Shown one piece after another: positions 1 through 64,000 of a DNA stretch of 64,000 nt (its first letter is position 1; each line of letters begins with the position of its first letter). The notes beneath the pieces are model-generated. The model had not been told where the DNA came from. It ran no database searches and saw only the letters and a program-made list of their open reading frames with translations. A program made the position numbers and the translations under genes. Source of the DNA: Massilia soli (GTDB taxonomy: Bacteria; Pseudomonadota; Gammaproteobacteria; Burkholderiales; Burkholderiaceae_D); the NCBI RefSeq assembly GCF_016809835.1, contig NZ_JAFBIL020000006.1, positions 62,001 to 126,000 on the forward strand, written 5' to 3'.

Positions 1-225
1 GGTGTCGACCGGATCGACCGTCAACGGCTGCGCGCAGGCAGGCGCGGCGCGCGGCGTGACCACGCTGATGGCGAATTCCGGCTGGTCCAGCCCGGACGCC
101 TCGGCCTGCCGCTCCAGCTGGGCCCGCGCCGCCGCTTCCAGCGTGGCGGCCAGGGTCGGCGCGGCGGCCTGCACTGCGCCTGCAAGCAACAGCATCAACA
201 AGGTAGCGCAGCGGATGTCGGACAT
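1..225 (-). CDS. flgA: FlgA, flagellar basal body P-ring assembly chaperone (N-terminal part; runs off the window)
   Basis: Only the first 75 codons are inside the window. Translation from the ATG at 223-225 gives a Sec signal peptide: a basic start, a hydrophobic stretch rich in Leu and Ala, and likely cleavage after about residue 20 (AGAVQA). The mature part contains CAQPL, matching the Cys-x-x-Pro-Leu signature of FlgA near the start of its SAF domain. FlgA is a periplasmic chaperone that helps FlgI polymerise into the P ring. It is transcribed divergently from flgB, the usual arrangement in Burkholderiales, where flgA often heads a flgAMN group. The rest of the gene and any flgM or flgN lie outside. 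Confidence 0.85.
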   Translation of the reverse strand, partial: MSDIRCATLLMLLLAGAVQAAAPTLAATLEAAARAQLERQAEASGLDQPEFAISVVTPRAAPACAQPLTVDPVDT

Positions 226-327
226 GGAAAACACCTTTGACAATGTTGCGCGCGGGGCAAGCCGCCCTGCGCTGGCCATTCATTCTAACAAGTTCACACT
301 GCAGTTCACTCAACGGAGGAGCGTTCA

Positions 328-690
328 ATGACGATTAATTTCCAAAAGGCACTGGGAGTCCATGCGGATGCCCTGGAGTTGCGCGCCGAACGCACCCGCG
401 TGCTGGCGTCCAACATTGCCAACGAAAGTACGCCAGGCTTCACCGCGCGCGACATCGACTTCGCCAGCGTGCTGCAGGAGCGGGTCGACGGCGACGCCGG
501 CGCCCTGCCCAGTTTCGGCGATGGCAGCGCGCAGTACCGCGTGCCGTTCCACCCTAGCGCCGACGGCAACACCGTCGAAATCGGCGTCGAACAAGCGGCG
601 TTTTCGCAGAACGCTTCCGATTTCAACACCAGCCTCACCTTCATCAACATGAAGTTGCGCGGCCTGGCCAAAGTCATCGCAGGACAATAA
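328..690 (+). CDS. flgB: FlgB, flagellar proximal rod protein
   Basis: This 120-residue protein has the conserved N-terminal axial-protein motif LASNIANESTPGFTARD (about residues 26-42) and a C-terminal helix ending in LRGLAKVIAGQ, as in FlgB. It is one of the four proximal rod proteins and is exported by the flagellar type III apparatus without a cleaved signal. Its length is slightly under the usual 130-140 residues. A strong ribosome site (GGAGGA at 315-320) lies 7 nt before the ATG, the best in the operon, as fits its first gene. The 102-bp gap to flgA must hold both divergent promoters, but I see no convincing sigma28 or sigma54 element there. Confidence 0.95.
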   Translation: MTINFQKALGVHADALELRAERTRVLASNIANESTPGFTARDIDFASVLQERVDGDAGALPSFGDGSAQYRVPFHPSADGNTVEIGVEQAAFSQNASDFNTSLTFINMKLRGLAKVIAGQ

Positions 691-692
691 CC

Positions 693-1112
693 ATGAGCTT
701 CAAGGACATTTCCCAAATTGCAGGCTCGGCCATGGCGGCGCAGTCGGTGCGCCTCAATACCGTGGCCTCCAACCTCGCCAACGCCGACTCGGTCGGCGGT
801 TCGGAAGGCGAAACCTACCGCGCGCGCAAGCCGGTGTTCGCGGCCATTATCGACAACGGCAGCGGCCGCCTGACCCCGGGCAGCCAGGTGCAGGTGCTCG
901 ACGTCGTCGAGAGCGCCGAACCGCTGCGCAAGGCCTACGAGCCGGACAATCCGGTGGCCGATGCCGACGGCATGGTGTTCTACCCGAACGTCAACCAGGT
1001 GGCCGAGATGACCGACATGATGGCGGCCTCGCGCGCTTTTGAAACCAATGTAGAGGTGCTGGGACGGATCAAGTCCATGCAGGCATCGCTGCTGCGTCTT
1101 GGCGAAGGCTGA
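693..1112 (+). CDS. flgC: FlgC, flagellar proximal rod protein
   Basis: This 139-residue rod protein carries the axial signature LNTVASNLANADSVGG near residues 20-35 and the typical FlgC C-terminus with NVNQVAEMTDMMAASRAFE, followed by a coiled-coil-forming helix. The length matches the family (about 134-140). It starts 2 nt after the flgB stop, with AGGAC as a ribosome site, so it is translationally coupled within the flgB-L operon. FlgC is a proximal rod subunit of the basal body. Confidence 0.95.
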   Translation: MSFKDISQIAGSAMAAQSVRLNTVASNLANADSVGGSEGETYRARKPVFAAIIDNGSGRLTPGSQVQVLDVVESAEPLRKAYEPDNPVADADGMVFYPNVNQVAEMTDMMAASRAFETNVEVLGRIKSMQASLLRLGEG

Positions 1113-1114
1113 TC

Positions 1115-1804
1115 ATGTTCTTCAATAACGTCAACAATAGCGGCGCCAAGGGCCCGAACGGCGCCGACCAGGTCTCGGCGCAAGCGCCCGGCAGCGAAAC
1201 CTCCGACATGTTCACCAAGCTGCTGGTGGCGCAGATCCGCAACCAGGACCCGCTCGCCCCGAGCGACCCGGCGCAGTTCGTCAACCAGCTGTCGCAGCTG
1301 AGCCAGACCGAGGCGATGCAGAGCATGTCCAAGGTCAGCAGCTCGCAGGCCAGCATCCTGCAAAGCCTGCAGGTACTGGCGCTCGGCGCGCAAGTGGGTT
1401 CCGATGTCATGGTGGCGGCCGGCAGCGTCCAGCTCGACGGCGCAAAAGTCTCGGGCAGCATCGAACTGACCGCCGCCAGCGCCGCCACCGACCTGGTGCT
1501 GACCGGCGCCGACGGCGTCAAGCACACCATCGCGCTCGGCTCGCACCGTTCCGGCCCGCTGGCGTTCACGATCGACCCGCAGCAGCTCGGCCTGGCGCCG
1601 GGACGCTACAGCATGCAAGTGTCGGCCAGCAATGGCCAGTTCCCGGAAGTGGAAATCGCCGGCCGCCTGGAAGCGGTGCGCATGTCCGCCGCCGGCGGCA
1701 TCATCCTGAAGGTGGCTGGCGTGGGCGAAGTCGCTCCGTCCTCCGTCACCGGTTTTAACGGCAAGTCCACTGCGGCTGCTGCTACCCCTACCTACGCTAT
1801 CTAA
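1115..1804 (+). CDS. flgD: FlgD, hook-capping (scaffolding) protein
   Basis: This 229-residue protein has the FlgD N-terminal signature: DMFTKLLVAQIRNQDPL followed by DPAQFVNQLSQLSQTEAM (about residues 29-68). Residues 95-200 are beta-rich and correspond to the FlgD tudor/Ig-like domains. The Ala-rich tail (STAAAATPTYAI) is variable in the family. FlgD forms the cap under which FlgE assembles during hook growth and is then discarded. It begins 2 nt after flgC, with GAAGG upstream as a ribosome site. Confidence 0.95.
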   Translation: MFFNNVNNSGAKGPNGADQVSAQAPGSETSDMFTKLLVAQIRNQDPLAPSDPAQFVNQLSQLSQTEAMQSMSKVSSSQASILQSLQVLALGAQVGSDVMVAAGSVQLDGAKVSGSIELTAASAATDLVLTGADGVKHTIALGSHRSGPLAFTIDPQQLGLAPGRYSMQVSASNGQFPEVEIAGRLEAVRMSAAGGIILKVAGVGEVAPSSVTGFNGKSTAAAATPTYAI

Positions 1805-1815
1805 AGGAATACATC

Positions 1816-3015
1816 ATGAGTTTCGAAATCGCACTGTCGGGTATCCAGGCCATCAACCAGCAGCTGGAAACCACTTCCAACAACATCGCCAACGCCGGCA
1901 CCTACGGCTTCAAGAGCTCGCGCGTGAACTTCTCGTCGATGTACGCAGGCGCGCAAGCGACCGGCGTCGAAGTCGGCTCGATGACCCAGAGCATCGGCCA
2001 GAACGGCGGCGTGATGACCACCGGGCGCGGCATGGACGCCTCGATCGACGGCCGCGGCTTCTTCGTCAGCCGCGACGGGCAGGGCCTGATGGCCTACAGC
2101 CGCGTCGGCATCTTCTCGGCCGACAAGCAGGGCTACCTGGTCGACAGCAACCAGCGCCGCGCGCAAGGCTACGCCGCCGTGGTCGGCTCCGCCGCGCAAG
2201 GCGCGATGGGCGACATCAAGGTACCGACCGGCCAGATCCCTGCCGCCGCCAGCACCAAGGTCGACTATGTCGGCAACCTGTCGGCCGACTGGGCGCCACC
2301 GACGGTGACCCCGCTGAACGTGTCGAACAAGGATTCGTACAACATGTCGAAGCAGTCGATCGTCTACGATTCGCTCGGCACCCAGCACACGCTGTCGCAG
2401 TACTTCGTCAAGACCGCCACCCCGGGCCAGATCGAGGTGTACTACAGCTTCGACGGCGCCGCGCCGGCCGCCGCGCCAAGCGCCACGCTGAGCTTCAACT
2501 CGGTCGGCCAGCTGACCGCGCCGCTGGCGCCGGTCACGCTCAACGTGGCTGCCCCGGGCAACGGCGCCGCCGCGCTGGCGGTCAACGTCGGCTACACCGG
2601 CACCACCCAGTTCGCCGGCGAAGCGATCACCACCACCAACAGCACCGACGGCTATGCGTCGGGCACCTTCGTTGGCGTCGAGCTGGGCCAGGACGGTTCC
2701 GTCATCGCCAAGTACAGCAACGACGAGCAGCAAGTGGTCGGCACCCTGGCGCTGGCGACCTTCGCCGACGAAGGCTCGCTGACCGCCACCAGCGACACCA
2801 GCTGGCGCGAAAGCTCGGCCTCCGGCGTTGCGCTGTACGGTTCGCCAGGCACCGGCCTGTCGGGCAAGCTCAACACCGGCGCGCTGGAGCGTTCCAACGT
2901 CGACATCACCTCCGAACTGGTGGGCCTGATGACCTCGCAGCGCAACTACCAGGCCAACTCGAAGGTGATCTCGACCCAGAACACCATGATGCAAGCCTTG
3001 ATGCAGGCGCTGTAA
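1816..3015 (+). CDS. flgE: FlgE, flagellar hook protein
   Basis: At 399 residues this is close to the 402 of the enteric FlgE. The N-terminus (SFEIALSGIQAINQQL, then TTSNNIANAGTYGFKSSR) and the C-terminus (ELVGLMTSQRNYQANSKV, ending MMQALMQAL) are the paired D0 helices of the hook protein. The middle (residues 85-330) is the variable outer domain, rich in Ala, Thr and Gly. FlgE polymerises into the universal joint between rod and filament and is exported by the flagellar T3SS. AAGGA at 1804-1808 serves as the ribosome site, 7 nt before the ATG. Confidence 0.95.
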   Translation: MSFEIALSGIQAINQQLETTSNNIANAGTYGFKSSRVNFSSMYAGAQATGVEVGSMTQSIGQNGGVMTTGRGMDASIDGRGFFVSRDGQGLMAYSRVGIFSADKQGYLVDSNQRRAQGYAAVVGSAAQGAMGDIKVPTGQIPAAASTKVDYVGNLSADWAPPTVTPLNVSNKDSYNMSKQSIVYDSLGTQHTLSQYFVKTATPGQIEVYYSFDGAAPAAAPSATLSFNSVGQLTAPLAPVTLNVAAPGNGAAALAVNVGYTGTTQFAGEAITTTNSTDGYASGTFVGVELGQDGSVIAKYSNDEQQVVGTLALATFADEGSLTATSDTSWRESSASGVALYGSPGTGLSGKLNTGALERSNVDITSELVGLMTSQRNYQANSKVISTQNTMMQALMQAL

Positions 3016-3016
3016 C

Positions 3017-3748
3017 ATGGATAAGCTGATCTTCACCGCACTGTCGGGCGCGGAGCGCGCGCTGCGCTCCCAGCAGGTCCACGCCAACAACCTGGCCAAC
3101 ATGGACACCACGGGCTTTCGCGCCAACATGGAAGTGACGGCGGCGCAGTCGCTCGAAACCGGCTTCGGCTACGACGACCGCCACATGGCGAACATGAAGT
3201 CCGACGCGCTGTCGACGCGCCAGGGCACGGTCAAGGAAACCGGCCGCGACCTCGACGTGGCGGTGGCCGGCAACGGCTACCTCGCGGTGCAGTTCGGCCC
3301 CAGCGAAGCCTACACCCGCGCCGGCAATATCGAGATCGACGCCGACGGCGCGCTGTCGGTCGGCGGCCACGCGCTGCTGGGCGACGGCGGCCCGATCGTG
3401 CTGCCGCCGTTTAACGCGGTCTCGATCGGCGCCGACGGCACCATCTCGATCCTGCCGCAGGGCGGCGCCATCGACATGCAGGTGGTCGACAAGCTCAAGC
3501 TGGTCAACGGCGAAGCGGGCGAGCTGACCAAGAACGAGGCGGGCCTGATCGTGGCGCGCAACGGCGACCAGCTGGCGGCCGACCCTGCCGTCAAGGTGCA
3601 GAGCCGCCACCTGGAAGGCAGCAACGTTTCGGCCGTCGAAGAAATGATCGCCACCATGAGCCTGAACCGCAGCTTCGAGATGCAGATGAAGCTGTTCAAG
3701 GCCAGCGACACCATGAATGAAGCGGGCAACCGCCTGCTCGGCGCGTAA
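3017..3748 (+). CDS. flgF: FlgF, flagellar proximal rod protein
   Basis: This 243-residue protein matches FlgF in length (about 245-250). It has the N-terminal LRSQQVHANNLANMDTTGFR motif and the C-terminal EEMIATMSLNRSFEMQMKLF helix shared by the rod/hook paralogues FlgE, FlgF and FlgG. FlgF caps the proximal rod before the FlgG distal rod is added. It starts 1 nt after flgE with only a weak ribosome site, so its translation probably depends on coupling. A 33-nt gap then separates it from flgG. Confidence 0.93.
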   Translation: MDKLIFTALSGAERALRSQQVHANNLANMDTTGFRANMEVTAAQSLETGFGYDDRHMANMKSDALSTRQGTVKETGRDLDVAVAGNGYLAVQFGPSEAYTRAGNIEIDADGALSVGGHALLGDGGPIVLPPFNAVSIGADGTISILPQGGAIDMQVVDKLKLVNGEAGELTKNEAGLIVARNGDQLAADPAVKVQSRHLEGSNVSAVEEMIATMSLNRSFEMQMKLFKASDTMNEAGNRLLGA

Positions 3749-3781
3749 CGCGGCCGCACCCCAACCAATCAGGAGCAAACC

Positions 3782-4570
3782 ATGAATCCAGCAATGTGGA
3801 TCAGCAAGACCGGCGTACAAGCCCAGGATGCCAAGCTGCAGACCATCGCCAACAACCTGGCCAACGTCAACACCGTCGGCTTCAAGCGCGACCGCGCCGT
3901 GTTCGAAGACCTGTTTTACCAGGTCGAGCAGCAGCCGGGCGCCCAGCGCGCCGACAACACCTTGTCGCCGTCCGGCGTCCAGCTCGGTAACGGCACCCAC
4001 CTGGTCGGCACCCAGAAGGTCTTCACCAACGGCTCGATCCAGACCACCAGCCAGCCGCTCGACGTGGCCATTTCCGGCAACGGCTTCCTGCAGGTGCGCC
4101 GTCCCGATGGCGAGCCGGCCTACACCCGCGCCGGCCAGCTCGGCGTCGACGCCAATGGCACCCTGGTCAACGCTTCCGGCCTGCCGCTGGTGCCGCAGAT
4201 CACGGTCCCGGCCAACGCCACCGCGATCACCATCGGCGAAAACGGCATGGTCTCGGCGACCATCCCGGGCAGCACCCAGCCGTCCGAACTGGGCCAGCTG
4301 ACCCTGACCGCGTTCGTCAACCCGACCGGCCTGCTGGCCCTCGGCGAAAACCTGTTCCAGGAAACCGCCGCCAGCGGCCAGGCCAACGAAGGCACGCCGG
4401 GCGAAGGCGCGTTCGGCAAGCTCAAGCAAGGCGCGCTGGAAGGCTCGAACGTCCAGGTGGTCGAAGAAATGGTCGACATGATCGCGGCCCAGCGCACCTA
4501 CGAGATGAACACCAAGGTCTTGTCGGCGGCCGACAACATGCTGCAATACCTGGCACAGGCGGCGCGCTGA
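3782..4570 (+). CDS. flgG: FlgG, flagellar distal rod protein
   Basis: This 262-residue protein has the characteristic FlgG start MNPAMWISKTGVQAQDAKL and the LANVNTVGFKRDRAVFEDLF motif, which contains the FlgG-type insertion after the axial signature. It ends EEMVDMIAAQRTYEMNTKVL then DNMLQYLAQAAR. The length equals the usual 260-262. FlgG forms the straight distal rod that passes through the P and L rings. A good ribosome site (GGAG) lies just before the ATG, and the stop overlaps the flgH start. Confidence 0.96.
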   Translation: MNPAMWISKTGVQAQDAKLQTIANNLANVNTVGFKRDRAVFEDLFYQVEQQPGAQRADNTLSPSGVQLGNGTHLVGTQKVFTNGSIQTTSQPLDVAISGNGFLQVRRPDGEPAYTRAGQLGVDANGTLVNASGLPLVPQITVPANATAITIGENGMVSATIPGSTQPSELGQLTLTAFVNPTGLLALGENLFQETAASGQANEGTPGEGAFGKLKQGALEGSNVQVVEEMVDMIAAQRTYEMNTKVLSAADNMLQYLAQAAR

Positions 4571-5229
4571 TGAAAGCCGTACTGATGCTGGCAGCTGGCG
4601 CCCTGCTGGCCGGTTGCGCCAGCGTGGGCTTGCCGCCGGCCGCGCCAAGCATGGCCGAACAGACCGCGCCGCTGCCGCGCGCCGCGGTGCGCGGCGGGCT
4701 GTCGGGCGGCGTGTTCAATGCCGACGCGGTGCCGCTGACGTCCGATGCGCGCGCCTTCCGCACCGGCGACGTGGTCACCGTGTTCCTTGAAGAAACCACC
4801 CAGGCCAGCAAGCGCGCCGGCACCAGCATCAGCAAGGATTCCAGCGTCGGCGTCACCCCGGCCGGCCTGCTCGGCAAGACCTTCCCGAAAACCGCGGTCG
4901 ACATCTCGGCCGAACGCAGCTTCAGCGGCGACGCCACCAGCACCCAGCAGAACGCGCTGTCCGGCGCGCTGACCGTGATCGTGCAGGAAGTGCTGCCGAA
5001 CGGCTTGCTGCGCGTGGCCGGCGAAAAGAGCCTGACCCTGAACCAGGGCGAAGAATTCGTGCGCCTGTCGGGCTTCCTGCGCGCCGCCGATATCGACAAC
5101 GACAACCAGGTGTCGTCGCTGCGCGTGGCCAATGCGCGCATTTCGTATTCCGGCAAGGGCGCCCTGTCCGATGCCAACCAACCCGGCTGGCTGACGCGCT
5201 TCTTCGTCAGCCCATGGATGCCTTTCTAA
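4570..5229 (+). CDS. flgH: FlgH, flagellar L-ring lipoprotein
   Basis: This 219-residue protein is the outer-membrane ring component of the basal body. It begins with a lipoprotein signal whose lipobox LLAGC ends at Cys16, the expected lipidation site. Conserved FlgH features follow: [20 protein letters not shown], a glycine-poor beta-rich core, and the C-terminal [20 protein letters not shown] block near the end. The start codon overlaps the flgG stop in an ATGA-type arrangement, so the two are translationally coupled. It is followed directly by flgI, its partner P-ring gene. Confidence 0.95.
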
Positions 5230-5242
5230 GGTGCATAACATC

Positions 5243-6349
5243 ATGCCATCACGCTTCCTCCGCCTTGCCACGCTGGTATTGGCTTCCTGCCTCACGCTGC
5301 CGGTCTTTGCCGCCCAGGCGCTGCGTACCATGGTCAGCGTCGAAGGCGTGCGCGACAACCCGCTGGTCGGCTACGGCCTGGTGGTCGGCCTCAACGGCAG
5401 CGGCGACAGCACCCAGGTCAAGTACTCCAGCCAGTCGGTCGTCAACATGCTCAAGCAATTCGGCGTCAAGCTGCCGGAAGGCACCGATGCCAAGAACAAG
5501 AACGTCGCCGCCGTCATGGTCAGCGCGGTGTTCCCGCCCGGCTACCGCCGCGGCCAGCAGATCGACGTCACCGTCTCGTCGCTGGGCGACGCCAAGAGCC
5601 TGCGCGGCGGCGTCTTGCTGCTGACGCAGTTGCGCGCGGCCGACAATGAAATTTACGCGCTGGCCCAGGGCAACCTGGTGGTCGGCGGCCTGAACGCCAC
5701 CGGCAACAGCGGCTCGAGCGTGACCGTGAATACCCCGACCGGCGGCCGGATTCCGAACGGCGCCAACATCGAGCGCGAAATCGCCACCGACTTCTCGACC
5801 CGCGCCGAAGTGATGCTGCGCTTGAAGAACGCCAACTTCCAGTCGGCCACCAATGTCGTCGAGGCGATCAACCGCCGCTTCGGCCCGGTCGCCACCACCA
5901 GCGACGGCGCCACCATCGCGGTGATCGCGCCGACCAACCCGACGGCGCGCGTGGCCTTCATGGCCAAGCTTGAAGCGATGCCGGTGGAAGTCGGCGCCGA
6001 CGTGCCGAAAGTGGTGTTCAACTCGCGTACCGGCACCGTGGTGATCGCCGACGGCGTGCGCGTCAAGGCCGCGGCCGTGACCCACGGCGCGCTCAAGGTG
6101 GTGATCGCCGAGAGCAGCAACGTCAGCCAGCCGGGCCCGCTGTCGAACGGCCGTACCGCCGTGACGCCGCAATCGAAACTGTCGGTTGACCAGGGCTCGG
6201 GCCAGATGTTCAAATGGCCGCCGGGCGCCAAGCTGCAAACCATCATCGACGTCGTCAACAGCCTGGGCGCCACGCCCGACGACATCATGGCGATCCTGCA
6301 GGCGCTCGACCAGGCCGGCGCGATCGAAGGCGAACTCGTCGTCATTTAA
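5243..6349 (+). CDS. flgI: FlgI, flagellar P-ring protein
   Basis: From this ATG the protein has 368 residues and a clear Sec signal peptide (basic start, [16 protein letters not shown], cleavage before AQALRTM). The mature N-terminus [20 protein letters not shown] is the FlgI hallmark, and the C-terminus is [20 protein letters not shown]. It forms the periplasmic ring around the distal rod, with FlgA as chaperone. An in-frame GTG at 5231 is possible, but AAGGTG at 5228-5233 is placed as a ribosome site for the ATG at 5243, so I chose the latter. The flgH stop is 13 nt upstream. Confidence 0.93.
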
Positions 6350-6358
6350 GGACTATCC

Positions 6359-6667
6359 ATGAACACCTTCGACCCATCCCTGCCGCGCCCGGGCGCCGAT
6401 ACCAGCCGTCCTGGCGACGACCCGGTGTACGCCGCCAAGGCCACCCAGGCCGCTGTCGAGTTCGAGAGCTTCTTCATCGCCAACATGCTCAAGCAAATGC
6501 GCGCCGGCACCCGCGAAATGGCGGCCGAGGACAGCGTGTTCAAGGACCCGGTCAATCGCGACATGCAGGACATGGCCGATGGCATGATGGCGAAACAAAT
6601 GGCCGGCCAGCGCGCCTTCGGCATTGCCGACGCTATCCTGCGGCAACTTTTGCCGCCAAAAGCTTAA
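6359..6667 (+). CDS. flgJ: FlgJ, rod-binding (rod cap) protein, single-domain form
   Basis: Only 102 residues. It contains the rod-binding domain of FlgJ: FESFFIANMLKQMRAGTREM, then a DMADGMMAKQMAGQRAFGIAD segment and a short basic tail. The classical beta/gamma-proteobacterial FlgJ is about 300 residues, with a C-terminal peptidoglycan hydrolase domain. That domain is absent, and the 61 nt downstream before flgK have no room for it. The frame ends at a clean stop with no remnant of the hydrolase. A good ribosome site (AAGGA) precedes the ATG. Wall clearance for rod passage must come from another enzyme. Confidence 0.9.
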   Translation: MNTFDPSLPRPGADTSRPGDDPVYAAKATQAAVEFESFFIANMLKQMRAGTREMAAEDSVFKDPVNRDMQDMADGMMAKQMAGQRAFGIADAILRQLLPPKA

Positions 6668-6728
6668 TATTTCCAGGTCCCTGGTCGCCTTGTTCCATTG
6701 ACTGCACCCACGCGAAAGAAATTGCAAA

Positions 6729-8102
6729 ATGAGCATCATGAACAATGCGCTGTCCGGCGCCCTCGCTTCCCAGATGGCGCTGGCTGCCACCAGCCAGAAC
6801 CTGGCCAACCTGCAGACCAAGGGCTATACCCGCCAGATGGCGCTGCTGACGGCGGTGGGTCCGCAGACCGGCAACAACCGCTCGGCCGGCAATGGCGTGG
6901 CAGTCAATGACCTGTTGCGCATCAGCGACGACTACAAGAACCAGCAAATGTGGCGCGCCAATTCCGGCGTCGGCCGCCACACCCAGACCCAGCCTTACCT
7001 GACCCAGCTCGAGCGCGTGATGGGCGACGACGCCGCCAGCCTGTCGGCCGGTGTCGACAAATTCTTCGAAGCGATGAACGCGGTGGCCGGCGTCGACCCG
7101 ACCTCGACCCCGCTGCGCCAGCAGGTGCTGACCGCGGCCGGCACCATGGCCCAGCGCTTCAACAACCTCAACAACGTGTTCAATGCCCAGATGCAGTCGC
7201 TGCGCGGGCAGCGCAACGCCATCGTCTCGACCGCCAACGTCACGATCGACAACATCGCCGCGCTGAACCGCCAGATCGTCATCGCCGCCGCCACCGGCAC
7301 CAACCACTCGTCGCTGACCGACGCGCGCGACCAGGCCATCGATGCGCTGGCGGCACAGCTCGACCTCGAAGTTTCGGACCAGCCGGACGGCAGCCGCAGC
7401 GTATCGCTGAAAACCGGCCAGGCGCTGGTCATCGGCGGCGTGCCGGGCCAGCTGAAAATCAGCGGCGGCAGCGTGCAGACGTTCTCGCTGGCGTTTGCCG
7501 GCTCCACCTTCGACCTCGATCCGGTCGCCATGGGCGGCCAGCTCGGCGGCCTCGGCGCGTACGAGCGCGACATCATCCAGCCGCTGCAGCAAGGCGTCTC
7601 CGACATGGCCGAGCAGATCGCCGACAAGGTCAACACGACCCTGGCGGCCGGCTTCAAGATGGACGGCACCGCTGGCGGCCCGATGTTCGTATTCACCCCC
7701 GGCGGCAGCGCCAGCATGCTGACCATCGTGGCCGGCTACCAGACCGCCGACCTGGCCTTCTCCAGCGACGGCACGCCAGGCGACAGCAAGAACCTGCAAG
7801 CGCTGATCGACATCAAGAACCAGCCGATCAACGTCACCTCGCTGGGCATGGTCCTGATCGGCGACGCCGACACCCAGCTGACCGGCAAGCTGGCCGTCGA
7901 CAGCCAGCAGAACCGCTCGGCCCTGAAGACCAGCCAGACCATCCGCGACCAGGCCGTGGACGACTGGAAATCGACCAGCGGCGTCAACCAGGACGAAGAA
8001 GCGATCAACCTGGTCGAGTTCCAGAATATGTACCAGGCAAACATGAAGGTGATGTCGGTGGCCAACGCGCTGTTCGATGCTACCCTCGCGATGATGAATT
8101 AA
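6729..8102 (+). CDS. flgK: FlgK, hook-associated protein 1
   Basis: This 457-residue protein has the N-terminal LAATSQNLANLQTKGYTRQM motif and the C-terminal EEAINLVEFQNMYQANMKVM and ANALFDATLAMMN segments typical of FlgK. A coiled-coil region (residues 100-200) follows the D0/D1 start. It is about 90 residues shorter than the enteric protein, mostly in the variable outer domain. FlgK joins hook to filament together with FlgL. The ribosome site is weak. An in-frame second ATG three codons later (6738) is an alternative start. Confidence 0.93.
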   Translation: MSIMNNALSGALASQMALAATSQNLANLQTKGYTRQMALLTAVGPQTGNNRSAGNGVAVNDLLRISDDYKNQQMWRANSGVGRHTQTQPYLTQLERVMGDDAASLSAGVDKFFEAMNAVAGVDPTSTPLRQQVLTAAGTMAQRFNNLNNVFNAQMQSLRGQRNAIVSTANVTIDNIAALNRQIVIAAATGTNHSSLTDARDQAIDALAAQLDLEVSDQPDGSRSVSLKTGQALVIGGVPGQLKISGGSVQTFSLAFAGSTFDLDPVAMGGQLGGLGAYERDIIQPLQQGVSDMAEQIADKVNTTLAAGFKMDGTAGGPMFVFTPGGSASMLTIVAGYQTADLAFSSDGTPGDSKNLQALIDIKNQPINVTSLGMVLIGDADTQLTGKLAVDSQQNRSALKTSQTIRDQAVDDWKSTSGVNQDEEAINLVEFQNMYQANMKVMSVANALFDATLAMMN

Positions 8103-8113
8103 GGGGAAAACGC

Positions 8114-9025
8114 ATGCGAATCGCCACCAGCCAGTATCAGTCGACGATGAACCAGTCGCTCCAGATCAACCAGGAGCGCCTCGGCGAGCTGACCCAGCAG
8201 ATGGCGTCCGGCAAGCGCATCCTGCTGCCGTCGGACGATCCGGTCGATAACGTGCGCCTGTCGCGCCTGCGCCGCGAAGAGTCGACCCTGAACCAGTACC
8301 GCGAAAACATCGCCGCCATCAAGATCCGCCTGAGCAAGAACGAAGACTTCCTGACCAGCATGGTCAACGACATCATCCAGGGCCGTGACCTGCTGGTCTG
8401 GTCATCCGACGGCAGCAACACGCCGGACGACCTGCGCGCGATGATCACGCCGCTGACCGCGCTGCGCGAAAGCCTGATGTATTCGGGTAATTCGGTCGAC
8501 CAGGAAGGCCGCTACGTGTTCTCCGGCACCCAGACCGACATCGCGCCGATCGCCTACGATCCGCTGGCCGCGGCCGGTGCGCGCTACACCTTCGAAGGCA
8601 ACACCAACGACCAGACCGTGGTGGTCGGCAACGGCATCACCCAGGTCGCCAATGGCAACGTGCAGGGCATGGAAGTGCTGCTGAACCAGCTCGACGCGGT
8701 CATCGACGCGCTCAAGCAGCCAACCATGGACCCGAGCGACCCGGCGCTGCGCGCCCTGCTCGCGGCCAACCTCGACGGTTTCGATACCGCGCTCAACCTG
8801 GTCGCCGGCAAGATCGCGGTACTGGGCGGCTCGCACAACATCCTCGACACCCTCGACATCAACCACAGCAACGTCAGCCTGTCGAACCAGATGGCGCTGA
8901 CCGACATCGGACAGCTCGACTATGGCTTCGCCGCCACCGAGCTCAATGGCTATTCGAATGCCTTGCAGGCGACCTACAAGGCGTACGCAAAAATCGGCAC
9001 CATGTCCTTGTTCGCGGTGCTGTAA
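8114..9025 (+). CDS. flgL: FlgL, hook-associated protein 3
   Basis: This 303-residue protein is a flagellin-like junction protein. It starts MRIATSQYQSTMNQSLQIN and has the LTQQMASGKRILLPSDDPV segment (residues 31-49), the hallmark of FlgL and flagellin N-termini. It ends in a D0-type helix (YSNALQATYKAYAKIGTMSL). The length agrees with FlgL (about 300-320). AAGGGG lies 8 nt before this ATG. The same frame is open further upstream through flgK, but that stretch is out of frame with flgK and is not real coding sequence. Confidence 0.94.
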   Translation: MRIATSQYQSTMNQSLQINQERLGELTQQMASGKRILLPSDDPVDNVRLSRLRREESTLNQYRENIAAIKIRLSKNEDFLTSMVNDIIQGRDLLVWSSDGSNTPDDLRAMITPLTALRESLMYSGNSVDQEGRYVFSGTQTDIAPIAYDPLAAAGARYTFEGNTNDQTVVVGNGITQVANGNVQGMEVLLNQLDAVIDALKQPTMDPSDPALRALLAANLDGFDTALNLVAGKIAVLGGSHNILDTLDINHSNVSLSNQMALTDIGQLDYGFAATELNGYSNALQATYKAYAKIGTMSLFAVL

Positions 9026-9028
9026 GCG

Positions 9029-10039
9029 ATGGACAGCCTGCGTTCCAGCTATCCGGCCACGCCCGTCAACGTTGGCACTGCCCCGAATGCGCGCCCGGAA
9101 GCCGCCGAGCGCCGCGCCGAAGGCCGTCCGCCGCAACTGTCGCCGCCGTCAGCCCCGCCGGCCGCCGCCGCTCCCCTGCGGCGCGGCCTGCCCGGCCTCG
9201 ACACCCGCCTGCAAGGCGACGTCGCCAGCGCCCAGAAAGCCATCGATTTTTTGCAGGAAGTCGCCGCCCAATTGCAGGCGCTCAAGGGTGAACTGAGCGG
9301 GAAGATCAGCAACCTGCAAGCCGACGAGCAGCAGATCGAAGCACAGCTGCGCCAGCTGGCCAATACCTTGATGCGCCGGCGCCAGTCCGGCGGCGACAAG
9401 CTCGACGCCGCGCTGCAGTACAGCAGTGCCAGCGCGACCCAGCAATTCAGCATGCGCGGCATGACCCTCGAGGCGCTGCGCGCCGGTCCGGCGCGCGTGA
9501 TCTCTTTCTCGGTCAGCAACAGTGGCCAGCCGCTGAGCGTCAGCCTCGAACCTGGCCTGAGCGACGAGCAGATCATCCAGCGCTTCGACCGCGCGCTGCA
9601 GCCGGCCAATATCCGCGCCAGCAGCAATGCCAATGGCCAGATGGTGTTCGCCACGCCGGAAGCGGACTGGCCTGCGCTGCGCGAGAACCTGGTCATCCTG
9701 GGCAGCGGCCGCGTGGTCACCGAAGCCGAAGGCGCGGCGCTGGTGCCCCAGCGCTGGGGCACCGAAAGCACCGAAGCCTTGCGCCAGAGCCTGCAGGAAG
9801 TGGTGCGCGCGCTGGCGCAGGTGCGCCGTTCGCAGGACGCCGCCACGCGCGAGCTGAGCATGGCGCGCAGCCGCGCCGCGTCGGCATCGGTCGAGGTGCC
9901 GGCGGCGAGCATGGAAACGCTGGCGCAGGATTTCGTCAGCACCGCCGCCACGCCGAGCTACGATTCGCTGCTGGCGATTACGTCTGCGATGGTCGGCATC
10001 AGCCGCGATCGCGTGCAGGCGCTGCTGGGCCTGCGCTAG
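9029..10039 (+). CDS. Unrecognised protein directly after flgL, possibly an axial-type flagellar protein
   Basis: 336 residues; I cannot name the family. It starts 3 nt after flgL, so it is almost certainly in the flagellar operon. Visible layout: a Pro/Ala-rich leader (1-55), a strong heptad-like coiled coil (about 65-118), and a mixed segment (139-228) resembling the flagellin hook IN motif in layout (SFSVSNSGQPLSVSLEPGLS, then IQRFDRAL, NANGQMVFATP, LVILGSGR). A second helical region (246-285) follows, then a C-terminal helix ending RDRVQALLGLR, which recalls the flagellin end (PQNVLSLLR). There is no signal peptide or membrane helix. I infer a filament or junction accessory protein, or a divergent flagellin relative. 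It ends just before a dispersed repeat and a terminator. Confidence 0.8.
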   Translation: MDSLRSSYPATPVNVGTAPNARPEAAERRAEGRPPQLSPPSAPPAAAAPLRRGLPGLDTRLQGDVASAQKAIDFLQEVAAQLQALKGELSGKISNLQADEQQIEAQLRQLANTLMRRRQSGGDKLDAALQYSSASATQQFSMRGMTLEALRAGPARVISFSVSNSGQPLSVSLEPGLSDEQIIQRFDRALQPANIRASSNANGQMVFATPEADWPALRENLVILGSGRVVTEAEGAALVPQRWGTESTEALRQSLQEVVRALAQVRRSQDAATRELSMARSRAASASVEVPAASMETLAQDFVSTAATPSYDSLLAITSAMVGISRDRVQALLGLR

Positions 10040-10040
10040 C

Positions 10041-10122
10041 CGTCGTTCCCGCGCAAGCGGGAATCCATGCTCACGCTGAAGCGCTGAGCGCAGTATGGGT
10101 TCCCGCCTGCGCGGGAACGACG
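10041..10122. repeat. Dispersed palindromic repeat, copy 1 (paired inverted ends)
   Basis: The left end reads CGTCGTTCCCGCGCAAGCGG and the right end reads TGGGTTCCCGCCTGCGCGGG then AACGACG. Each end is a small hairpin, and the two ends are inverted relative to each other around a spacer of about 25 nt. The same unit recurs at 12186, 18855, 38971 and 48462. It has the look of a REP/BIME-type extragenic element. It starts 1 nt after the stop of the gene at 9029-10039. Confidence 0.9.
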
Positions 10123-10132
10123 CCGTAGCAAT

Positions 10133-10172
10133 AAAAAACCCGCGCTGCCATTGCTGGCAGCGCGGGTTTTTT
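10133..10172. terminator. Bidirectional intrinsic terminator between the flagellar operon and typA
   Basis: The hairpin CCCGCGCTGCCA / TGGCAGCGCGGG has a 4-nt loop (TTGC). It is flanked by an A run on the left and a T run on the right, so it can stop transcription on both strands. It sits between two convergent genes. Confidence 0.9.
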
Positions 10173-10210
10173 CATGCCCGGGACTTTGCAGTCCCGGTAC
10201 ATTCTTGCGA

Positions 10211-12043
<1,833 letters not shown>

Positions 12044-12109
12044 GGTCGTAAAGAAAATGTACGTAGCGTACGGGGGTAGACAGGATGCTGCGGATTACTG
12101 GAACCCACT

Positions 12110-12115
12110 AGTATA
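12110..12115 (-). promoter_or_regulatory. typA: Possible -10 element of the typA promoter
   Basis: TATACT on the minus strand, 66 nt upstream of the typA start, is a good sigma70 -10 match. The only -35-like hexamer (TTGAAT, 12136-12141) is 20 nt away, which is too far for a standard promoter, so this is tentative. Confidence 0.35.
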
Positions 12116-12185
12116 GCACGTGTTGCGACGCACTAATTCAAAAAGGCCAGTAATTTCAACGAGTTGGTCATTCATTCACCAGCGC

Positions 12186-12280
12186 CGTCGTTCCCGCGAA
12201 GGCGGGAACCCATGGAACGCGGGCGCCGTATGGGTTCCCGCCTGCGCGGGAAGTCGCTTCCGGCAATGCCGGAAACGACG
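12186..12280. repeat. Dispersed palindromic repeat, copy 2 with an extra half-unit
   Basis: The core 12186-12254 has the same inverted TTCCCGC...GCGGGAA ends as copy 1. A further small hairpin (TTCCGGCAATGCCGGAA) ending in ACGACGG follows. The element ends 2 nt from the truB stop, between typA and truB. Confidence 0.88.
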
Positions 12281-12282
12281 GA

Positions 12283-13227
12283 TTACTGTTTTGCGGCGAT
12301 GAGACGTTCGGGCGCGAGGATCGCATATTCCTGAAGCATACCGGTGCCAAGCAGTTTGGCGCCGTGATACACACGCACCCTGCCCTGCTCAGGCGGCACA
12401 TCGACATTCTCCTTGCCCAGCGCCAGCCGTTGCCCTTGCAGGAAGCGCCTGGCCAGGTCCTCGGTCAGCATCACCGCCGGGAACGACGACAGCAGCGCAT
12501 CGACCGGCGCCAGCAACGCCAGCGGCGCGGCATCTGCCTGCAAGGCTTCCAAGGTGATCATGCCGTCGGTGGTCAAGGCGCCCACCTGGGTGCGCCGCAG
12601 CGCCTTCAAGTGCGCGCCGCAGCCAAGCGCATTGCCGATATCTTCACCCAGCACGCGGATATACGTCCCCTTGCTGCAGGTAACCGACAGCTTCAGGAAC
12701 GGCGCTTCATACGACAGGAACGTCAGGTCGAGAATCGTCACCGGACGCGCTTCGCGCTCGAGCGTAATGCCTTCGCGCGCGTACTCGTAGTACGCCTTGC
12801 CGTCGCGCTTGAGCGCCGAGTACATCGGCGGCACTTGCAGGATCGGGCCGCGAAACTGCGCCAGCACCGCTTCGATCTGTTCGACCGTCACAGCCACGTC
12901 GCGCGTCGCGATGGCTTCGCCTTCGGTGTCGCCGGTATTCGTCGTGATGCCGAGATGCACCGTTGTTTCGTAGGTCTTGTCCGCTTCCAGCAAGTCTTGC
13001 GAAAACTTGGTGGCCTCGCCGAAGCACAGCGGCAGCAGGCCGGTGGCGAACGGGTCGAGCGTGCCGGTGTGGCCCGCCTTCTTGGCATTGAGCACACGCT
13101 TGGCCTTGATCAGCGCGTCATTCGACGACAGGCCGACCGGCTTGTCGAGCAGCAGCACGCCGTCGACCAGGTCGCGGACCTTCTTGATTGGCTTATTCAA
13201 CTTATTCTGCGTCTTGCTTTGGTTCAT
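12283..13227 (-). CDS. truB: TruB, tRNA pseudouridine(55) synthase
   Basis: 314 residues. The TruB catalytic motif is [20 protein letters not shown], with Asp58 the catalytic aspartate. YDSR-like and [20 protein letters not shown] blocks follow, typical of the family, and the C-terminal part is the PUA-like tail. It makes pseudouridine 55 in the T-arm of elongator tRNAs. Its start overlaps the 3-prime end of rbfA by 26 nt, and no later start would keep the conserved [12 protein letters not shown] block, so the overlap is probably real. It is the last gene of the rimP-nusA-infB-rbfA-truB operon. Confidence 0.96.
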
Positions 13228-13612
13228 CCGGCTCGGCGTCGGCCGCGCGGGTGGCGTTGGCCTGGTCGATCAGCAGCGACATTTCCATGCCGCGCGCGGT
13301 CGAGGTGTCGTGGATGAAGTGCAGGGTCGGCAAGGTGTGGATGTGCAGGCGCTTGCCCAGCACGTTGCGCATGTAGCCGGCGCCCTTGGACAGCCCGTCG
13401 AGCGTGTTCTTGACCGATTCCTTGTCGTCCTTGAGCATGGTGAAGAACACCTTGGCATGGGCGTAGTCGGGCGTGAGCTGGACTTCGGAAATCGTGACCA
13501 TGCCCACGCGCGGGTCTTTCAACTCGTAGGCGATGATTTCGGCCAGGTCGCGCTGGATCTGGTCGGCGACGCGGACGCCGCGGACCGGAATGGATTTGCT
13601 ATGTTTTGCCAT
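13202..13612 (-). CDS. rbfA: RbfA, 30S ribosome-binding factor
   Basis: 136 residues. It shows the RbfA KH-like fold: [20 protein letters not shown] near the start, [20 protein letters not shown] in the centre and [18 protein letters not shown] near the end. RbfA binds 30S precursors and assists 16S rRNA 5-prime maturation and cold adaptation. It is separated from infB by a large intrinsic terminator whose T tract ends only about 18 nt before this start, so expression must depend on readthrough or a local promoter. The ribosome site is weak, and truB overlaps the 3-prime end. Confidence 0.94.
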
Positions 13613-13629
13613 GTTCGTATCTTACTCTT

Positions 13630-13686
13630 AAAAAAAACGTGGGGCGGAACGCGGCGGGCTTGCGCCCGCCGCGTAACCGCCCCACG
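13630..13686 (-). terminator. Strong intrinsic terminator between infB and rbfA
   Basis: Minus-strand reading: a stem of two 10-bp blocks (CGTGGGGCGG pairing with CCGCCCCACG, and GCGGGC-containing inner arms) with a small asymmetric bulge and a 4-nt loop, followed directly by eight Ts. It begins 15 nt after the infB stop. It is inside what is normally one operon, so it probably sets the rbfA-truB to infB ratio. Confidence 0.85.
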
Positions 13687-13700
13687 GTTACTGCAAGCTA

Positions 13701-16508
13701 TTACAGGGTACGTGCAACCTCTTGAACTTCGAACACTTCCAGGGTGTCGCCAACCTGGATATCGTTGTAGTTCTTGAGCGACAGGCCGCACTCGAGGCCG
13801 GCGCGCACTTCTTTGGCGTCGTCCTTGAAGCGCTTGAGCGAGTCGATCTCGCCAGTCCACACGACGATGTTGTTGCGCAGCAGGCGAACCGACGACGAGC
13901 GCTTGACGACGCCATCGGTGACCAGGCAACCAGCAACCGCGCCAACTTTCGATACCTGGATGACCTGGCGTACTTCGACCTGGCCGGTAACGGTTTCGCG
14001 CTTCTCTGGCGACAACATGCCCGACAGTGCCGCTTTGACTTCGTCGATCGCATCGTAAATGATGTTGTAGTAGCGGATGTCCACGCCGTTCGACTCGGCC
14101 AGCTTGCGGCCCTGCGCATCGGCGCGGGCGTTAAAGCCGATGATGACCGCTTTCGACGCCACCGCGAGGTTGACGTCCGATTCGGTGATGCCACCCACTG
14201 CCGAGTGCACGATCTGCACGCGTACTTCCGAGGTCGACAGCTTCTGCAGCGAGCTGACCAGGGCTTCCATCGAACCTTGCACGTCGGTCTTGACGATCAG
14301 CGGCAGGTTCTTGACTTCGCCTTCGGCCATCTGGTCGAACATGTTTTCCAGCTTGGCAGCCTGCTGGCGTGCCAGCTTGACGTCGCGGAACTTACCTTGA
14401 CGGAACAGACCGATTTCACGCGCCTTGCGCTCGTCGGCCATGACCATGACTTCTTCACCGGCGACCGGCACTTCGGTCAGGCCCTGGATCTCGACCGGAA
14501 TCGATGGACCTGCTTCGTTGATCGGCTTGCCGTTCTCGTCGAGCATGGCGCGCACGCGGCCATACGAGGAGCCCGCCAGGATCACGTCGCCGCGCTTCAG
14601 CGTGCCGGACTGGACCAGGATGGTGGCGACCGGGCCCTTGCCCTTGTCCAGGCGGCCTTCGACCACCAGGCCACGCGCAGGCGCTTCGACCGGCGCTTTC
14701 AGCTCCAGGATCTCGGCTTGCAGCAAGACTTGCTCGAGCAGGTCGTCAATACCCTGGCCGGTTTTTGCCGACACCGGGACGAACGGCGACTCGCCACCGT
14801 ATTCTTCAGGCACCACTTGTTCGGCGACCAGTTCCTGCGTCACGCGCTCAAGGTTGCCGCCCGGCTTGTCGATCTTGTTGATCGCAACGACCAGCGGAAC
14901 GCCTGCAGCTTTTGCGTGAGCAATTGCTTCCTTCGTTTGCGGCATCACGCCGTCGTCCGCCGCCACCACCAGGATGACGATGTCGGTGGCCTTGGCACCG
15001 CGGGCACGCATCGCCGTAAAGGCTTCGTGACCCGGGGTATCGAGGAAGGTGATCATGCCGCGCGGCGTGTCGACGTGGTAAGCGCCGATGTGCTGCGTAA
15101 TGCCGCCCGCTTCGCCCGATGCGACCTTGGCGCGGCGGATGTAATCGAGCAGCGAGGTCTTGCCGTGGTCGACGTGACCCATGACCGTCACCACCGGTGC
15201 GCGCGCGGTCGACTCGAAGTGAGCGTGCTCACCCTGGTCGGCCAGCAGTGCTTCCGGATCATCTTCGGCAGCGGCAAATGCCTTGTGGCCCATTTCTTCC
15301 ACGAGAATCATCGCGGTTTCCTGGTCCAGCACCTGGTTGATCGTGCACATCTGGCCCAGCTTCATCAGCTGCTTGATGACCTCGGATGCCTTGACGGACA
15401 TCTTGTGCGCCAGCTCGGCCACGGTGATGGTCTCGGGAACGTGCACGTCCTTGACGATCGCCTCGGTCGGGGCCTGGAAGTTGGTCTCGCGATCATCCGA
15501 ATGCGAGTTGCGGCGGCCACCGCGGGCGCCGCCGCGCCAGCCGTCACGGCCGGTCGGGACATTGCCACGTGGCTTGACGCCGCCTGGTGCGCCGCGTTTC
15601 TTGGCGTCGTCCGACCAGGTCGACGAGACATTCGCCGACTTGATCGACTTCTTGTCGGCCGGCTTGGCAGCCTTGTCGCCAGGCTTGACAGCGCCGGCGG
15701 CTGGCTTGTGCAAGGTGCCTTCAGCCACTTTCGGCTTGATCGCGGCAACTGGCGCAGGCGCCGGTTCAGGCGCCTTGATGACGCGCCGTGGCGCGTTCAT
15801 CATGGCCTTGATCTGGGCAACTTCGTCGGCTACGGCCTTGCGGGCCTTTTCGTTGGCGGCGGCGCGCTCGGCGGCTTCCTTGGCGGCGGCATCGGCCTTG
15901 GCCTTGGCTTCGTCGTCGACGGCCTTGCGGCTTTCCTCGCTGACGGCGGCACCGGCGGCGGCGCTTGCTGCTGCGGCGCGCTTGGCCTGGTCTTCCGCTT
16001 CGCGCTTGGCGTCGAGCTCGGCCTGCTTGGCCTGGGCTTCTTTTTCAGCGTCCAGCTTGGCGAGGCGTTCCTGCTTTTCACGCAGTTCGGCTTCCTGGCG
16101 AGCGATCAGTTCGGCCTGCTTGCGCGATTCGTCGGCGCGGCGCGCTACTTCGGCCTCGTCGATGACCGGTGCGGCTGGCTCGGCTGCGACAGGCGCAGGA
16201 ACGTCGTCGCGCTGCACGAAGGTGCGCACTTTCTTCACGGCGACCTGGATCGTCCGCGACTTGCCGGAGGCGTCAGCCTGCTTGATCTCGGTCGTTTCCT
16301 TGCGAGTCAGGGTGATCTTCTTCTTTTCGGTTTCGCCAGCTGCGCCGTGGGTACGGCGCAGGTGATTCAACAGCTTATCCTTATCATCTTTCGACAATGG
16401 ATCTGACGTCGAACTTTTCTCGACGCCAGCAGAACGCAGCTGCGTCAGCAGCAAATCTGCAGGCATCTTCAGTTCGGTGGCAAATTGGGCTACGTTGTTA
16501 CTCGCCAT
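13701..16508 (-). CDS. infB: InfB, translation initiation factor IF-2
   Basis: 935 residues, within the range of long proteobacterial IF-2. Layout: an N-terminal IF2_N domain (1-55), a long Ala/Lys/Glu-rich charged linker (about 75-330), a second IF2_N-like domain ([20 protein letters not shown], about 355-415), and the GTPase domain from about 435 with [32 protein letters not shown] and NKIDKP. The domain II and C-terminal fMet-tRNA-binding domains then run to the end. It places initiator tRNA on the 30S subunit and promotes 50S joining. AGAGGA serves as the ribosome site before the ATG. It follows nusA after a 46-nt gap. Confidence 0.98.
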
Positions 16509-16554
16509 TCAGTCCTCTTTTCTATGTGTCGCGGAGATGATAAAGATATGCAAA

Positions 16555-18605
<2,051 letters not shown>

Positions 18606-18659
18606 ACAAATTTCTCCAGATCACAGGTCCAATTCACGGACCACTCAAAAGCATTTACC

Positions 18660-18684
18660 AAAAAAAAAATGGGCACATGCCCAT
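18660..18684 (-). terminator. Intrinsic terminator / putative attenuator in the rimP-nusA-infB leader
   Basis: On the minus strand the stem ATGGGC / GCCCAT (loop ATGT) is followed directly by ten Ts. G-U and A-U pairs with the flanking GAAG can lengthen the stem. It lies about 60-85 nt downstream of the start predicted from the promoter at 18754-18782 and 55 nt upstream of rimP, so it acts inside the operon leader. It would also stop transcripts arriving from rluB. Confidence 0.75.
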
Positions 18685-18753
18685 CTTCCAATTTCCAACC
18701 AGATGAAAGCACTCGCACGAATTACGGTGTGAAGAACTTTTATTAGTCTGCGG

Positions 18754-18782
18754 ATTATAGCGCGTTCGCGCAACGGCTGCAA
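18754..18782 (-). promoter_or_regulatory. rimP: Sigma70 promoter of the rimP-nusA-infB operon
   Basis: Minus strand: TTGCAG (18777-18782), 17-nt spacer, TATAAT (18754-18759). The -10 is perfect and the -35 matches four of six. The predicted start is near 18747, giving a leader of about 140 nt that includes the terminator hairpin. Confidence 0.8.
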
Positions 18783-18854
18783 TCCATCGCACGATAAATG
18801 AACAAGCAAACAACACTGCTTTAAGGCAATAAATCAGGCACTTACGCGACATTT

Positions 18855-18925
18855 CGTCGTTCCCGCGAAAGCGGGAACCCATACTTTGCCGGTCAGCATA
18901 GGCTCCCGTTTTCACGGGAGCGACG
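18855..18925. repeat. Dispersed palindromic repeat, copy 3
   Basis: The left end is CGTCGTTCCCGCGAAAGCGG then GAACCCAT. The right end is a slightly diverged inverted copy (GGCTCCCGTTTTCACGGGAG then CGACG). It lies 7 nt past the rluB stop and upstream of the rimP promoter. Confidence 0.85.
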
Positions 18926-18932
18926 AGTGGTA

Positions 18933-20858
18933 TTAACCGCGGCGGCCGCGGCGCGGCATGCTGTGCCCGGCGCCACGGGGACCCTGGGCGCGGGTTGCAC
19001 CGCTCGCATTACCGAAACCGAACGTGGTCTGCAGCGGATCCGGCTGGCGCGGACGCCCCGATCCCGCCGACGCTCCGGCACCGGCCGGCTTGCCCCGGCC
19101 ACCCTGGCCGCCGGCACCCTGGCCACGGCCGCCCTGGCCGCCCTGGCCACCGGCGCCCGGCCCACGCGCACCCTGGCCACCGCCCTGCCCCTGGCCGAAG
19201 CCCGGACCCTTGCCAAAACCCTGCCCCTGGCCGCGCGGCGCGCCGCCCGGGCGGCCGCTGCGCTGCTGCTTCGGGAAAGGATCGGCATTGCGGTTGGCAT
19301 CTTCGCGGTCGATGCGGTTGCCGTTGTTGCGGCTATCCTCATCGCGCTCGGCTCGCTCGGTGCGCACTTCGCGGCCCTCGCGCGCCTTCGGCTCGCCGGG
19401 ACGCCCTTGCGGACGCGGACCGCGCTGCTCGACCGCGCCGCCCTTTTTCTCGACACCGAACGCGGCCAGCAGGTCGCGCACGGTGTTTTCTTCCATCTCT
19501 TCCCAGCGGCCACGTTTGAGGCCGGTTGGCAGCGACATGATGCCGTAGCGGGTACGGATGAGGCGCGAGACGGTCAGGCCGATCGCTTCGAACATCCGGC
19601 GCACTTCGCGGTTACGGCCTTCGCCGATCACCACGCGGTACCACTTGTTGATGCCTTCGCCGCCGCCATCGGCGATCTTGGTAAACGACGCCATGCCGTC
19701 TTCCAGCTCGACGCCGGCCAGCAGTTTCTGGCGCATGCCTTCCTCCAGCTCGCCCAGCGTACGCACCGCATATTCGCGGTCGATGTTGTAACGCGGGTGC
19801 ATCAGGCGGTTGGCCAGGTCGCCCGAGGTTGTAAACAGCAGCAGGCCTTCGGTGTTGAAGTCGAGGCGGCCAACGGCCAGCCACTTGCCGGCCTTCATGG
19901 TCGGCAAGCGATCGAACACCGATGGACGGCCTTCCGGGTCGTCATGGCTGACAATTTCGCCGGCCGGCTTGTGGTACACCAGCACGCGCGGCGGCTTGTT
20001 GCTCACCTTGCGCTGGATCAGCTTGCCGTTGATGCGGACCGCGTCGGTCGGCAGGATGCGCTGGCCGATATGGGCAGGCTCGCCATTGACCGACACGCGG
20101 CCGGCGACGATCAGGTCTTCCATGTCGCGGCGCGAACCGAGGCCCGCTTCGGCCAGCACCTTGTGCAGCTTCGGCGCGTCGTCGTCCGAGGTCAGGTCGC
20201 GGCGCACCACCTTGGCCGGCTGCGAACGGCCGCCTTCGGCGTCGTAGGCGTCGGAGGTGACGTACGAGAATGCCGCGTCGGCGTCGTTCTGGCGTGGCTT
20301 CTTCTGGTGCTGAAGGCCGGGATTGCCCTTCTTGTTCTTTTTCGGGCGCGGACCGCGGTCCGGGCGCTCGCCGCGTTCGGCGCGCTCAGGACGGGCTGCC
20401 TGCTCGGCAGGCGCCGCGCCGCCTTCCGCGCCTTCGGCGGCGGCAGGCGCCTGCTCGCCTTCGACGCGTGGCTTGCGCGCTTCGCGCTGGCCGCGCAGTT
20501 CGCGCATCTGGCGCGGGCCGCGCGGCGGACGCGGGCCGCGCTCTTCGCGCGCGGCGGCGTCGCCTTCGGCGGCAACTGGCGCTGCCTGCGCGGCGACCGC
20601 TGCGGCTTCAGGCGCTTCCGCCTTCGGCGCGCGCGGCTTGCGGGCCGCCTTTGGCGCCGCTTCCGCGGTAACTGCGGCTGGTGCGTCGCCCTCGGCTACT
20701 GCGACCTTCTTGCTGGCGCGCTTGGGCTTCGGCGCTTCCACGCCCGCGGCGGCATCGGCCTCGATCTGGGCCTTGGTGCGGCGCTTGGCCTTGACAGGTG
20801 CGTCGGCGGTAGCTGGCATGGCGCCGGCAGGAATCTCTGGGGTATCAGTTGGGTTCAT
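18933..20858 (-). CDS. rluB: RluB-type 23S rRNA pseudouridine synthase with long disordered tails
   Basis: 641 residues from the ATG at 20858. The folded core is an S4 RNA-binding domain (about 228-285, [20 protein letters not shown]) followed by the RsuA/RluB catalytic domain, with [18 protein letters not shown] giving catalytic Asp333. RluB makes pseudouridine 2605 in 23S rRNA in E. coli. It is about twice the length of the E. coli protein. Residues 1-225 are low complexity (Ala, Pro, Arg, Glu, Lys). Residues 475-641 are Arg- and Gly-rich, with RGG/GQGG repeats from about 535. The longer open frame upstream is the scpB gene in another phase. The start overlaps scpB by 14 nt. RluB and RluE/RsuA are hard to separate by eye, and the scpB neighbourhood favours RluB. 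Confidence 0.9.
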
Positions 20859-21648
20859 TAGTCGTTTCTTGGTCGTGCTGACCTGGCGCAGCGTCCATCG
20901 TTGATTCTGGCGCAGGGTCGGGAATGAGGACTTCAACAGGTGAAGTGTCGGCGCCGGCTTCCTCAAGGACCGCTTCAGGAACTTCCTGCGCGTCGCTGCT
21001 GCCTGCACCATCGTCGTTCGCAGCCGTCGTGTCGGCGGCTGCTTTTTCAAAATTCTCCTGCAGGGCCGCTTCGAGTTCTTCGATCGCGGAATTGCCCGGC
21101 ATGTCACTGATTTGCTGCAATTCAGGCAGCTGGGACAGTGCATTGAGTCCCAGGTCATCCAAAAACTGTTTCGTCGTGCCCAGCAATGCCGGGCGGCCGA
21201 TCACTTCGCGGTAGCCGATCACATCGATCCAGCCACGGTCTTCCAGCATCTTGATCGTCTGCGAATTGACCGCCACGCCGCGGATCTCTTCGATGTCGCC
21301 GCGCGTCACCGGCTGGCGGTAGGCAATGATCGCCAGCGTTTCCAGCGTGGCCCGCGAATACTTCTGCGGCTTTTCCGGATTCAGCCGGTCAAGGTACTGT
21401 TTCATGTCCGGGCGGCTCTGGAAGCGCCAGCCGCTGGCCAGGCCCACCACTTCGATGCCGCGGCCGCGCCAGTCGTGGCGCAGCTCTTCCAGCAGCAGCT
21501 TGATGGTGTCGGCGCCAACGCCGGCGCCCAGCGCCTTGCCGTTATCGTCCACATCGATAAACAGCTTTTTCATCGAATGGATCGACATCGGCTCGCGCGC
21601 GCACAGCAAAGCGGTTTCGAGGACTATCTTGGCCTCATCAGTATTCAT
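20845..21648 (-). CDS. scpB: ScpB, segregation and condensation protein B
   Basis: 267 residues from the ATG at 21648. Two winged-helix domains with family motifs: [20 protein letters not shown] at the start, [20 protein letters not shown] then [20 protein letters not shown], and [18 protein letters not shown]. The last 70 residues are an acidic, disordered tail. ScpB is the kite subunit that binds ScpA and SMC in the condensin complex. The usual partner scpA is not in the window. A GTG at 21705 would add 19 residues without family support. The 3-prime end overlaps rluB, a common scpB-rluB pairing. Confidence 0.93.
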
Positions 21649-22041
21649 AACGATGTCGTATGCGGATCTGGCTAAAAATTCAGGGCAGGCAGTGTAAGAA
21701 CACACCAGTCAACGAATGACAGCGGCCGTCGCATCGTGGCGCCAGCAGGAAGAGAGTCGTTAAAACTGGATTCCGTCGCCCGGGCTGATGTGCGCGGGCG
21801 GAATGTTGCCGTGGCGAGAGCTGGACTCGCTCACCCGGCTGCGCGGCGCAAAGGCTGGGCGCAAGCCGTTGATTCTACAAATGAAACGCTGGTTCGCCGC
21901 AGCGGCAGGGAGGCGGGCTCCGGGGTGCGCACTACATGAACGATTGACATCGTTTCCTTCAACTGGGGCCAATTGTACCCGATAAAACGCGCCAGCGGAC
22001 AAATGCCGGCCTGCCGCGCATGGCCCACCGTTTGCGCTGCC
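21649..22041. other. Intergenic region between scpB and glk; possible 39-codon ORF
   Basis: No known gene is visible. On the minus strand a 39-codon frame (21831-21950, starting MSIVHVVRTPEP) has AAGGA 4 nt before its ATG. About 20 nt further upstream is TACAAT, a possible -10. It resembles no family I know, and it could equally be scpB leader sequence. Confidence 0.25.
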
Positions 22042-23070
22042 TCAAGCGCCGAGTTTTTCCGTGAGGATAGTCGACACGCCGAGGAAGGCCGGATACTCGG
22101 CCGTGATGACGAAGGTTGGCACCTGCGACAGGTAGTTGACGAAGCGCCCCTTCTGCTCAAAACGCTGGCGGAACGGCGACTGGTCGAAGCGCTGCCCGAG
22201 GCGCGGAACGATGCCCCCGCCAATATAGATGCCGCCCTGGGCGCCCAGCGTCACGGCCAGGTTGCCGGCGACGGTGCCGAGCATGCCGCAGAAGGTGTCG
22301 ATCACCTTGCCGCACAGCGCGTCGCCGCCTTCCAGTGCGCGGCGCGATATGTCGGCGGCGCCGAGCTTGCCGTCCGGCTGGCCGGTGTGGTGGGCCAGCG
22401 CGCGGTAAATCAGTTCCAGTCCGTCGCCCGACATCAGGCGCTCGGCCGACACGTGCTCGTACTCGCGCCAGGCGAACTGAAGGATGGCCACTTCGGTCTC
22501 GTTGGCCGGCGAAAAGGTCACATGCCCGCCCTCGCTCAGCAAGGCCGTCCAGTTGCTGTCGGTCGGAATCAATCCAGACACGCCCAGCCCGGTACCCGCG
22601 CCGAGCAGGCCGATCGGGCTGCCCTCGCGCACGGTACCGCTGCCGACCTGGCGCTTTTGCCCGGCCGCCAGGTGCGGAACGGCGCGCGCCAGGGCGGTGA
22701 AGTCATTAATGACCAGCAAAGTATCGAAGGTGCACTCGGTGCGCATCGCCTCGATGGAAAACGCCCAATGGTGGTTGGTCATCCGCACATAGTCGCCAGT
22801 GATCGGGTTGGCGATGGCAATCGCCGCGTGGCGAATCTTGCCGTAGCCGGCAGCGGCCACCTTCGGCGAAGCCAGGTAGGCGCGCAGCGCGTCGGCCAGG
22901 GTTGGATACGATTTGCACGCAAGTACATCGATCAGCTCGACCTGGCCCGGCGCCACTTCGAGCGCAAAACGGGCGTTGGTGCCGCCGACATCGGCGAGCA
23001 GGCGCGGTCCGTCAGCGTGGAACGCCGTCTGGGCTGGGAAAAGCAGCGAGGAATGTTGCTGGACTGTCAT
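22042..23070 (-). CDS. glk: Glucokinase (Glk family)
   Basis: 342 residues. The phosphate-binding block [15 protein letters not shown] (about residues 25-39) and the glucose-site region ([14 protein letters not shown]) are those of the proteobacterial Glk family, not the ROK type. [11 protein letters not shown] supplies the adenosine-site loop, and [20 protein letters not shown] is the usual C-terminal block. The enzyme phosphorylates glucose with ATP in the cytoplasm. It is single, with about 150 nt to the next gene upstream and about 390 nt of non-coding sequence downstream. No clear ribosome site is visible before the ATG. Confidence 0.93.
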
Positions 23071-23218
23071 GGCTTGGAATCGAATACGGACTTCCAGAGC
23101 TTAATGGATGACACGCAGGCAACGCAAGCATTCTTTGTAGTTTTAGTACAGCCAGTGTTGCTGCGACGCGCCCTACGCTCTTGGTCGATGCGATCCGCGT
23201 ACGCGTAGTCTTCCTACG

Positions 23219-24178
23219 TCAGCACAACTTTGCTTCGGACGCGTCGGCAATATCCTTGGCGAGCTGGCCGTGGTGGCCATTCCACGCGTCGAGCCCGCCT
23301 TGCAGCGGACGCGCGCGGTGGAAGCCGCTGGACAAGAACTGTTTCGCCACCTGGGCCGCGGTGACGTCATTCGGGCAGCTGCAATAGACCACCACGTGGC
23401 GATCCTTGTCCAGCGTTGCCATCAGTTGCCCGGGCTCGCAGTCATTGAAGATGATCGCGCCGGGAATGGCTTCCTCCAGCTGGCGTGCGGTGGCACTGCG
23501 CGCGTCGATGATGACCGGGTCGTGCCCGCCGTCCAGCAGGCTGACCAGCTCGGCGATGCCGATGCGTTCGACTTGCACGCCGCTCAGGAAGCGGCGCCGC
23601 TCGATGTATTTGTAGCCGATGAACAGCGCCAGCAGGGCGAGAATTACCAGCAGCGAGGTCGTCCCCATCTCGCTCAGCGTCTGCAGCACCTCGTCCACGC
23701 TTTTGTGGAAGGCGGCGCCAAGCGCGACACCGGTGCCGCTCCAGAACAGGCTGCCGGTGATGCTGAAGGCCAGGAAGCGCGGCGTCGACACGCCGAGCGC
23801 ACCCGACATGGGCGAGGCGATGATGTTAAAGCCCGGGATGAACTTGGAGACGATCAGCGACTTCGGGCCGAAGCGGCGGAATTTGTCCTCCGTCTGGCTG
23901 ACGCAGTAATCCGGCGACAGCGAAATTTTGCACAGCAGGTTGAGGATGCGCTTGCCGTAGAAGCGCCCGGCGCGGAACCAGAACAGGTCGCTGATCAAGC
24001 AGGCCCCGACCGCCACCGCGATGGCCGCTGGCCAGCTGACCGTGCCATCGACCGACAGCGCCCCCGCCACCACCAGGATCGGGAACGCGGGAATAGGCAT
24101 ACCGGCCTGCTCGACCAGCACGATGGCAAAGACGAGCAGGACGCCGTAGGTTTGCAGCAGGACGATAAGATCGGGCAT
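23219..24178 (-). CDS. DedA-family membrane protein fused to a C-terminal rhodanese domain
   Basis: 319 residues from the ATG at 24178. Residues 1-190 are a DedA/SNARE-associated (VTT) membrane domain with several hydrophobic helices and the family blocks EQAGMPIPAFPILVVAGAL and FIPGFNIIASPMSGALGV. Residues 203-305 form a rhodanese-like domain with VIIDARS and the active-site loop YCSCPNDVTA (Cys266 or Cys268), ending GLDAWNGH. DedA proteins are linked to phospholipid flipping and membrane homeostasis, and rhodaneses carry sulfur. The joint function of the fusion is not known to me. A GTG at 24274 in the same frame would add 32 residues, but the ATG fits the DedA start better. Confidence 0.88.
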   Translation of the reverse strand: MPDLIVLLQTYGVLLVFAIVLVEQAGMPIPAFPILVVAGALSVDGTVSWPAAIAVAVGACLISDLFWFRAGRFYGKRILNLLCKISLSPDYCVSQTEDKFRRFGPKSLIVSKFIPGFNIIASPMSGALGVSTPRFLAFSITGSLFWSGTGVALGAAFHKSVDEVLQTLSEMGTTSLLVILALLALFIGYKYIERRRFLSGVQVERIGIAELVSLLDGGHDPVIIDARSATARQLEEAIPGAIIFNDCEPGQLMATLDKDRHVVVYCSCPNDVTAAQVAKQFLSSGFHRARPLQGGLDAWNGHHGQLAKDIADASEAKLC

Positions 24179-24398
24179 CTGATAATGGTAGCTGAAAACG
24201 GCGGCGGCAACCGGCGCCGTGATTAATTTCCAACTAAAGCGCACGCGTCGCCGCAGCGTTACGCGGCACCCCACGCCGCCCGCGCCTGGCGCGGCCGTTC
24301 GCGGCAGAAGTTCCTATCTTTAGAGAAACTGCGAAATTCCAAGGCCAGCCATAACGAATGCCCGCCACCCGATGTCGCATAACGCCATATCGGGGACG

Positions 24399-26090
24399 CT
24401 ACACGCCTCTCGGAATCGCGCCCAGCAAGATCTTGGTGTATTCATGCTGCGGATTGCGATACAGCTCATCTGAATCGGCCAGCTCTACCACGCTGCCCTG
24501 ATGCATCACCATCACCTGGTCCGACATGTACTTCACCACCGACAGGTCATGCGAGATGAAGATGTAACTCATCCCGAACTCATCCTGCAGATCCTGCAGC
24601 AGATTGAGCACCTGCGCCTGCACCGACACATCCAGCGCCGACACGGACTCGTCGCAAACCAGGATCTCCGGCTTCATGGTCAGGCAGCGCGCAATCGCGA
24701 TGCGCTGCCGCTGGCCGCCGGAAAACTCGTGCGGGTAGCGATGGAAAGCGGCCGCCGGCAGTCCGACCTTGTCGAGCAGCGCCATCGCTTGCGCGGTGCG
24801 CTCGCTATCGTTGGCGCCGATGCCGTGAATGCGCATCGGCTCCAGCAAGATCTGGCCCACCGTAAAGCGCGGGTTCAGCGACGCATACGGATTCTGGAAG
24901 ATGATCTGGATGCGCCGCTTGTAGGCCATGTAGTCGCGCGCGCTCATCGAGATCAGGTCGCGCCCCTCGAACATCGCGCTGCCGCCGGTGGCCTTGTGCA
25001 GCCGCAGCAGCGTCAGGCCCACCGTGGTCTTGCCCGATCCCGATTCGCCCACCACGCCCAGCGTTTTCCCGCGTGGGAGCGTGAACGACACATCCTTGAC
25101 GGCCTTGAACTCGCGCTTGCCGAACAGCCCCTCGCGCAGGTAAAAACTTTTCGACAGGTTATTTACCACCAGCACGCTGTCTTCGCCCGGCGTGTAGCCA
25201 CGCGATCGCTGCGGCGCGCGCACATCCGGCGCGGCCTGCCTGCCGATGTAATCGTCGATGACGGGCAAGCGGATCGGCCGCTCGTCGAGCTTGGGCCGGC
25301 AATGCAGCAGCGCACGCGTGTAGGCATCGGCCGGCGCATCGAGCACCTGGCGCGCCTCGCCCTCCTCGCGCACTTCTCCATGGCGCATCACGATCACACG
25401 GTCGGCGATTTCACCCACCAGTCCAAGGTCGTGGGTGATGAACAGCACCGACATCGCATGCTTGCGCTGCAGGCTGGCGATCAGCTCCATGATCTGCTTC
25501 TGGATCGTCACGTCGAGTGCGGTGGTCGGCTCGTCGGCGATCAGCAGTTGCGGCTCGCACGCGATGGCCATCGCGATCATCACGCGCTGCTGCTGGCCGC
25601 CCGACATCTGGCTCGGATACGCATCGATCTTATTTGCCGGATCGGGAATGCCCACTTCATCGAGCAGTTCGAGCGTGCGCACGCACGCCTGGCGCGCGCT
25701 CATGCCCATGTGCCGGCGCAGCACCTCGCCTATCTGGAAGCCCACCGTGAACACCGGGTTCAGCGACGACATCGGCTCCTGGAAGATCATCGAGATGTCC
25801 TTGCCGCACAGCGCGCGCCGCTGCGCGCCCGGCATCGCCAACAGGTCGCGGCCGTCGAACAGCAAGCGCGATTGCGGATCGATCAGCGTGGTACCGGCTG
25901 GCAGCAGGCCCATCACGGCCAGCGAGCTGACCGACTTGCCGCTGCCCGATTCACCCACCAGCGCCACCGTGGAGTTGCGCGGAACGTCGAACGAGATGCC
26001 CTTGACCGCCTCGAAGGTATTCTTCTTATCGATGCGGAAGCGCACCCGCAGGTCACGTACCGAGAGCAGCATGTTTTGCGTGTCTGTCAT
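24399..26090 (-). CDS. Peptide ABC transporter, double ATP-binding protein (DppD-DppF / YejF type)
   Basis: 563 residues carrying two complete ABC domains. The first (about 5-265) has Walker A GESGSGKS, signature SGGQQQRV and Walker B LLIADEPTTALD. The second (about 305-560) has GESGSGKT, SGGQRQRIAIAR and ILVCDESVSALD. Each is followed by the oligopeptide-transporter extension seen in DppD/OppD. The linker is about 30 residues. It is the energy unit for the two permeases encoded upstream. The ATG lies 8 nt after the previous gene stop, and the longer frame upstream overlaps that gene in another phase. The substrate is not decidable from sequence. Confidence 0.92.
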   Translation of the reverse strand: MTDTQNMLLSVRDLRVRFRIDKKNTFEAVKGISFDVPRNSTVALVGESGSGKSVSSLAVMGLLPAGTTLIDPQSRLLFDGRDLLAMPGAQRRALCGKDISMIFQEPMSSLNPVFTVGFQIGEVLRRHMGMSARQACVRTLELLDEVGIPDPANKIDAYPSQMSGGQQQRVMIAMAIACEPQLLIADEPTTALDVTIQKQIMELIASLQRKHAMSVLFITHDLGLVGEIADRVIVMRHGEVREEGEARQVLDAPADAYTRALLHCRPKLDERPIRLPVIDDYIGRQAAPDVRAPQRSRGYTPGEDSVLVVNNLSKSFYLREGLFGKREFKAVKDVSFTLPRGKTLGVVGESGSGKTTVGLTLLRLHKATGGSAMFEGRDLISMSARDYMAYKRRIQIIFQNPYASLNPRFTVGQILLEPMRIHGIGANDSERTAQAMALLDKVGLPAAAFHRYPHEFSGGQRQRIAIARCLTMKPEILVCDESVSALDVSVQAQVLNLLQDLQDEFGMSYIFISHDLSVVKYMSDQVMVMHQGSVVELADSDELYRNPQHEYTKILLGAIPRGV

Positions 26091-26098
26091 ATGGCCGC

Positions 26099-27109
26099 CT
26101 ATTTCAGTTTCGGGTCGAGCGCATCGCGCAATGCGTCGGTGAACAGCGAGAACGCCGTCACCAGCAGCGCCATGGCGGCGGCGGCGGCGGCCAGCTGCCA
26201 CCACTTGCCCAGAATGAGCTCATTCTGGGCTTCATTGAGCATGCTGCCCCACGAGACCACACCGACCGGCACGCCGAATCCGAGGAAGGACAAAATCACT
26301 TCGGCCTTGATGAAGCCGACCGCCAGGATCGACATCTGCACCAGCGCCACGTGGCTGACGTTGGGGAAGATATGCGAGAACATCTTGCGCAGGTGCGAAG
26401 CGCCGATCGCGTCGGCGGCCATCACGTACTCGCGTCCCTTGTGCTTCATGTATTCGGCGCGCATCAGGCGGTACGGGCCGGTCCAGCCGGTCAGGCCGAG
26501 GATCAGCACAATGGTCGTCACACCGCGCTGCTGCAGCACCGCGGCGACGGTGAGAATCATCAGGATCGACGGAATCGACGTGAAGATGCTGTAGAACCAG
26601 GTGAACACATCGTCCACCACGCCGCCGAAGTAGCCGGACAGCGCGCCGAACAGGGTACCGAGCGACACCGCCAGCAAGGCCGCCACCAGTCCGACGACGA
26701 TCGAGGTCTCGCCACCCTTGATGGTTTTCTTGATGACGTCATGGCCCCACTTGTCGGCGCCGAACGGCAGTGTCTCGCGGCGCGCTTCGGGCGCCAGCGC
26801 GGCGCCGGCCTGGGCGCGCAGCTGCGCGATGTCTTGCGCCAGCGGGTCGAATTCATTCGGCGGCGGCGGCCCCGCCTGCGGCCCGGCGGCGCCGGCCAGG
26901 AAGGAATCCTGCGCGCCGATAAACGACGGCGGCGCGTAGTTCACGCCGGTTTCCTTCTCCCAGTCGGCGGCGATCAGGCCGGCCATCGATAGCGCCAGCA
27001 TCGCCAGGAACAGCGCGACGATGGCGAGCGCCACCATCGCGACGCGGTCGGCGCGCAGGCGCTTCCAGGCGAGCGCCCACAGGCCGGGCGAGCTTGGGTG
27101 ATTCGTCAT
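26099..27109 (-). CDS. Peptide ABC transporter permease (DppC/YejE type)
   Basis: 336 residues. An N-terminal membrane helix (about 21-45) is followed by a periplasmic loop of about 90 residues with PFGADKWGHDVIKKTIKGGE, then five further helices. The EAA loop is present (RAEYMKHKGREYVMAADAIG, then SHLRKMFSHIFPN), which docks on the ATPase. It pairs with the permease encoded just upstream, with an 11-nt gap. The long hydrophilic insert near the N-terminus is closer to YejE than to short DppC proteins, but the match is only general. Confidence 0.9.
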   Translation of the reverse strand: MTNHPSSPGLWALAWKRLRADRVAMVALAIVALFLAMLALSMAGLIAADWEKETGVNYAPPSFIGAQDSFLAGAAGPQAGPPPPNEFDPLAQDIAQLRAQAGAALAPEARRETLPFGADKWGHDVIKKTIKGGETSIVVGLVAALLAVSLGTLFGALSGYFGGVVDDVFTWFYSIFTSIPSILMILTVAAVLQQRGVTTIVLILGLTGWTGPYRLMRAEYMKHKGREYVMAADAIGASHLRKMFSHIFPNVSHVALVQMSILAVGFIKAEVILSFLGFGVPVGVVSWGSMLNEAQNELILGKWWQLAAAAAAMALLVTAFSLFTDALRDALDPKLK

Positions 27110-27120
27110 TCGCCCCCCCC

Positions 27121-28059
27121 TTATTTAAGCTGGACGCGCGGATCGACGGCCTGGTACAGCAGGTCGGTCAGCAGGTTGAAGATCATGGTGGCGGCCGCGA
27201 CGTAGACGGTAATCGCTTTAATCACCGGGAAGTCGCTGCGCTCGACGGCGAGGATGACTTCGCGCCCGATGCCGGGAATGCCGAAAAAGCGCTCGAGCAG
27301 GAAAGCGCCGATCAGCAGCGCCGGCAGGTTCGCCATCACATGCGTGATGATCGGAATCGCGGCATTGCGCAGCACGTGCACCCACATGATGCGGCGCTCC
27401 GGAAGCCCCTTGGCGCGCGCGGTGCGCACGTAGTCCTGCCCCACCTCGTCAAGCACGAAACTGCGGTACAGGCGCAAGGTTGGCGCGATCGACACCGCCA
27501 GGCCGATCAGGATCGGCAGCGTGGCGTAGCGCAGCAGGTTTTCGCCCAGGCTGGCGCCCCAGCCCTGCACCGGGAACAGGCCCAGCTTGTAGGCCAGCCC
27601 GTACTGGAACACGATGATGTAGACCAGGATGCTGATCGACATGCCGACGGTGCAGGCGATCATCACCGCGCGGTCGGTCAGCGAACCGCGCACGAAAGCG
27701 ATGGCCAGCGCCAGCGCGATGCCGAACCCGGTTTCCAGTATGGTCAGCGGGATCAGCACCGTCAGCGAAGGTCCGAGCCGGGTCGCCATGATGTGCGCCA
27801 CGCTCTCGCCGGTAGCCCATGAATTGCCGAAGTCGAAGGTCAGTATCTGCTTGACGAAGATCCACAGCTGCACGTGGTACGGCTGGTCGACGCCAAGCTG
27901 GCGGCGGATATTGGCGATCGCCTCGGCATCCGACATTTTGCCGGCAAGGATATACGCCGGATCGCCGCCGACCCAGTTAAACAGCAGGAAGACCAGCAGG
28001 ACGACACCGGCCATGGTGGGCAGCATTTGCCAGAGGCGGCGCAGGACGAAAGCTAACAT
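27121..28059 (-). CDS. Peptide ABC transporter permease (DppB/YejB type)
   Basis: 312 residues. The start LAFVLRRLWQMLPTMAGVVL is the usual DppB-type first membrane helix. The EAA-type loop is DEVGQDYVRTARAKGLPERR, and the protein ends LLYQAVDPRVQLK. About six membrane helices are predicted. It is the first gene of a three-gene unit that has no periplasmic binding protein at either end. A TBDR is transcribed divergently 634 nt away. No good ribosome site is seen before the ATG. Confidence 0.9.
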   Translation of the reverse strand: MLAFVLRRLWQMLPTMAGVVLLVFLLFNWVGGDPAYILAGKMSDAEAIANIRRQLGVDQPYHVQLWIFVKQILTFDFGNSWATGESVAHIMATRLGPSLTVLIPLTILETGFGIALALAIAFVRGSLTDRAVMIACTVGMSISILVYIIVFQYGLAYKLGLFPVQGWGASLGENLLRYATLPILIGLAVSIAPTLRLYRSFVLDEVGQDYVRTARAKGLPERRIMWVHVLRNAAIPIITHVMANLPALLIGAFLLERFFGIPGIGREVILAVERSDFPVIKAITVYVAAATMIFNLLTDLLYQAVDPRVQLK

Positions 28060-28693
28060 AGGTGATCTGCCGGTTTCACGGTAACGACGGTGCGTGGGAT
28101 TGCAGCTCAGAAAAAGTCGTAACGATAACTTAAAACCCCGGCGGCGTTCTCAAAAAATCCCCGGACGCCACGCAGGCGCAGCGATCGCTGCCCTTCTGGC
28201 GCCGGCAGCGGCCATGTTGCAGCGCACTCAGCCGTAACGACCATCATGCGCGACATTCCCAGGCCTATTTTCAATTGCTCGCTGTGCAACATGCATATGT
28301 AGGCGAAGGGTGTTTATCTCAAAAAAGCCACACATTGCACACTGTAAAAACGTATGCATGCGCAGTTTTTCCGGTGGATATTGCACTGCAACAAAAGTAA
28401 CAGTCTTGACAGCATTTTGCGCACCAGAAGCAGTAGTAATAAAGGCAAGATGGCGAAAGTTACCCTCATCGGATATGTTGCGCCGCAATAGATTTTAATT
28501 TTGCCACACGTAAAAATCGTTGTAACGTTGTTTTTTCTCATGTTTATGCAAACTTTCTACATTGACACCCCCAGTAACGCAGTGCTTTCATTAGGCGGGT
28601 CGTATACGGCACCGTCTTTTCAACGGTGGCCCGTCAACGCAAATCGCAAGAACCTTCCGCACCCATGAAATTACATTAGGGAGTAATAACACC
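28060..28693. other. Long AT-rich divergent region between the peptide transporter and TBDR 1
   Basis: No protein gene is supported here. Two TTGACA hexamers (28406-28411 and 28562-28567) lack a good -10 at the right distance. ATGCATAT at 28291-28298 and TATGCATG at 28353-28360 belong to a motif that recurs near other TBDRs in the window. The sequence is much richer in A and T than its surroundings, as expected for a control region. It ends with a possible ribosome site (GGGAG) 10-15 nt before the TBDR start. Confidence 0.5.
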
Positions 28694-31585
28694 ATGTTAG
28701 AAAAAGCCTTATCCCGTTCGATCCGACTGATCTGCCTCGGTGGCGTCACCCTCGGCATGTCGGCCGCATTCGCGCAGACCGCCACGCCGGAGATCCAGAA
28801 AGTCACCGTGACCGGCTCGCGCATCTCCTCGCCGAACGCGGAATCGCCGTCGCCGCTGCAGGTGCTGAGCGCAGCCGACATTGCCCAGTCCGGCGCGACC
28901 AACCTGCAGGAACTGCTGCTCGAGAACCCAACCATGGGCACCCCGGCGATCAGCCGTACCAACTCGAACTTCTCGACCGCCAGCGCGGGCGTCGCCACCG
29001 TTGACCTGCGCAACCTCGGCATTGACCGCACCCTGGTGCTGATCAACGGCCGCCGCGTGGTCTCGGGCTTGCCAGGCTCGGCCGCGGTCGACCTGAATAC
29101 CATCCCGACCGACTTCATCGAACGCGTTGAACTGCTGACCGGCGGCGCATCGGCCACCTACGGCTCCGACGCGGTCGCCGGCGTGGTCAACATCATCCTG
29201 AAAAAGAATTTCAATGGCCTGCTGGCCGACGCATCGATCGGCGGCAGCGAGCAAGGCGACGACGCCAAGCGCAAGCTGTCGCTGACCTTCGGCACCAGCA
29301 GCGCCGACGGCGCCAGCAACATCATGGGTCACTTCGGTTACTCGCGCCAGGGTTCGGTGTTCTCGAAAGACCGCGACATCTCGGCGATTGACCAGTACTC
29401 GGAAGGCGCGCTGACTGGCAACGCGGCTGACCTGTTCAAGCCACGCCGCCCGTACTTCTCGGGCTATGCGCCGCAGGGCTACTTCTACCACGACACCGGC
29501 AGCTTCACGTATGACGCGGCCGGCAACCCGATCCCGGTATCGACCAACGGCAACGCCACCCAGGCGCCGACCGGCTACAACCGCTCGGAGTTCCGCACCA
29601 TCGCCGTGCCGACCGAGCGTTACAACTTCGCCACCAGCGGCAACCTGGCACTGGGCGAGAACCATAGCGCCTTCTTCGAAGGTAACTACGCATCGACTAG
29701 CGTAACCACCAAGCTCGAGCCGTTCGCGCTCGCTTCGGACGACATCTATGCCAACGGCCAGGTGCCTGCCGAAATGATGGTCAACGGCGTCCCGGTACGT
29801 AACCCGCTGGTGCCGCAATACCTGTACGACCGCATCAGCGACACCGACGGCGACGGCTTGCGCGACTACTTCTTCACCCGCCGCATTTCGGAAGTGGGCA
29901 CCCGCGGCAGTACCGCCGAGCGCGACACCTTCCGCCTGGCATCGGGCATCAAGGGCACGATCAAGGACTGGAACTATGAAGTCTTCGGCATCTACGGTTC
30001 GACCAAGGAAGCCCAGGCTTCGGGCGGCCAGGTCAATGTGCTGAACTTCCGCAACGCGCTGCAAGCGATCCCGGGCGCCAACGGCACCCCAATGTGCGCC
30101 GACGAAACAGCACGCCTGCAGGGCTGCGTTCCAATCAGTGTGTTCGGCCGCGACAGCATTTCGCCAGCTGCACTGAAATACGTCAACGCACCAGGCTCGC
30201 TGGAAACCAAGACCACCCAGAAGATCATCGGCGCCAACATCTCCGGCGAACCATTCCAGCTGCCAGCTGGCGGTCTCGGCGTGGCGGCAGGCTACGAGTG
30301 GCGCAAGGAATTCTCCAGCAGCACGCCTGATGCGCTGACCCAGGCAGGCCTGAACGCCGGCAATGCAACCCCACCGACCGAAGGCGAGTTCTCGGTCAAG
30401 GAAGCCTACCTTGAAGCGCGCATCCCGCTGCTGAAGGACCAGGCATTCGCCAAGAGCCTGAGCTTCCTCGGCGCAGTGCGCGTGGGTGATTACTCGACCG
30501 TCGGCAATACCACCAGCTGGAACGGTGGTTTCGAATGGTCGCCAGTTGCGGACGTCAAGTTCCGTGCTACCCGCGCCCTGTCGACCCGCGCGCCGAACAT
30601 CAACGAACTGTACCAGCCAGCGAGCCAGGACTACCCACAGGTCTCCGATCCATGCGAAGGCGTGACCGCAACCTCGGCCGGCGCGCGTGACGACGCCTGC
30701 CGCGCAGCGCCTGGCGTCAACGCGAACATCGCCGCCAACGGCCAGTTCACGCTGAACCAGTCGGACATCCAGGGCGTCAGCGGCTACAACCGCGGCAATC
30801 CTGCGCTGGGCGAAGAAGAAGGCCGTTCGACCACCGTCGGCATGGTCATCACCCCGCGTTCGATCCCGATGCTGAGCAAGTTCACCTTCACGGCTGACTA
30901 CTTCAAGATCGACATCGAGGACGCCATCGTCAGCACCCCGCGCCAGTACGCGCTGGACAGCTGCTATGGCGGTGGCACCACCTCGTTCTGCAACTTCATC
31001 ACCCGACGTCCAGCGTCGATCGGCGCCAACAGCGCCGGTTCGCTGGAATTCGTCGACACCGCGGTATCGAACAGCGGCGGCCTGGGTACCGAAGGGGTGG
31101 ACGTGACCGTGGCATGGGCAGACAAGGTTGGCCCAGGCCGCCTGAACGCCCGCCTGGCATGGACCCACTTGCTCGACGGCTACGACATTCCACTGCCAGG
31201 CGCGGAAAGCGATCCATGGGAAGGCGAAATCGGCGCGGCCAAGAACAAGGGCTCGCTGTCGCTGGGCTACAAGTGGGGCAAGTTCAACGTGACCTCGAAC
31301 ACCACCTACATCGGCAAGTCGGCGCTGGACAACGTGTTCCTGCGTGACTTCGACCTGCCGGCAGGTTCGGTCACCGTCAAGGAAAAGGTCTACAACGACT
31401 TCCAGATGACCTACGCCCTGCGCAAGGAAGTGGACCTGTATGTTGGCGTCGACAACGCGTTCAACACCAAGGCGCCACCGATCATCAGTGGCCTGCCGGG
31501 CAACACCACCGGTGCGGAAACCGACGCGGGCACCTACGACCCGATCGGCCGCCGCTACTACGTCGGCCTGCGCGTGAAGATGTAA
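28694..31585 (+). CDS. TonB-dependent outer membrane receptor (TBDR 1)
   Basis: 963 residues with a signal peptide (cleavage near AFA|QT, residue 27). A TonB-box-like stretch (IQKVTVTG, 34-41) is followed by a plug domain (about 50-170: LVLINGRRV, VDLNTIPTDFIERVELLTGG, GSDAVAGVVNIILKK) and a 22-strand barrel region to the end. It imports a large or scarce substrate using TonB energy; the substrate is unknown. It lies divergently from a peptide ABC transporter, so peptide uptake is possible but unproven. The C-terminus is VGLRVKM, with Met in place of the usual terminal Phe. A strong terminator follows. Confidence 0.93.
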   Translation: MLEKALSRSIRLICLGGVTLGMSAAFAQTATPEIQKVTVTGSRISSPNAESPSPLQVLSAADIAQSGATNLQELLLENPTMGTPAISRTNSNFSTASAGVATVDLRNLGIDRTLVLINGRRVVSGLPGSAAVDLNTIPTDFIERVELLTGGASATYGSDAVAGVVNIILKKNFNGLLADASIGGSEQGDDAKRKLSLTFGTSSADGASNIMGHFGYSRQGSVFSKDRDISAIDQYSEGALTGNAADLFKPRRPYFSGYAPQGYFYHDTGSFTYDAAGNPIPVSTNGNATQAPTGYNRSEFRTIAVPTERYNFATSGNLALGENHSAFFEGNYASTSVTTKLEPFALASDDIYANGQVPAEMMVNGVPVRNPLVPQYLYDRISDTDGDGLRDYFFTRRISEVGTRGSTAERDTFRLASGIKGTIKDWNYEVFGIYGSTKEAQASGGQVNVLNFRNALQAIPGANGTPMCADETARLQGCVPISVFGRDSISPAALKYVNAPGSLETKTTQKIIGANISGEPFQLPAGGLGVAAGYEWRKEFSSSTPDALTQAGLNAGNATPPTEGEFSVKEAYLEARIPLLKDQAFAKSLSFLGAVRVGDYSTVGNTTSWNGGFEWSPVADVKFRATRALSTRAPNINELYQPASQDYPQVSDPCEGVTATSAGARDDACRAAPGVNANIAANGQFTLNQSDIQGVSGYNRGNPALGEEEGRSTTVGMVITPRSIPMLSKFTFTADYFKIDIEDAIVSTPRQYALDSCYGGGTTSFCNFITRRPASIGANSAGSLEFVDTAVSNSGGLGTEGVDVTVAWADKVGPGRLNARLAWTHLLDGYDIPLPGAESDPWEGEIGAAKNKGSLSLGYKWGKFNVTSNTTYIGKSALDNVFLRDFDLPAGSVTVKEKVYNDFQMTYALRKEVDLYVGVDNAFNTKAPPIISGLPGNTTGAETDAGTYDPIGRRYYVGLRVKM

Positions 31586-31607
31586 TTCGCGTCAGCCAAC
31601 AGTACTG

Positions 31608-31636
31608 AAAAAGCGTCCTTCGGGACGCTTTTTTTT
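31608..31636 (+). terminator. Intrinsic terminator of TBDR 1
   Basis: AAGCGTCC / GGACGCTT with a TTCG tetraloop, flanked by an A run and followed by a run of Ts. It lies about 25 nt after the TBDR 1 stop. Confidence 0.92.
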
Positions 31637-31731
31637 GGTCCTTGCCATCGACGCCATGCATATTTTTGGTGGGATACGCTGCGGTCATTCGGTGCATCTG
31701 TCGTCTTTACACCAATCTTCCTTTTTCATTA

Positions 31732-31761
31732 TTGACAATGTTTCTACCTCACTGATTAGAT
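31732..31761 (+). promoter_or_regulatory. Possible sigma70 promoter of TBDR 2
   Basis: TTGACA at 31732-31737 is a perfect -35. The best -10 at 17-18 nt is weak (ATTAGA or TTAGAT at 31755-31761). An ATGCATAT motif lies 75 nt upstream (31656-31663). Low confidence without transcript data. Confidence 0.35.
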
Positions 31762-31812
31762 GCCTGTTGCGGTTTATTCGATTCATGTTTTTTACCTCCG
31801 GGAGCAAAAGCA

Positions 31813-34467
31813 ATGATGAAACAAACAGTCCTATCGGCCTCGCTGACCACCGTGTTCGCCGCCGGTTTCGCCGCGGTCGCGCCCGCGCCTGCGCATGCTC
31901 AGGTCGACCAGCAAGGCCAGCCGATCCAGCGCGTCGAGATCACCGGCTCCTCCATCAAGCGCATCCAGGCCGAAACCGCCACGCCCCTCACCATCATCAA
32001 AGCCGAAGACTTCATCAAGCAAGGCGTCACCACCGCGCAGGAAGCGATGTCGCGGATCGCTGCCAACCAGACCAGCATGGGCAGCGGCAACGCTGTCGGC
32101 GGCAACACCAGCGGCCTGCCGACCGGCGGCCAGGCCAGCGCCGACTTGCGCGGCCTGGGCGGCGACAAGACCCTGGTGTTACTCAATGGACGGCGCCTCG
32201 CCAACCACCCGTACGACACCGCCAGCGTCGACCTCAACATGATTCCGATCTCCGCGCTCGACCGCGTCGAGGTGCTGCGCGACGGCGCCTCCGCGATCTA
32301 CGGCACCGACGCGATCGGCGGCGTGATCAATTTCATCACCAGGCGCTCGGTCACCGCCACCACCATCAGCGCCGAAGCGGTGCGTCCGCGCAAGCACGGC
32401 GCCGATGAAGAAAGAGTCAACCTGTCGACCGGCTTCGGCGACCTCGACGCCGACGGCTACAACGTGTTCGGCGTGATCGACTGGCACAAGCAGGAAGTGC
32501 TGACCTCGCAGCAGCGCGCATTCTCGCGCACCGGCATCGTGCCCTCGCGCGGCTTGTCGGTCACCAGCGGCACCACTTTCCCCGGCAATTTCTTCGACCC
32601 GGTCTCCGGCGTCGCCGGCAACCCCGGCGCCGCCACCGGCTGCCTGCCGCCGAACTCGGTGGCGCAAGGCGCGATCTGCCGCCAGGACTACACCCAGCTG
32701 ATCGACAACCTGCCGGCGCAGGAACAGCGCGCCTTTTATGCGAAGGGATCGATGAAGGTCGGCGGCGGCCACGTCGCCAGCGTCGAATTGCTGCACTCGG
32801 AAAACGACGTCACCTCGCGCACCGCGCCGCCGCCGCAGACCGGCCTGATCCTGCCGCCCACCAGCCGCTACTATCCCGGCAATGCCGGCGGCGTGCCGGC
32901 GATGGCCGGCCTGTCCGGCGCGCCGCTGTCGGTCAACTGGCGCCCGATCGAGGCAGGCCAGCGCGAGATCGACTCGGAAGGCAAAGCCGACCGCGCCGTG
33001 CTGGCGATGGAAGGCGTGCTATCGGGCTGGGACTACAAGACCGGGCTTGCGCACTCGGTCAGCAAGTCGAACGAGAACTTCGTCGGCGGCTACGTGCAGG
33101 ACGCCTCGTTCGCCGCCGGCGTGGCCAACGGCATCCTGAATCCATTCGGCATGCAGGACACCGCCGGCCTCGCCTATCTCCAAAGCACGGCGCTGCGCGG
33201 CGAAGTGCAAAGCGCGAAGGTGAAGAACACCGCAATCGACTTCACCGCCAGCCGCGAGATCATGCCGATGGCCGGCGGCCAGCTGGCCGTGGCCGTGGGC
33301 GCGGAAGTGCGGCGCGAACAGGCCGACTTCGACGTCAACCAGGCAATCGCCTCGCAGGCGTCGAGTTCGGGCTTGTCGGGCTCGCTGCCGAAGAGCGGCT
33401 CGCGCAACATCCAGGCGATCTTTGGCGAGCTGTCGATCCCGTTCATCAAGAATCTCGACGTGCAGCTGGCGGCCCGCTTCGACCGCTACAACGACGTCGG
33501 CAACACCACCAATCCAAAGATCGGCGTGCGCTACCAGCCAACCCGCCAATTGCTGCTGCGCGGCTCGGCCAGCACCGGCTTCCGCGCCCCGACCTTGTTC
33601 GAGAAGAATGCGCCGCCGTCGCGCAACGACACCAACGACTCGTACGACGATCCGATCCTGTGCCCGGGCGGCGTGCCGCAGCCGGGCGCCAACCCGCTGC
33701 GCGACTGCGACCTGCAGCAGTACAAGCTTCAGGGCGGCAATCCGAATTTGAAACCGGAGAAGTCGCGCACCTACGCGGCGGGCCTGGTGATCGAGCCGAT
33801 CCCTGAGGTGACGGTGGCCATGGACTACTGGCACATCCGCCTGAAGGACAAGATCGCCGCGCTGCCTGAACAGACGATCTTCGGCAACTTCGAGAAGTAC
33901 CGCAACCTGTTCCTGCGCAACCCGGACGGTTCGCCGTTTGCGATCGAGAACTTCCTTAACAACCTCGGCGAAGTGGAAACCGATGGCGTCGACGTCAGTG
34001 TCAATGCGCGCCTGCCGCGCACCGGCATGGGCAGGTTCACGCTAGGCATGGAAGGCACCTGGATTCATAACTACGAATACCAGAACGAGCGCGGCGGGGA
34101 GTTTATCCAGAACGTCGGGCGCTACGCCGACATGGGCGCGGTGTTCCGCTGGCAGCACACGCTGACCCTGGGTTGGACGATGGACAACTGGAATGCGATG
34201 CTGGCGAACGTGTACAAGTCGTCGTACGACGACCAGAACTTCGTCGATCCGGCTTTCTTCAACAAGGTCGACGCGTACAGCCTGTGGAATGTGTCGGCCA
34301 GCTACACCGGCTTCAAGGGCTTGACCTTGACGGCTGGCGTCAAGAACCTGCTCGACGAAGATCCGCCGTTCACCAACCAGGGGACCCTGTTCCAGAAAGG
34401 GTATGACCCGCGCTACACCGATCCGGTCGGGCGGGCGCTGTACCTGCGGGCGAGCTACAGCTTCTAG
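31813..34467 (+). CDS. TonB-dependent outer membrane receptor (TBDR 2)
   Basis: 884 residues. The signal peptide is cut near AHA|QV (residue 29), and a TonB-box-like IQRVEITG sits at 38-45. The plug has DKTLVLLNGRRLA, VDLNMIPISALDRVEVLRDG and GTDAIGGVINFITRR, and the barrel ends in the classic terminal Phe (ALYLRASYSF). The N-terminus is strikingly like that of the receptor at 52798-55563 (shared IQRVEITGS and IKRIQ), so the two are probably paralogues. GGAG lies about 9 nt before the first of two adjacent ATG codons. The ligand is unknown. Confidence 0.93.
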   Translation: MMKQTVLSASLTTVFAAGFAAVAPAPAHAQVDQQGQPIQRVEITGSSIKRIQAETATPLTIIKAEDFIKQGVTTAQEAMSRIAANQTSMGSGNAVGGNTSGLPTGGQASADLRGLGGDKTLVLLNGRRLANHPYDTASVDLNMIPISALDRVEVLRDGASAIYGTDAIGGVINFITRRSVTATTISAEAVRPRKHGADEERVNLSTGFGDLDADGYNVFGVIDWHKQEVLTSQQRAFSRTGIVPSRGLSVTSGTTFPGNFFDPVSGVAGNPGAATGCLPPNSVAQGAICRQDYTQLIDNLPAQEQRAFYAKGSMKVGGGHVASVELLHSENDVTSRTAPPPQTGLILPPTSRYYPGNAGGVPAMAGLSGAPLSVNWRPIEAGQREIDSEGKADRAVLAMEGVLSGWDYKTGLAHSVSKSNENFVGGYVQDASFAAGVANGILNPFGMQDTAGLAYLQSTALRGEVQSAKVKNTAIDFTASREIMPMAGGQLAVAVGAEVRREQADFDVNQAIASQASSSGLSGSLPKSGSRNIQAIFGELSIPFIKNLDVQLAARFDRYNDVGNTTNPKIGVRYQPTRQLLLRGSASTGFRAPTLFEKNAPPSRNDTNDSYDDPILCPGGVPQPGANPLRDCDLQQYKLQGGNPNLKPEKSRTYAAGLVIEPIPEVTVAMDYWHIRLKDKIAALPEQTIFGNFEKYRNLFLRNPDGSPFAIENFLNNLGEVETDGVDVSVNARLPRTGMGRFTLGMEGTWIHNYEYQNERGGEFIQNVGRYADMGAVFRWQHTLTLGWTMDNWNAMLANVYKSSYDDQNFVDPAFFNKVDAYSLWNVSASYTGFKGLTLTAGVKNLLDEDPPFTNQGTLFQKGYDPRYTDPVGRALYLRASYSF

Positions 34468-34480
34468 CAGAGACGCACCC

Positions 34481-34514
34481 GGCGGATGCGCGCTGCGCGC
34501 TTGTCCGCCGTTTT
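34481..34514 (+). terminator. Intrinsic terminator of TBDR 2
   Basis: GGCGGA and TCCGCC enclose a second inverted pair (GCGCGC/GCGCGC), and TTTT follows. It sits in the 50-nt gap between convergent TBDR 2 and the DAHP synthase, so the T run is short and overlaps the end of aroG. Confidence 0.6.
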
Positions 34515-34517
34515 GAC

Positions 34518-35579
34518 TTACTGGTCTTGGCGTACGCGGCGCTGGCGCACCGCCTGCGCCAATCCTTCCAGCACCTTCAGGCTGCTCTCCCAATCGATGC
34601 AGCCATCGGTCACCGATTGACCGTAGACCAGCTCCTTGCCCGGAATCAGATCCTGCCGCCCAGCGACCAGGTGCGATTCCACCATCACGCCAACGATACG
34701 GTCATCGCCGCCGGCAACCTGTTCGGCAATCGACGCGCACACCGGCACCTGGTTCTCCGGCTTCTTCGAGCTGTTCGCATGCGACGCATCGATCATCAGG
34801 CGCGAAGCCAGTCCCTGCGCGGCGATCTGCTGGCACGCCTGCTCGACACTGGCCGCGTCGTAGTTCGGCGCCTTGCCGCCGCGAAGGATGATGTGGCAGT
34901 CCTCGTTGCCATTGGTCGATACGATCGCCGAGTGCCCGCCCTTGGTCACCGACAGGAAATGGTGCGGCTGCGACGCCGCCTTGATCGCTTCCACCGCAAT
35001 CTTGATGTTGCCGTCGGTACCGTTCTTGAATCCGACCGGGCACGACAGGCCAGAGGCCAGTTCGCGGTGCACCTGCGACTCGGTGGTGCGCGCGCCGATC
35101 GCGCCCCAGCTGATCAGGTCGGCGATGTACTGCGGGCTGATCACGTCGAGGAATTCGGTACCGGCGGGCAGTCCAAGTTCATTAATGTCGCGCAGCAGTT
35201 CGCGCGCCATGCGCAGGCCGTCGTTGATGCGGAAGCTGTTGTCCATGTATGGGTCGTTGATCAGGCCCTTCCAGCCGACCGTGGTGCGCGGCTTCTCGAA
35301 ATAGACGCGCATGACGATTTCCAGTTCGCCCTTCAAGCGCTCGCGCTCGCCGGCCAGGCGGCGCGCGTATTCCATCGCCGCCTTGGTGTCATGAATCGAG
35401 CAAGGGCCGATGACGACCATCAGGCGGTCATCCTGGCCGTGCAGGATGCGGTGCAGGGCCACGCGTGCGCCGGCCGCGGTTTGTTCGGCAACGCCAGTGC
35501 ACGCGAATTCGCGGATCAGGTGCGCAGGCGGGACAAGTTCCTTCATTTCGCGGATGCGCAAGTCGTCGGTGCGTGGCAT
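34518..35579 (-). CDS. aroG: Class I 3-deoxy-7-phosphoheptulonate (DAHP) synthase
   Basis: 353 residues (E. coli AroG 350). It has the class I core: VVIGPCSIHD with metal-ligand Cys60, MRVYFEKPRTTVGWKGLIND, ISWGAIGARTTESQVHREL, GFKNGTDGN, and a C-terminal DASHANSSKKPE then VESHL. It condenses PEP with erythrose 4-phosphate in the first step of the shikimate pathway. The feedback inhibitor (Phe, Tyr or Trp) cannot be decided by eye, so aroG is a family label. GGAG lies 6 nt before the ATG. Upstream is a full attenuation leader: promoter, Phe/Tyr-rich leader peptide and terminator. Elsewhere in Burkholderiales, as I recall, this gene sits next to tldD; here a TBDR lies between them. Confidence 0.96.
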   Translation of the reverse strand: MPRTDDLRIREMKELVPPAHLIREFACTGVAEQTAAGARVALHRILHGQDDRLMVVIGPCSIHDTKAAMEYARRLAGERERLKGELEIVMRVYFEKPRTTVGWKGLINDPYMDNSFRINDGLRMARELLRDINELGLPAGTEFLDVISPQYIADLISWGAIGARTTESQVHRELASGLSCPVGFKNGTDGNIKIAVEAIKAASQPHHFLSVTKGGHSAIVSTNGNEDCHIILRGGKAPNYDAASVEQACQQIAAQGLASRLMIDASHANSSKKPENQVPVCASIAEQVAGGDDRIVGVMVESHLVAGRQDLIPGKELVYGQSVTDGCIDWESSLKVLEGLAQAVRQRRVRQDQ

Positions 35580-35617
35580 GGTGTTCTCCGTGTTCAGTTC
35601 GAATCAATGTTGGAAAT

Positions 35618-35643
35618 AAAAAAACCGCCATCGCTGGCGGTTT
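35618..35643 (-). terminator. Attenuator terminator upstream of the DAHP synthase
   Basis: Minus strand: AAACCGCCA / TGGCGGTTT with a 4-nt loop (GCGA), followed by a T run and then ATTTCC. It is about 35 nt before the aroG ATG and downstream of the leader peptide gene. Two upstream segments can compete for its 5-prime arm: GGCGGT at 35695-35700 (six perfect pairs with ACCGCC), and GGCCGGTT at 35679-35686 (seven pairs with a one-base bulge). Confidence 0.88.
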
Positions 35644-35687
35644 CTAGAATGTGCTGGGGATCTCGTTGTCGCTACGTGAACCGGCCG

Positions 35688-35756
35688 CTACTCCACCGCC
35701 TGAAGGCTGGAATGGCTAAAGTAAAAGTGGCAGGTAAAGAAAGCAATGTAGCGCAT
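35688..35756 (-). CDS. Phe/Tyr-rich leader peptide of the DAHP synthase attenuator
   Basis: A 22-codon frame beginning MRYIAFFTCHFYF and ending QAVE, then TAG. Four Phe and two Tyr fall within the first 13 codons, far above expectation. It starts about 18 nt after the predicted transcription start and ends 45 nt before the terminator hairpin. By analogy with pheL and trpL, a ribosome stalled at Phe/Tyr codons would free the downstream GGCGGT/GGCCGGTT segment to pair with the terminator arm. A weak GGGA serves as ribosome site. The role is inferred from sequence layout. Confidence 0.85.
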   Translation of the reverse strand: MRYIAFFTCHFYFSHSSLQAVE

Positions 35757-35780
35757 GTCGGATCCCAAAGGGTTGCAATG

Positions 35781-35810
35781 ACTATAAACCGATTGCGTGC
35801 GAATTGGCAA
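35781..35810 (-). promoter_or_regulatory. aroG: Sigma70-like promoter of the DAHP synthase leader
   Basis: Minus strand: TTGCCA (35805-35810), 18-nt spacer, TATAGT (35781-35786). Each hexamer differs little from consensus. The predicted start is near 35774, about 18 nt before the leader peptide ATG. Confidence 0.7.
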
Positions 35811-35914
35811 GCCTTTTTGCGGCAGCCCTTTACCAGCGCGCGCCTGACGCGGCGGGCGCTGCCGGCGAGCCGGTTGCGGCCTTCCCACACTTGACCCGCT
35901 AAGGGCGCTTAGCT

Positions 35915-35944
35915 TGACGCGCGTCAGCCGCGCCACCGGCGCGG
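35915..35944. repeat. Perfect palindrome plus hairpin in the aroG / TBDR 3 divergent region
   Basis: TGACGCGCGTCA (35915-35926) is a perfect 12-bp palindrome. It is followed by CCGCGCC-ACC-GGCGCGG (35928-35944), a 7-bp stem with a 3-nt loop. No T run follows on either side, so this is not an obvious terminator. It could be an operator, but nothing proves it. Confidence 0.5.
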
Positions 35945-36022
35945 GTGCAAAACTCGGAGCACCTGCCCCCCTGCCCGGCCCTGCTGGCGATCAAACCGCG
36001 CGCATGTTTCTCCTCGGATTTA

Positions 36023-36036
36023 TTGACTGTTGTCAA
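36023..36036. promoter_or_regulatory. FNR/CRP-family-like dyad upstream of TBDR 3
   Basis: TTGACTGTTGTCAA is a perfect inverted repeat with a 4-nt centre (TTGAC-N4-GTCAA). The spacing equals that of FNR-family sites (TTGAT-N4-ATCAA). It is centred about 60 nt upstream of the TBDR 3 ATG. A similar dyad is at 59065-59080. Confidence 0.45.
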
Positions 36037-36089
36037 CGAGGGAGCATTTGCCGGACAGGGGTCACTCATTCGTTCCCTGGAGCTTATCA

Positions 36090-38945
36090 ATGAAAGAAAC
36101 TGTCCTGTCCCGCCTATTGCGCCCCTTGTTCGCCGGCGGCGGCGCGCTTGGCCTGGCGGCGCTGGCCCTGCCCGCGCAGGCCCAAGAGCCACAACCCACC
36201 GCCCCGGTCGCCCGCGTGGAAGTCACCGGCACGCTGATCCGGCGCGCCGAAGCGGAAACCTCGTCCTCGGTGCTGACCCTCAACCGCGCCGACATCGAGC
36301 GCTCCGGCAAAACCACGGTGGCCGAGCTGCTGCAAACGCTCGCGGTCGACAACCAGGGCTCGGTGCCGATGGGCTTCGGCAGCGGTTTCGCCGCCGGCGC
36401 GTCCGGCATCTCGCTGCGCGGGCTCGGCGCCGCCTCCACCCTGGTGCTGATCAACGGACGCCGCGTCGCGCCCTACGGCCTGGCCGATGACGGCCAAAAA
36501 ATGTTCGCCGACCTGAACATCATCCCGTCCGAAGCCATCGAACGGGTCGAGGTGCTCAAGAGCGGCGCCTCGTCGCTGTACGGGTCCGATGCGATTGCCG
36601 GGGTGGTCAATGTGATCTTGCGCCGCGAATTCGTCGGCACCAGCATGCGCGCCAGCTTCGGCCAGTCGGAGGAAAGCGACGGCAACGACGGCGTGGTTGC
36701 CGTCACCCACGGCTTCGGCGACCTCGACAACGACCGCTACAATGTGCTGATGAGCCTGGAATACGGGCGCCGCAGCGACGTCTGGCTGCGCGACCGCGCC
36801 GAGCGCGGCCATATCGGCCGGGTCGACTTGCGCAACTGGGGCTACAGCGCCCAGCAGGCGCTAGGGGGAACCGGCGCCATCGTCGACAACAACCTGGCCG
36901 GCAGCGCGATCAACGGCAACGTGCGCAATCCCGATACGCTCGACTATCACAACCGCGGCAACCTGGGCCCCGGCACCGGCTTTACCCAGCTGTTCCCTGG
37001 CGCGGCCTGCGCCAACTTCACCAGCCACCCGCAGGGCGATCCGCTAGGCGGCTGCCTGATCGATTCGACCCTGGTGTACAACCAGATCCAGCCAAGCCAG
37101 GAGCGCATCAACTTCTTCGCGCGCGGCACCATGCAGCTGAACCCGGTGTGGCAGGTGTACAGCGAGCTGAACTTGTACCGCAGTAAATCCGAGTCGTCCA
37201 CCACCCCGTCCGGCATCAACGCCAACGTCGGCTATCCGGGCGGACCGGTCAGCAACGCCGCGGTCGCGCTGGGCCCCGGCCACCCCGACAACCCCTATTT
37301 CGGCAGCACGGCGCGGCTGCGCTACCTGGCCGCCGATGTCGGCCCGCGGGTCAGCAACATCGAGTCCGACTTCATCCGCTTCGTTGCCGGCGCCAAGGGA
37401 CAGTTCGCCGGCTGGGAGATCGACACCGCCCTGCTGTTTTCGCAAAACGAGGTCGCCAACGAGCGCACCGGCTACCTGCAGCGCGACGTCGCCTTTGCCC
37501 TGCTCAATCCGAGCCTGGCCAACGTGGCGGCGGCGGCCCAGAACGAGGCTTACCGCAGTTTGCCGCCGGGGACCGTCTGGCGCATCGCCGAGAACGCGGG
37601 CCTGAATTCGCCGGCGCTGTACAACGCGCTGTCGCCGATGATCGCCAACGACGCCAAGACCCGGGTGGCCCAGATTGACCTCAAGGGTTCGCGCGACGTT
37701 GCCCAGCTACCCGGCGGCCCGGTCGGCCTTGCCGTCGGGGGCGAGTTCCGGCGCGAAGAGGCCGAGCTGGAACCGACCGCCGGCACCGAGCGCGGCAACA
37801 TCATCGGCCTTGGCTATTCGGCCTATAAAGGCGCGCGCAACGTCGCCGCGCTGTACGCCGAAGTGCTGGCGCCGGTGCACAAGACGCTGGAACTGTCGGC
37901 TGCGCTGCGCGGCGACCACTACAGCGACGCCGGCGACTCGTACACGCCGAAGGTCGGCTTCAAATGGCAGCCGCAAAAATCGTTCGCGCTGCGCGGCACC
38001 TACGCGCGCGGCTTTCGCGCCCCGAGCACGGCCGAAAACGGCGTCGGCGGCCTGGCGGCGTTCTCCACCGCGGCCGACCCGCTGCGCTGCGGCCTGGGCG
38101 TCGAGTCGGCCTGCGATCCGGCCAGCGTGGCGGTCATCACCTCGCCCAACCCGGGGCTCAGCCCGGAGAAGGCGCGCACGATGAACCTTGGCATGATCTG
38201 GGACCCGTACGCGCGCACCAACATCGCGATCGACTTCTGGGAAGTCAAGCGCAAGAACGAAATCAACCAGGAGCAGATCAACGCGGCGATCGCCGCCGGA
38301 CGGGTCGCGCGCGACCCCACGACTGCCGCCGCCGGCATTGCTGGCGACCCGGGCCAGATCACGGCGGTGCTGGCCAGCTACGTCAATTCGGCCGAAAGCG
38401 AAGTGCGCGGCGTGGATGTGGAGTTCCGCCAGGGCTTCAGCGTTGGCCAGGTCACCGGCTTCGTGATGGACGCCAAATGGACCCACCTGTTCCGCTGGCT
38501 GCGCACCGAGCAGGACGGCAGCTCGCTCGACTTCGCCGGCACCCACGGCAACTGCGACGTGACCAACTGCATCGGCACGCCGGATGACCGGGTCAACTTC
38601 CGGCTGTCGTGGGAGCGCGAAGTGTGGAAGGTCTCGGCCAACATGAACTTCCGCGGCAACATCAAGAACACCTTCTTCAAGGACGATCCGGAAGGCTGCG
38701 CCAGCCACTTCGCCAACGGCGCCGATGCGCCGGCCAATTGCGAGCTGCCCTCGTTCACCACGGTGGACCTGACGCTGCGCTGGATGGCGATGCCGAAGCT
38801 GGAAGTGTTTGGCTCGGTGCAGAACGTGTTCGACCAGATCGCGCCGCTCGATCCGCTGACCTACGGCGCCCAGGCCTACAATCCGCTCGATGCGCCCGGT
38901 GCGATGGGGCGGTTCTTTACCGCGGGGGTGAGGTACAAGTTCTGA
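36090..38945 (+). CDS. TonB-dependent outer membrane receptor (TBDR 3)
   Basis: 951 residues from the ATG at 36090, where the signal peptide starts (MKETVLSRLLRPLF, cleavage near AQA|QE, residue 31). The TonB-box-like VARVEVTG is at 40-47. The plug has STLVLINGRRVA, LNIIPSEAIERVEVLKSGAS and GSDAIAGVVNVILRRE. The barrel ends FFTAGVRYKF with the usual terminal Phe. The gene lies between aroG and tldD on the opposite strand from both, which suggests insertion into a conserved block. The ligand is unknown. The frame is open 60 nt further upstream, but without signal-peptide character. Confidence 0.93.
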   Translation: MKETVLSRLLRPLFAGGGALGLAALALPAQAQEPQPTAPVARVEVTGTLIRRAEAETSSSVLTLNRADIERSGKTTVAELLQTLAVDNQGSVPMGFGSGFAAGASGISLRGLGAASTLVLINGRRVAPYGLADDGQKMFADLNIIPSEAIERVEVLKSGASSLYGSDAIAGVVNVILRREFVGTSMRASFGQSEESDGNDGVVAVTHGFGDLDNDRYNVLMSLEYGRRSDVWLRDRAERGHIGRVDLRNWGYSAQQALGGTGAIVDNNLAGSAINGNVRNPDTLDYHNRGNLGPGTGFTQLFPGAACANFTSHPQGDPLGGCLIDSTLVYNQIQPSQERINFFARGTMQLNPVWQVYSELNLYRSKSESSTTPSGINANVGYPGGPVSNAAVALGPGHPDNPYFGSTARLRYLAADVGPRVSNIESDFIRFVAGAKGQFAGWEIDTALLFSQNEVANERTGYLQRDVAFALLNPSLANVAAAAQNEAYRSLPPGTVWRIAENAGLNSPALYNALSPMIANDAKTRVAQIDLKGSRDVAQLPGGPVGLAVGGEFRREEAELEPTAGTERGNIIGLGYSAYKGARNVAALYAEVLAPVHKTLELSAALRGDHYSDAGDSYTPKVGFKWQPQKSFALRGTYARGFRAPSTAENGVGGLAAFSTAADPLRCGLGVESACDPASVAVITSPNPGLSPEKARTMNLGMIWDPYARTNIAIDFWEVKRKNEINQEQINAAIAAGRVARDPTTAAAGIAGDPGQITAVLASYVNSAESEVRGVDVEFRQGFSVGQVTGFVMDAKWTHLFRWLRTEQDGSSLDFAGTHGNCDVTNCIGTPDDRVNFRLSWEREVWKVSANMNFRGNIKNTFFKDDPEGCASHFANGADAPANCELPSFTTVDLTLRWMAMPKLEVFGSVQNVFDQIAPLDPLTYGAQAYNPLDAPGAMGRFFTAGVRYKF

Positions 38946-38970
38946 TTGGTCACATCGGCCCGTACCAACC

Positions 38971-39073
38971 GTCGTTCCCGCGCAGGCGGGAACCCATCAC
39001 CAGCATGCTCCCCCACCGCATGCGTTGGCGCTAGAAGGTTTCAACACGGGTTCCCGCCTGCGCGGGAACGACG
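38971..39073. repeat. Dispersed palindromic repeat, copy 4
   Basis: The left end is CGTCGTTCCCGCGCAGGCGG then GAACCCAT. The inverted right end is CGGGTTCCCGCCTGCGCGGG then AACGACG, after a longer spacer (about 50 nt) than in the other copies. It occupies the gap between convergent TBDR 3 and tldD, where no classical terminator is seen. Confidence 0.88.
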
Positions 39074-39087
39074 CATTGGCGGCACAC

Positions 39088-40548
39088 TCAACCCGTTCCG
39101 CCGACCGTCACGTCTTCAATCCGCAAGGTCGGCTGGCCAACACCGACCGGCACGCTCTGGCCTTCCTTGCCGCACACGCCCACGCCCGTATCGAGGCGCA
39201 TGTCGTTGCCGATCATCGACACCCGGTTCAGCACGTCGGGACCATTGCCGATCAGGGTTGCGCCCTTGACCGGATAGGTGACCTTGCCGTTTTCAATCAT
39301 GTACGCTTCGCTGGCCGAGAACACGAACTTGCCGTTGGTGATATCGACCTGGCCGCCGCCGAAGTTGACCGCATACAAACCGTTCTTGACCGAGGCCAGA
39401 ATTTCTTCCGGATCCTTGTCGCCGCCGAGCATGTAGGTGTTGGTCATGCGCGGCATCGGCAGGTGCGCGAACGATTCGCGGCGCGCATTGCCGGTGATCG
39501 GCATCTTCATCAGGCGCGCGTTCATCGTGTCCTGGATATAGCCGCGCAGAATGCCGTCCTCGATCAGGGTGGTGCACTGGGTCGGGTTGCCTTCGTCGTC
39601 GATGTTCAGCGAGCCGCGGCGATCGGCCAGGGTGCCGTCATCGACCACGGTGACGCCCTTGGCCGCCACGCGCTCGCCGATACGGCCGGAGAAGGTCGAC
39701 GAGCCCTTGCGGTTGAAGTCGCCTTCCAGGCCGTGGCCAATCGCTTCGTGCAGCAGCACGCCGGGCCAGCCTGGTCCGAGCACGATGGTCATCGGGCCGG
39801 CCGGCGCGGCACGCGCATCGAGGTTGACGACGGCCGACTTGACCGCTTCCGTGGCATAGCTGTCGAGCACGGCGTCGGTGAAATAGCCGTAGTCGTAGCG
39901 CCCGCCGCCGCCGGCCGAACCGGTTTCGCGGCGGCCGTTCTGCTCGACGATGACGGTCACCGACACCCGCACCAGTGGACGGATATCGGCCGCGATCACG
40001 CCGTCGCTGCGCGCGACCAGCACCACGTCGTATTCGCCGGCCAGGCCGGCCATCACCTGCACCACGCGCGGGTCTTTGGCGCGCGCCATTTTCTCGACGC
40101 GTTCGAGCAGCTTGACCTTGGCGGTCGCGTCAAGCGAAGCGAGCGGATCGTTCGGCAGGTACAGCGAGCGGCCGCCGCTTTGCGTCATGCTGCCGGCAAC
40201 CTTGATCTTGCCCGAACCGGCGCGCGCGATCGTGCGCGTCGCCGCGGCCGCGTCAAGCAGCGCGCTTTCCGAGATTTCATCCGAATACGAGAACGCCGTC
40301 TTGTCGCCCGAGATGGCGCGCACGCCAACGCCCTGGTCGATCGAGAAGCTGCCGGTCTTGACGATGCCCTCTTCCAGGCTCCAGCCTTCGCTCTTGGTGA
40401 ACTGGAAGTACAAGTCGGCGTAGTCGACCTTGTGCGTAAACATCGTGCCCAGGGTCTTCAGGATCTTGCCTTCGTCCAGGCCGAACGGCGTGAGCAGCAC
40501 ATCGCGCGCCACGGCCAGGGAGGAGAGATTGGGTTCGAATGGTTTCAT
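39088..40548 (-). CDS. tldD: TldD, metalloprotease subunit of the TldD/TldE system
   Basis: 486 residues. The zinc-binding motif HEAIGH lies in [19 protein letters not shown], and the C-terminal [20 protein letters not shown] block is typical of TldD (about 480 residues). TldD with TldE/PmbA cleaves unstructured peptides, including microcin B17 precursor and CcdA antitoxin in E. coli. The partner pmbA is not in the window. It is last in a yhdP-nitrilase-tldD unit, 60 nt downstream of the nitrilase gene, a familiar order in Burkholderiales. Confidence 0.95.
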
Positions 40549-40608
40549 TGTGCAAGTCTTTCGCTTAAGGTGCGGTCATTGTGCCACAAGCAGATTTTTT
40601 GGATTGCT

Positions 40609-41406
40609 TCACAGCTTGCGATGCTTGAGCGCAGGCAAGCTTTCACGCACCCGGGCAAGATAGCCGAGGTCGATCTCGCCACTGACAACGCCCTCGCCTT
40701 CGGCCAGCAGGTCCTTGATCTCGCCCCACGGGTCGATCAGCATGCTGTGGCCGAAGGTGCGGCGGCCATTGGCGTGGGTGCCGCCCTGGGCCGAGGCCAG
40801 CACGTAGCACTGGTTTTCGATGGCGCGCGCGCGCAGCAGGATTTCCCAGTGCGCCATGCCGGTGGTATGGGTAAACGCGGCCGGCACGACGATCAGGGTG
40901 CAGTCGCCCATCGCCCGGTACAGCTCCGGAAAGCGCAGGTCGTAGCAGACCGACAAGCCAACCCGGCCGAACGGGGCGTCGAAGGTGCCGACCGAGGCGC
41001 CGGGCACGATGGTGCGCGCTTCATCGTACGATTCATGCCCTTTGGTAAAGCCGAACAGGTGGATCTTGTCGTAGCGGCTCACCGGCTTGCCGTCCGGCCC
41101 GAACACCAGCGTGGTGTTCATGACCCTGGCGGCGTCGTTCGACACCAGCGGCAAGGTGCCGCCGATCAGCCAGATGCCGTGCTGCTTCGCGGTCTCGGCC
41201 ATGAAGTCCTGGATCGGGCCGTGGCCGGGCTGCTCGGCGTGCGACACCTTGTCGGCGTCGAGCATGCCCATGATCGGCCAGTATTCCGGCAAGGTCACCA
41301 GCGCGGCGCCTTGTGCGGCGGCCTCGGCCACCAGCCGGCGCGCCGTGGCGATGTTTTCAGCCACGCTGGGCGTGGATACCATCTGGACTGCAGCAACCTT
41401 GGTCAT
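40609..41406 (-). CDS. Carbon-nitrogen hydrolase (nitrilase superfamily, Nit1-like)
   Basis: 265 residues from the ATG at 41406. The Glu-Lys-Cys triad is complete: Glu41 (TLPEYWP), Lys114 (RYDKIHLF) and Cys154 ([13 protein letters not shown]). The overall pattern fits the deaminated-glutathione amidase / omega-amidase-like branch, which repairs damaged metabolites, but the exact substrate is not decidable. The start overlaps the yhdP stop by 4 nt (ATGA), so they are translationally coupled. The longer frame upstream runs inside yhdP in another phase and is not real. Confidence 0.9.
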
Positions 41407-44400
41407 TTTTTCTCCGCCTTCGGTGGTTCCGCCGGTACCGCCGGCTTCGGGGCGCCCAGCCGCTTGACGACCGGCGACTTCCACGGGCCGGTGATCTGCA
41501 TCTCGTAGGTCAGCGCCTTCATCACGGGAGCACGCAGGAAAAGCTGGGCCAGGAAACTGCCGATCCCGATCACCGGATTGACCGCCAGCGCATACACCAG
41601 CGGCCCGGTTCCCAGATTAAACTCCGGGATCACGACCACATGGAGATTGGTCGACTCGTTTGCAATATCGGCGGTGCCGTCCATCAACACGGTGGCGGCC
41701 ACGCCCCACATCTTCAAGTTATCGGTGCGCAACAAGCCCTTGGTGATAATGGCGTCGGCGCTGATGCCGTCGAACGCCAGGCCTTCCGAGAACACGTCCT
41801 TGAAATCGAGCTTGAGCAGGCGCGGCAGCGCTTGCAGGCTGAGCACGCCAAGCAGCTTGGCCGCGCCCGGGTCCTGCTTGAGGAACTGGCCCGATTCGAC
41901 GTCGAGCTCGATCTGCCCGGACAGGGTCGGAATGTCTAGCGAGTACGGCAAGCCGTTCCAGGCGATGTCGCCGCTGAGCTTGCCCTTGCCGCGGCGCAGC
42001 GTATCCGGGAAGCCGAAACGGTCGAGCAGCTTGCCGGCGTCGGCGATCTCCATCGCGAAGTTCAGGCTGGTGCTGCTCTTGCCATCCTTGGTCAGCCACT
42101 TGCCGGTACCGTTGAGCCTGCCGTCGGGATTGATCAGCGACAGCCGGTTGACGCGCCACTCGCGTCCCGCCACCGCCGGCACATTGCTGGCCAGCAGCTC
42201 CAGCCGGCCCAGCTGTTTGTTGAACAGCTCGAACCGCTCGGCGACGATGTCGAGGCCGGGAATGCTGGCGGCGGCGCCACGGTCCGCTTCCAGCAGGCTC
42301 TTGACCTCGTCGGCCGCCGATTCCGGGATCACCAGCGAGGCCAGGCGCGCGGTGACCTTGCCCAGGCCCTGCCCGGTCGGCGACTCGGCCCAGGTGACGT
42401 GGCCCGACACCTGGCGCGAGTCGATGCTCGCTTGCCAGGTATCGTTCTGGTGCGATGCGCCGACCACCACTTCGGCCAGCTTGCGGTCGCCGATGATCAG
42501 CTCGTTGGCACGGGCCGCCATCACGTCCGGAATGATGTAGCTCGACAGGTTGAGTCCGCCCACGCCAGCGGCCGCGGCACGTTCGCTTCTGGGCCCGCCG
42601 ATGCTGCTGCTGAGCGCGATCCACTGGTCGACATTGAGCGACTTCATGTTGACGTTGATCATCACGCCGCTGTCCGGCTCCGGCGCCGGCGTGTTGACGC
42701 CGATGCCGCCACGCAGCACGCGCCATGGCTCGCGGCCCTGGCGCTGGCGCTCGTAGCGCGCGGCGATCGCCGTGCCCAGGCTCAGGCGGATGTCGTCGCG
42801 GCCGATCCCGCCGTCACTGGCCGGGGCGCCATGCATGACGAAACGCAGCGGCAAGGCGTCGGCTTCGCCCTTGCGCAGCGGCGCCGGGAAATCCAGCCCG
42901 AGGCCGGCCATGGTCGAGTCGACCGTCACTTGCACCTTGCGCTCGCGCACCTCGACCGCGCCGCTGTAGCGCGTGCTGCCCGACAGGTGGCCGGCCAGGC
43001 GCTGCATCGGCGCCGACGGGAAGGTCTTGCGCACGCCGTCGGCCGACACGGTGCCGCCCAGCTTGATGACGATCGCGCCGTCGCGCTGGGTGCCGCCGGT
43101 CAGCGACAGCGGGCCGCCGACAAAGCTGCCGCCCACGCCGCTGAGGTTGACGCCGCGCTCCCAGAATTCGATCTTGCCGATCGCCGCCTGCACCGGCGGC
43201 ATGTCGCTGAACAGGACGATGTCGTTGTTGATCAGCTGCAGGCTGCCCTGCACCTTGGTGTCGGCCATGCGCGCCAGCGGCAGCACCATCTTCAAGCCGA
43301 GGCGGGCGTTGCCGGTGGCGCGGGTGTCGTCGGTGAAATGGCCGATCCAGTTGGCCACCGGGCTGGCGCCCACGTAGCGCAAGAACTCCTGCATCGGCGC
43401 GGCGGCGGCGCCGTCGATTTCCAGCAGCTTGTCGGGCGAACCGAGGTCGGCGATCACGGCCTTGACGTTGGCCAGCGCGACGCCCAGCGTGGCGCCGCTG
43501 TCGGCGCGGATCTCCATGCGCGCGCGCTCGAACAGGAAGCTGCCGTCGATGCGCTCGGCCTGCGGCCATAACGGCGCGACGCCGTCCGGCGCATGCAGGC
43601 GCGGCGAATAATTGAGTTTGCCGTCGGCGATGCGCCCGGCGACGCGGAACTCGCCGCGCGCCCGCTCGGCCGCGGTAGTGGCGCGGAACGGGAACTGCGA
43701 CAGGTCGCCGCGCAAGGTCAGCGCGGCGTCGTGGGCGGTGCCGCCTTCCAGCGCGCCGACCAGCCAGTCGCGCAGGTGCGGCGGCGTCTGCAGCGGCAGG
43801 TAGTCGCCGATGCGGCTCAGTTCCAGGCCATCGAGCTTGCCTTTCAGATCGACGCTGCCCAGCGCCTTGCCCGGCACGCCCGCCAGCGCGCGCACGTGGC
43901 TGCCCGACAGCGACGCTGTCAGCGATCCTTGCGCGAAGGCCAGGTTGTCGATGTCGACCCGCAGGCGGTCCTGGCTTTCGAAGCTCCAGCGCGCCTTCAT
44001 GTCGAGCTGGTCGAAGCGCATCTCGGGGTTGGCGAACCAGGCCGGCAGGTGCAGCAGCGCGCCTTGCGAATCGAGGGTAACGCTGCCGCCCTGGTCGCTG
44101 GCGTCGATGGTGCCGGTCAGCCGGTCGAAGCCGGGAATCGCCGGCACCGCCGCCACCGCGGGCGCGCTCGCGCTCTTCGCGCGCGCCAGCCGCGCCGCCT
44201 GCGGCTTGAGCCCGAGGTTGACCATGCGCGCCTTGATCCGGTAGCTGCTGATCGCCGGGTACTGGCCCTGCCACTGCGCGGTCAGGTCGTCGACCCGGCC
44301 GCGCGGGCCGAAGTCCGACAGCATCGCGCGCTGGGTCGGGCTCAAAGGCAGCTGGGTGCCGAGCGCCGCCAGCGTGGCCAGGTCGAGCGTGGCGGCGCTC

Positions 44401-45578
44401 ACCAGCACCGATTCCGGCTTGCCCTTGCGCGCCGGGATGAAGGTCTCGCTGATGCTGGTGGCCGGCAAGACCAGGCCGTCGCCGGTTTCAACCGAAAATC
44501 CGGTCACGCTGGCGCTGTGCCCGTTCGCGCCGAAGGTCGGCGTGCCCGGTTCGGCGCCGCGCGGAATCGTCTCGCGCGCCGAGATGCGGCCGCTGACGCG
44601 CTTGAGCACCAGCGGCGGCAAGCTCGTGCGCAGGCGCGCGCTGACGTCGACCAGCCCGACATCGGCGGTAAACCCGGCCAGGCGCGCGTGGTCGAGCGTC
44701 AGCCAGGCGCGCACCGAGCCCTTGCCCTGGCTGACCTGGAAGGGATAGTCGACGTAGGGCTTCCAGCCGGCCAGGTCGGTCTGGCGCACGTCGGCGTACA
44801 GTTCGCCGGTCCACTGGCGCGGGTCGGCGATGCGGCGCGCAAAGCGCGGATGGGAAAACGCGGCGCGGATGTCGATCGGCTGCGCCAGGCTGGCCGGCGG
44901 CGTCGCGCGCAGGCCGAAACGGTGCTCGGTCCAGCGGTTCGCCAGCAGCATGTTGACGTTCGACAACGCCAGGGTCGGGGCGCCGCGCTTCTCGTCGGTC
45001 CAGTTGATCTTGCCTTCGCGGATGACGATCTGGCGCTGCTTGAACGCCCAGTCGCCGCTGTCGGTGTCGCCCGGCCCTTCGGCCAGCAAGACGCCGGCGA
45101 CATACAGTTTGCCATCGACGGTACGCCGCACGTCAAGCTCAGGCCGGATGATCTCTAGCGACTGGAAGCGCACGTCGCCGGCGGCCAGGGTCCACCACGA
45201 CAGCGTGGCCGACACGCTCGGCAGCGCCAGCACGGTGCGCCCTTGCGCATCGCGCAAGGTGACATCGCCCAGGAAGAAGTCGGGGCGCAGCCCGCGCCAC
45301 GAGGCGTAGATGCGCTCGATCGACACCTTGCTGCCAAGCGCGCGGCTGGCGGCGCGTTCGATGTCGTCCTTGTAGTAATCGATATTCGGCAAGATCGCGT
45401 AGCGCAGGAACAGGAACACGATGGCGAACAGGAAATACACCAGCAACACCAGCTTGATCGTGAAACCCAGCACATGATGGCTGGCACGGTTGCACACGCG
45501 ATAGGCCGCGCGGAGGCTGCGCCAGCGTTCAGCGATTGGCACGTGCGCTGGAGCGGTCTCGAGTTCGCGGTTCTGCAT
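41403..45578 (-). CDS. yhdP: YhdP family AsmA-like protein (putative phospholipid transport)
   Basis: 1391 residues, among the largest proteins here and close to enteric YhdP (about 1270). An N-terminal membrane helix (TIKLVLLVYFLFAIVFLFL, about residues 39-57) anchors it in the inner membrane. The rest is a long repetitive beta-rich periplasmic part with AsmA-like segments. YhdP, TamB and YdbH are proposed bridges carrying phospholipids to the outer membrane. A TTG one codon earlier is in frame, but the ATG at 45578 is the natural start. It begins divergently from glnE and is coupled to the nitrilase gene downstream. Confidence 0.92.
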   Translation of the reverse strand: MQNRELETAPAHVPIAERWRSLRAAYRVCNRASHHVLGFTIKLVLLVYFLFAIVFLFLRYAILPNIDYYKDDIERAASRALGSKVSIERIYASWRGLRPDFFLGDVTLRDAQGRTVLALPSVSATLSWWTLAAGDVRFQSLEIIRPELDVRRTVDGKLYVAGVLLAEGPGDTDSGDWAFKQRQIVIREGKINWTDEKRGAPTLALSNVNMLLANRWTEHRFGLRATPPASLAQPIDIRAAFSHPRFARRIADPRQWTGELYADVRQTDLAGWKPYVDYPFQVSQGKGSVRAWLTLDHARLAGFTADVGLVDVSARLRTSLPPLVLKRVSGRISARETIPRGAEPGTPTFGANGHSASVTGFSVETGDGLVLPATSISETFIPARKGKPESVLVSAATLDLATLAALGTQLPLSPTQRAMLSDFGPRGRVDDLTAQWQGQYPAISSYRIKARMVNLGLKPQAARLARAKSASAPAVAAVPAIPGFDRLTGTIDASDQGGSVTLDSQGALLHLPAWFANPEMRFDQLDMKARWSFESQDRLRVDIDNLAFAQGSLTASLSGSHVRALAGVPGKALGSVDLKGKLDGLELSRIGDYLPLQTPPHLRDWLVGALEGGTAHDAALTLRGDLSQFPFRATTAAERARGEFRVAGRIADGKLNYSPRLHAPDGVAPLWPQAERIDGSFLFERARMEIRADSGATLGVALANVKAVIADLGSPDKLLEIDGAAAAPMQEFLRYVGASPVANWIGHFTDDTRATGNARLGLKMVLPLARMADTKVQGSLQLINNDIVLFSDMPPVQAAIGKIEFWERGVNLSGVGGSFVGGPLSLTGGTQRDGAIVIKLGGTVSADGVRKTFPSAPMQRLAGHLSGSTRYSGAVEVRERKVQVTVDSTMAGLGLDFPAPLRKGEADALPLRFVMHGAPASDGGIGRDDIRLSLGTAIAARYERQRQGREPWRVLRGGIGVNTPAPEPDSGVMINVNMKSLNVDQWIALSSSIGGPRSERAAAAGVGGLNLSSYIIPDVMAARANELIIGDRKLAEVVVGASHQNDTWQASIDSRQVSGHVTWAESPTGQGLGKVTARLASLVIPESAADEVKSLLEADRGAAASIPGLDIVAERFELFNKQLGRLELLASNVPAVAGREWRVNRLSLINPDGRLNGTGKWLTKDGKSSTSLNFAMEIADAGKLLDRFGFPDTLRRGKGKLSGDIAWNGLPYSLDIPTLSGQIELDVESGQFLKQDPGAAKLLGVLSLQALPRLLKLDFKDVFSEGLAFDGISADAIITKGLLRTDNLKMWGVAATVLMDGTADIANESTNLHVVVIPEFNLGTGPLVYALAVNPVIGIGSFLAQLFLRAPVMKALTYEMQITGPWKSPVVKRLGAPKPAVPAEPPKAEKK

Positions 45579-45744
45579 CAATAAGCTAATAAAAGGGCTC
45601 GCCGTGATTTGTCTGGTGAATAAGAGAGCGCTTGCATCAATGCCGTTGCCTACCTTACCATCGACCTGTCCTGTACAGGTGCGCGGCCCAATTCTACCCT
45701 AGAGGCCCCTATATAGCCGCACTTTAACTCTTCCTTACATTCTT

Positions 45745-48507
45745 ATGAGCAACCCGTCCCTGGTCTCCGAATCGCGCTTTTACCAACGCTGGATCGCCGC
45801 CGATCCGGCCCGCGCCGGGCGGATCGGGGAAATTGTCGGGCAGCCGCTGTCGCGGCTCGACCTGGACGCCGAACTGGCGACCGAACTGGCGGCCGGCATC
45901 CCCTTGCCGCGCGCGATGCGGCGCCTGCGCAACCTGCTCATCTGCGGCCTGATCCAGCGCGACCTGGAAGGCCACGCCGACCTCGCCGAAGTGGTCGAGA
46001 CCATGACCGGGCTGGCCGATTTCGCCATCCGCACCCACGTGGCGGCGATCATGGAAGAGATGGTGGCCAGCCACGGCCAGCCGGTCGGCCGCGAGTCGGG
46101 CAGGCCGCAGGACATGATGGTGTTGGCGATGGGCAAGCAAGGCGGCGGCGAGCTGAACGTCTCGTCCGACATCGACCTGATCTTCGTCTACCCGGAAGAC
46201 GGCGACACCGCCACCACGCTGCCGGAACAGCGCCAGCTGTCGAACCATGAATTTTTCAACCGGCTGGGCAAGAAGCTGATCGCGGCGATCTCCGAGATCA
46301 TCGAGGACGGCTTCACCTTCCGGGTCGACATGGCGCTGCGCCCGAACGGCGCCTCCGGGCCGCTGGTGGCCAGCCTGAACATGGTCGAGGAATACCTGAT
46401 CGTGCAGGGCCGCGAATGGGAGCGCTACGCCTGGGTCAAGGCGCGCGCGGTCACCGGCGCCCCGGAAGACATCGAGGCGCTCGACGCCATCGTCCGGCCG
46501 TTCGTCTACCGGCGCTACCTCGACTTCGGCGTGATCGACGCGATCCGCAACATGCACGCGCAAATTCGCGCCGAGGTCAACCGCCAGGAACGGCTGCATC
46601 CGGACCGCAGCAACAACGTCAAGCTGGGGCGCGGCGGCATCCGCGAGATCGAATTCCTGGCGCAGGTGTTCCAGCTGATCCGCGGCGGGCGCGACGCCAC
46701 GCTGCGCGACCGCTCCACCCGCGCCACCTTGTGCATGCTGGCCGACAAGGAGCTGCTGGGCGCCGACACCGTCGCCCGCCTGCTCGGCTCGTATAACTTC
46801 CTGCGCAACCTCGAACACCGGCTGCAATACCTGGACGATGCCCAGACCCACACGCTGCCGGCCCGCGAAGAAGACCAGGCCGCCGTCGCGCGCATGATGC
46901 GCCTGCCGGACGTGGCGACCCTGCTGGCGAGGCTCGACGAGCACCGGGTGTTCGTGGCCGGCCAGTTCGACGAAATTTTCAGCGACAAGACCGAAGGCGA
47001 CGGCAGCGAACCGGCGCACGAACAGATCGACCTCGAAAGCGTCGAATCGGTCGAGGCGCGCATGGCCGCGCTGGGCTTCGACGATCCGTCGCAGGCAGCC
47101 AACCGCCTGGTCAACACCTGGAAAAGCCCGCGCGTGCAGGCGATGGCCGACGCCAGCCGCACCCGCATGCTGGCGCTGGTGACGGCGGCGCTGCCGCTGG
47201 TGGCCAACGCCGCGCTGGAAGACGGCAGCGGCGCGGCCGGGGCCACGCTCGGGCGCCTGCTCGATTTCTTCGACGCCATCGCGCGCCGCTCGGCCTACCT
47301 GTCGCTGCTGACCGAATACCCGCACACGCTCAAGCGCGTGGTCGACATGATGCATGCCAGCGGCTGGGCAGCGACCTTCCTGACCAGCCACCCGGTACTG
47401 CTCGACGAACTGCTCGACGACCATGCCCGCCAGGCGCTGCCCGACTACACGGTGCTGGCGGCCGAACTGCGCGAGCAGCTCGGCACCGCCGCCGGCGACA
47501 CCGAGCGCCAGATGGATTTGCTGCGCGAAGCGCACCACGCCTACATGTTCCGCCTGCTGGCGCAAGACCTGGCCGGGCTGCTGACGGTAGAACGGCTGGC
47601 CGACTTCTTGTCGGCGCTGGCCGACACCATCGTCGCGGCCACCATCCAGGCGGTCTGGGAGACGGTCGCCACGCGCCACGTCGAGGTGCCGAAGTTCGCC
47701 GTCATCGCTTACGGAAAACTGGGCGGCAAGGAACTGGGCTACGTGTCGGACCTCGACGTGATCTTCCTGTTCGACGACGACGACCAGGAAGCGCCTGGCA
47801 ACTACGCCAAGCTGGCGCAGCGCTTCATCACCTGGATGACGGCGACGACGCCGGCCGGGATCCTGTTCGACATCGACACCGCGCTGCGCCCCGATGGCGC
47901 CAGCGGCATGCTGGTGTCGTCGGTGGCCGCGTTCGAGCGCTACCAGCGCAATTCGGCATGGCTGTGGGAACACCAGGCGCTGACGCGGGCGCGCTTCTGC
48001 GCCGGCGACGCCGGCATCGGCGCGCGCTTCGAAGCGATCCGCGACAGCGTGCTGCGGATCGACCGCAGCGACAAGCTCGATGCGCTGCGCGACGAGGTGC
48101 TCAAGATGCGCAAGCGGATGCGCGACGCGCACCCGAACCGCACCGCCCTGTTCGATCTGAAGCACGACGAGGGCGGCATGATCGACATCGAGTTTATCGT
48201 CCAGTACCTGGTACTGCGCCATGCGGCGGCGCACCCGGGGCTCACGCTCAACACCGGCAATATCGCGCTGCTGCGGCTGTGCGGGGAACTGGGGATCATC
48301 GATCCGGTGCTGGCGGGCGAAGTGGGCGACGCCTACCGCTTGATGCGCAAGCTGCAGCACCAGCAGCGGCTGCAGGGGCGCGACAACGCCCGGGTCGAGC
48401 AGGCGCGCGTGGCGACGCGGGCGGCCAAGGCGCGCGCATTGTGGTCACAGGTGTTTACCCCGGTCGTTCCCGCGCAGGCGGGAACCCATTCGGAGAACGA
48501 TCAGTAG
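45745..48507 (+). CDS. glnE: GlnE, bifunctional glutamine synthetase adenylyltransferase/deadenylylase
   Basis: 920 residues. Two nucleotidyltransferase domains carry the G-(D/S)...DxD pattern: MGKQGGGELNVSSDIDLIFV (about residues 129-148, Asp142 and Asp144) and YGKLGGKELGYVSDLDVIFL (about 654-673). A regulatory domain lies between. It transfers AMP to or from glutamine synthetase under PII control. The last roughly 15 residues (VVPAQAGTHSENDQ) and the stop are encoded by the dispersed repeat at 48462, so the C-terminus is repeat-derived. No strong ribosome site precedes the ATG. Confidence 0.95.
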   Translation: MSNPSLVSESRFYQRWIAADPARAGRIGEIVGQPLSRLDLDAELATELAAGIPLPRAMRRLRNLLICGLIQRDLEGHADLAEVVETMTGLADFAIRTHVAAIMEEMVASHGQPVGRESGRPQDMMVLAMGKQGGGELNVSSDIDLIFVYPEDGDTATTLPEQRQLSNHEFFNRLGKKLIAAISEIIEDGFTFRVDMALRPNGASGPLVASLNMVEEYLIVQGREWERYAWVKARAVTGAPEDIEALDAIVRPFVYRRYLDFGVIDAIRNMHAQIRAEVNRQERLHPDRSNNVKLGRGGIREIEFLAQVFQLIRGGRDATLRDRSTRATLCMLADKELLGADTVARLLGSYNFLRNLEHRLQYLDDAQTHTLPAREEDQAAVARMMRLPDVATLLARLDEHRVFVAGQFDEIFSDKTEGDGSEPAHEQIDLESVESVEARMAALGFDDPSQAANRLVNTWKSPRVQAMADASRTRMLALVTAALPLVANAALEDGSGAAGATLGRLLDFFDAIARRSAYLSLLTEYPHTLKRVVDMMHASGWAATFLTSHPVLLDELLDDHARQALPDYTVLAAELREQLGTAAGDTERQMDLLREAHHAYMFRLLAQDLAGLLTVERLADFLSALADTIVAATIQAVWETVATRHVEVPKFAVIAYGKLGGKELGYVSDLDVIFLFDDDDQEAPGNYAKLAQRFITWMTATTPAGILFDIDTALRPDGASGMLVSSVAAFERYQRNSAWLWEHQALTRARFCAGDAGIGARFEAIRDSVLRIDRSDKLDALRDEVLKMRKRMRDAHPNRTALFDLKHDEGGMIDIEFIVQYLVLRHAAAHPGLTLNTGNIALLRLCGELGIIDPVLAGEVGDAYRLMRKLQHQQRLQGRDNARVEQARVATRAAKARALWSQVFTPVVPAQAGTHSENDQ

Positions 48508-48566
48508 TGACACGGTTCGTTCCAAACGCCTCTGAGTATCGGTACCCGCCTTCGCGGGTACGACGC
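48462..48566. repeat. Dispersed palindromic repeat, copy 5, inside the glnE 3-prime end
   Basis: The left end GGTCGTTCCCGCGCAGGCGG then GAACCCAT is in frame with glnE and supplies its last codons. The right end (GGTACCCGCCTTCGCGGGTA then CGACGC) is diverged but still inverted. The spacer is longer than in copies 1-3. Confidence 0.8.
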
Positions 48567-48610
48567 ACTGGTGGCGGGAGCGCATTTCCACACTTTACGG
48601 TGACTTAGCG

Positions 48611-48639
48611 AAAAAAAACCGGCGCATGCGCCGGTTTTT
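48611..48639. terminator. Bidirectional intrinsic terminator between glnE and gap
   Basis: The self-complementary ACCGGCGCATGCGCCGGT hairpin has an A run on the left and Ts on the right. It lies between convergent glnE and gap, 18 nt from the gap stop. Confidence 0.9.
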
Positions 48640-48656
48640 CATTTGCCGCCGAACGC

Positions 48657-49670
48657 TTATTTCGCGTTCATCAGCGCCACGGTGGTGTCGAGCATGCGGT
48701 TCGAGAAGCCCCACTCGTTGTCGTACCACGACGATACCTTGACCAGGCGGCCCGATACCTTGGTCAGGGTCGAATCGAAGTTCGACGATGCCGGGTTGTG
48801 GTTGAAGTCGATCGAGACCAGCGGCTCGGTCTGGTACGTCAGGATGCCTTTCAGCGCGCCCGACTCCGCAGCAGCCTTCATCAGCTCGTTGACTTCTTCC
48901 ACGGTCGTGTCGCGCTTGGCGATGAACGACAGGTCGACCAGCGAGACATTGATGGTCGGTACGCGGATCGCGAAGCCGTCCAGCTTGCCGTTCAGCTCAG
49001 GCAGCACCAGGCCAACCGCGGCGGCGGCGCCGGTCTTGGTCGGGATCATGCTCATCGTGGCCGAACGGGCGCGGCGCAGGTCTTCGTGCATCACGTCCGA
49101 CAGCACCTGGTCGTTGGTGTAGGCATGCACGGTGGTCATCAGGCCGGTTTCCAGGCCGATCGCGTCGTTCAGCGGCTTGACCAGCGGGGCCAGGCAGTTG
49201 GTGGTGCACGAGGCGTTCGAGATCACGGTGTCGCTCGACTTCAACACGTCCTGGTTGACGCCGAACACGATGGTCGCGTCGACATCCTTTCCGCCCGGCG
49301 CCGAGATGATGACTTTCTTGGCGCCGCCCTTCAGGTGGGCCGAGGCCTTTTCCTTGGTGGTGAAGAAGCCGGTGCATTCGAGCACCACGTCAACGCCCAG
49401 CTCGCCCCATGGGATTTCAGCCGGGTTGCGCTGCGCGAACACGCGGATCGGATCGCCATTGACGATCATGTTGTCGCCTTCGACGGTCACGGTGCCCGGG
49501 AACTTGCCGTGCGCAGTGTCGTAGCGGGTCAGGTGGGCGTTCGACTTGGCGTCGCCCAGGTCGTTGATCGCGACGATCTGGATGTCCTGCTGTTTGCCGC
49601 CTTCATAAAACGCGCGCAGCACATTGCGGCCGATGCGGCCATAACCGTTGATTGCTACTTTGATCGTCAT
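48657..49670 (-). CDS. gap: Type I glyceraldehyde-3-phosphate dehydrogenase
   Basis: 337 residues. NAD-binding start [17 protein letters not shown]; catalytic SNASCTTNC with Cys155; and His182 in [11 protein letters not shown]. Asp37 at the end of the second strand (VAIND) favours NAD over NADP. It oxidises glyceraldehyde 3-phosphate in glycolysis and can run in reverse. It lies downstream of tkt, 69 nt away with a hairpin between, a pairing common in Burkholderiales. AGGAG is a good ribosome site. Confidence 0.97.
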
Positions 49671-49704
49671 ACTGAACTCCTGATGAAAGAAAAAGAAGGG
49701 CGAG

Positions 49705-49728
49705 GCGCAGGCGCCTGGGCGCCTGCGC
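49705..49728 (-). other. Perfect 10-bp hairpin between tkt and gap
   Basis: GCGCAGGCGC-CTGG-GCGCCTGCGC is a perfect stem-loop in the 69-nt tkt-gap gap. On the minus strand it is followed by a pyrimidine-rich run (CTTCTTTTTCTTTC) that is not a clean T tract. It may be a weak terminator or an mRNA processing or stability element. Confidence 0.55.
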
Positions 49729-49739
49729 TAACGGCAGAC

Positions 49740-51737
49740 TTAAGCGGCCATGACCAGCTTGGCCTTGGCAACGACGTTGTCGACGGTGAAGCCGAAGTGT
49801 TTGAACAGCACCGGCGCCGGCGCCGATTCGCCGAAGGTGTCGATACCCACCACGGCGCCTTCGAGACCCACGTATTTATACCAAAAATCGGTGACGCCGG
49901 CTTCAATGGCGACGCGCGGTACGCCGCGCGTCAACACGCTGGCCTTGTAGGCCGCGTCCTGGCGGTCGAACACGTCGGTCGACGGCATCGACACCACGCG
50001 CACCGCGTTGCCTTCGGCGGTCAACGCATCGGCCGCCTTGAGCGCCAGTTCGATTTCCGAACCGGTGGCGATCAGGATGATCTGGGCGTTGGCGGCGTCG
50101 CGCAGCACGTAGCCGCCGCGCGCGATGTTGGCGACCTGCTCGGCGCTGCGTTCGACGAACGGCAGGTTCTGGCGCGAGAAGATCAGGGTTGCCGGGCCGT
50201 CCTTGCGCTGGACTGCCGCGCCCCATGCGACCATCGATTCGGTGGTGTCGCATGGACGCCAGTTGTCGAGGTTAGGGATCAGGCGCAGCGACGACACGTG
50301 CTCGACCGACTGGTGGGTCGGGCCGTCTTCGCCCAGGCCGATCGAGTCGTGGGTGAACACGAAGATCGAGCGCAGCTTCATCAGGGCCGCCATGCGCAGC
50401 GCGTTGCGGCTGTAGTCCGAGAAGGTCAGGAAGGTCGCGCCGAACGGGATGTAGCCGCCATGCAGGGCGACGCCGTTCATGATCGCGCTCATGCCGAACT
50501 CGCGCACGCCGTAATTGATATGGTTGCCTGGCTGGCCCGAGCGCACCGGGGTGATCTCTTTCCAGTTGGTCAGGTTCGAGCCGGTCAGGTCGGCCGAGCC
50601 GCCGAGGAACTCCGGCAGCGCCGGCGCCAGCGCCTGGATCGCGTTCTGGCTCGCCTTGCGGGTGGCGATGGTTTCCTTCTTCTCGACCGTCGCGGCGATG
50701 GCCTGGTCCAGCACTTGCTGGAAGTTGGCCGGCAGGTCGCCCTTCATGCGGCGCTCGAGCTCGGCGGCCAGCTCAGGGAATTGTGCGCGGTAGCCGTCGA
50801 ACTTGGCATTCCAGTCGCCCTCAACAGCGGCGCCCTGCTCTTTGGCATCCCATGCGCTGTAGATCGGCGCCGGAATGTCGAACGGGATCGCGTCCCATAC
50901 CAGGTGTTCGCGCACTGCCGCGATTTCCGCGTCGCCGAGCGCCGCGCCGTGGACCTTGTCGCCGCCTTGCAGGTTGGGCGAGCCCTTGCCGATGATGGTC
51001 TTGCAGCAGATCAGGGTTGGCTTGTCCGACTTCTTGGCCTGCGCGATGGCCGCGTCGACCGCCGCCACATCGTGGCCGTCGACGTCCGGGATCACGTTCC
51101 AGCCGTAGGACGCGAAACGCTGCGGGGTGTCGTCGGTGAACCAGCCTTCGACCTTGCCGTCGATCGAGATGCCGTTGTCGTCGTACAGTGCGATCAGCTT
51201 GTTCAGGCCGAGCGTGCCGGCCAGCGAGCACACTTCGTGCGAGATGCCTTCCATCAGGCAGCCGTCGCCCAGGAAGGCGTAGGTGTAGTGGTCGACGACG
51301 TCGTAGCCAGGCTTGTTGAATTCAGCGGCCAGCAGCCACTCCGACAGCGCCATGCCGACCGCGTTGGCGATACCCTGGCCGAGCGGGCCGGTGGTGGTCT
51401 CGATGCCTGGCGTGATGTCCACTTCCGGGTGGCCCGGGGTCTTCGAGTGCAGCTGGCGGAAGTTGCGCAGGTCGTCCATAGTCAGGTCGTAGCCCGACAG
51501 GTGCAGCAGCGCGTAGTGCAGCATCGAGCCGTGGCCGTTGGAGAGCAGGAAACGGTCGCGGTTGACCCACTTCGGGTTGGCCGGATTGTGCTTGTAATGC
51601 CCCGCCCACAGCGCGACAGCGATTTCAGCCATGCCCATAGGCATGCCAGGGTGGCCGGAATTGGCTTTTTGAACAGCGTCCATCGCCAGTGCGCGGATCG
51701 CGTTGGCCATCAGGGTGGTAGGGAGCGTAGGTTTCAT
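49740..51737 (-). CDS. tkt: Transketolase
   Basis: 665 residues from the ATG at 51737 (E. coli TktA 663). Start region [20 protein letters not shown]; thiamine diphosphate block [18 protein letters not shown] with DDNGISIDG; central [17 protein letters not shown]; and the C-terminal transketolase domain. It exchanges two-carbon units in the pentose phosphate pathway, linking glk-type sugar entry to gap. An ATG four codons upstream (51749) is in frame but unsupported, and neither start has a clear ribosome site. It begins divergently from rsmE, 130 nt away. Confidence 0.96.
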
Positions 51738-51867
51738 GGATTGAATCATTGAGGTCGTGGATGGGAATGCGCTGCAAGGACAGGCTTGCTTAACCAAGTA
51801 TTTTACCAGAGCGGGGGGGCGCCGAATTAAAATGCCCTCATTTCCACCGACAAGTTGCAGGATTTTC

Positions 51868-52593
51868 ATGCCACGTTTCTATTGCTCCGAGCCGCTCAGC
51901 ATCGGCGCCACCATTGCCCTTCCCGAGGCTGTCGCCCACCACGTGCACGTGGTGCGCCTGCAGCCGGGCGACGAGCTGTGCCTGTTCGACGGCACCGGCG
52001 GCGAGTACAAGGCGGTGCTGGCCAGCGTCGAGAAACGCCGCGCCACCGCCGCCATCGTCAGCCATGACGCGCGCGAGGCTGAACTGGCGTACCAGCTGAC
52101 CCTGGCGCAGGCGCTGCCGGAAGGCAGCAAGATGGACTGGATCATCGAAAAGGCGGTGGAACTGGGCGTGGGCCGCATCCAGCCGCTGGCGGCGCGGCGC
52201 TGCGTGGTCAAGCTATCGCCTGAGCGCGCGGGAAAAAAGCTGGACCACTGGCAGGCGGTGATCGTTGCGGCGTCCGAGCAAAGCGGGCGCAACCGGCTGG
52301 CGCAACTGGGCGAGCTGTGCGACTTCGAGCGCTGGATCGGCAGCGCCGAGATGTCCAGCTGCATCTTGCTGACCCCGCGCGCGACCCAGTCGCTGGCCGC
52401 ATGGACCCGCGCCACGCCGCCGCACGCGGTCAGCCTGATGATCGGGCCGGAAGGCGGCTACACCCAGCAGGAAGAACATGCGGCGATTGCCAAAGGCGCG
52501 ATCGCGCTGTCGATGGGGCCGCGCATCCTGCGCACCGAGACGGCCGGGCTGGCGGCGCTGGCGGCCATCAATGCGGCCTGGGGCGGGATGTAG
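51868..52593 (+). CDS. rsmE: RsmE, 16S rRNA (uracil-1498-N3)-methyltransferase
   Basis: 241 residues. The SPOUT-type knot motifs are present: [17 protein letters not shown] and [16 protein letters not shown]. An N-terminal PUA-like start ([19 protein letters not shown]) is also seen. It methylates U1498 of 16S rRNA in the decoding region. AGGA lies 5 nt before the ATG at 51868; the frame is open further upstream, but the family begins here. A bidirectional terminator follows before TBDR 4. Confidence 0.95.
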
Positions 52594-52746
52594 GCCGCGC
52601 TGCGCCACCGCCGCCAGTGATCGCGCGGAGCCGCCCTGCCGCTCCGGGTACCCGGGCTCTTACTGCATGACGGCCACGTGCGGTAGGGCGGATAAGCCGG
52701 CAAGGGCGCATCCGCATGCAGGCCAGTAGCGTATCCGCACCCAAAA

Positions 52747-52779
52747 AAAAGCCCCGCAAGTTTCCTTGCGGGGCTTTTT
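52747..52779. terminator. Bidirectional intrinsic terminator between rsmE and TBDR 4
   Basis: GCCCCGCAAG / CTTGCGGGGC with a 4-nt loop, an A run on the left and a T run on the right. It lies in the 200-nt gap between convergent rsmE and TBDR 4. Apart from it, that gap holds nothing I recognise. Confidence 0.92.
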
Positions 52780-52797
52780 GCTTGCTAAGTGTTTAGC

Positions 52798-55563
52798 TTA
52801 GAAGGTGTAGCTGCTGTTGAGGTACAGGGTGCGGCCCATGGTATCTGCATAACGCGGGTCGTAGCCAACCTGGTGGCCCGACGAGGTACGCAGGGACAGT
52901 GGCGGCTCCTTGTCCATCAGGTTCTTGACGCCCAGGCGAACATCCCACTTCTTGCTGATGTTGTACTTGCCCTGGTAGTCGATGGTCGAGTACGACGGCA
53001 CCTGCAGGCGGATCGCCTGGGTGATGTTGGCCTTGGTGGCGACGTTGTACGGGTTGGCCGCAGCATCGGTGTAACCATTGCGGTAGTTCAAGGTCAGCGA
53101 GTTGACCATCTTGCCCGTTTCCAGCGCTGCGGTGAAGCGAGCGATGTTGCGGAAGGTGACGGCGTTGTTGATGCCGTAACGGTCCAGGCTATCGGTCCAG
53201 ACGTTGTCGGTACCTGGCGTGGTGTAGTCAGCCTTGAGCATGTGGGTGCCGTTGACGTTGACCGACAGCTTGCCGAACGAGTACTTCTCGCCAACGGTGA
53301 AGTCCCAGTCGATACCACGGTAGTGCGAGCGGCCGATGTTGATCGGCGCCTGCAGGAACGACCACTTCAGCTCGCCCGTTGCCGGGTTGGTGAACGACGA
53401 GAACAGTTGACGGAACTTGGCCGGATCGGCAAACGCCTGGATCTCGCTCACTGCCGAGACCTGGTTGGTCATGCGCACATCCCACAGGTCGGCGCCGAAG
53501 GTGACGCTGTTCGACGGCTCGATGCGGAAGCCAATGGTGAACTGCTCCGATTCCTCAGGGCTCAGGTTCGGGTTGCCGCCGCGCTTGACGTCATACTGCG
53601 CCTTGCCTGGACGGCAGAAGCCTGCGTTCTCGGCCTCGAGCGCCGGTGGGCAGGTGTACGAACCGGCGGTGAAGCCAGCCGAAACGATCTTGCCGGCGAT
53701 CGAGTCCTGGTCAGCAACGCGGAAGCCGGTGCCGTAGGAAGCGCGCAGCAGGACCTGCTGGGTTGGCGACCAGCGTGCGGTGACCTTGTAGGTGCTGGCG
53801 TCTTGCGATTCGCCGACCTTGGTGTTAAGCAGCGCGTCTTCCACTGCCGAGTACTTGTCCCAACGGACAGCGGCGGTCATTTCCAGGTTCTTCATGACCG
53901 GCAGTGCCAGTTCGGCGAAGGCGCCGGTCGATTCACGGGTGTAATCGTTTTCCGCCGGAGCGCTGAACGCGTAGATGGTGCCGGTCTTGGCCGCAGCGGT
54001 CGCGGTCTGGACTTGCTGCAGTTCGCGGTAGTCGGCGCCGACTGCCACGCTGGCGGTGCCGCCTGGCAGTTCGAACACTTCACGCGAGCCGCGCAGGTCG
54101 AAGCCCTTCATGTCCGAGTACGCTTCGCGGATCGAACCCTTGAACAGCGAGTTCTGGATCAGCGTCTTGGTCGCTTCGCTCTGCGAACCCGATGGTGCGA
54201 ACGGGTCGAAGGTGCGGTTGGTCAGCATTGCGCGGAACTCGGTGTTGAGCATGTAGCCGCCGGTGTACTTCTCGTTGATCTTGTACTTCGACAAGGTCAC
54301 GGCGCTGTTCAGGTCCCAACCGTAGGCATTGGCTTCCACGCCGGCCACCAGGTGGCGCACGTCGGTGATGGTCTGGCTGTCGCGGGTACCCCAGTCAACG
54401 GCGCGGAACTGCGCCACTGCGCCGGTTGCCAGTTCTTGCTGGGCCGGGGTCAGGTACGGCTGGATGTACTGGGTGTACAGCGGCGTGCCTTTCGGGATGC
54501 TGACGTTGACCGGGTTGGCCGCGATACGCGCGGTCAGGTCGAAACGGCCCAGCGACAGGTCGGCGAATGCGACTGCGTTCTCGCCCAGCTTGACGCGGCC
54601 GCTCGAGAAGAAGGTGTCGCGCTTCGATTCAGGAATGATCTCGACGGTGGCGGCGAAGTCGAACGAGCAGAAGTTGGTCAGCGCGTCGTTCGACAGGTAC
54701 GGCACGTTCAGTTCGGCGCATTGGCCGTTCTTCTTCTGGAACGGGTTGAAGCCGATGCCCTTGTTGACAGCCGGGTTGGTGAACGACACGGTGGCGTTCG
54801 CTGGAACGGTCGAGGTCGAGGTACGGTCGTAGATGTAGTTCACGCCTTCATGGGTGAACGGGATGTACGCGGTCTGGGCGAAGCGGCGCTGTGGCGCCTT
54901 CAGCTGGCGCTGCTCGTCGTGACGGTAGGTCATCAGGACGTTGTAGCCGTCGGTGTCCAGATCGCCGAAGCCGCCGGTGATGCTGGCGTTGGCGCTCTTG
55001 CCGCCTTCGTGTTCAGGATGCACGTAGCCGGCGTCAACCGACAGGCCCTGGTAGTTCTTCTTGAGGATGAAGTTGATCACGCCAGCGATCGCGTCAGCGC
55101 CGTACAGTGCCGACGCGCCGTCGGTCAGCACTTCAACGCGCTCGACCGCCGACAGCGGGATCGAGTTCAGGTTGACCGAGCTGCCGCTGTCCTGCAGTGG
55201 CGCCAGGCGGCGGCCGTTCAGCAGGACCAGGGTGTACGCGCCGCCCAGGTCGTGGATCGACGCGGTGGTGCGGCCACCCGAGTTGGTGCCCGCTGCGATC
55301 GCTTCAATGGTGAAACCCTGCATCGCTGGCAGCTTCTGGACCAGGTCCGAGACCGTGGTCGCGCCGGTGCGGGCGATGGTTTCTTTCGAAATGACTTGCA
55401 CTGGCAAAGCGCCTTCGCGCTGGATGCGCTTGATTGCCGAGCCGGTGATCTCCACGCGCTGGATGACTTGCTCTTGCGCCAGCGCGTTCGCGCCGACCAA
55501 GCCTGCCAGCAGGCCGATGGCCATGCGTACCGAACGCACGCCAGTTTTCTCTTTAAAGAACAT
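52798..55563 (-). CDS. TonB-dependent outer membrane receptor (TBDR 4)
   Basis: 921 residues. Signal peptide cut near ALA|QE (residue 29); TonB-box-like IQRVEITG at 34-41; plug with YTLVLLNGRRLA, VNLNSIPLSAVERVEVLTDG and GADAIAGVINFILKK; barrel ending YLNSSYTF. Its N-terminus closely matches TBDR 2 at 31813-34467, pointing to gene duplication. The ligand is unknown. The 5-prime leader region has two perfect inverted repeats (see 55731-55765). Confidence 0.93.
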   Translation of the reverse strand: MFFKEKTGVRSVRMAIGLLAGLVGANALAQEQVIQRVEITGSAIKRIQREGALPVQVISKETIARTGATTVSDLVQKLPAMQGFTIEAIAAGTNSGGRTTASIHDLGGAYTLVLLNGRRLAPLQDSGSSVNLNSIPLSAVERVEVLTDGASALYGADAIAGVINFILKKNYQGLSVDAGYVHPEHEGGKSANASITGGFGDLDTDGYNVLMTYRHDEQRQLKAPQRRFAQTAYIPFTHEGVNYIYDRTSTSTVPANATVSFTNPAVNKGIGFNPFQKKNGQCAELNVPYLSNDALTNFCSFDFAATVEIIPESKRDTFFSSGRVKLGENAVAFADLSLGRFDLTARIAANPVNVSIPKGTPLYTQYIQPYLTPAQQELATGAVAQFRAVDWGTRDSQTITDVRHLVAGVEANAYGWDLNSAVTLSKYKINEKYTGGYMLNTEFRAMLTNRTFDPFAPSGSQSEATKTLIQNSLFKGSIREAYSDMKGFDLRGSREVFELPGGTASVAVGADYRELQQVQTATAAAKTGTIYAFSAPAENDYTRESTGAFAELALPVMKNLEMTAAVRWDKYSAVEDALLNTKVGESQDASTYKVTARWSPTQQVLLRASYGTGFRVADQDSIAGKIVSAGFTAGSYTCPPALEAENAGFCRPGKAQYDVKRGGNPNLSPEESEQFTIGFRIEPSNSVTFGADLWDVRMTNQVSAVSEIQAFADPAKFRQLFSSFTNPATGELKWSFLQAPINIGRSHYRGIDWDFTVGEKYSFGKLSVNVNGTHMLKADYTTPGTDNVWTDSLDRYGINNAVTFRNIARFTAALETGKMVNSLTLNYRNGYTDAAANPYNVATKANITQAIRLQVPSYSTIDYQGKYNISKKWDVRLGVKNLMDKEPPLSLRTSSGHQVGYDPRYADTMGRTLYLNSSYTF

Positions 55564-55730
55564 ATAGGTCCTAGTTATAGTTTGCGATGAGACGTAAGCC
55601 CATTCGATGGAAGACGATCTGTGTCGCTTGAAAAATTTCCAAAACGAAATGAAGCTACGTGCGCGGTATTATGTCGGCACTGTGACAAATTGGGAAATGT
55701 ACTGAATGATCTATGGCGAATTTACAACAC

Positions 55731-55765
55731 GTGCATATATTGCACGGCCTCTCAAGCGAGAGGCC
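55731..55765. promoter_or_regulatory. Two adjacent perfect inverted repeats upstream of TBDR 4
   Basis: GTGCATATATTGCAC (55731-55745, arms GTGCA/TGCAC) directly abuts GGCCTCTC-AAGC-GAGAGGCC (55746-55765), an 8-bp GC-rich stem. They lie 170-200 nt upstream of the TBDR 4 start. No T run follows the stem, so it is not a clean terminator. The first repeat shares its TGCATAT core with motifs near other TBDRs. The rest of 55564-55730 is AT-rich with no gene. Confidence 0.55.
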
Positions 55766-55782
55766 AAACATCCGGGCAAACG

Positions 55783-55819
55783 AAAAAAAGCCGTTCAGCG
55801 ATTAACTGAACGGCTTTTG
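55783..55819 (-). terminator. Intrinsic terminator of TBDR 5
   Basis: AAAAGCCGTTCAG / CTGAACGGCTTTT with a 7-nt loop. The minus strand continues into a T run. It is about 70 nt after the TBDR 5 stop. Confidence 0.92.
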
Positions 55820-55888
55820 TTGTTAATTCCCAGCATTTTTTAATGCGCTACAACCACCGGGCCACCGCGAGGCCAGCCCGGCCAAGCA

Positions 55889-58800
55889 TTAGAACTTGTG
55901 GTCGTAGGAGACCGAGAAGCGGCCCGAACGTGGTGCGGTCAGCGACAACGGGGTCTGGTACAGCGAGCTGATACGGGTACCGTTGTTGTACGCTTCGGTC
56001 ACGTTCTGGACAACCTGGCGGTTGGTCACGTTGAACACGTCGAGGCGCAGCTGCAGGCCAGGAACCATTGCTGGCTTGTAGGCAACGTTCAGGTCCAGGC
56101 GGTTATCCCATGGCAGACGGCCCAGGGTACCACGTGGGGTGATGACGTTTTCCGCACGGGTTGCACCACCGCAGTAGAAGGTCTGGTTGCTGTAGTTCGG
56201 CGAGTCGCCAGGCGCGGCGGCGCTACCGATACAGCTGCGTGGACGGCCCGATGCCAGCAGGATGTTACCGCCGACGGTGACTTCAGGCATGACCTGGTAG
56301 AAACCGTAAGCCTTGACCTGGTGTTCGCGGTCGTTTGGCAGCAAGCCATCGGCGCCGATCATCAGCTCTGGGTAATCCCAGGTCGAGGTCACAGCGACGT
56401 CAGCCTGGCCGTTGTCCGAACGGACCTGGCCTTCGGTGTTGCCCTTGTTCTTAGACCAGGTGTACATCAGCTTGCCGTACCAGCCGTTGCGCAGTGGGTG
56501 CTCAGCGAACACGTCAACTGCGGCGTAGGTACGCTTAGGCTTGCCGAAGCCCTGCTCTTGCGCGGTCAGGAACACTTTGCTCAGCTTGGAAGCGTCGCCG
56601 GTGTAGTCCACGAAGAAGGTGTTGTCCTGACCTGGGTTAAAGGTCTGGCAAGTGTTACCCCACAGTGGGTTGGTGATCGCGATGTTGTTCGCGGCCGCAT
56701 AGCGCTCGAACGGACGCACGTCGCAGAAGTCATCGATGGTCGACTGCAGCTTACGGTAGGTTGCCTTGCCGCCGAAGTTCAGGCTAGGCGAGAACGCCTT
56801 TTCGAAACCAACGGTCAGCTCGTCCTGGAAGGCTGGCTTCATGTCGAGGGCAGCGAGGGTTGCCACGACTTTGTCCTGGCCATACTCGTTGTTGTTCGAC
56901 AGAGGCTGGCTCAGCTGAACCAGGCCGGTTGGTGCGCCGTTCGCGTCAACGCCGCTGTACGTGTAGTACTGGGCGGTGAAGGTCGAGCGGCCCGCGCCAC
57001 GCACCGAGATGTGGGTTGGAATCGGCACCGAGTAACGGCCAGCGGTACCAAATACCTTCAGGCTCGAATCGCCATTGACGTCCCATGCTGCTGCGAAACG
57101 CGGCATGATCTGGTTCGTCATTTCCAGGAAGGTGGTCTTGCTGTCGTTCTGGTTCTTGAACGACTCGCTACGCACGCCCAGGGTCAGCAGCAGGTCCTTG
57201 GTGGCCTGGTACTTGTCTTCCAGGTAAAACGCGCTCTGCTCGCCGAACGAATCGGTCACGGTCGAGAACAGGTTCTTGGTCACGTAGTAACCCTGGGTGC
57301 CGTAGCCGCCGCCGGTTGCCGGTGCAGGAATCAGCACGCCAGCCGGGCCGTCCAGTGGTGCGTTCGGGGTGTCGGTACGGAAGTAAGTCCAGGTACCGCC
57401 ACCGGCGCGGATGTCACCGGCTTTCATCGACTCAACCTTGTTCTGGTCGACGCCACCACGGATGGTGTGCGCGCCAATGCGATATTCCAGGTCGATACGG
57501 GCGGCTTTCACAACATCCTTCGAGCCCGGCGCCAGGATGGTGCCGGTAATGCCCTGCGGATTGTTGTAGGTCAGGCCAGGAACGCGGTCCGCAGGCGCCG
57601 ACGACACCTGGAACAGGGTCGGGTTGTAGCCTGGGAAGTCGTTGCTGTGCTCGGAATCGGTCTGGCCATACAGCGCGGTCAGGGTCAGGTCCTGGGTCAG
57701 GTTACCCGTGTACTTCGCCATGTTGGTCTTGCCGCCGTTGTCGTTCACGTTGACCAGCGTCTGGGACGACGTCACGGTGCCCGTACGGGTGCGGGTTGCA
57801 TAGTCGAAGCCGCTGTCAGCGATTTCCACGGTCGGGGTATCACCGAGCGCGGTGAATTCGAGGCGGTGGTCGTTGGTGATGTTCCAGTCGACCTTGGCCA
57901 TGTAGCGTTCGACCTGGGTGTTGCGGTCGCGCCAGCCGTTGCGGGTGTTCGAGGTACCGACGCGGAAACCATTGACCAGGCCCTGGTCGGTCTCGGTTTT
58001 TTCAGCAGCAGCGAAGAAGAACAGCTTGTCTTCGATGATCGGGCCGCCGACGTACGCGCCGTACACCTTGCGCTCCTGGGTGTTTTGCGCGCGCGCCAGA
58101 CGCAGGGTGCCGTCAGTTGCCGAGTTGTACGATGCGCCGGTCGTCGCGTAGTAGATGTCTTTCGACGATGCGCGCCACGATTTTGGCTCGATGGTGACGA
58201 TGCCGCCAGCTTCCCAGTTGTTGGTGCCGCTCTTGGTGATGATGTTGACCACGCCACCGATCGAACGGCCGAACTCGGCGCCGAAGCCGCCGGTCAGGAC
58301 CTGTGCTTCAGCAATCGCGCCGAACGGCAGCTGGGATGCGCCCAGGCCGGTCAGTGGGTTGACGACAGGGAAACCGTTGATGTAGTACGAGTTTTCCGAA
58401 GCAGCACCGCCGCCGAACGAAGCACCGCCGGCGAAACGCGAGTCGGCGCGGGTGGTGTTCGGCGCCAGCTGGATAATTGCTTCAACGTTGCGCGCGATTG
58501 GCAGTGCTGCCAGCTGGCGCGAGTTGAACGTGGCACCGTTGTTGGTGCTGGTTACGTCGATGGTGCGACGCTGGCCGGTAATCTGAACCGTTTGAACGCC
58601 GCTTGGCGGCGCGCTGAAGACAGCTTCGGCACCCTGGCCGATGCTGGCGTCAACTTCGGTGGTGCCCACGACGGTGGTGCCCTTCATCTGCGTGACGCGG
58701 TAGGTACCGGTCGGCAGCGAGGTAGCCTGGAAGCGACCTTGCGCGTCCGGAGTCAGCGTACGCTTGAGGCCAGTTGCCGCGTTTTCGATCATCACCTTGA

Positions 58801-58942
58801 CGTCAGCGCCAGGGGTCACGGTACCGTAGATGCTACCGGTTGCGTTCGATTGCGCCATCGCTGGTGCGGTCACTGCGAGGCTCAGGGCCGATGCGCTGAA
58901 CGCGACGGTCAAGGCGTGCACTAAAACGGTTTTTCTCAACAT
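55889..58942 (-). CDS. Oar-like TonB-dependent receptor with carboxypeptidase-regulatory-like N-domain (TBDR 5)
   Basis: 1017 residues. Signal peptide cut near AMA|QS (residue 30). Residues about 35-110 form a carboxypeptidase-regulatory-like beta sandwich (DAQGRFQATSLPTGTYRV), followed by a TonB-box-like VQTVQITG (116-123). The plug has GGASFGGGAASENSYYINGF and GGFGAEFGRSIGGVVNIITK, and the barrel ends GRFSVSYDHKF. It belongs to the Oar-like group, also seen in myxobacteria and xanthomonads. The ligand is unknown. A good AGGAAA ribosome site precedes the ATG. Confidence 0.93.
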   Translation of the reverse strand: MLRKTVLVHALTVAFSASALSLAVTAPAMAQSNATGSIYGTVTPGADVKVMIENAATGLKRTLTPDAQGRFQATSLPTGTYRVTQMKGTTVVGTTEVDASIGQGAEAVFSAPPSGVQTVQITGQRRTIDVTSTNNGATFNSRQLAALPIARNVEAIIQLAPNTTRADSRFAGGASFGGGAASENSYYINGFPVVNPLTGLGASQLPFGAIAEAQVLTGGFGAEFGRSIGGVVNIITKSGTNNWEAGGIVTIEPKSWRASSKDIYYATTGASYNSATDGTLRLARAQNTQERKVYGAYVGGPIIEDKLFFFAAAEKTETDQGLVNGFRVGTSNTRNGWRDRNTQVERYMAKVDWNITNDHRLEFTALGDTPTVEIADSGFDYATRTRTGTVTSSQTLVNVNDNGGKTNMAKYTGNLTQDLTLTALYGQTDSEHSNDFPGYNPTLFQVSSAPADRVPGLTYNNPQGITGTILAPGSKDVVKAARIDLEYRIGAHTIRGGVDQNKVESMKAGDIRAGGGTWTYFRTDTPNAPLDGPAGVLIPAPATGGGYGTQGYYVTKNLFSTVTDSFGEQSAFYLEDKYQATKDLLLTLGVRSESFKNQNDSKTTFLEMTNQIMPRFAAAWDVNGDSSLKVFGTAGRYSVPIPTHISVRGAGRSTFTAQYYTYSGVDANGAPTGLVQLSQPLSNNNEYGQDKVVATLAALDMKPAFQDELTVGFEKAFSPSLNFGGKATYRKLQSTIDDFCDVRPFERYAAANNIAITNPLWGNTCQTFNPGQDNTFFVDYTGDASKLSKVFLTAQEQGFGKPKRTYAAVDVFAEHPLRNGWYGKLMYTWSKNKGNTEGQVRSDNGQADVAVTSTWDYPELMIGADGLLPNDREHQVKAYGFYQVMPEVTVGGNILLASGRPRSCIGSAAAPGDSPNYSNQTFYCGGATRAENVITPRGTLGRLPWDNRLDLNVAYKPAMVPGLQLRLDVFNVTNRQVVQNVTEAYNNGTRISSLYQTPLSLTAPRSGRFSVSYDHKF

Positions 58943-59064
58943 TGTGATTTCCTAATTAATTTGAGCTTCACTCGTGGATCAGCTCGGGTAAGTTGTTGTA
59001 ATGCAAATCACGATTACTGCTTTGTCCCACTTATTGCTTCCCACCCCTTCGGGTTTTCTGCGAC

Positions 59065-59080
59065 TTTGACATAGATCAAA
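59065..59080. promoter_or_regulatory. FNR-like dyad upstream of TBDR 5
   Basis: TTTGACATAGATCAAA differs from the FNR-family consensus TTGAT-N4-ATCAA by one base in one arm and has extra symmetry outside. It is about 125 nt upstream of the TBDR 5 start and 385 nt from the dehydrogenase start. Confidence 0.55.
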
Positions 59081-59090
59081 ATTACATGGT

Positions 59091-59266
59091 TATGCATAGA
59101 ACCATAGCGAAACATTACATGTCAACAATCCCAAACATGCCTATGCATATAAACAACAGATTCGAAATTCGATGAAGATCAGCTATATATATACGACGAA
59201 GATGGCGCGTTGCAGCAGCTTAGGTCACGGCGCGCGCCTGATGAAGGCTTTTAGTGCATGCATATA
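59091..59266. promoter_or_regulatory. Cluster of three TATGCATA-like motifs upstream of TBDR 5
   Basis: TATGCATA (59091-59098), TATGCATAT (59142-59150) and TGCATGCATATA (59255-59266). Related 8-mers lie at 28291 and 31656. In a GC-rich genome such AT-rich palindromic octamers should be rare, although the intergenic background here is itself AT-rich. Confidence 0.4.
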
Positions 59267-59464
59267 CAGATGTTGCAAGAAGTTATACAAGATATGCTCA
59301 ATAATGGTGCAATAGCTACCCTGCCGCACTGCAACAGACCCGTGCAGATGTCCGCCGGGCGGCGGTATCGGCGCGACAACATGCCCGATGCCGTCCATCG
59401 GAGGTAAAATAGAGGGTTGTAGTCGAAAACCTCCCTTTTTTTATGCCTGGACGGAATACGTACG

Positions 59465-61090
59465 ATGCTGCGAATTAATGAATTAAAACTGCCACTCAAC
59501 CATACCGAGGAAGCGCTACAGGCGGCTATCCTGGCGCGCCTGGGCATTGGCAAAGATTCGTTGCGGAGTTATTCCGTATTCAAGCGCAGCTACGACGCCA
59601 GGAAACGCAGCGCGATCCTGTTGATCTATGCGCTCGATGTCGAAACCGCCGACGAAGCGGCCGTCCTGGCGCGCCTGAAGCACGACGTGCACGTGCTGCC
59701 CTCCCCCGACACCAGCTATAAATTCGTGGCCGGTGGCGAGCAACTGCAGGGGCACGACAGCAACAAGCGTCCGGTGGTGGTCGGCACCGGCCCGTGCGGC
59801 CTGTTCGTGGCGCTGATCCTGGCCCAGATGGGCTTGCGCCCGCTGATCCTCGAACGCGGCAAGGTGGTGCGCGAGCGCACCGTCGACACCTTCGGCTTCT
59901 GGCGCAAGCGCAAGCTCAATACCGAGTCCAATGTCCAGTTCGGCGAAGGCGGCGCCGGCACCTTCTCGGACGGCAAGCTATATAGCCAGATCAAGGATCC
60001 GCGCCACTACGGCCGCAAGGTGCTGACCGAGTTCGTCAAGGCCGGCGCGCCGGAAGAAATCATGTACGTGTCCAAGCCCCACATCGGCACCTTCCGCCTG
60101 GTCAAGATGGTCGAGCAGATGCGCGAGAACATCATCGCGCTGGGCGGTGAATACCGCTTCGAAAGCAAGGTCACCGACATCGAGGTCGAGGACAACAACG
60201 GCGTGCGCCAGGTGCGCGGCGTGGTGCTGGCCAGCGGCGAGCACATCGCCACCGACCACCTGGTGATGGCGATCGGCCACAGCGCCCGCGACACCTTCGA
60301 GATGCTCTACGAGCGCGGCGTGTATATCGAAGCCAAGCCGTTCTCGATCGGCTTCCGGGTCGAGCACCCGCAGTCGCTGATCGACGTTTGCCGCTTCGGC
60401 CCCAACGCCGGTAACAAGATCCTCGGCGCCGCCGACTACAAGCTGGTGCACCACGCCAGCAACGGCCGTTCGGTCTACAGCTTCTGCATGTGCCCGGGCG
60501 GCACGGTGGTCGCGGCCTCGTCCGAAGAAGGCCGGGTCGTCACCAACGGCATGAGCCAGTACTCGCGCAACGAGCGCAATGCCAACAGCGCGATCGTGGT
60601 CGGCATCACGCCGGCAGATTATCCGGGCCATCCGCTGGCCGGCATTGCCTTCCAGCGCCAGCTCGAGGAAGGCGCATTCGCGCTCGGCGGCGGCACCTAC
60701 GACGCGCCAGGCCAGCTGATGGGCGACTTCGTGCGCGGCGTGGCCTCGACCGAGTTCGGCGCCGTGGTGCCCTCGTTCAAGCCGGCGGTGCACCTGACCG
60801 ACCTGGCCAGCGCCCTGCCCGAGTACGCGATTGCCGCGATGCGCGAAGCATTCCCGGCGTTCGACAAGCAGATCAAGGGCTACTACCAGCAGGACGCGGT
60901 GCTGACCGGGGTCGAGACACGCACCTCCTCGCCGATCCGCATCAAGCGCAACGACGCCGACCTGCAGAGCCTGAACACGCGCGGCCTGTTCCCGGCCGGC
61001 GAAGGCGCCGGCTACGCCGGCGGCATCCTGTCGGCGGCGGTGGACGGCATCAAGGTGGCTGAAGCGGTGGCGTTGTCGATGGCGGCTTGA
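59465..61090 (+). CDS. FAD-dependent dehydrogenase of unknown substrate
   Basis: 541 residues. After an N-terminal domain of about 95 residues comes a dinucleotide-binding motif (VVVGTGPCGLFVALILAQMG, about 102-121, ending in Glu of LILERG). NVQFGEGGAGTFSDGKLYS and a C-terminal NTRGLFPAGEGAGYAGGI supply the remaining FAD contacts. It resembles the uncharacterised FAD-dependent dehydrogenases grouped as COG2509. The reaction is unknown. It lies between two Oar-like TBDRs on the opposite strand and is a single transcription unit with its own terminator. The ribosome site before the ATG is weak. Confidence 0.9.
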   Translation: MLRINELKLPLNHTEEALQAAILARLGIGKDSLRSYSVFKRSYDARKRSAILLIYALDVETADEAAVLARLKHDVHVLPSPDTSYKFVAGGEQLQGHDSNKRPVVVGTGPCGLFVALILAQMGLRPLILERGKVVRERTVDTFGFWRKRKLNTESNVQFGEGGAGTFSDGKLYSQIKDPRHYGRKVLTEFVKAGAPEEIMYVSKPHIGTFRLVKMVEQMRENIIALGGEYRFESKVTDIEVEDNNGVRQVRGVVLASGEHIATDHLVMAIGHSARDTFEMLYERGVYIEAKPFSIGFRVEHPQSLIDVCRFGPNAGNKILGAADYKLVHHASNGRSVYSFCMCPGGTVVAASSEEGRVVTNGMSQYSRNERNANSAIVVGITPADYPGHPLAGIAFQRQLEEGAFALGGGTYDAPGQLMGDFVRGVASTEFGAVVPSFKPAVHLTDLASALPEYAIAAMREAFPAFDKQIKGYYQQDAVLTGVETRTSSPIRIKRNDADLQSLNTRGLFPAGEGAGYAGGILSAAVDGIKVAEAVALSMAA

Positions 61091-61113
61091 TGCCGGCAAC
61101 CCGCGCAACGGCC

Positions 61114-61139
61114 AAACCCGGCGCTGCCGGGTTTTTTTT
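61114..61139 (+). terminator. Intrinsic terminator of the FAD dehydrogenase
   Basis: AAACCCGGC / GCCGGGTTT with a 3-nt loop, followed by a run of Ts. It begins 24 nt after the stop. Confidence 0.9.
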
Positions 61140-61152
61140 CGGCTGAACGAAA

Positions 61153-61183
61153 AAAAACCGCCCACTGTGAAGCGGGCGGTTTT
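61153..61183 (-). terminator. Intrinsic terminator of TBDR 6
   Basis: AAAACCGCCC / GGGCGGTTTT with a 10-nt loop. On the minus strand it runs into Ts. It sits back to back with the dehydrogenase terminator. Confidence 0.85.
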
Positions 61184-61224
61184 GCTGGCGGCAACCGCAA
61201 CCCCGGAGGGCTGCGGCGTACTGG

Positions 61225-64000
61225 TTAGAACTCGTACTGCGCCAGGAAGCGGACCGAACGGGCTGCCGTGATCCCTACCGGCTGGCCGTAGGTCGGGCTA
61301 GGCGTGTTCAGTGCCGATTCGCCACCTTCTTCGATCGAGGTCACGGTGCGCTCGTTGAACACGTTCAGCACGTCAACCTGGAAGGTGGTGCCTTTGAGCC
61401 ACTTCGGCTCGTAGGTCGCCTGCAGGCCCAGGTTGCGGGTCCAGTCGGTGCGGCCGAACGAACCGCGTGGGTTCAGCTTGCCACCGCAGTAGAACGATGC
61501 CGCGCCGTACAGGATCGACACGCCATCCAGGTCGCCGGCGTAGTAGCCCAGGCAGTTCTTCGGACGGCCGCTCTGCAGGATCAGGTTGGCGCCAAGGCGC
61601 AGCTCAGGCAGCACCTGGTAGGAACCGAACACCTTCAGGCTGTGGCGGCGGTCGTTTGGCAGGTAGCCGTAGGCGCCTTCCATCAGGCCTGGGTAATCCC
61701 AGTCCTGGCTGATGCCTGCGTCATCCTGGCCGATGTCCGACTTGACGTAGCCTTCGGTATTGCCCTTGTTGTAGGCCAGTACGTAGGAACCCTGCACAGT
61801 CCACTTGCCATCCCATGCGCGCTCAAAGCCCAGTTCGAGCGAGTTGAAGGTACGCTTTGGCTTCGGGAAGCCCAGTGCCGCTGCCGGAATCACCACGCGG
61901 GTCAGGCCATTGCCATCTTCGAAGTCGACGTTGGCAGTCAGGTCGCCGCCCGGGTTGTACAGGAAGCAGTGGCCGATCGAGCCGCCCAGGATGTTCGCCT
62001 TGTCTTCGTCGTAGCCGTTGGCGATGGCCCAGTTGTAGGCGCCCTCGTCGTTACACATGTCATCCATCACACTCTTGAGCTTGCGATGGGTCAGCTTGGC
62101 GCTGACGCTCCAGCGGTTGTTCAATGCCTGCTGGGCACCGAGGATGAACTCATCCTGGTACATTGGCTTGATTTCCGGATCCACTACCGAACGTGGGTCA
62201 CCGGCTTCGCCGTTCGACGACACCGCGCGGCCACCCAGCTGGGCGCCACGGCCAGGAATCTGGAATTTGTCTGCACTGTTGCTGCCAGTGTAGGCATAGA
62301 ATTCGCGGTAGTCGAGCTCGGCACCGGACAGGCGCACGTTGGTGTTCGACATCACCGGAATGTAGTAGCGGCCGGCGTTGGCGAATACCTTGGTCTGGGC
62401 ATTGCCACGGACGTCCCAGGTCAGGCCCAGGCGCGGTGCGATGGTGTTGTCGACCTTGATGAAGGTTTTGTCTTCAGCATTCAGGTTTTCAAACGATTCG
62501 CTACGTACACCGATGCTGGCGACCAGGTTCTTGGTGACCTGCCAGTTGTCTTCCAGGTAGAACGCCGAGTTCTTGGTGGTGAACGCGCCACCGTTTTCGA
62601 AATGGCGGATTTCCACGTAGTCCATCGGCGAACCGCTGGTGTTGCGGTAGCCGTTCGACAGGGTCGAGCCGGATGCGAGGCGGCGGATCTGGTAGTTCTC
62701 GCCACCTGGGTAGAAGGTGCCGTCGACGACCTTGTATTCCTCGTTATCCATACCGAAGCGCAGGCCGTGGGCACCGAGGTTCCACTCTGCATCGAGGCGG
62801 AACGCCTTGCGCTCGTCGTTTGCGTCCGGATCAACGATCGTGGTTGCGGTAGCGCAGCCCAGGCGTACGGTCGGCGCGGTGCGACGATCGGTGATGTACG
62901 GGCAGGCGGCCGATGCGATGTTCGACTGGCGGTTGTACTTGCCGACACCATACATGCCCGAGACGGTCAGGTCGTCGGTAACCCACGAGGTGTACTTGGC
63001 GATGAAGTTCTCGCCGCCGGTGACGTACTCGTCATTGCCCTGGCTGGCGCCGCGCTGCTTGCCGTAAGGAACTGGCGAGATGTAGTTCTGGACCTTGTCG
63101 GTGCTCTTGTCGCTGAACGCGGTGAATTCCACCAGGTTCGAATCGTTCAAGTTCCAGTCAAACTTGGTCAGGAAGCGCGGCGAGTTCGACTTGACGGTTT
63201 CCTGGCGGTTCAGGCTGTAGGTTTCGCGGGTGATGTCCGCGCCCTGCACCAGGCCGAAGAAGAACAGGCGATCCTTGATCAGCGGGCCGCCGGCCCATAC
63301 GTTGGCCTGCAGGTCGTCGGTGCCGCCAGCACGTTCCTGCAAGTCGTACTTGCCGGTGACGGTGCTCTTCTCGGCATATACCGAGGAGCCGCTCATCGAT
63401 TCAGGCGAGTAGATCATGTTGACGCCGCCGTGCCACTCATTGGTACCGCGCTTGGTGGTCACGCTCAGTACGCCGCCCAGCGAACGGCCATACTCAGGGC
63501 CATAGCCGCCGGTCTTGACCTGTTGCTGTCCGATTGCGTCGAACGGCACCTGGTTGAATGCCACGCCGTTGAGCGCGTTGGTGACGTTGAAGCCGTTGAT
63601 GTAGTAGACGTTCTCTGCCGGGGAAGCACCACCCAGCGATGGAACGTTACCGCCACGCAATGCGGTCTGGCCGATGCGGGTGTCGCCGGCGGTTGCGCCT
63701 GGCGCCAGCAGCGCGACGGCGGTCACGTTACGTGCGACCGGAATGCGGTCGATTGCAGCCTTGTTCAGCACCAGGCTCGATTCGGCCGACTTGACGTCGA
63801 TGCGCGTTGCGCGGCCGGTGACGACCACGGTCTGCGGGGTGTCGGCTTCAAAGTTCGCGGTCGACCCTTCGCCGGCCTGCACCGTCACTTGCTGGTCACG
63901 GGTGGTACCGTCTGGCAGCTTGACACGCACCAAGTAGTTGCCTGGCGGCAGTTGGGACAGGTTGTAGGTGCCGTCGGCAGCAGCCGTCACGGTACGGGTG
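61225..64000 (-). CDS. Oar-like TonB-dependent receptor (TBDR 6; start lies outside the window)
   Basis: 925 codons are visible; the N-terminus runs past base 64000. The visible part starts inside a carboxypeptidase-regulatory-like domain (TRTVTAAADGTYNLSQ, then PPGNYLVRV) and continues with a TonB-box-like PQTVVVTG. The plug has GGNVPSLGGASPAENVYYIN and YGPEYGRSLGGVLSVTTKRG, and the barrel ends VRFLAQYEF. It is the same architecture as TBDR 5, with related plug wording, so the two are likely paralogues on either side of the FAD gene. The GTG at 63988-63990 is not a real start, because coding similarity continues upstream. Confidence 0.92.
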   Translation of the reverse strand, partial: TRTVTAAADGTYNLSQLPPGNYLVRVKLPDGTTRDQQVTVQAGEGSTANFEADTPQTVVVTGRATRIDVKSAESSLVLNKAAIDRIPVARNVTAVALLAPGATAGDTRIGQTALRGGNVPSLGGASPAENVYYINGFNVTNALNGVAFNQVPFDAIGQQQVKTGGYGPEYGRSLGGVLSVTTKRGTNEWHGGVNMIYSPESMSGSSVYAEKSTVTGKYDLQERAGGTDDLQANVWAGGPLIKDRLFFFGLVQGADITRETYSLNRQETVKSNSPRFLTKFDWNLNDSNLVEFTAFSDKSTDKVQNYISPVPYGKQRGASQGNDEYVTGGENFIAKYTSWVTDDLTVSGMYGVGKYNRQSNIASAACPYITDRRTAPTVRLGCATATTIVDPDANDERKAFRLDAEWNLGAHGLRFGMDNEEYKVVDGTFYPGGENYQIRRLASGSTLSNGYRNTSGSPMDYVEIRHFENGGAFTTKNSAFYLEDNWQVTKNLVASIGVRSESFENLNAEDKTFIKVDNTIAPRLGLTWDVRGNAQTKVFANAGRYYIPVMSNTNVRLSGAELDYREFYAYTGSNSADKFQIPGRGAQLGGRAVSSNGEAGDPRSVVDPEIKPMYQDEFILGAQQALNNRWSVSAKLTHRKLKSVMDDMCNDEGAYNWAIANGYDEDKANILGGSIGHCFLYNPGGDLTANVDFEDGNGLTRVVIPAAALGFPKPKRTFNSLELGFERAWDGKWTVQGSYVLAYNKGNTEGYVKSDIGQDDAGISQDWDYPGLMEGAYGYLPNDRRHSLKVFGSYQVLPELRLGANLILQSGRPKNCLGYYAGDLDGVSILYGAASFYCGGKLNPRGSFGRTDWTRNLGLQATYEPKWLKGTTFQVDVLNVFNERTVTSIEEGGESALNTPSPTYGQPVGITAARSVRFLAQYEF

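Follow-up and report, generated by a model that had tools for sequence, protein, structure and literature searches.

A putative Phe/Tyr leader-peptide attenuator upstream of the DAHP synthase gene aroG in Massilia soli and related bacteria

How is the gene for the first common step of aromatic amino acid synthesis controlled in Massilia soli? The question is raised by the region upstream of aroG in the 64,000-nt stretch of this genome that we analysed (the window), where a promoter, a short ORF with Phe and Tyr codons and an intrinsic terminator follow one another. A first-pass annotation of the window had read this as a classical pheL-type layout, and conservation and compensatory changes among related sequences support that reading. 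Judged by sequence evidence, namely its anatomy, its conservation, covariation of the 1:2 helix and of the terminator helix (3:4), and alternative pairings that overlap and exclude each other, the aroG element is with a probability of about 0.9 a ribosome-mediated transcription attenuator of the pheL/trpL type. From the same evidence we infer its start site, translation, ribosome stalling, termination and response to amino acids.

Anatomy of the aroG leader

The assignment of the gene to aroG, DAHP synthase, held: its product scores 589 bits against the cutoff of 568 bits of the NCBIfam AroG equivalog (NF006723). Among solved structures, those most similar to it in sequence are AroG entries of E. 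coli (514 bits), one of them named Phe-sensitive, and structure entries named Tyr-sensitive (6agl and 6agm) reach 358 bits. A second DAHP synthase with 52% identity is encoded elsewhere in the genome, and no leader is visible in the upstream stretch of it that was read. In the window, aroG lies between two TonB-dependent receptor genes of the opposite strand (31813-34467 and 36030-38945, plus strand).

Direct reading of the sequence confirmed the annotated promoter, which has 10 of 12 consensus matches, and the 22-codon leader with four Phe (codons 6, 7, 11 and 13) and two Tyr (codons 3 and 12) in its first 13 codons (Table 1). Transcription would start about 17 nt 5′ of the leader ATG. The 9-bp terminator, with the hairpin AAACCGCCA-GCGA-TGGCGGTTT followed by a T run, is also as annotated, except that the gap between it and the aroG ATG (35579) is 38 nt and not 35 nt.

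Table 1. Coordinates of aroG and of the parts of its leader element in the window
Feature	Position	Strand	Remarks
Whole element: sigma70-like promoter, leader ORF, GGCGGT and intrinsic terminator	35810-35617	minus	
Sigma70-like promoter, TTGCCA-18-TATAGT	35781..35810	minus	TTGCCA 35810-35805, 18-nt spacer, TATAGT 35786-35781
Leader peptide ORF, MRYIAFFTCHFYFSHSSLQAVE, 22 codons	35688..35756	minus	ATG 35756 to TAG 35688
Region 1a, ACCTGCC, leader codons 8-10	35729..35735	minus	Putative partner GGCCGGT; covarying helix
Region 1b, GCCATTCCA	35708..35716	minus	Putative partner TGGAGTAGC; pairing in 47 sequences and window fold
Region 2, antiterminator strand GGCGGT	35695..35700	minus	Within last leader codons; complementary to terminator 5′ arm
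Region 1b partner, TGGAGTAGC	35687..35695	minus	Across leader stop codon
Region 1a partner, GGCCGGT	35680..35686	minus	Second antiterminator segment of the first-pass annotation
Post-stop segment, GGCCGGTT	35686-35679	minus	Contains GGCCGGT
Region 3, terminator 5′ arm, AAACCGCCA	35635..35643	minus	Contains the region 2 complement ACCGCC, 35641-35636
Region 4, terminator 3′ arm, TGGCGGTTT, and T run	35618..35630	minus	Arm 35630-35622, T run to 35618
aroG, 3-deoxy-7-phosphoheptulonate (DAHP) synthase	34518..35579	minus	NCBIfam and structure matches

Counting both strands, the window has 1,692 short ORFs (8-40 aa), and only the aroG leader has at least six Phe/Tyr among codons 2-13; 30 first-order Markov resamplings yielded 75,906 short ORFs, none with as many. 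Consensus scans of 34400-36200 found a single sigma70-like site, which is the leader promoter (shuffle expectation 0.4), no promoter between terminator and aroG, and a single terminator, which is that of the leader. Neither promoter nor terminator is significant on its own in these scans, the terminator hairpin because shuffles give 1.6 on average. A covariance model of the element (see below) matches it with E=9e-35, and the next matches in the genome are at 4e-4 and weaker. The leader-terminator layout upstream of aroG is real and not a product of chance. Three of the weaker model matches (L193, L194 and L195), considered as further copies of the switch, were found by eye to have no Phe/Tyr leader and were rejected.

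Conservation of the leader and of its RNA pairing

The first-pass annotation had proposed that related aroG upstream regions be aligned to look for a conserved leader ORF, conserved Phe/Tyr codons and compensatory changes in the two hairpins. Our family sample comprised the best 80 of more than 585 aroG loci of named genomes, 29 other family loci and the window, 110 in all with some duplicates, and leader and terminator were recognised upstream of aroG at 108 of them (98 distinct). Carriers include Massilia, Duganella, Rugamonas, Janthinobacterium, Collimonas and Herminiimonas, and also Undibacterium, Noviherbaspirillum, Oxalicibacterium, Paraburkholderia and Caballeronia. Of 97 distinct sequences, 58 have a promoter of the form TTGC[CA]A-17/18-TATAGT no more than 75 nt from the leader. 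At one of the two misses (L032) the end of tldD is only 36 nt 5′ of aroG. The other is in Candidatus Burkholderia humilis, where a Phe/Tyr run is visible and its frame extends 48 codons past the terminator; this leader looks eroded.

At an E of up to 0.01, the covariance model, built from 47 aligned sequences, has matches in 234 of 240 family genomes, in 209 of the 212 that are of good quality and in 40 of 44 genera, with the position of matches 5′ of aroG established for the 110 family loci only. While 219 of the 234 genome matches are below 1e-9, the other 15 lie in an E range where ordinary hairpins may score, as the weak matches in the window genome suggest. The switch looks real and widespread because it has been kept in many related bacteria. 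It also accompanies aroG despite differing upstream genes: 49 of the 110 aroG loci have a same-strand TldD-type C-terminal motif in the upstream stretch searched (190-2500 nt) and 61 do not, and the leader is found with or without it.

Phe and Tyr codons are conserved as well, with a Phe-(Tyr/Trp/Phe/His)-Phe motif in 112 of 117 leader loci. Among 2,552 residues of the 117 leaders (first 22 of each) there are 537 Phe, 241 Tyr and 44 Trp. Variation at Phe/Tyr codons is mainly synonymous or aromatic, with many synonymous third-base changes. For 88 leaders anchored on a TTT codon, which is present in all 88 by construction, the preceding codon is TAC in 54, TAT in 15, TTC in 8, TTT in 6 and another in 5. 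Phe is encoded by TTT 399 times and by TTC 138 times in the 117 leaders; the Phe codons of aroG itself in the window are six TTC and no TTT, and those of its two TonB neighbours are 67 TTC and 10 TTT.

The last aromatic codon and the GGCGG-type segment are 14-20 nt apart in 100 of the 117 loci and 1-12 nt apart in 17. In five leaders (L014, L020, L031, L067 and L082) indels or frame changes follow the main Phe/Tyr codons; the tail of the peptide is altered there, but the GGCGG segment is kept. In two others (L006 and L045) the leader stop comes 8-9 codons later, which gives a different coverage by the terminating ribosome. That the terminator might act constitutively as a brake or mark where a small RNA ends, unresponsive to amino acids, is suggested by T-run hairpins being common, as the weak covariance-model matches illustrate; the joint occurrence of Phe/Tyr codons, competing segment and terminator in 117 loci argues against this reading and makes it very unlikely.

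Pairing of the attenuator RNA was evaluated in the 47 sequences, which are of the Massilia/Duganella/Janthinobacterium type, and in 500 shuffles of their alignment. For the 1:2 hairpin and the terminator together, 96.4% of cells are paired (92.9% in shuffles). The covariation score is 0.110 (0.058 in shuffles), a value that no shuffle reaches. Likewise, 33 cells are changed on both sides compared with 12.4 in shuffles, of which again none of 500 gets as far; rows of the alignment are related and shuffles leave this relatedness in, so these cells should not be read as events. Two of the five covariation measures are weak, namely pairs with both-sided change (4 compared with 2.7 in shuffles, reached by 86 of 500) and pair types (13 compared with 11.2, reached by 43 of 500). 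Compensatory changes of the kind that the first-pass annotation had proposed to look for were found. Versions of the helices slid along the alignment are 30-52% paired.

Within the putative protector hairpin (1:2), which overlaps the regulatory codons, it is the outer helix that covaries. Its top covarying pair joins leader codon 9 and the post-stop segment and is G-C in 20 sequences, U-A in 19, C-G in one and other in seven; the window, whose own 1a helix has one mismatch, is among these seven (U opposite C), and in a relative (L003) the two positions do pair. The inner 1b helix is paired in 96.5% of cells with no both-sided change. It was taken from the window's own fold, and the RNAalifold consensus favours another inner helix for part of the 1:2 region (columns 34-45 with 61-69). 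In the terminator helix, A-U is replaced by G-C in three sequences and by U-A in seven. When parts of the window are folded singly, the terminator segment exceeds shuffles in stability (z -3.0) and the whole element does so moderately (z -2.1), while neither the antiterminator segment (z -0.46) nor the leader as far as 35655 (z -0.56) is more stable than shuffles.

Two segments had been annotated as able to pair with the terminator 5′ arm, and of these GGCGGT stands. A contiguous complement between regions 2 and 3 of at least 6 nt exists in 108 of 117 loci and of 4-5 nt in the other nine, compared with at least 6 nt in 166 of 2,340 mononucleotide shuffles. The core GGCGGT:ACCGCC is 99.3% paired and nearly invariant in the 47-sequence alignment, so covariation is uninformative for the antiterminator there; such near-invariance is as expected for a strand with two partners. 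Extensions of the 2:3 pairing differ between loci (GCTGGCGG/CCGCCAGC, CCTGGCGG/CCGCCAGG, CCGGCGG/CCGCCGGA and GAGGCGGT/CCGCCTCC), a pattern that would fit compensating change. The second segment, GGCCGGTT, was rejected as an antiterminator: its pair with AACCG of the terminator arm is broken at one position in 25 of 47 sequences and shows no covariation, and for these reasons it was assigned to the 1:2 hairpin, where its GGCCGGT would pair mainly with codons 8-10 of the leader, in the outer helix of the protector.

A regulated-looking terminator before a biosynthetic gene could also be controlled by a metabolite-binding RNA (riboswitch) or a T-box rather than by a ribosome. We regard this as extremely unlikely, since none of the Rfam families matches the window at gathering score, the Phe/Tyr codon run with its many synonymous third-base changes makes up the conserved 5′ part, and the alignment is variable between leader end and terminator. 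At relaxed E-values the window gave five sub-threshold Rfam matches, the best to an unrelated sRNA family (21 bits) and none to a T-box family.

Proposed attenuation mechanism

According to the attenuation model, RNA polymerase would start at the site given above and be followed by a ribosome on the leader. When Phe-tRNA and Tyr-tRNA are ample, the ribosome would reach the stop codon and cover GGCGGT, so that the 3:4 terminator forms and transcription stops before aroG. When Phe, and probably also Tyr, is short, it would stall at codons 10-13 and mask regions 1a and 1b; GGCGGT could then pair with ACCGCC in the 5′ arm of the terminator, and aroG would be transcribed. In leaders that are not translated, the 1:2 hairpin would engage the neighbourhood of region 2 and the terminator would form. 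Given the sizes of ribosome footprints, a ribosome with codon 13 in its A site would cover the leader up to about nt 50, so that regions 1a and 1b are hidden and GGCGGT at nt 57-62 stays accessible, while a ribosome at the stop codon would cover about nt 49-79 and hide GGCGGT. This geometry is that of the classical switch. Judging from residue counts and the Corynebacterium glutamicum precedent discussed below, Phe is the likelier main signal.

Attenuation of aroG may be only part of the role if the leader transcript or peptide also acts in trans. The terminated transcript is predicted to be about 155 nt long with its own promoter, GGCGGTGGAGTAGCGG and CACG vary little or not at all over much of their length in the 47 sequences, and there is a precedent in the trp leader peptide of Sinorhizobium meliloti, which is reported to act in trans (PMC7298713). 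However, the invariant stretches coincide with the 1:2 and 2:3 helices and the C-terminal part of the peptide is altered in some species, and we think a trans role unlikely.

Known systems and distribution beyond the family

One known system close to the proposed attenuator is E. coli pheL-pheA, with a Phe-rich leader and a logic of protector, antiterminator and terminator. The aroG element shares both, and the difference is in the target: pheL controls pheA, whereas the element of the window precedes aroG, the gene of the first common step. The Rfam family Phe_leader (RF01859) reaches 17 bits (gathering score 55, E 2.1) over 35615-35667, which is the terminator and about 20 nt before it. DAHP synthase control in E. 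coli is alike in that the first step is lowered when aromatic amino acids are plentiful. It differs from the aroG attenuator in using the DNA-binding repressors TyrR and TrpR, without a leader peptide.

Neither HTH_50 (PF18024), which we take to be the Pfam domain of TyrR, nor TrpR (PF01371) has a match in the Massilia soli genome at E up to 0.001, with E. coli positive in both controls. Therefore, the switch could be the main transcriptional control of aroG in this genome. TyrR and TrpR regulons have been described for gammaproteobacterial lineages in a regulon survey (PMC5343134).

First-step control by ribosome stalling had been annotated as a different wiring; it is so relative to E. coli, but a reported precedent and some predicted cases exist in other lineages. 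The closest reported one is aroR-aroF of Corynebacterium glutamicum, for which, according to a review (PMC11802643), Neshat et al. 2014 described control of DAHP synthase by a Phe-Tyr-Phe leader. As reported, this system resembles the one proposed here in having the leader before a DAHP synthase gene and in stalling that raises transcription, and it differs in belonging to an actinobacterium, in forming an operon and in responding to Phe and not to Tyr; the two are likened by description. In addition, Table 7 of PMC1173090 (2005), taken from Merino's website, lists attenuators that were predicted upstream of operons combining a DAHP synthase gene with tyrA, in Vibrio and elsewhere. Attenuation is proposed there for an operon starting with a DAHP synthase gene, aroA(I-alpha, Tyr)-tyrA of Vibrio, whereas the lineages are other ones and the listing is of tyrA operons only. 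Its entry for Bordetella parapertussis is the gyrA-serC-pheA-tyrA cluster, not aroG.

By titles and the starts of abstracts, we found no description of an aroG attenuator in Burkholderiales among the literature matches listed. A word search found neither aroG nor DAHP in the main texts of PMC2965389, PMC4603805, PMC8632094 and PMC5688073, the last taken without its Table S3 (82 short 5′UTRs of B. cenocepacia), and in PMC4448311 E. coli aroG appears solely among tabulated candidates from computation. The aroG element belongs, with good support, to a classical kind of switch, and the literature matches searched give no description of it.

Our results offer a possible piece of wiring for first-step control of aromatic amino acid synthesis in a large order, in genomes such as that of Massilia soli, in which TyrR and TrpR were not found. 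They also define a testable RNA element that every family of Rfam 15 misses at threshold, and a handle for metabolic engineering of Burkholderiales bacteria. Enzyme and Phe-Tyr-Phe motif are the same as in the actinobacterial switch, which would be convergence if the two are unrelated.

Outside the family we considered the 60 best order-level matches (56 genomes) and 20 class-level matches, both drawn from longer lists. A Phe/Tyr-rich leader followed by a T-run hairpin precedes aroG in 18 of the 60 order-level upstream regions, in 9 of 26 families, and in one of the 20 at class level; six of the 18 order-level terminators were recognised by eye after the terminator detector had missed them. 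An independent rule set (leader, GC-rich hairpin and T run) picked the same 19 of the 80 and none of the other 61. No leader was found in 42 of the 60 best order-level upstream regions, so the switch is dispensable, and its distribution in the order is patchy. In leaderless loci the sequences suggest a tldD-aroG readthrough unit as an alternative arrangement in place of the attenuator. The TldD motif lies 87-148 nt 5′ of aroG in ten leaderless loci (L032, L112, L115, L126, L127, L138, L140, L148, L156 and L167), and the copy in L032 was identified as TldD.

We put forward tentatively, and with some doubt, a wider proposal: one ancient ribosome-sensing switch of aroG that reads Phe and Tyr together may be the main control at the start of the shikimate pathway across much of the Burkholderiales, in the place of TyrR/TrpR in E. 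coli, and selection for TTT, the rarer Phe codon, may tune how sensitive the switch is. Outside the order, the one class-level carrier (L172, genome G360) has a GTG-started leader with Phe, Tyr and Trp and the same terminator core.
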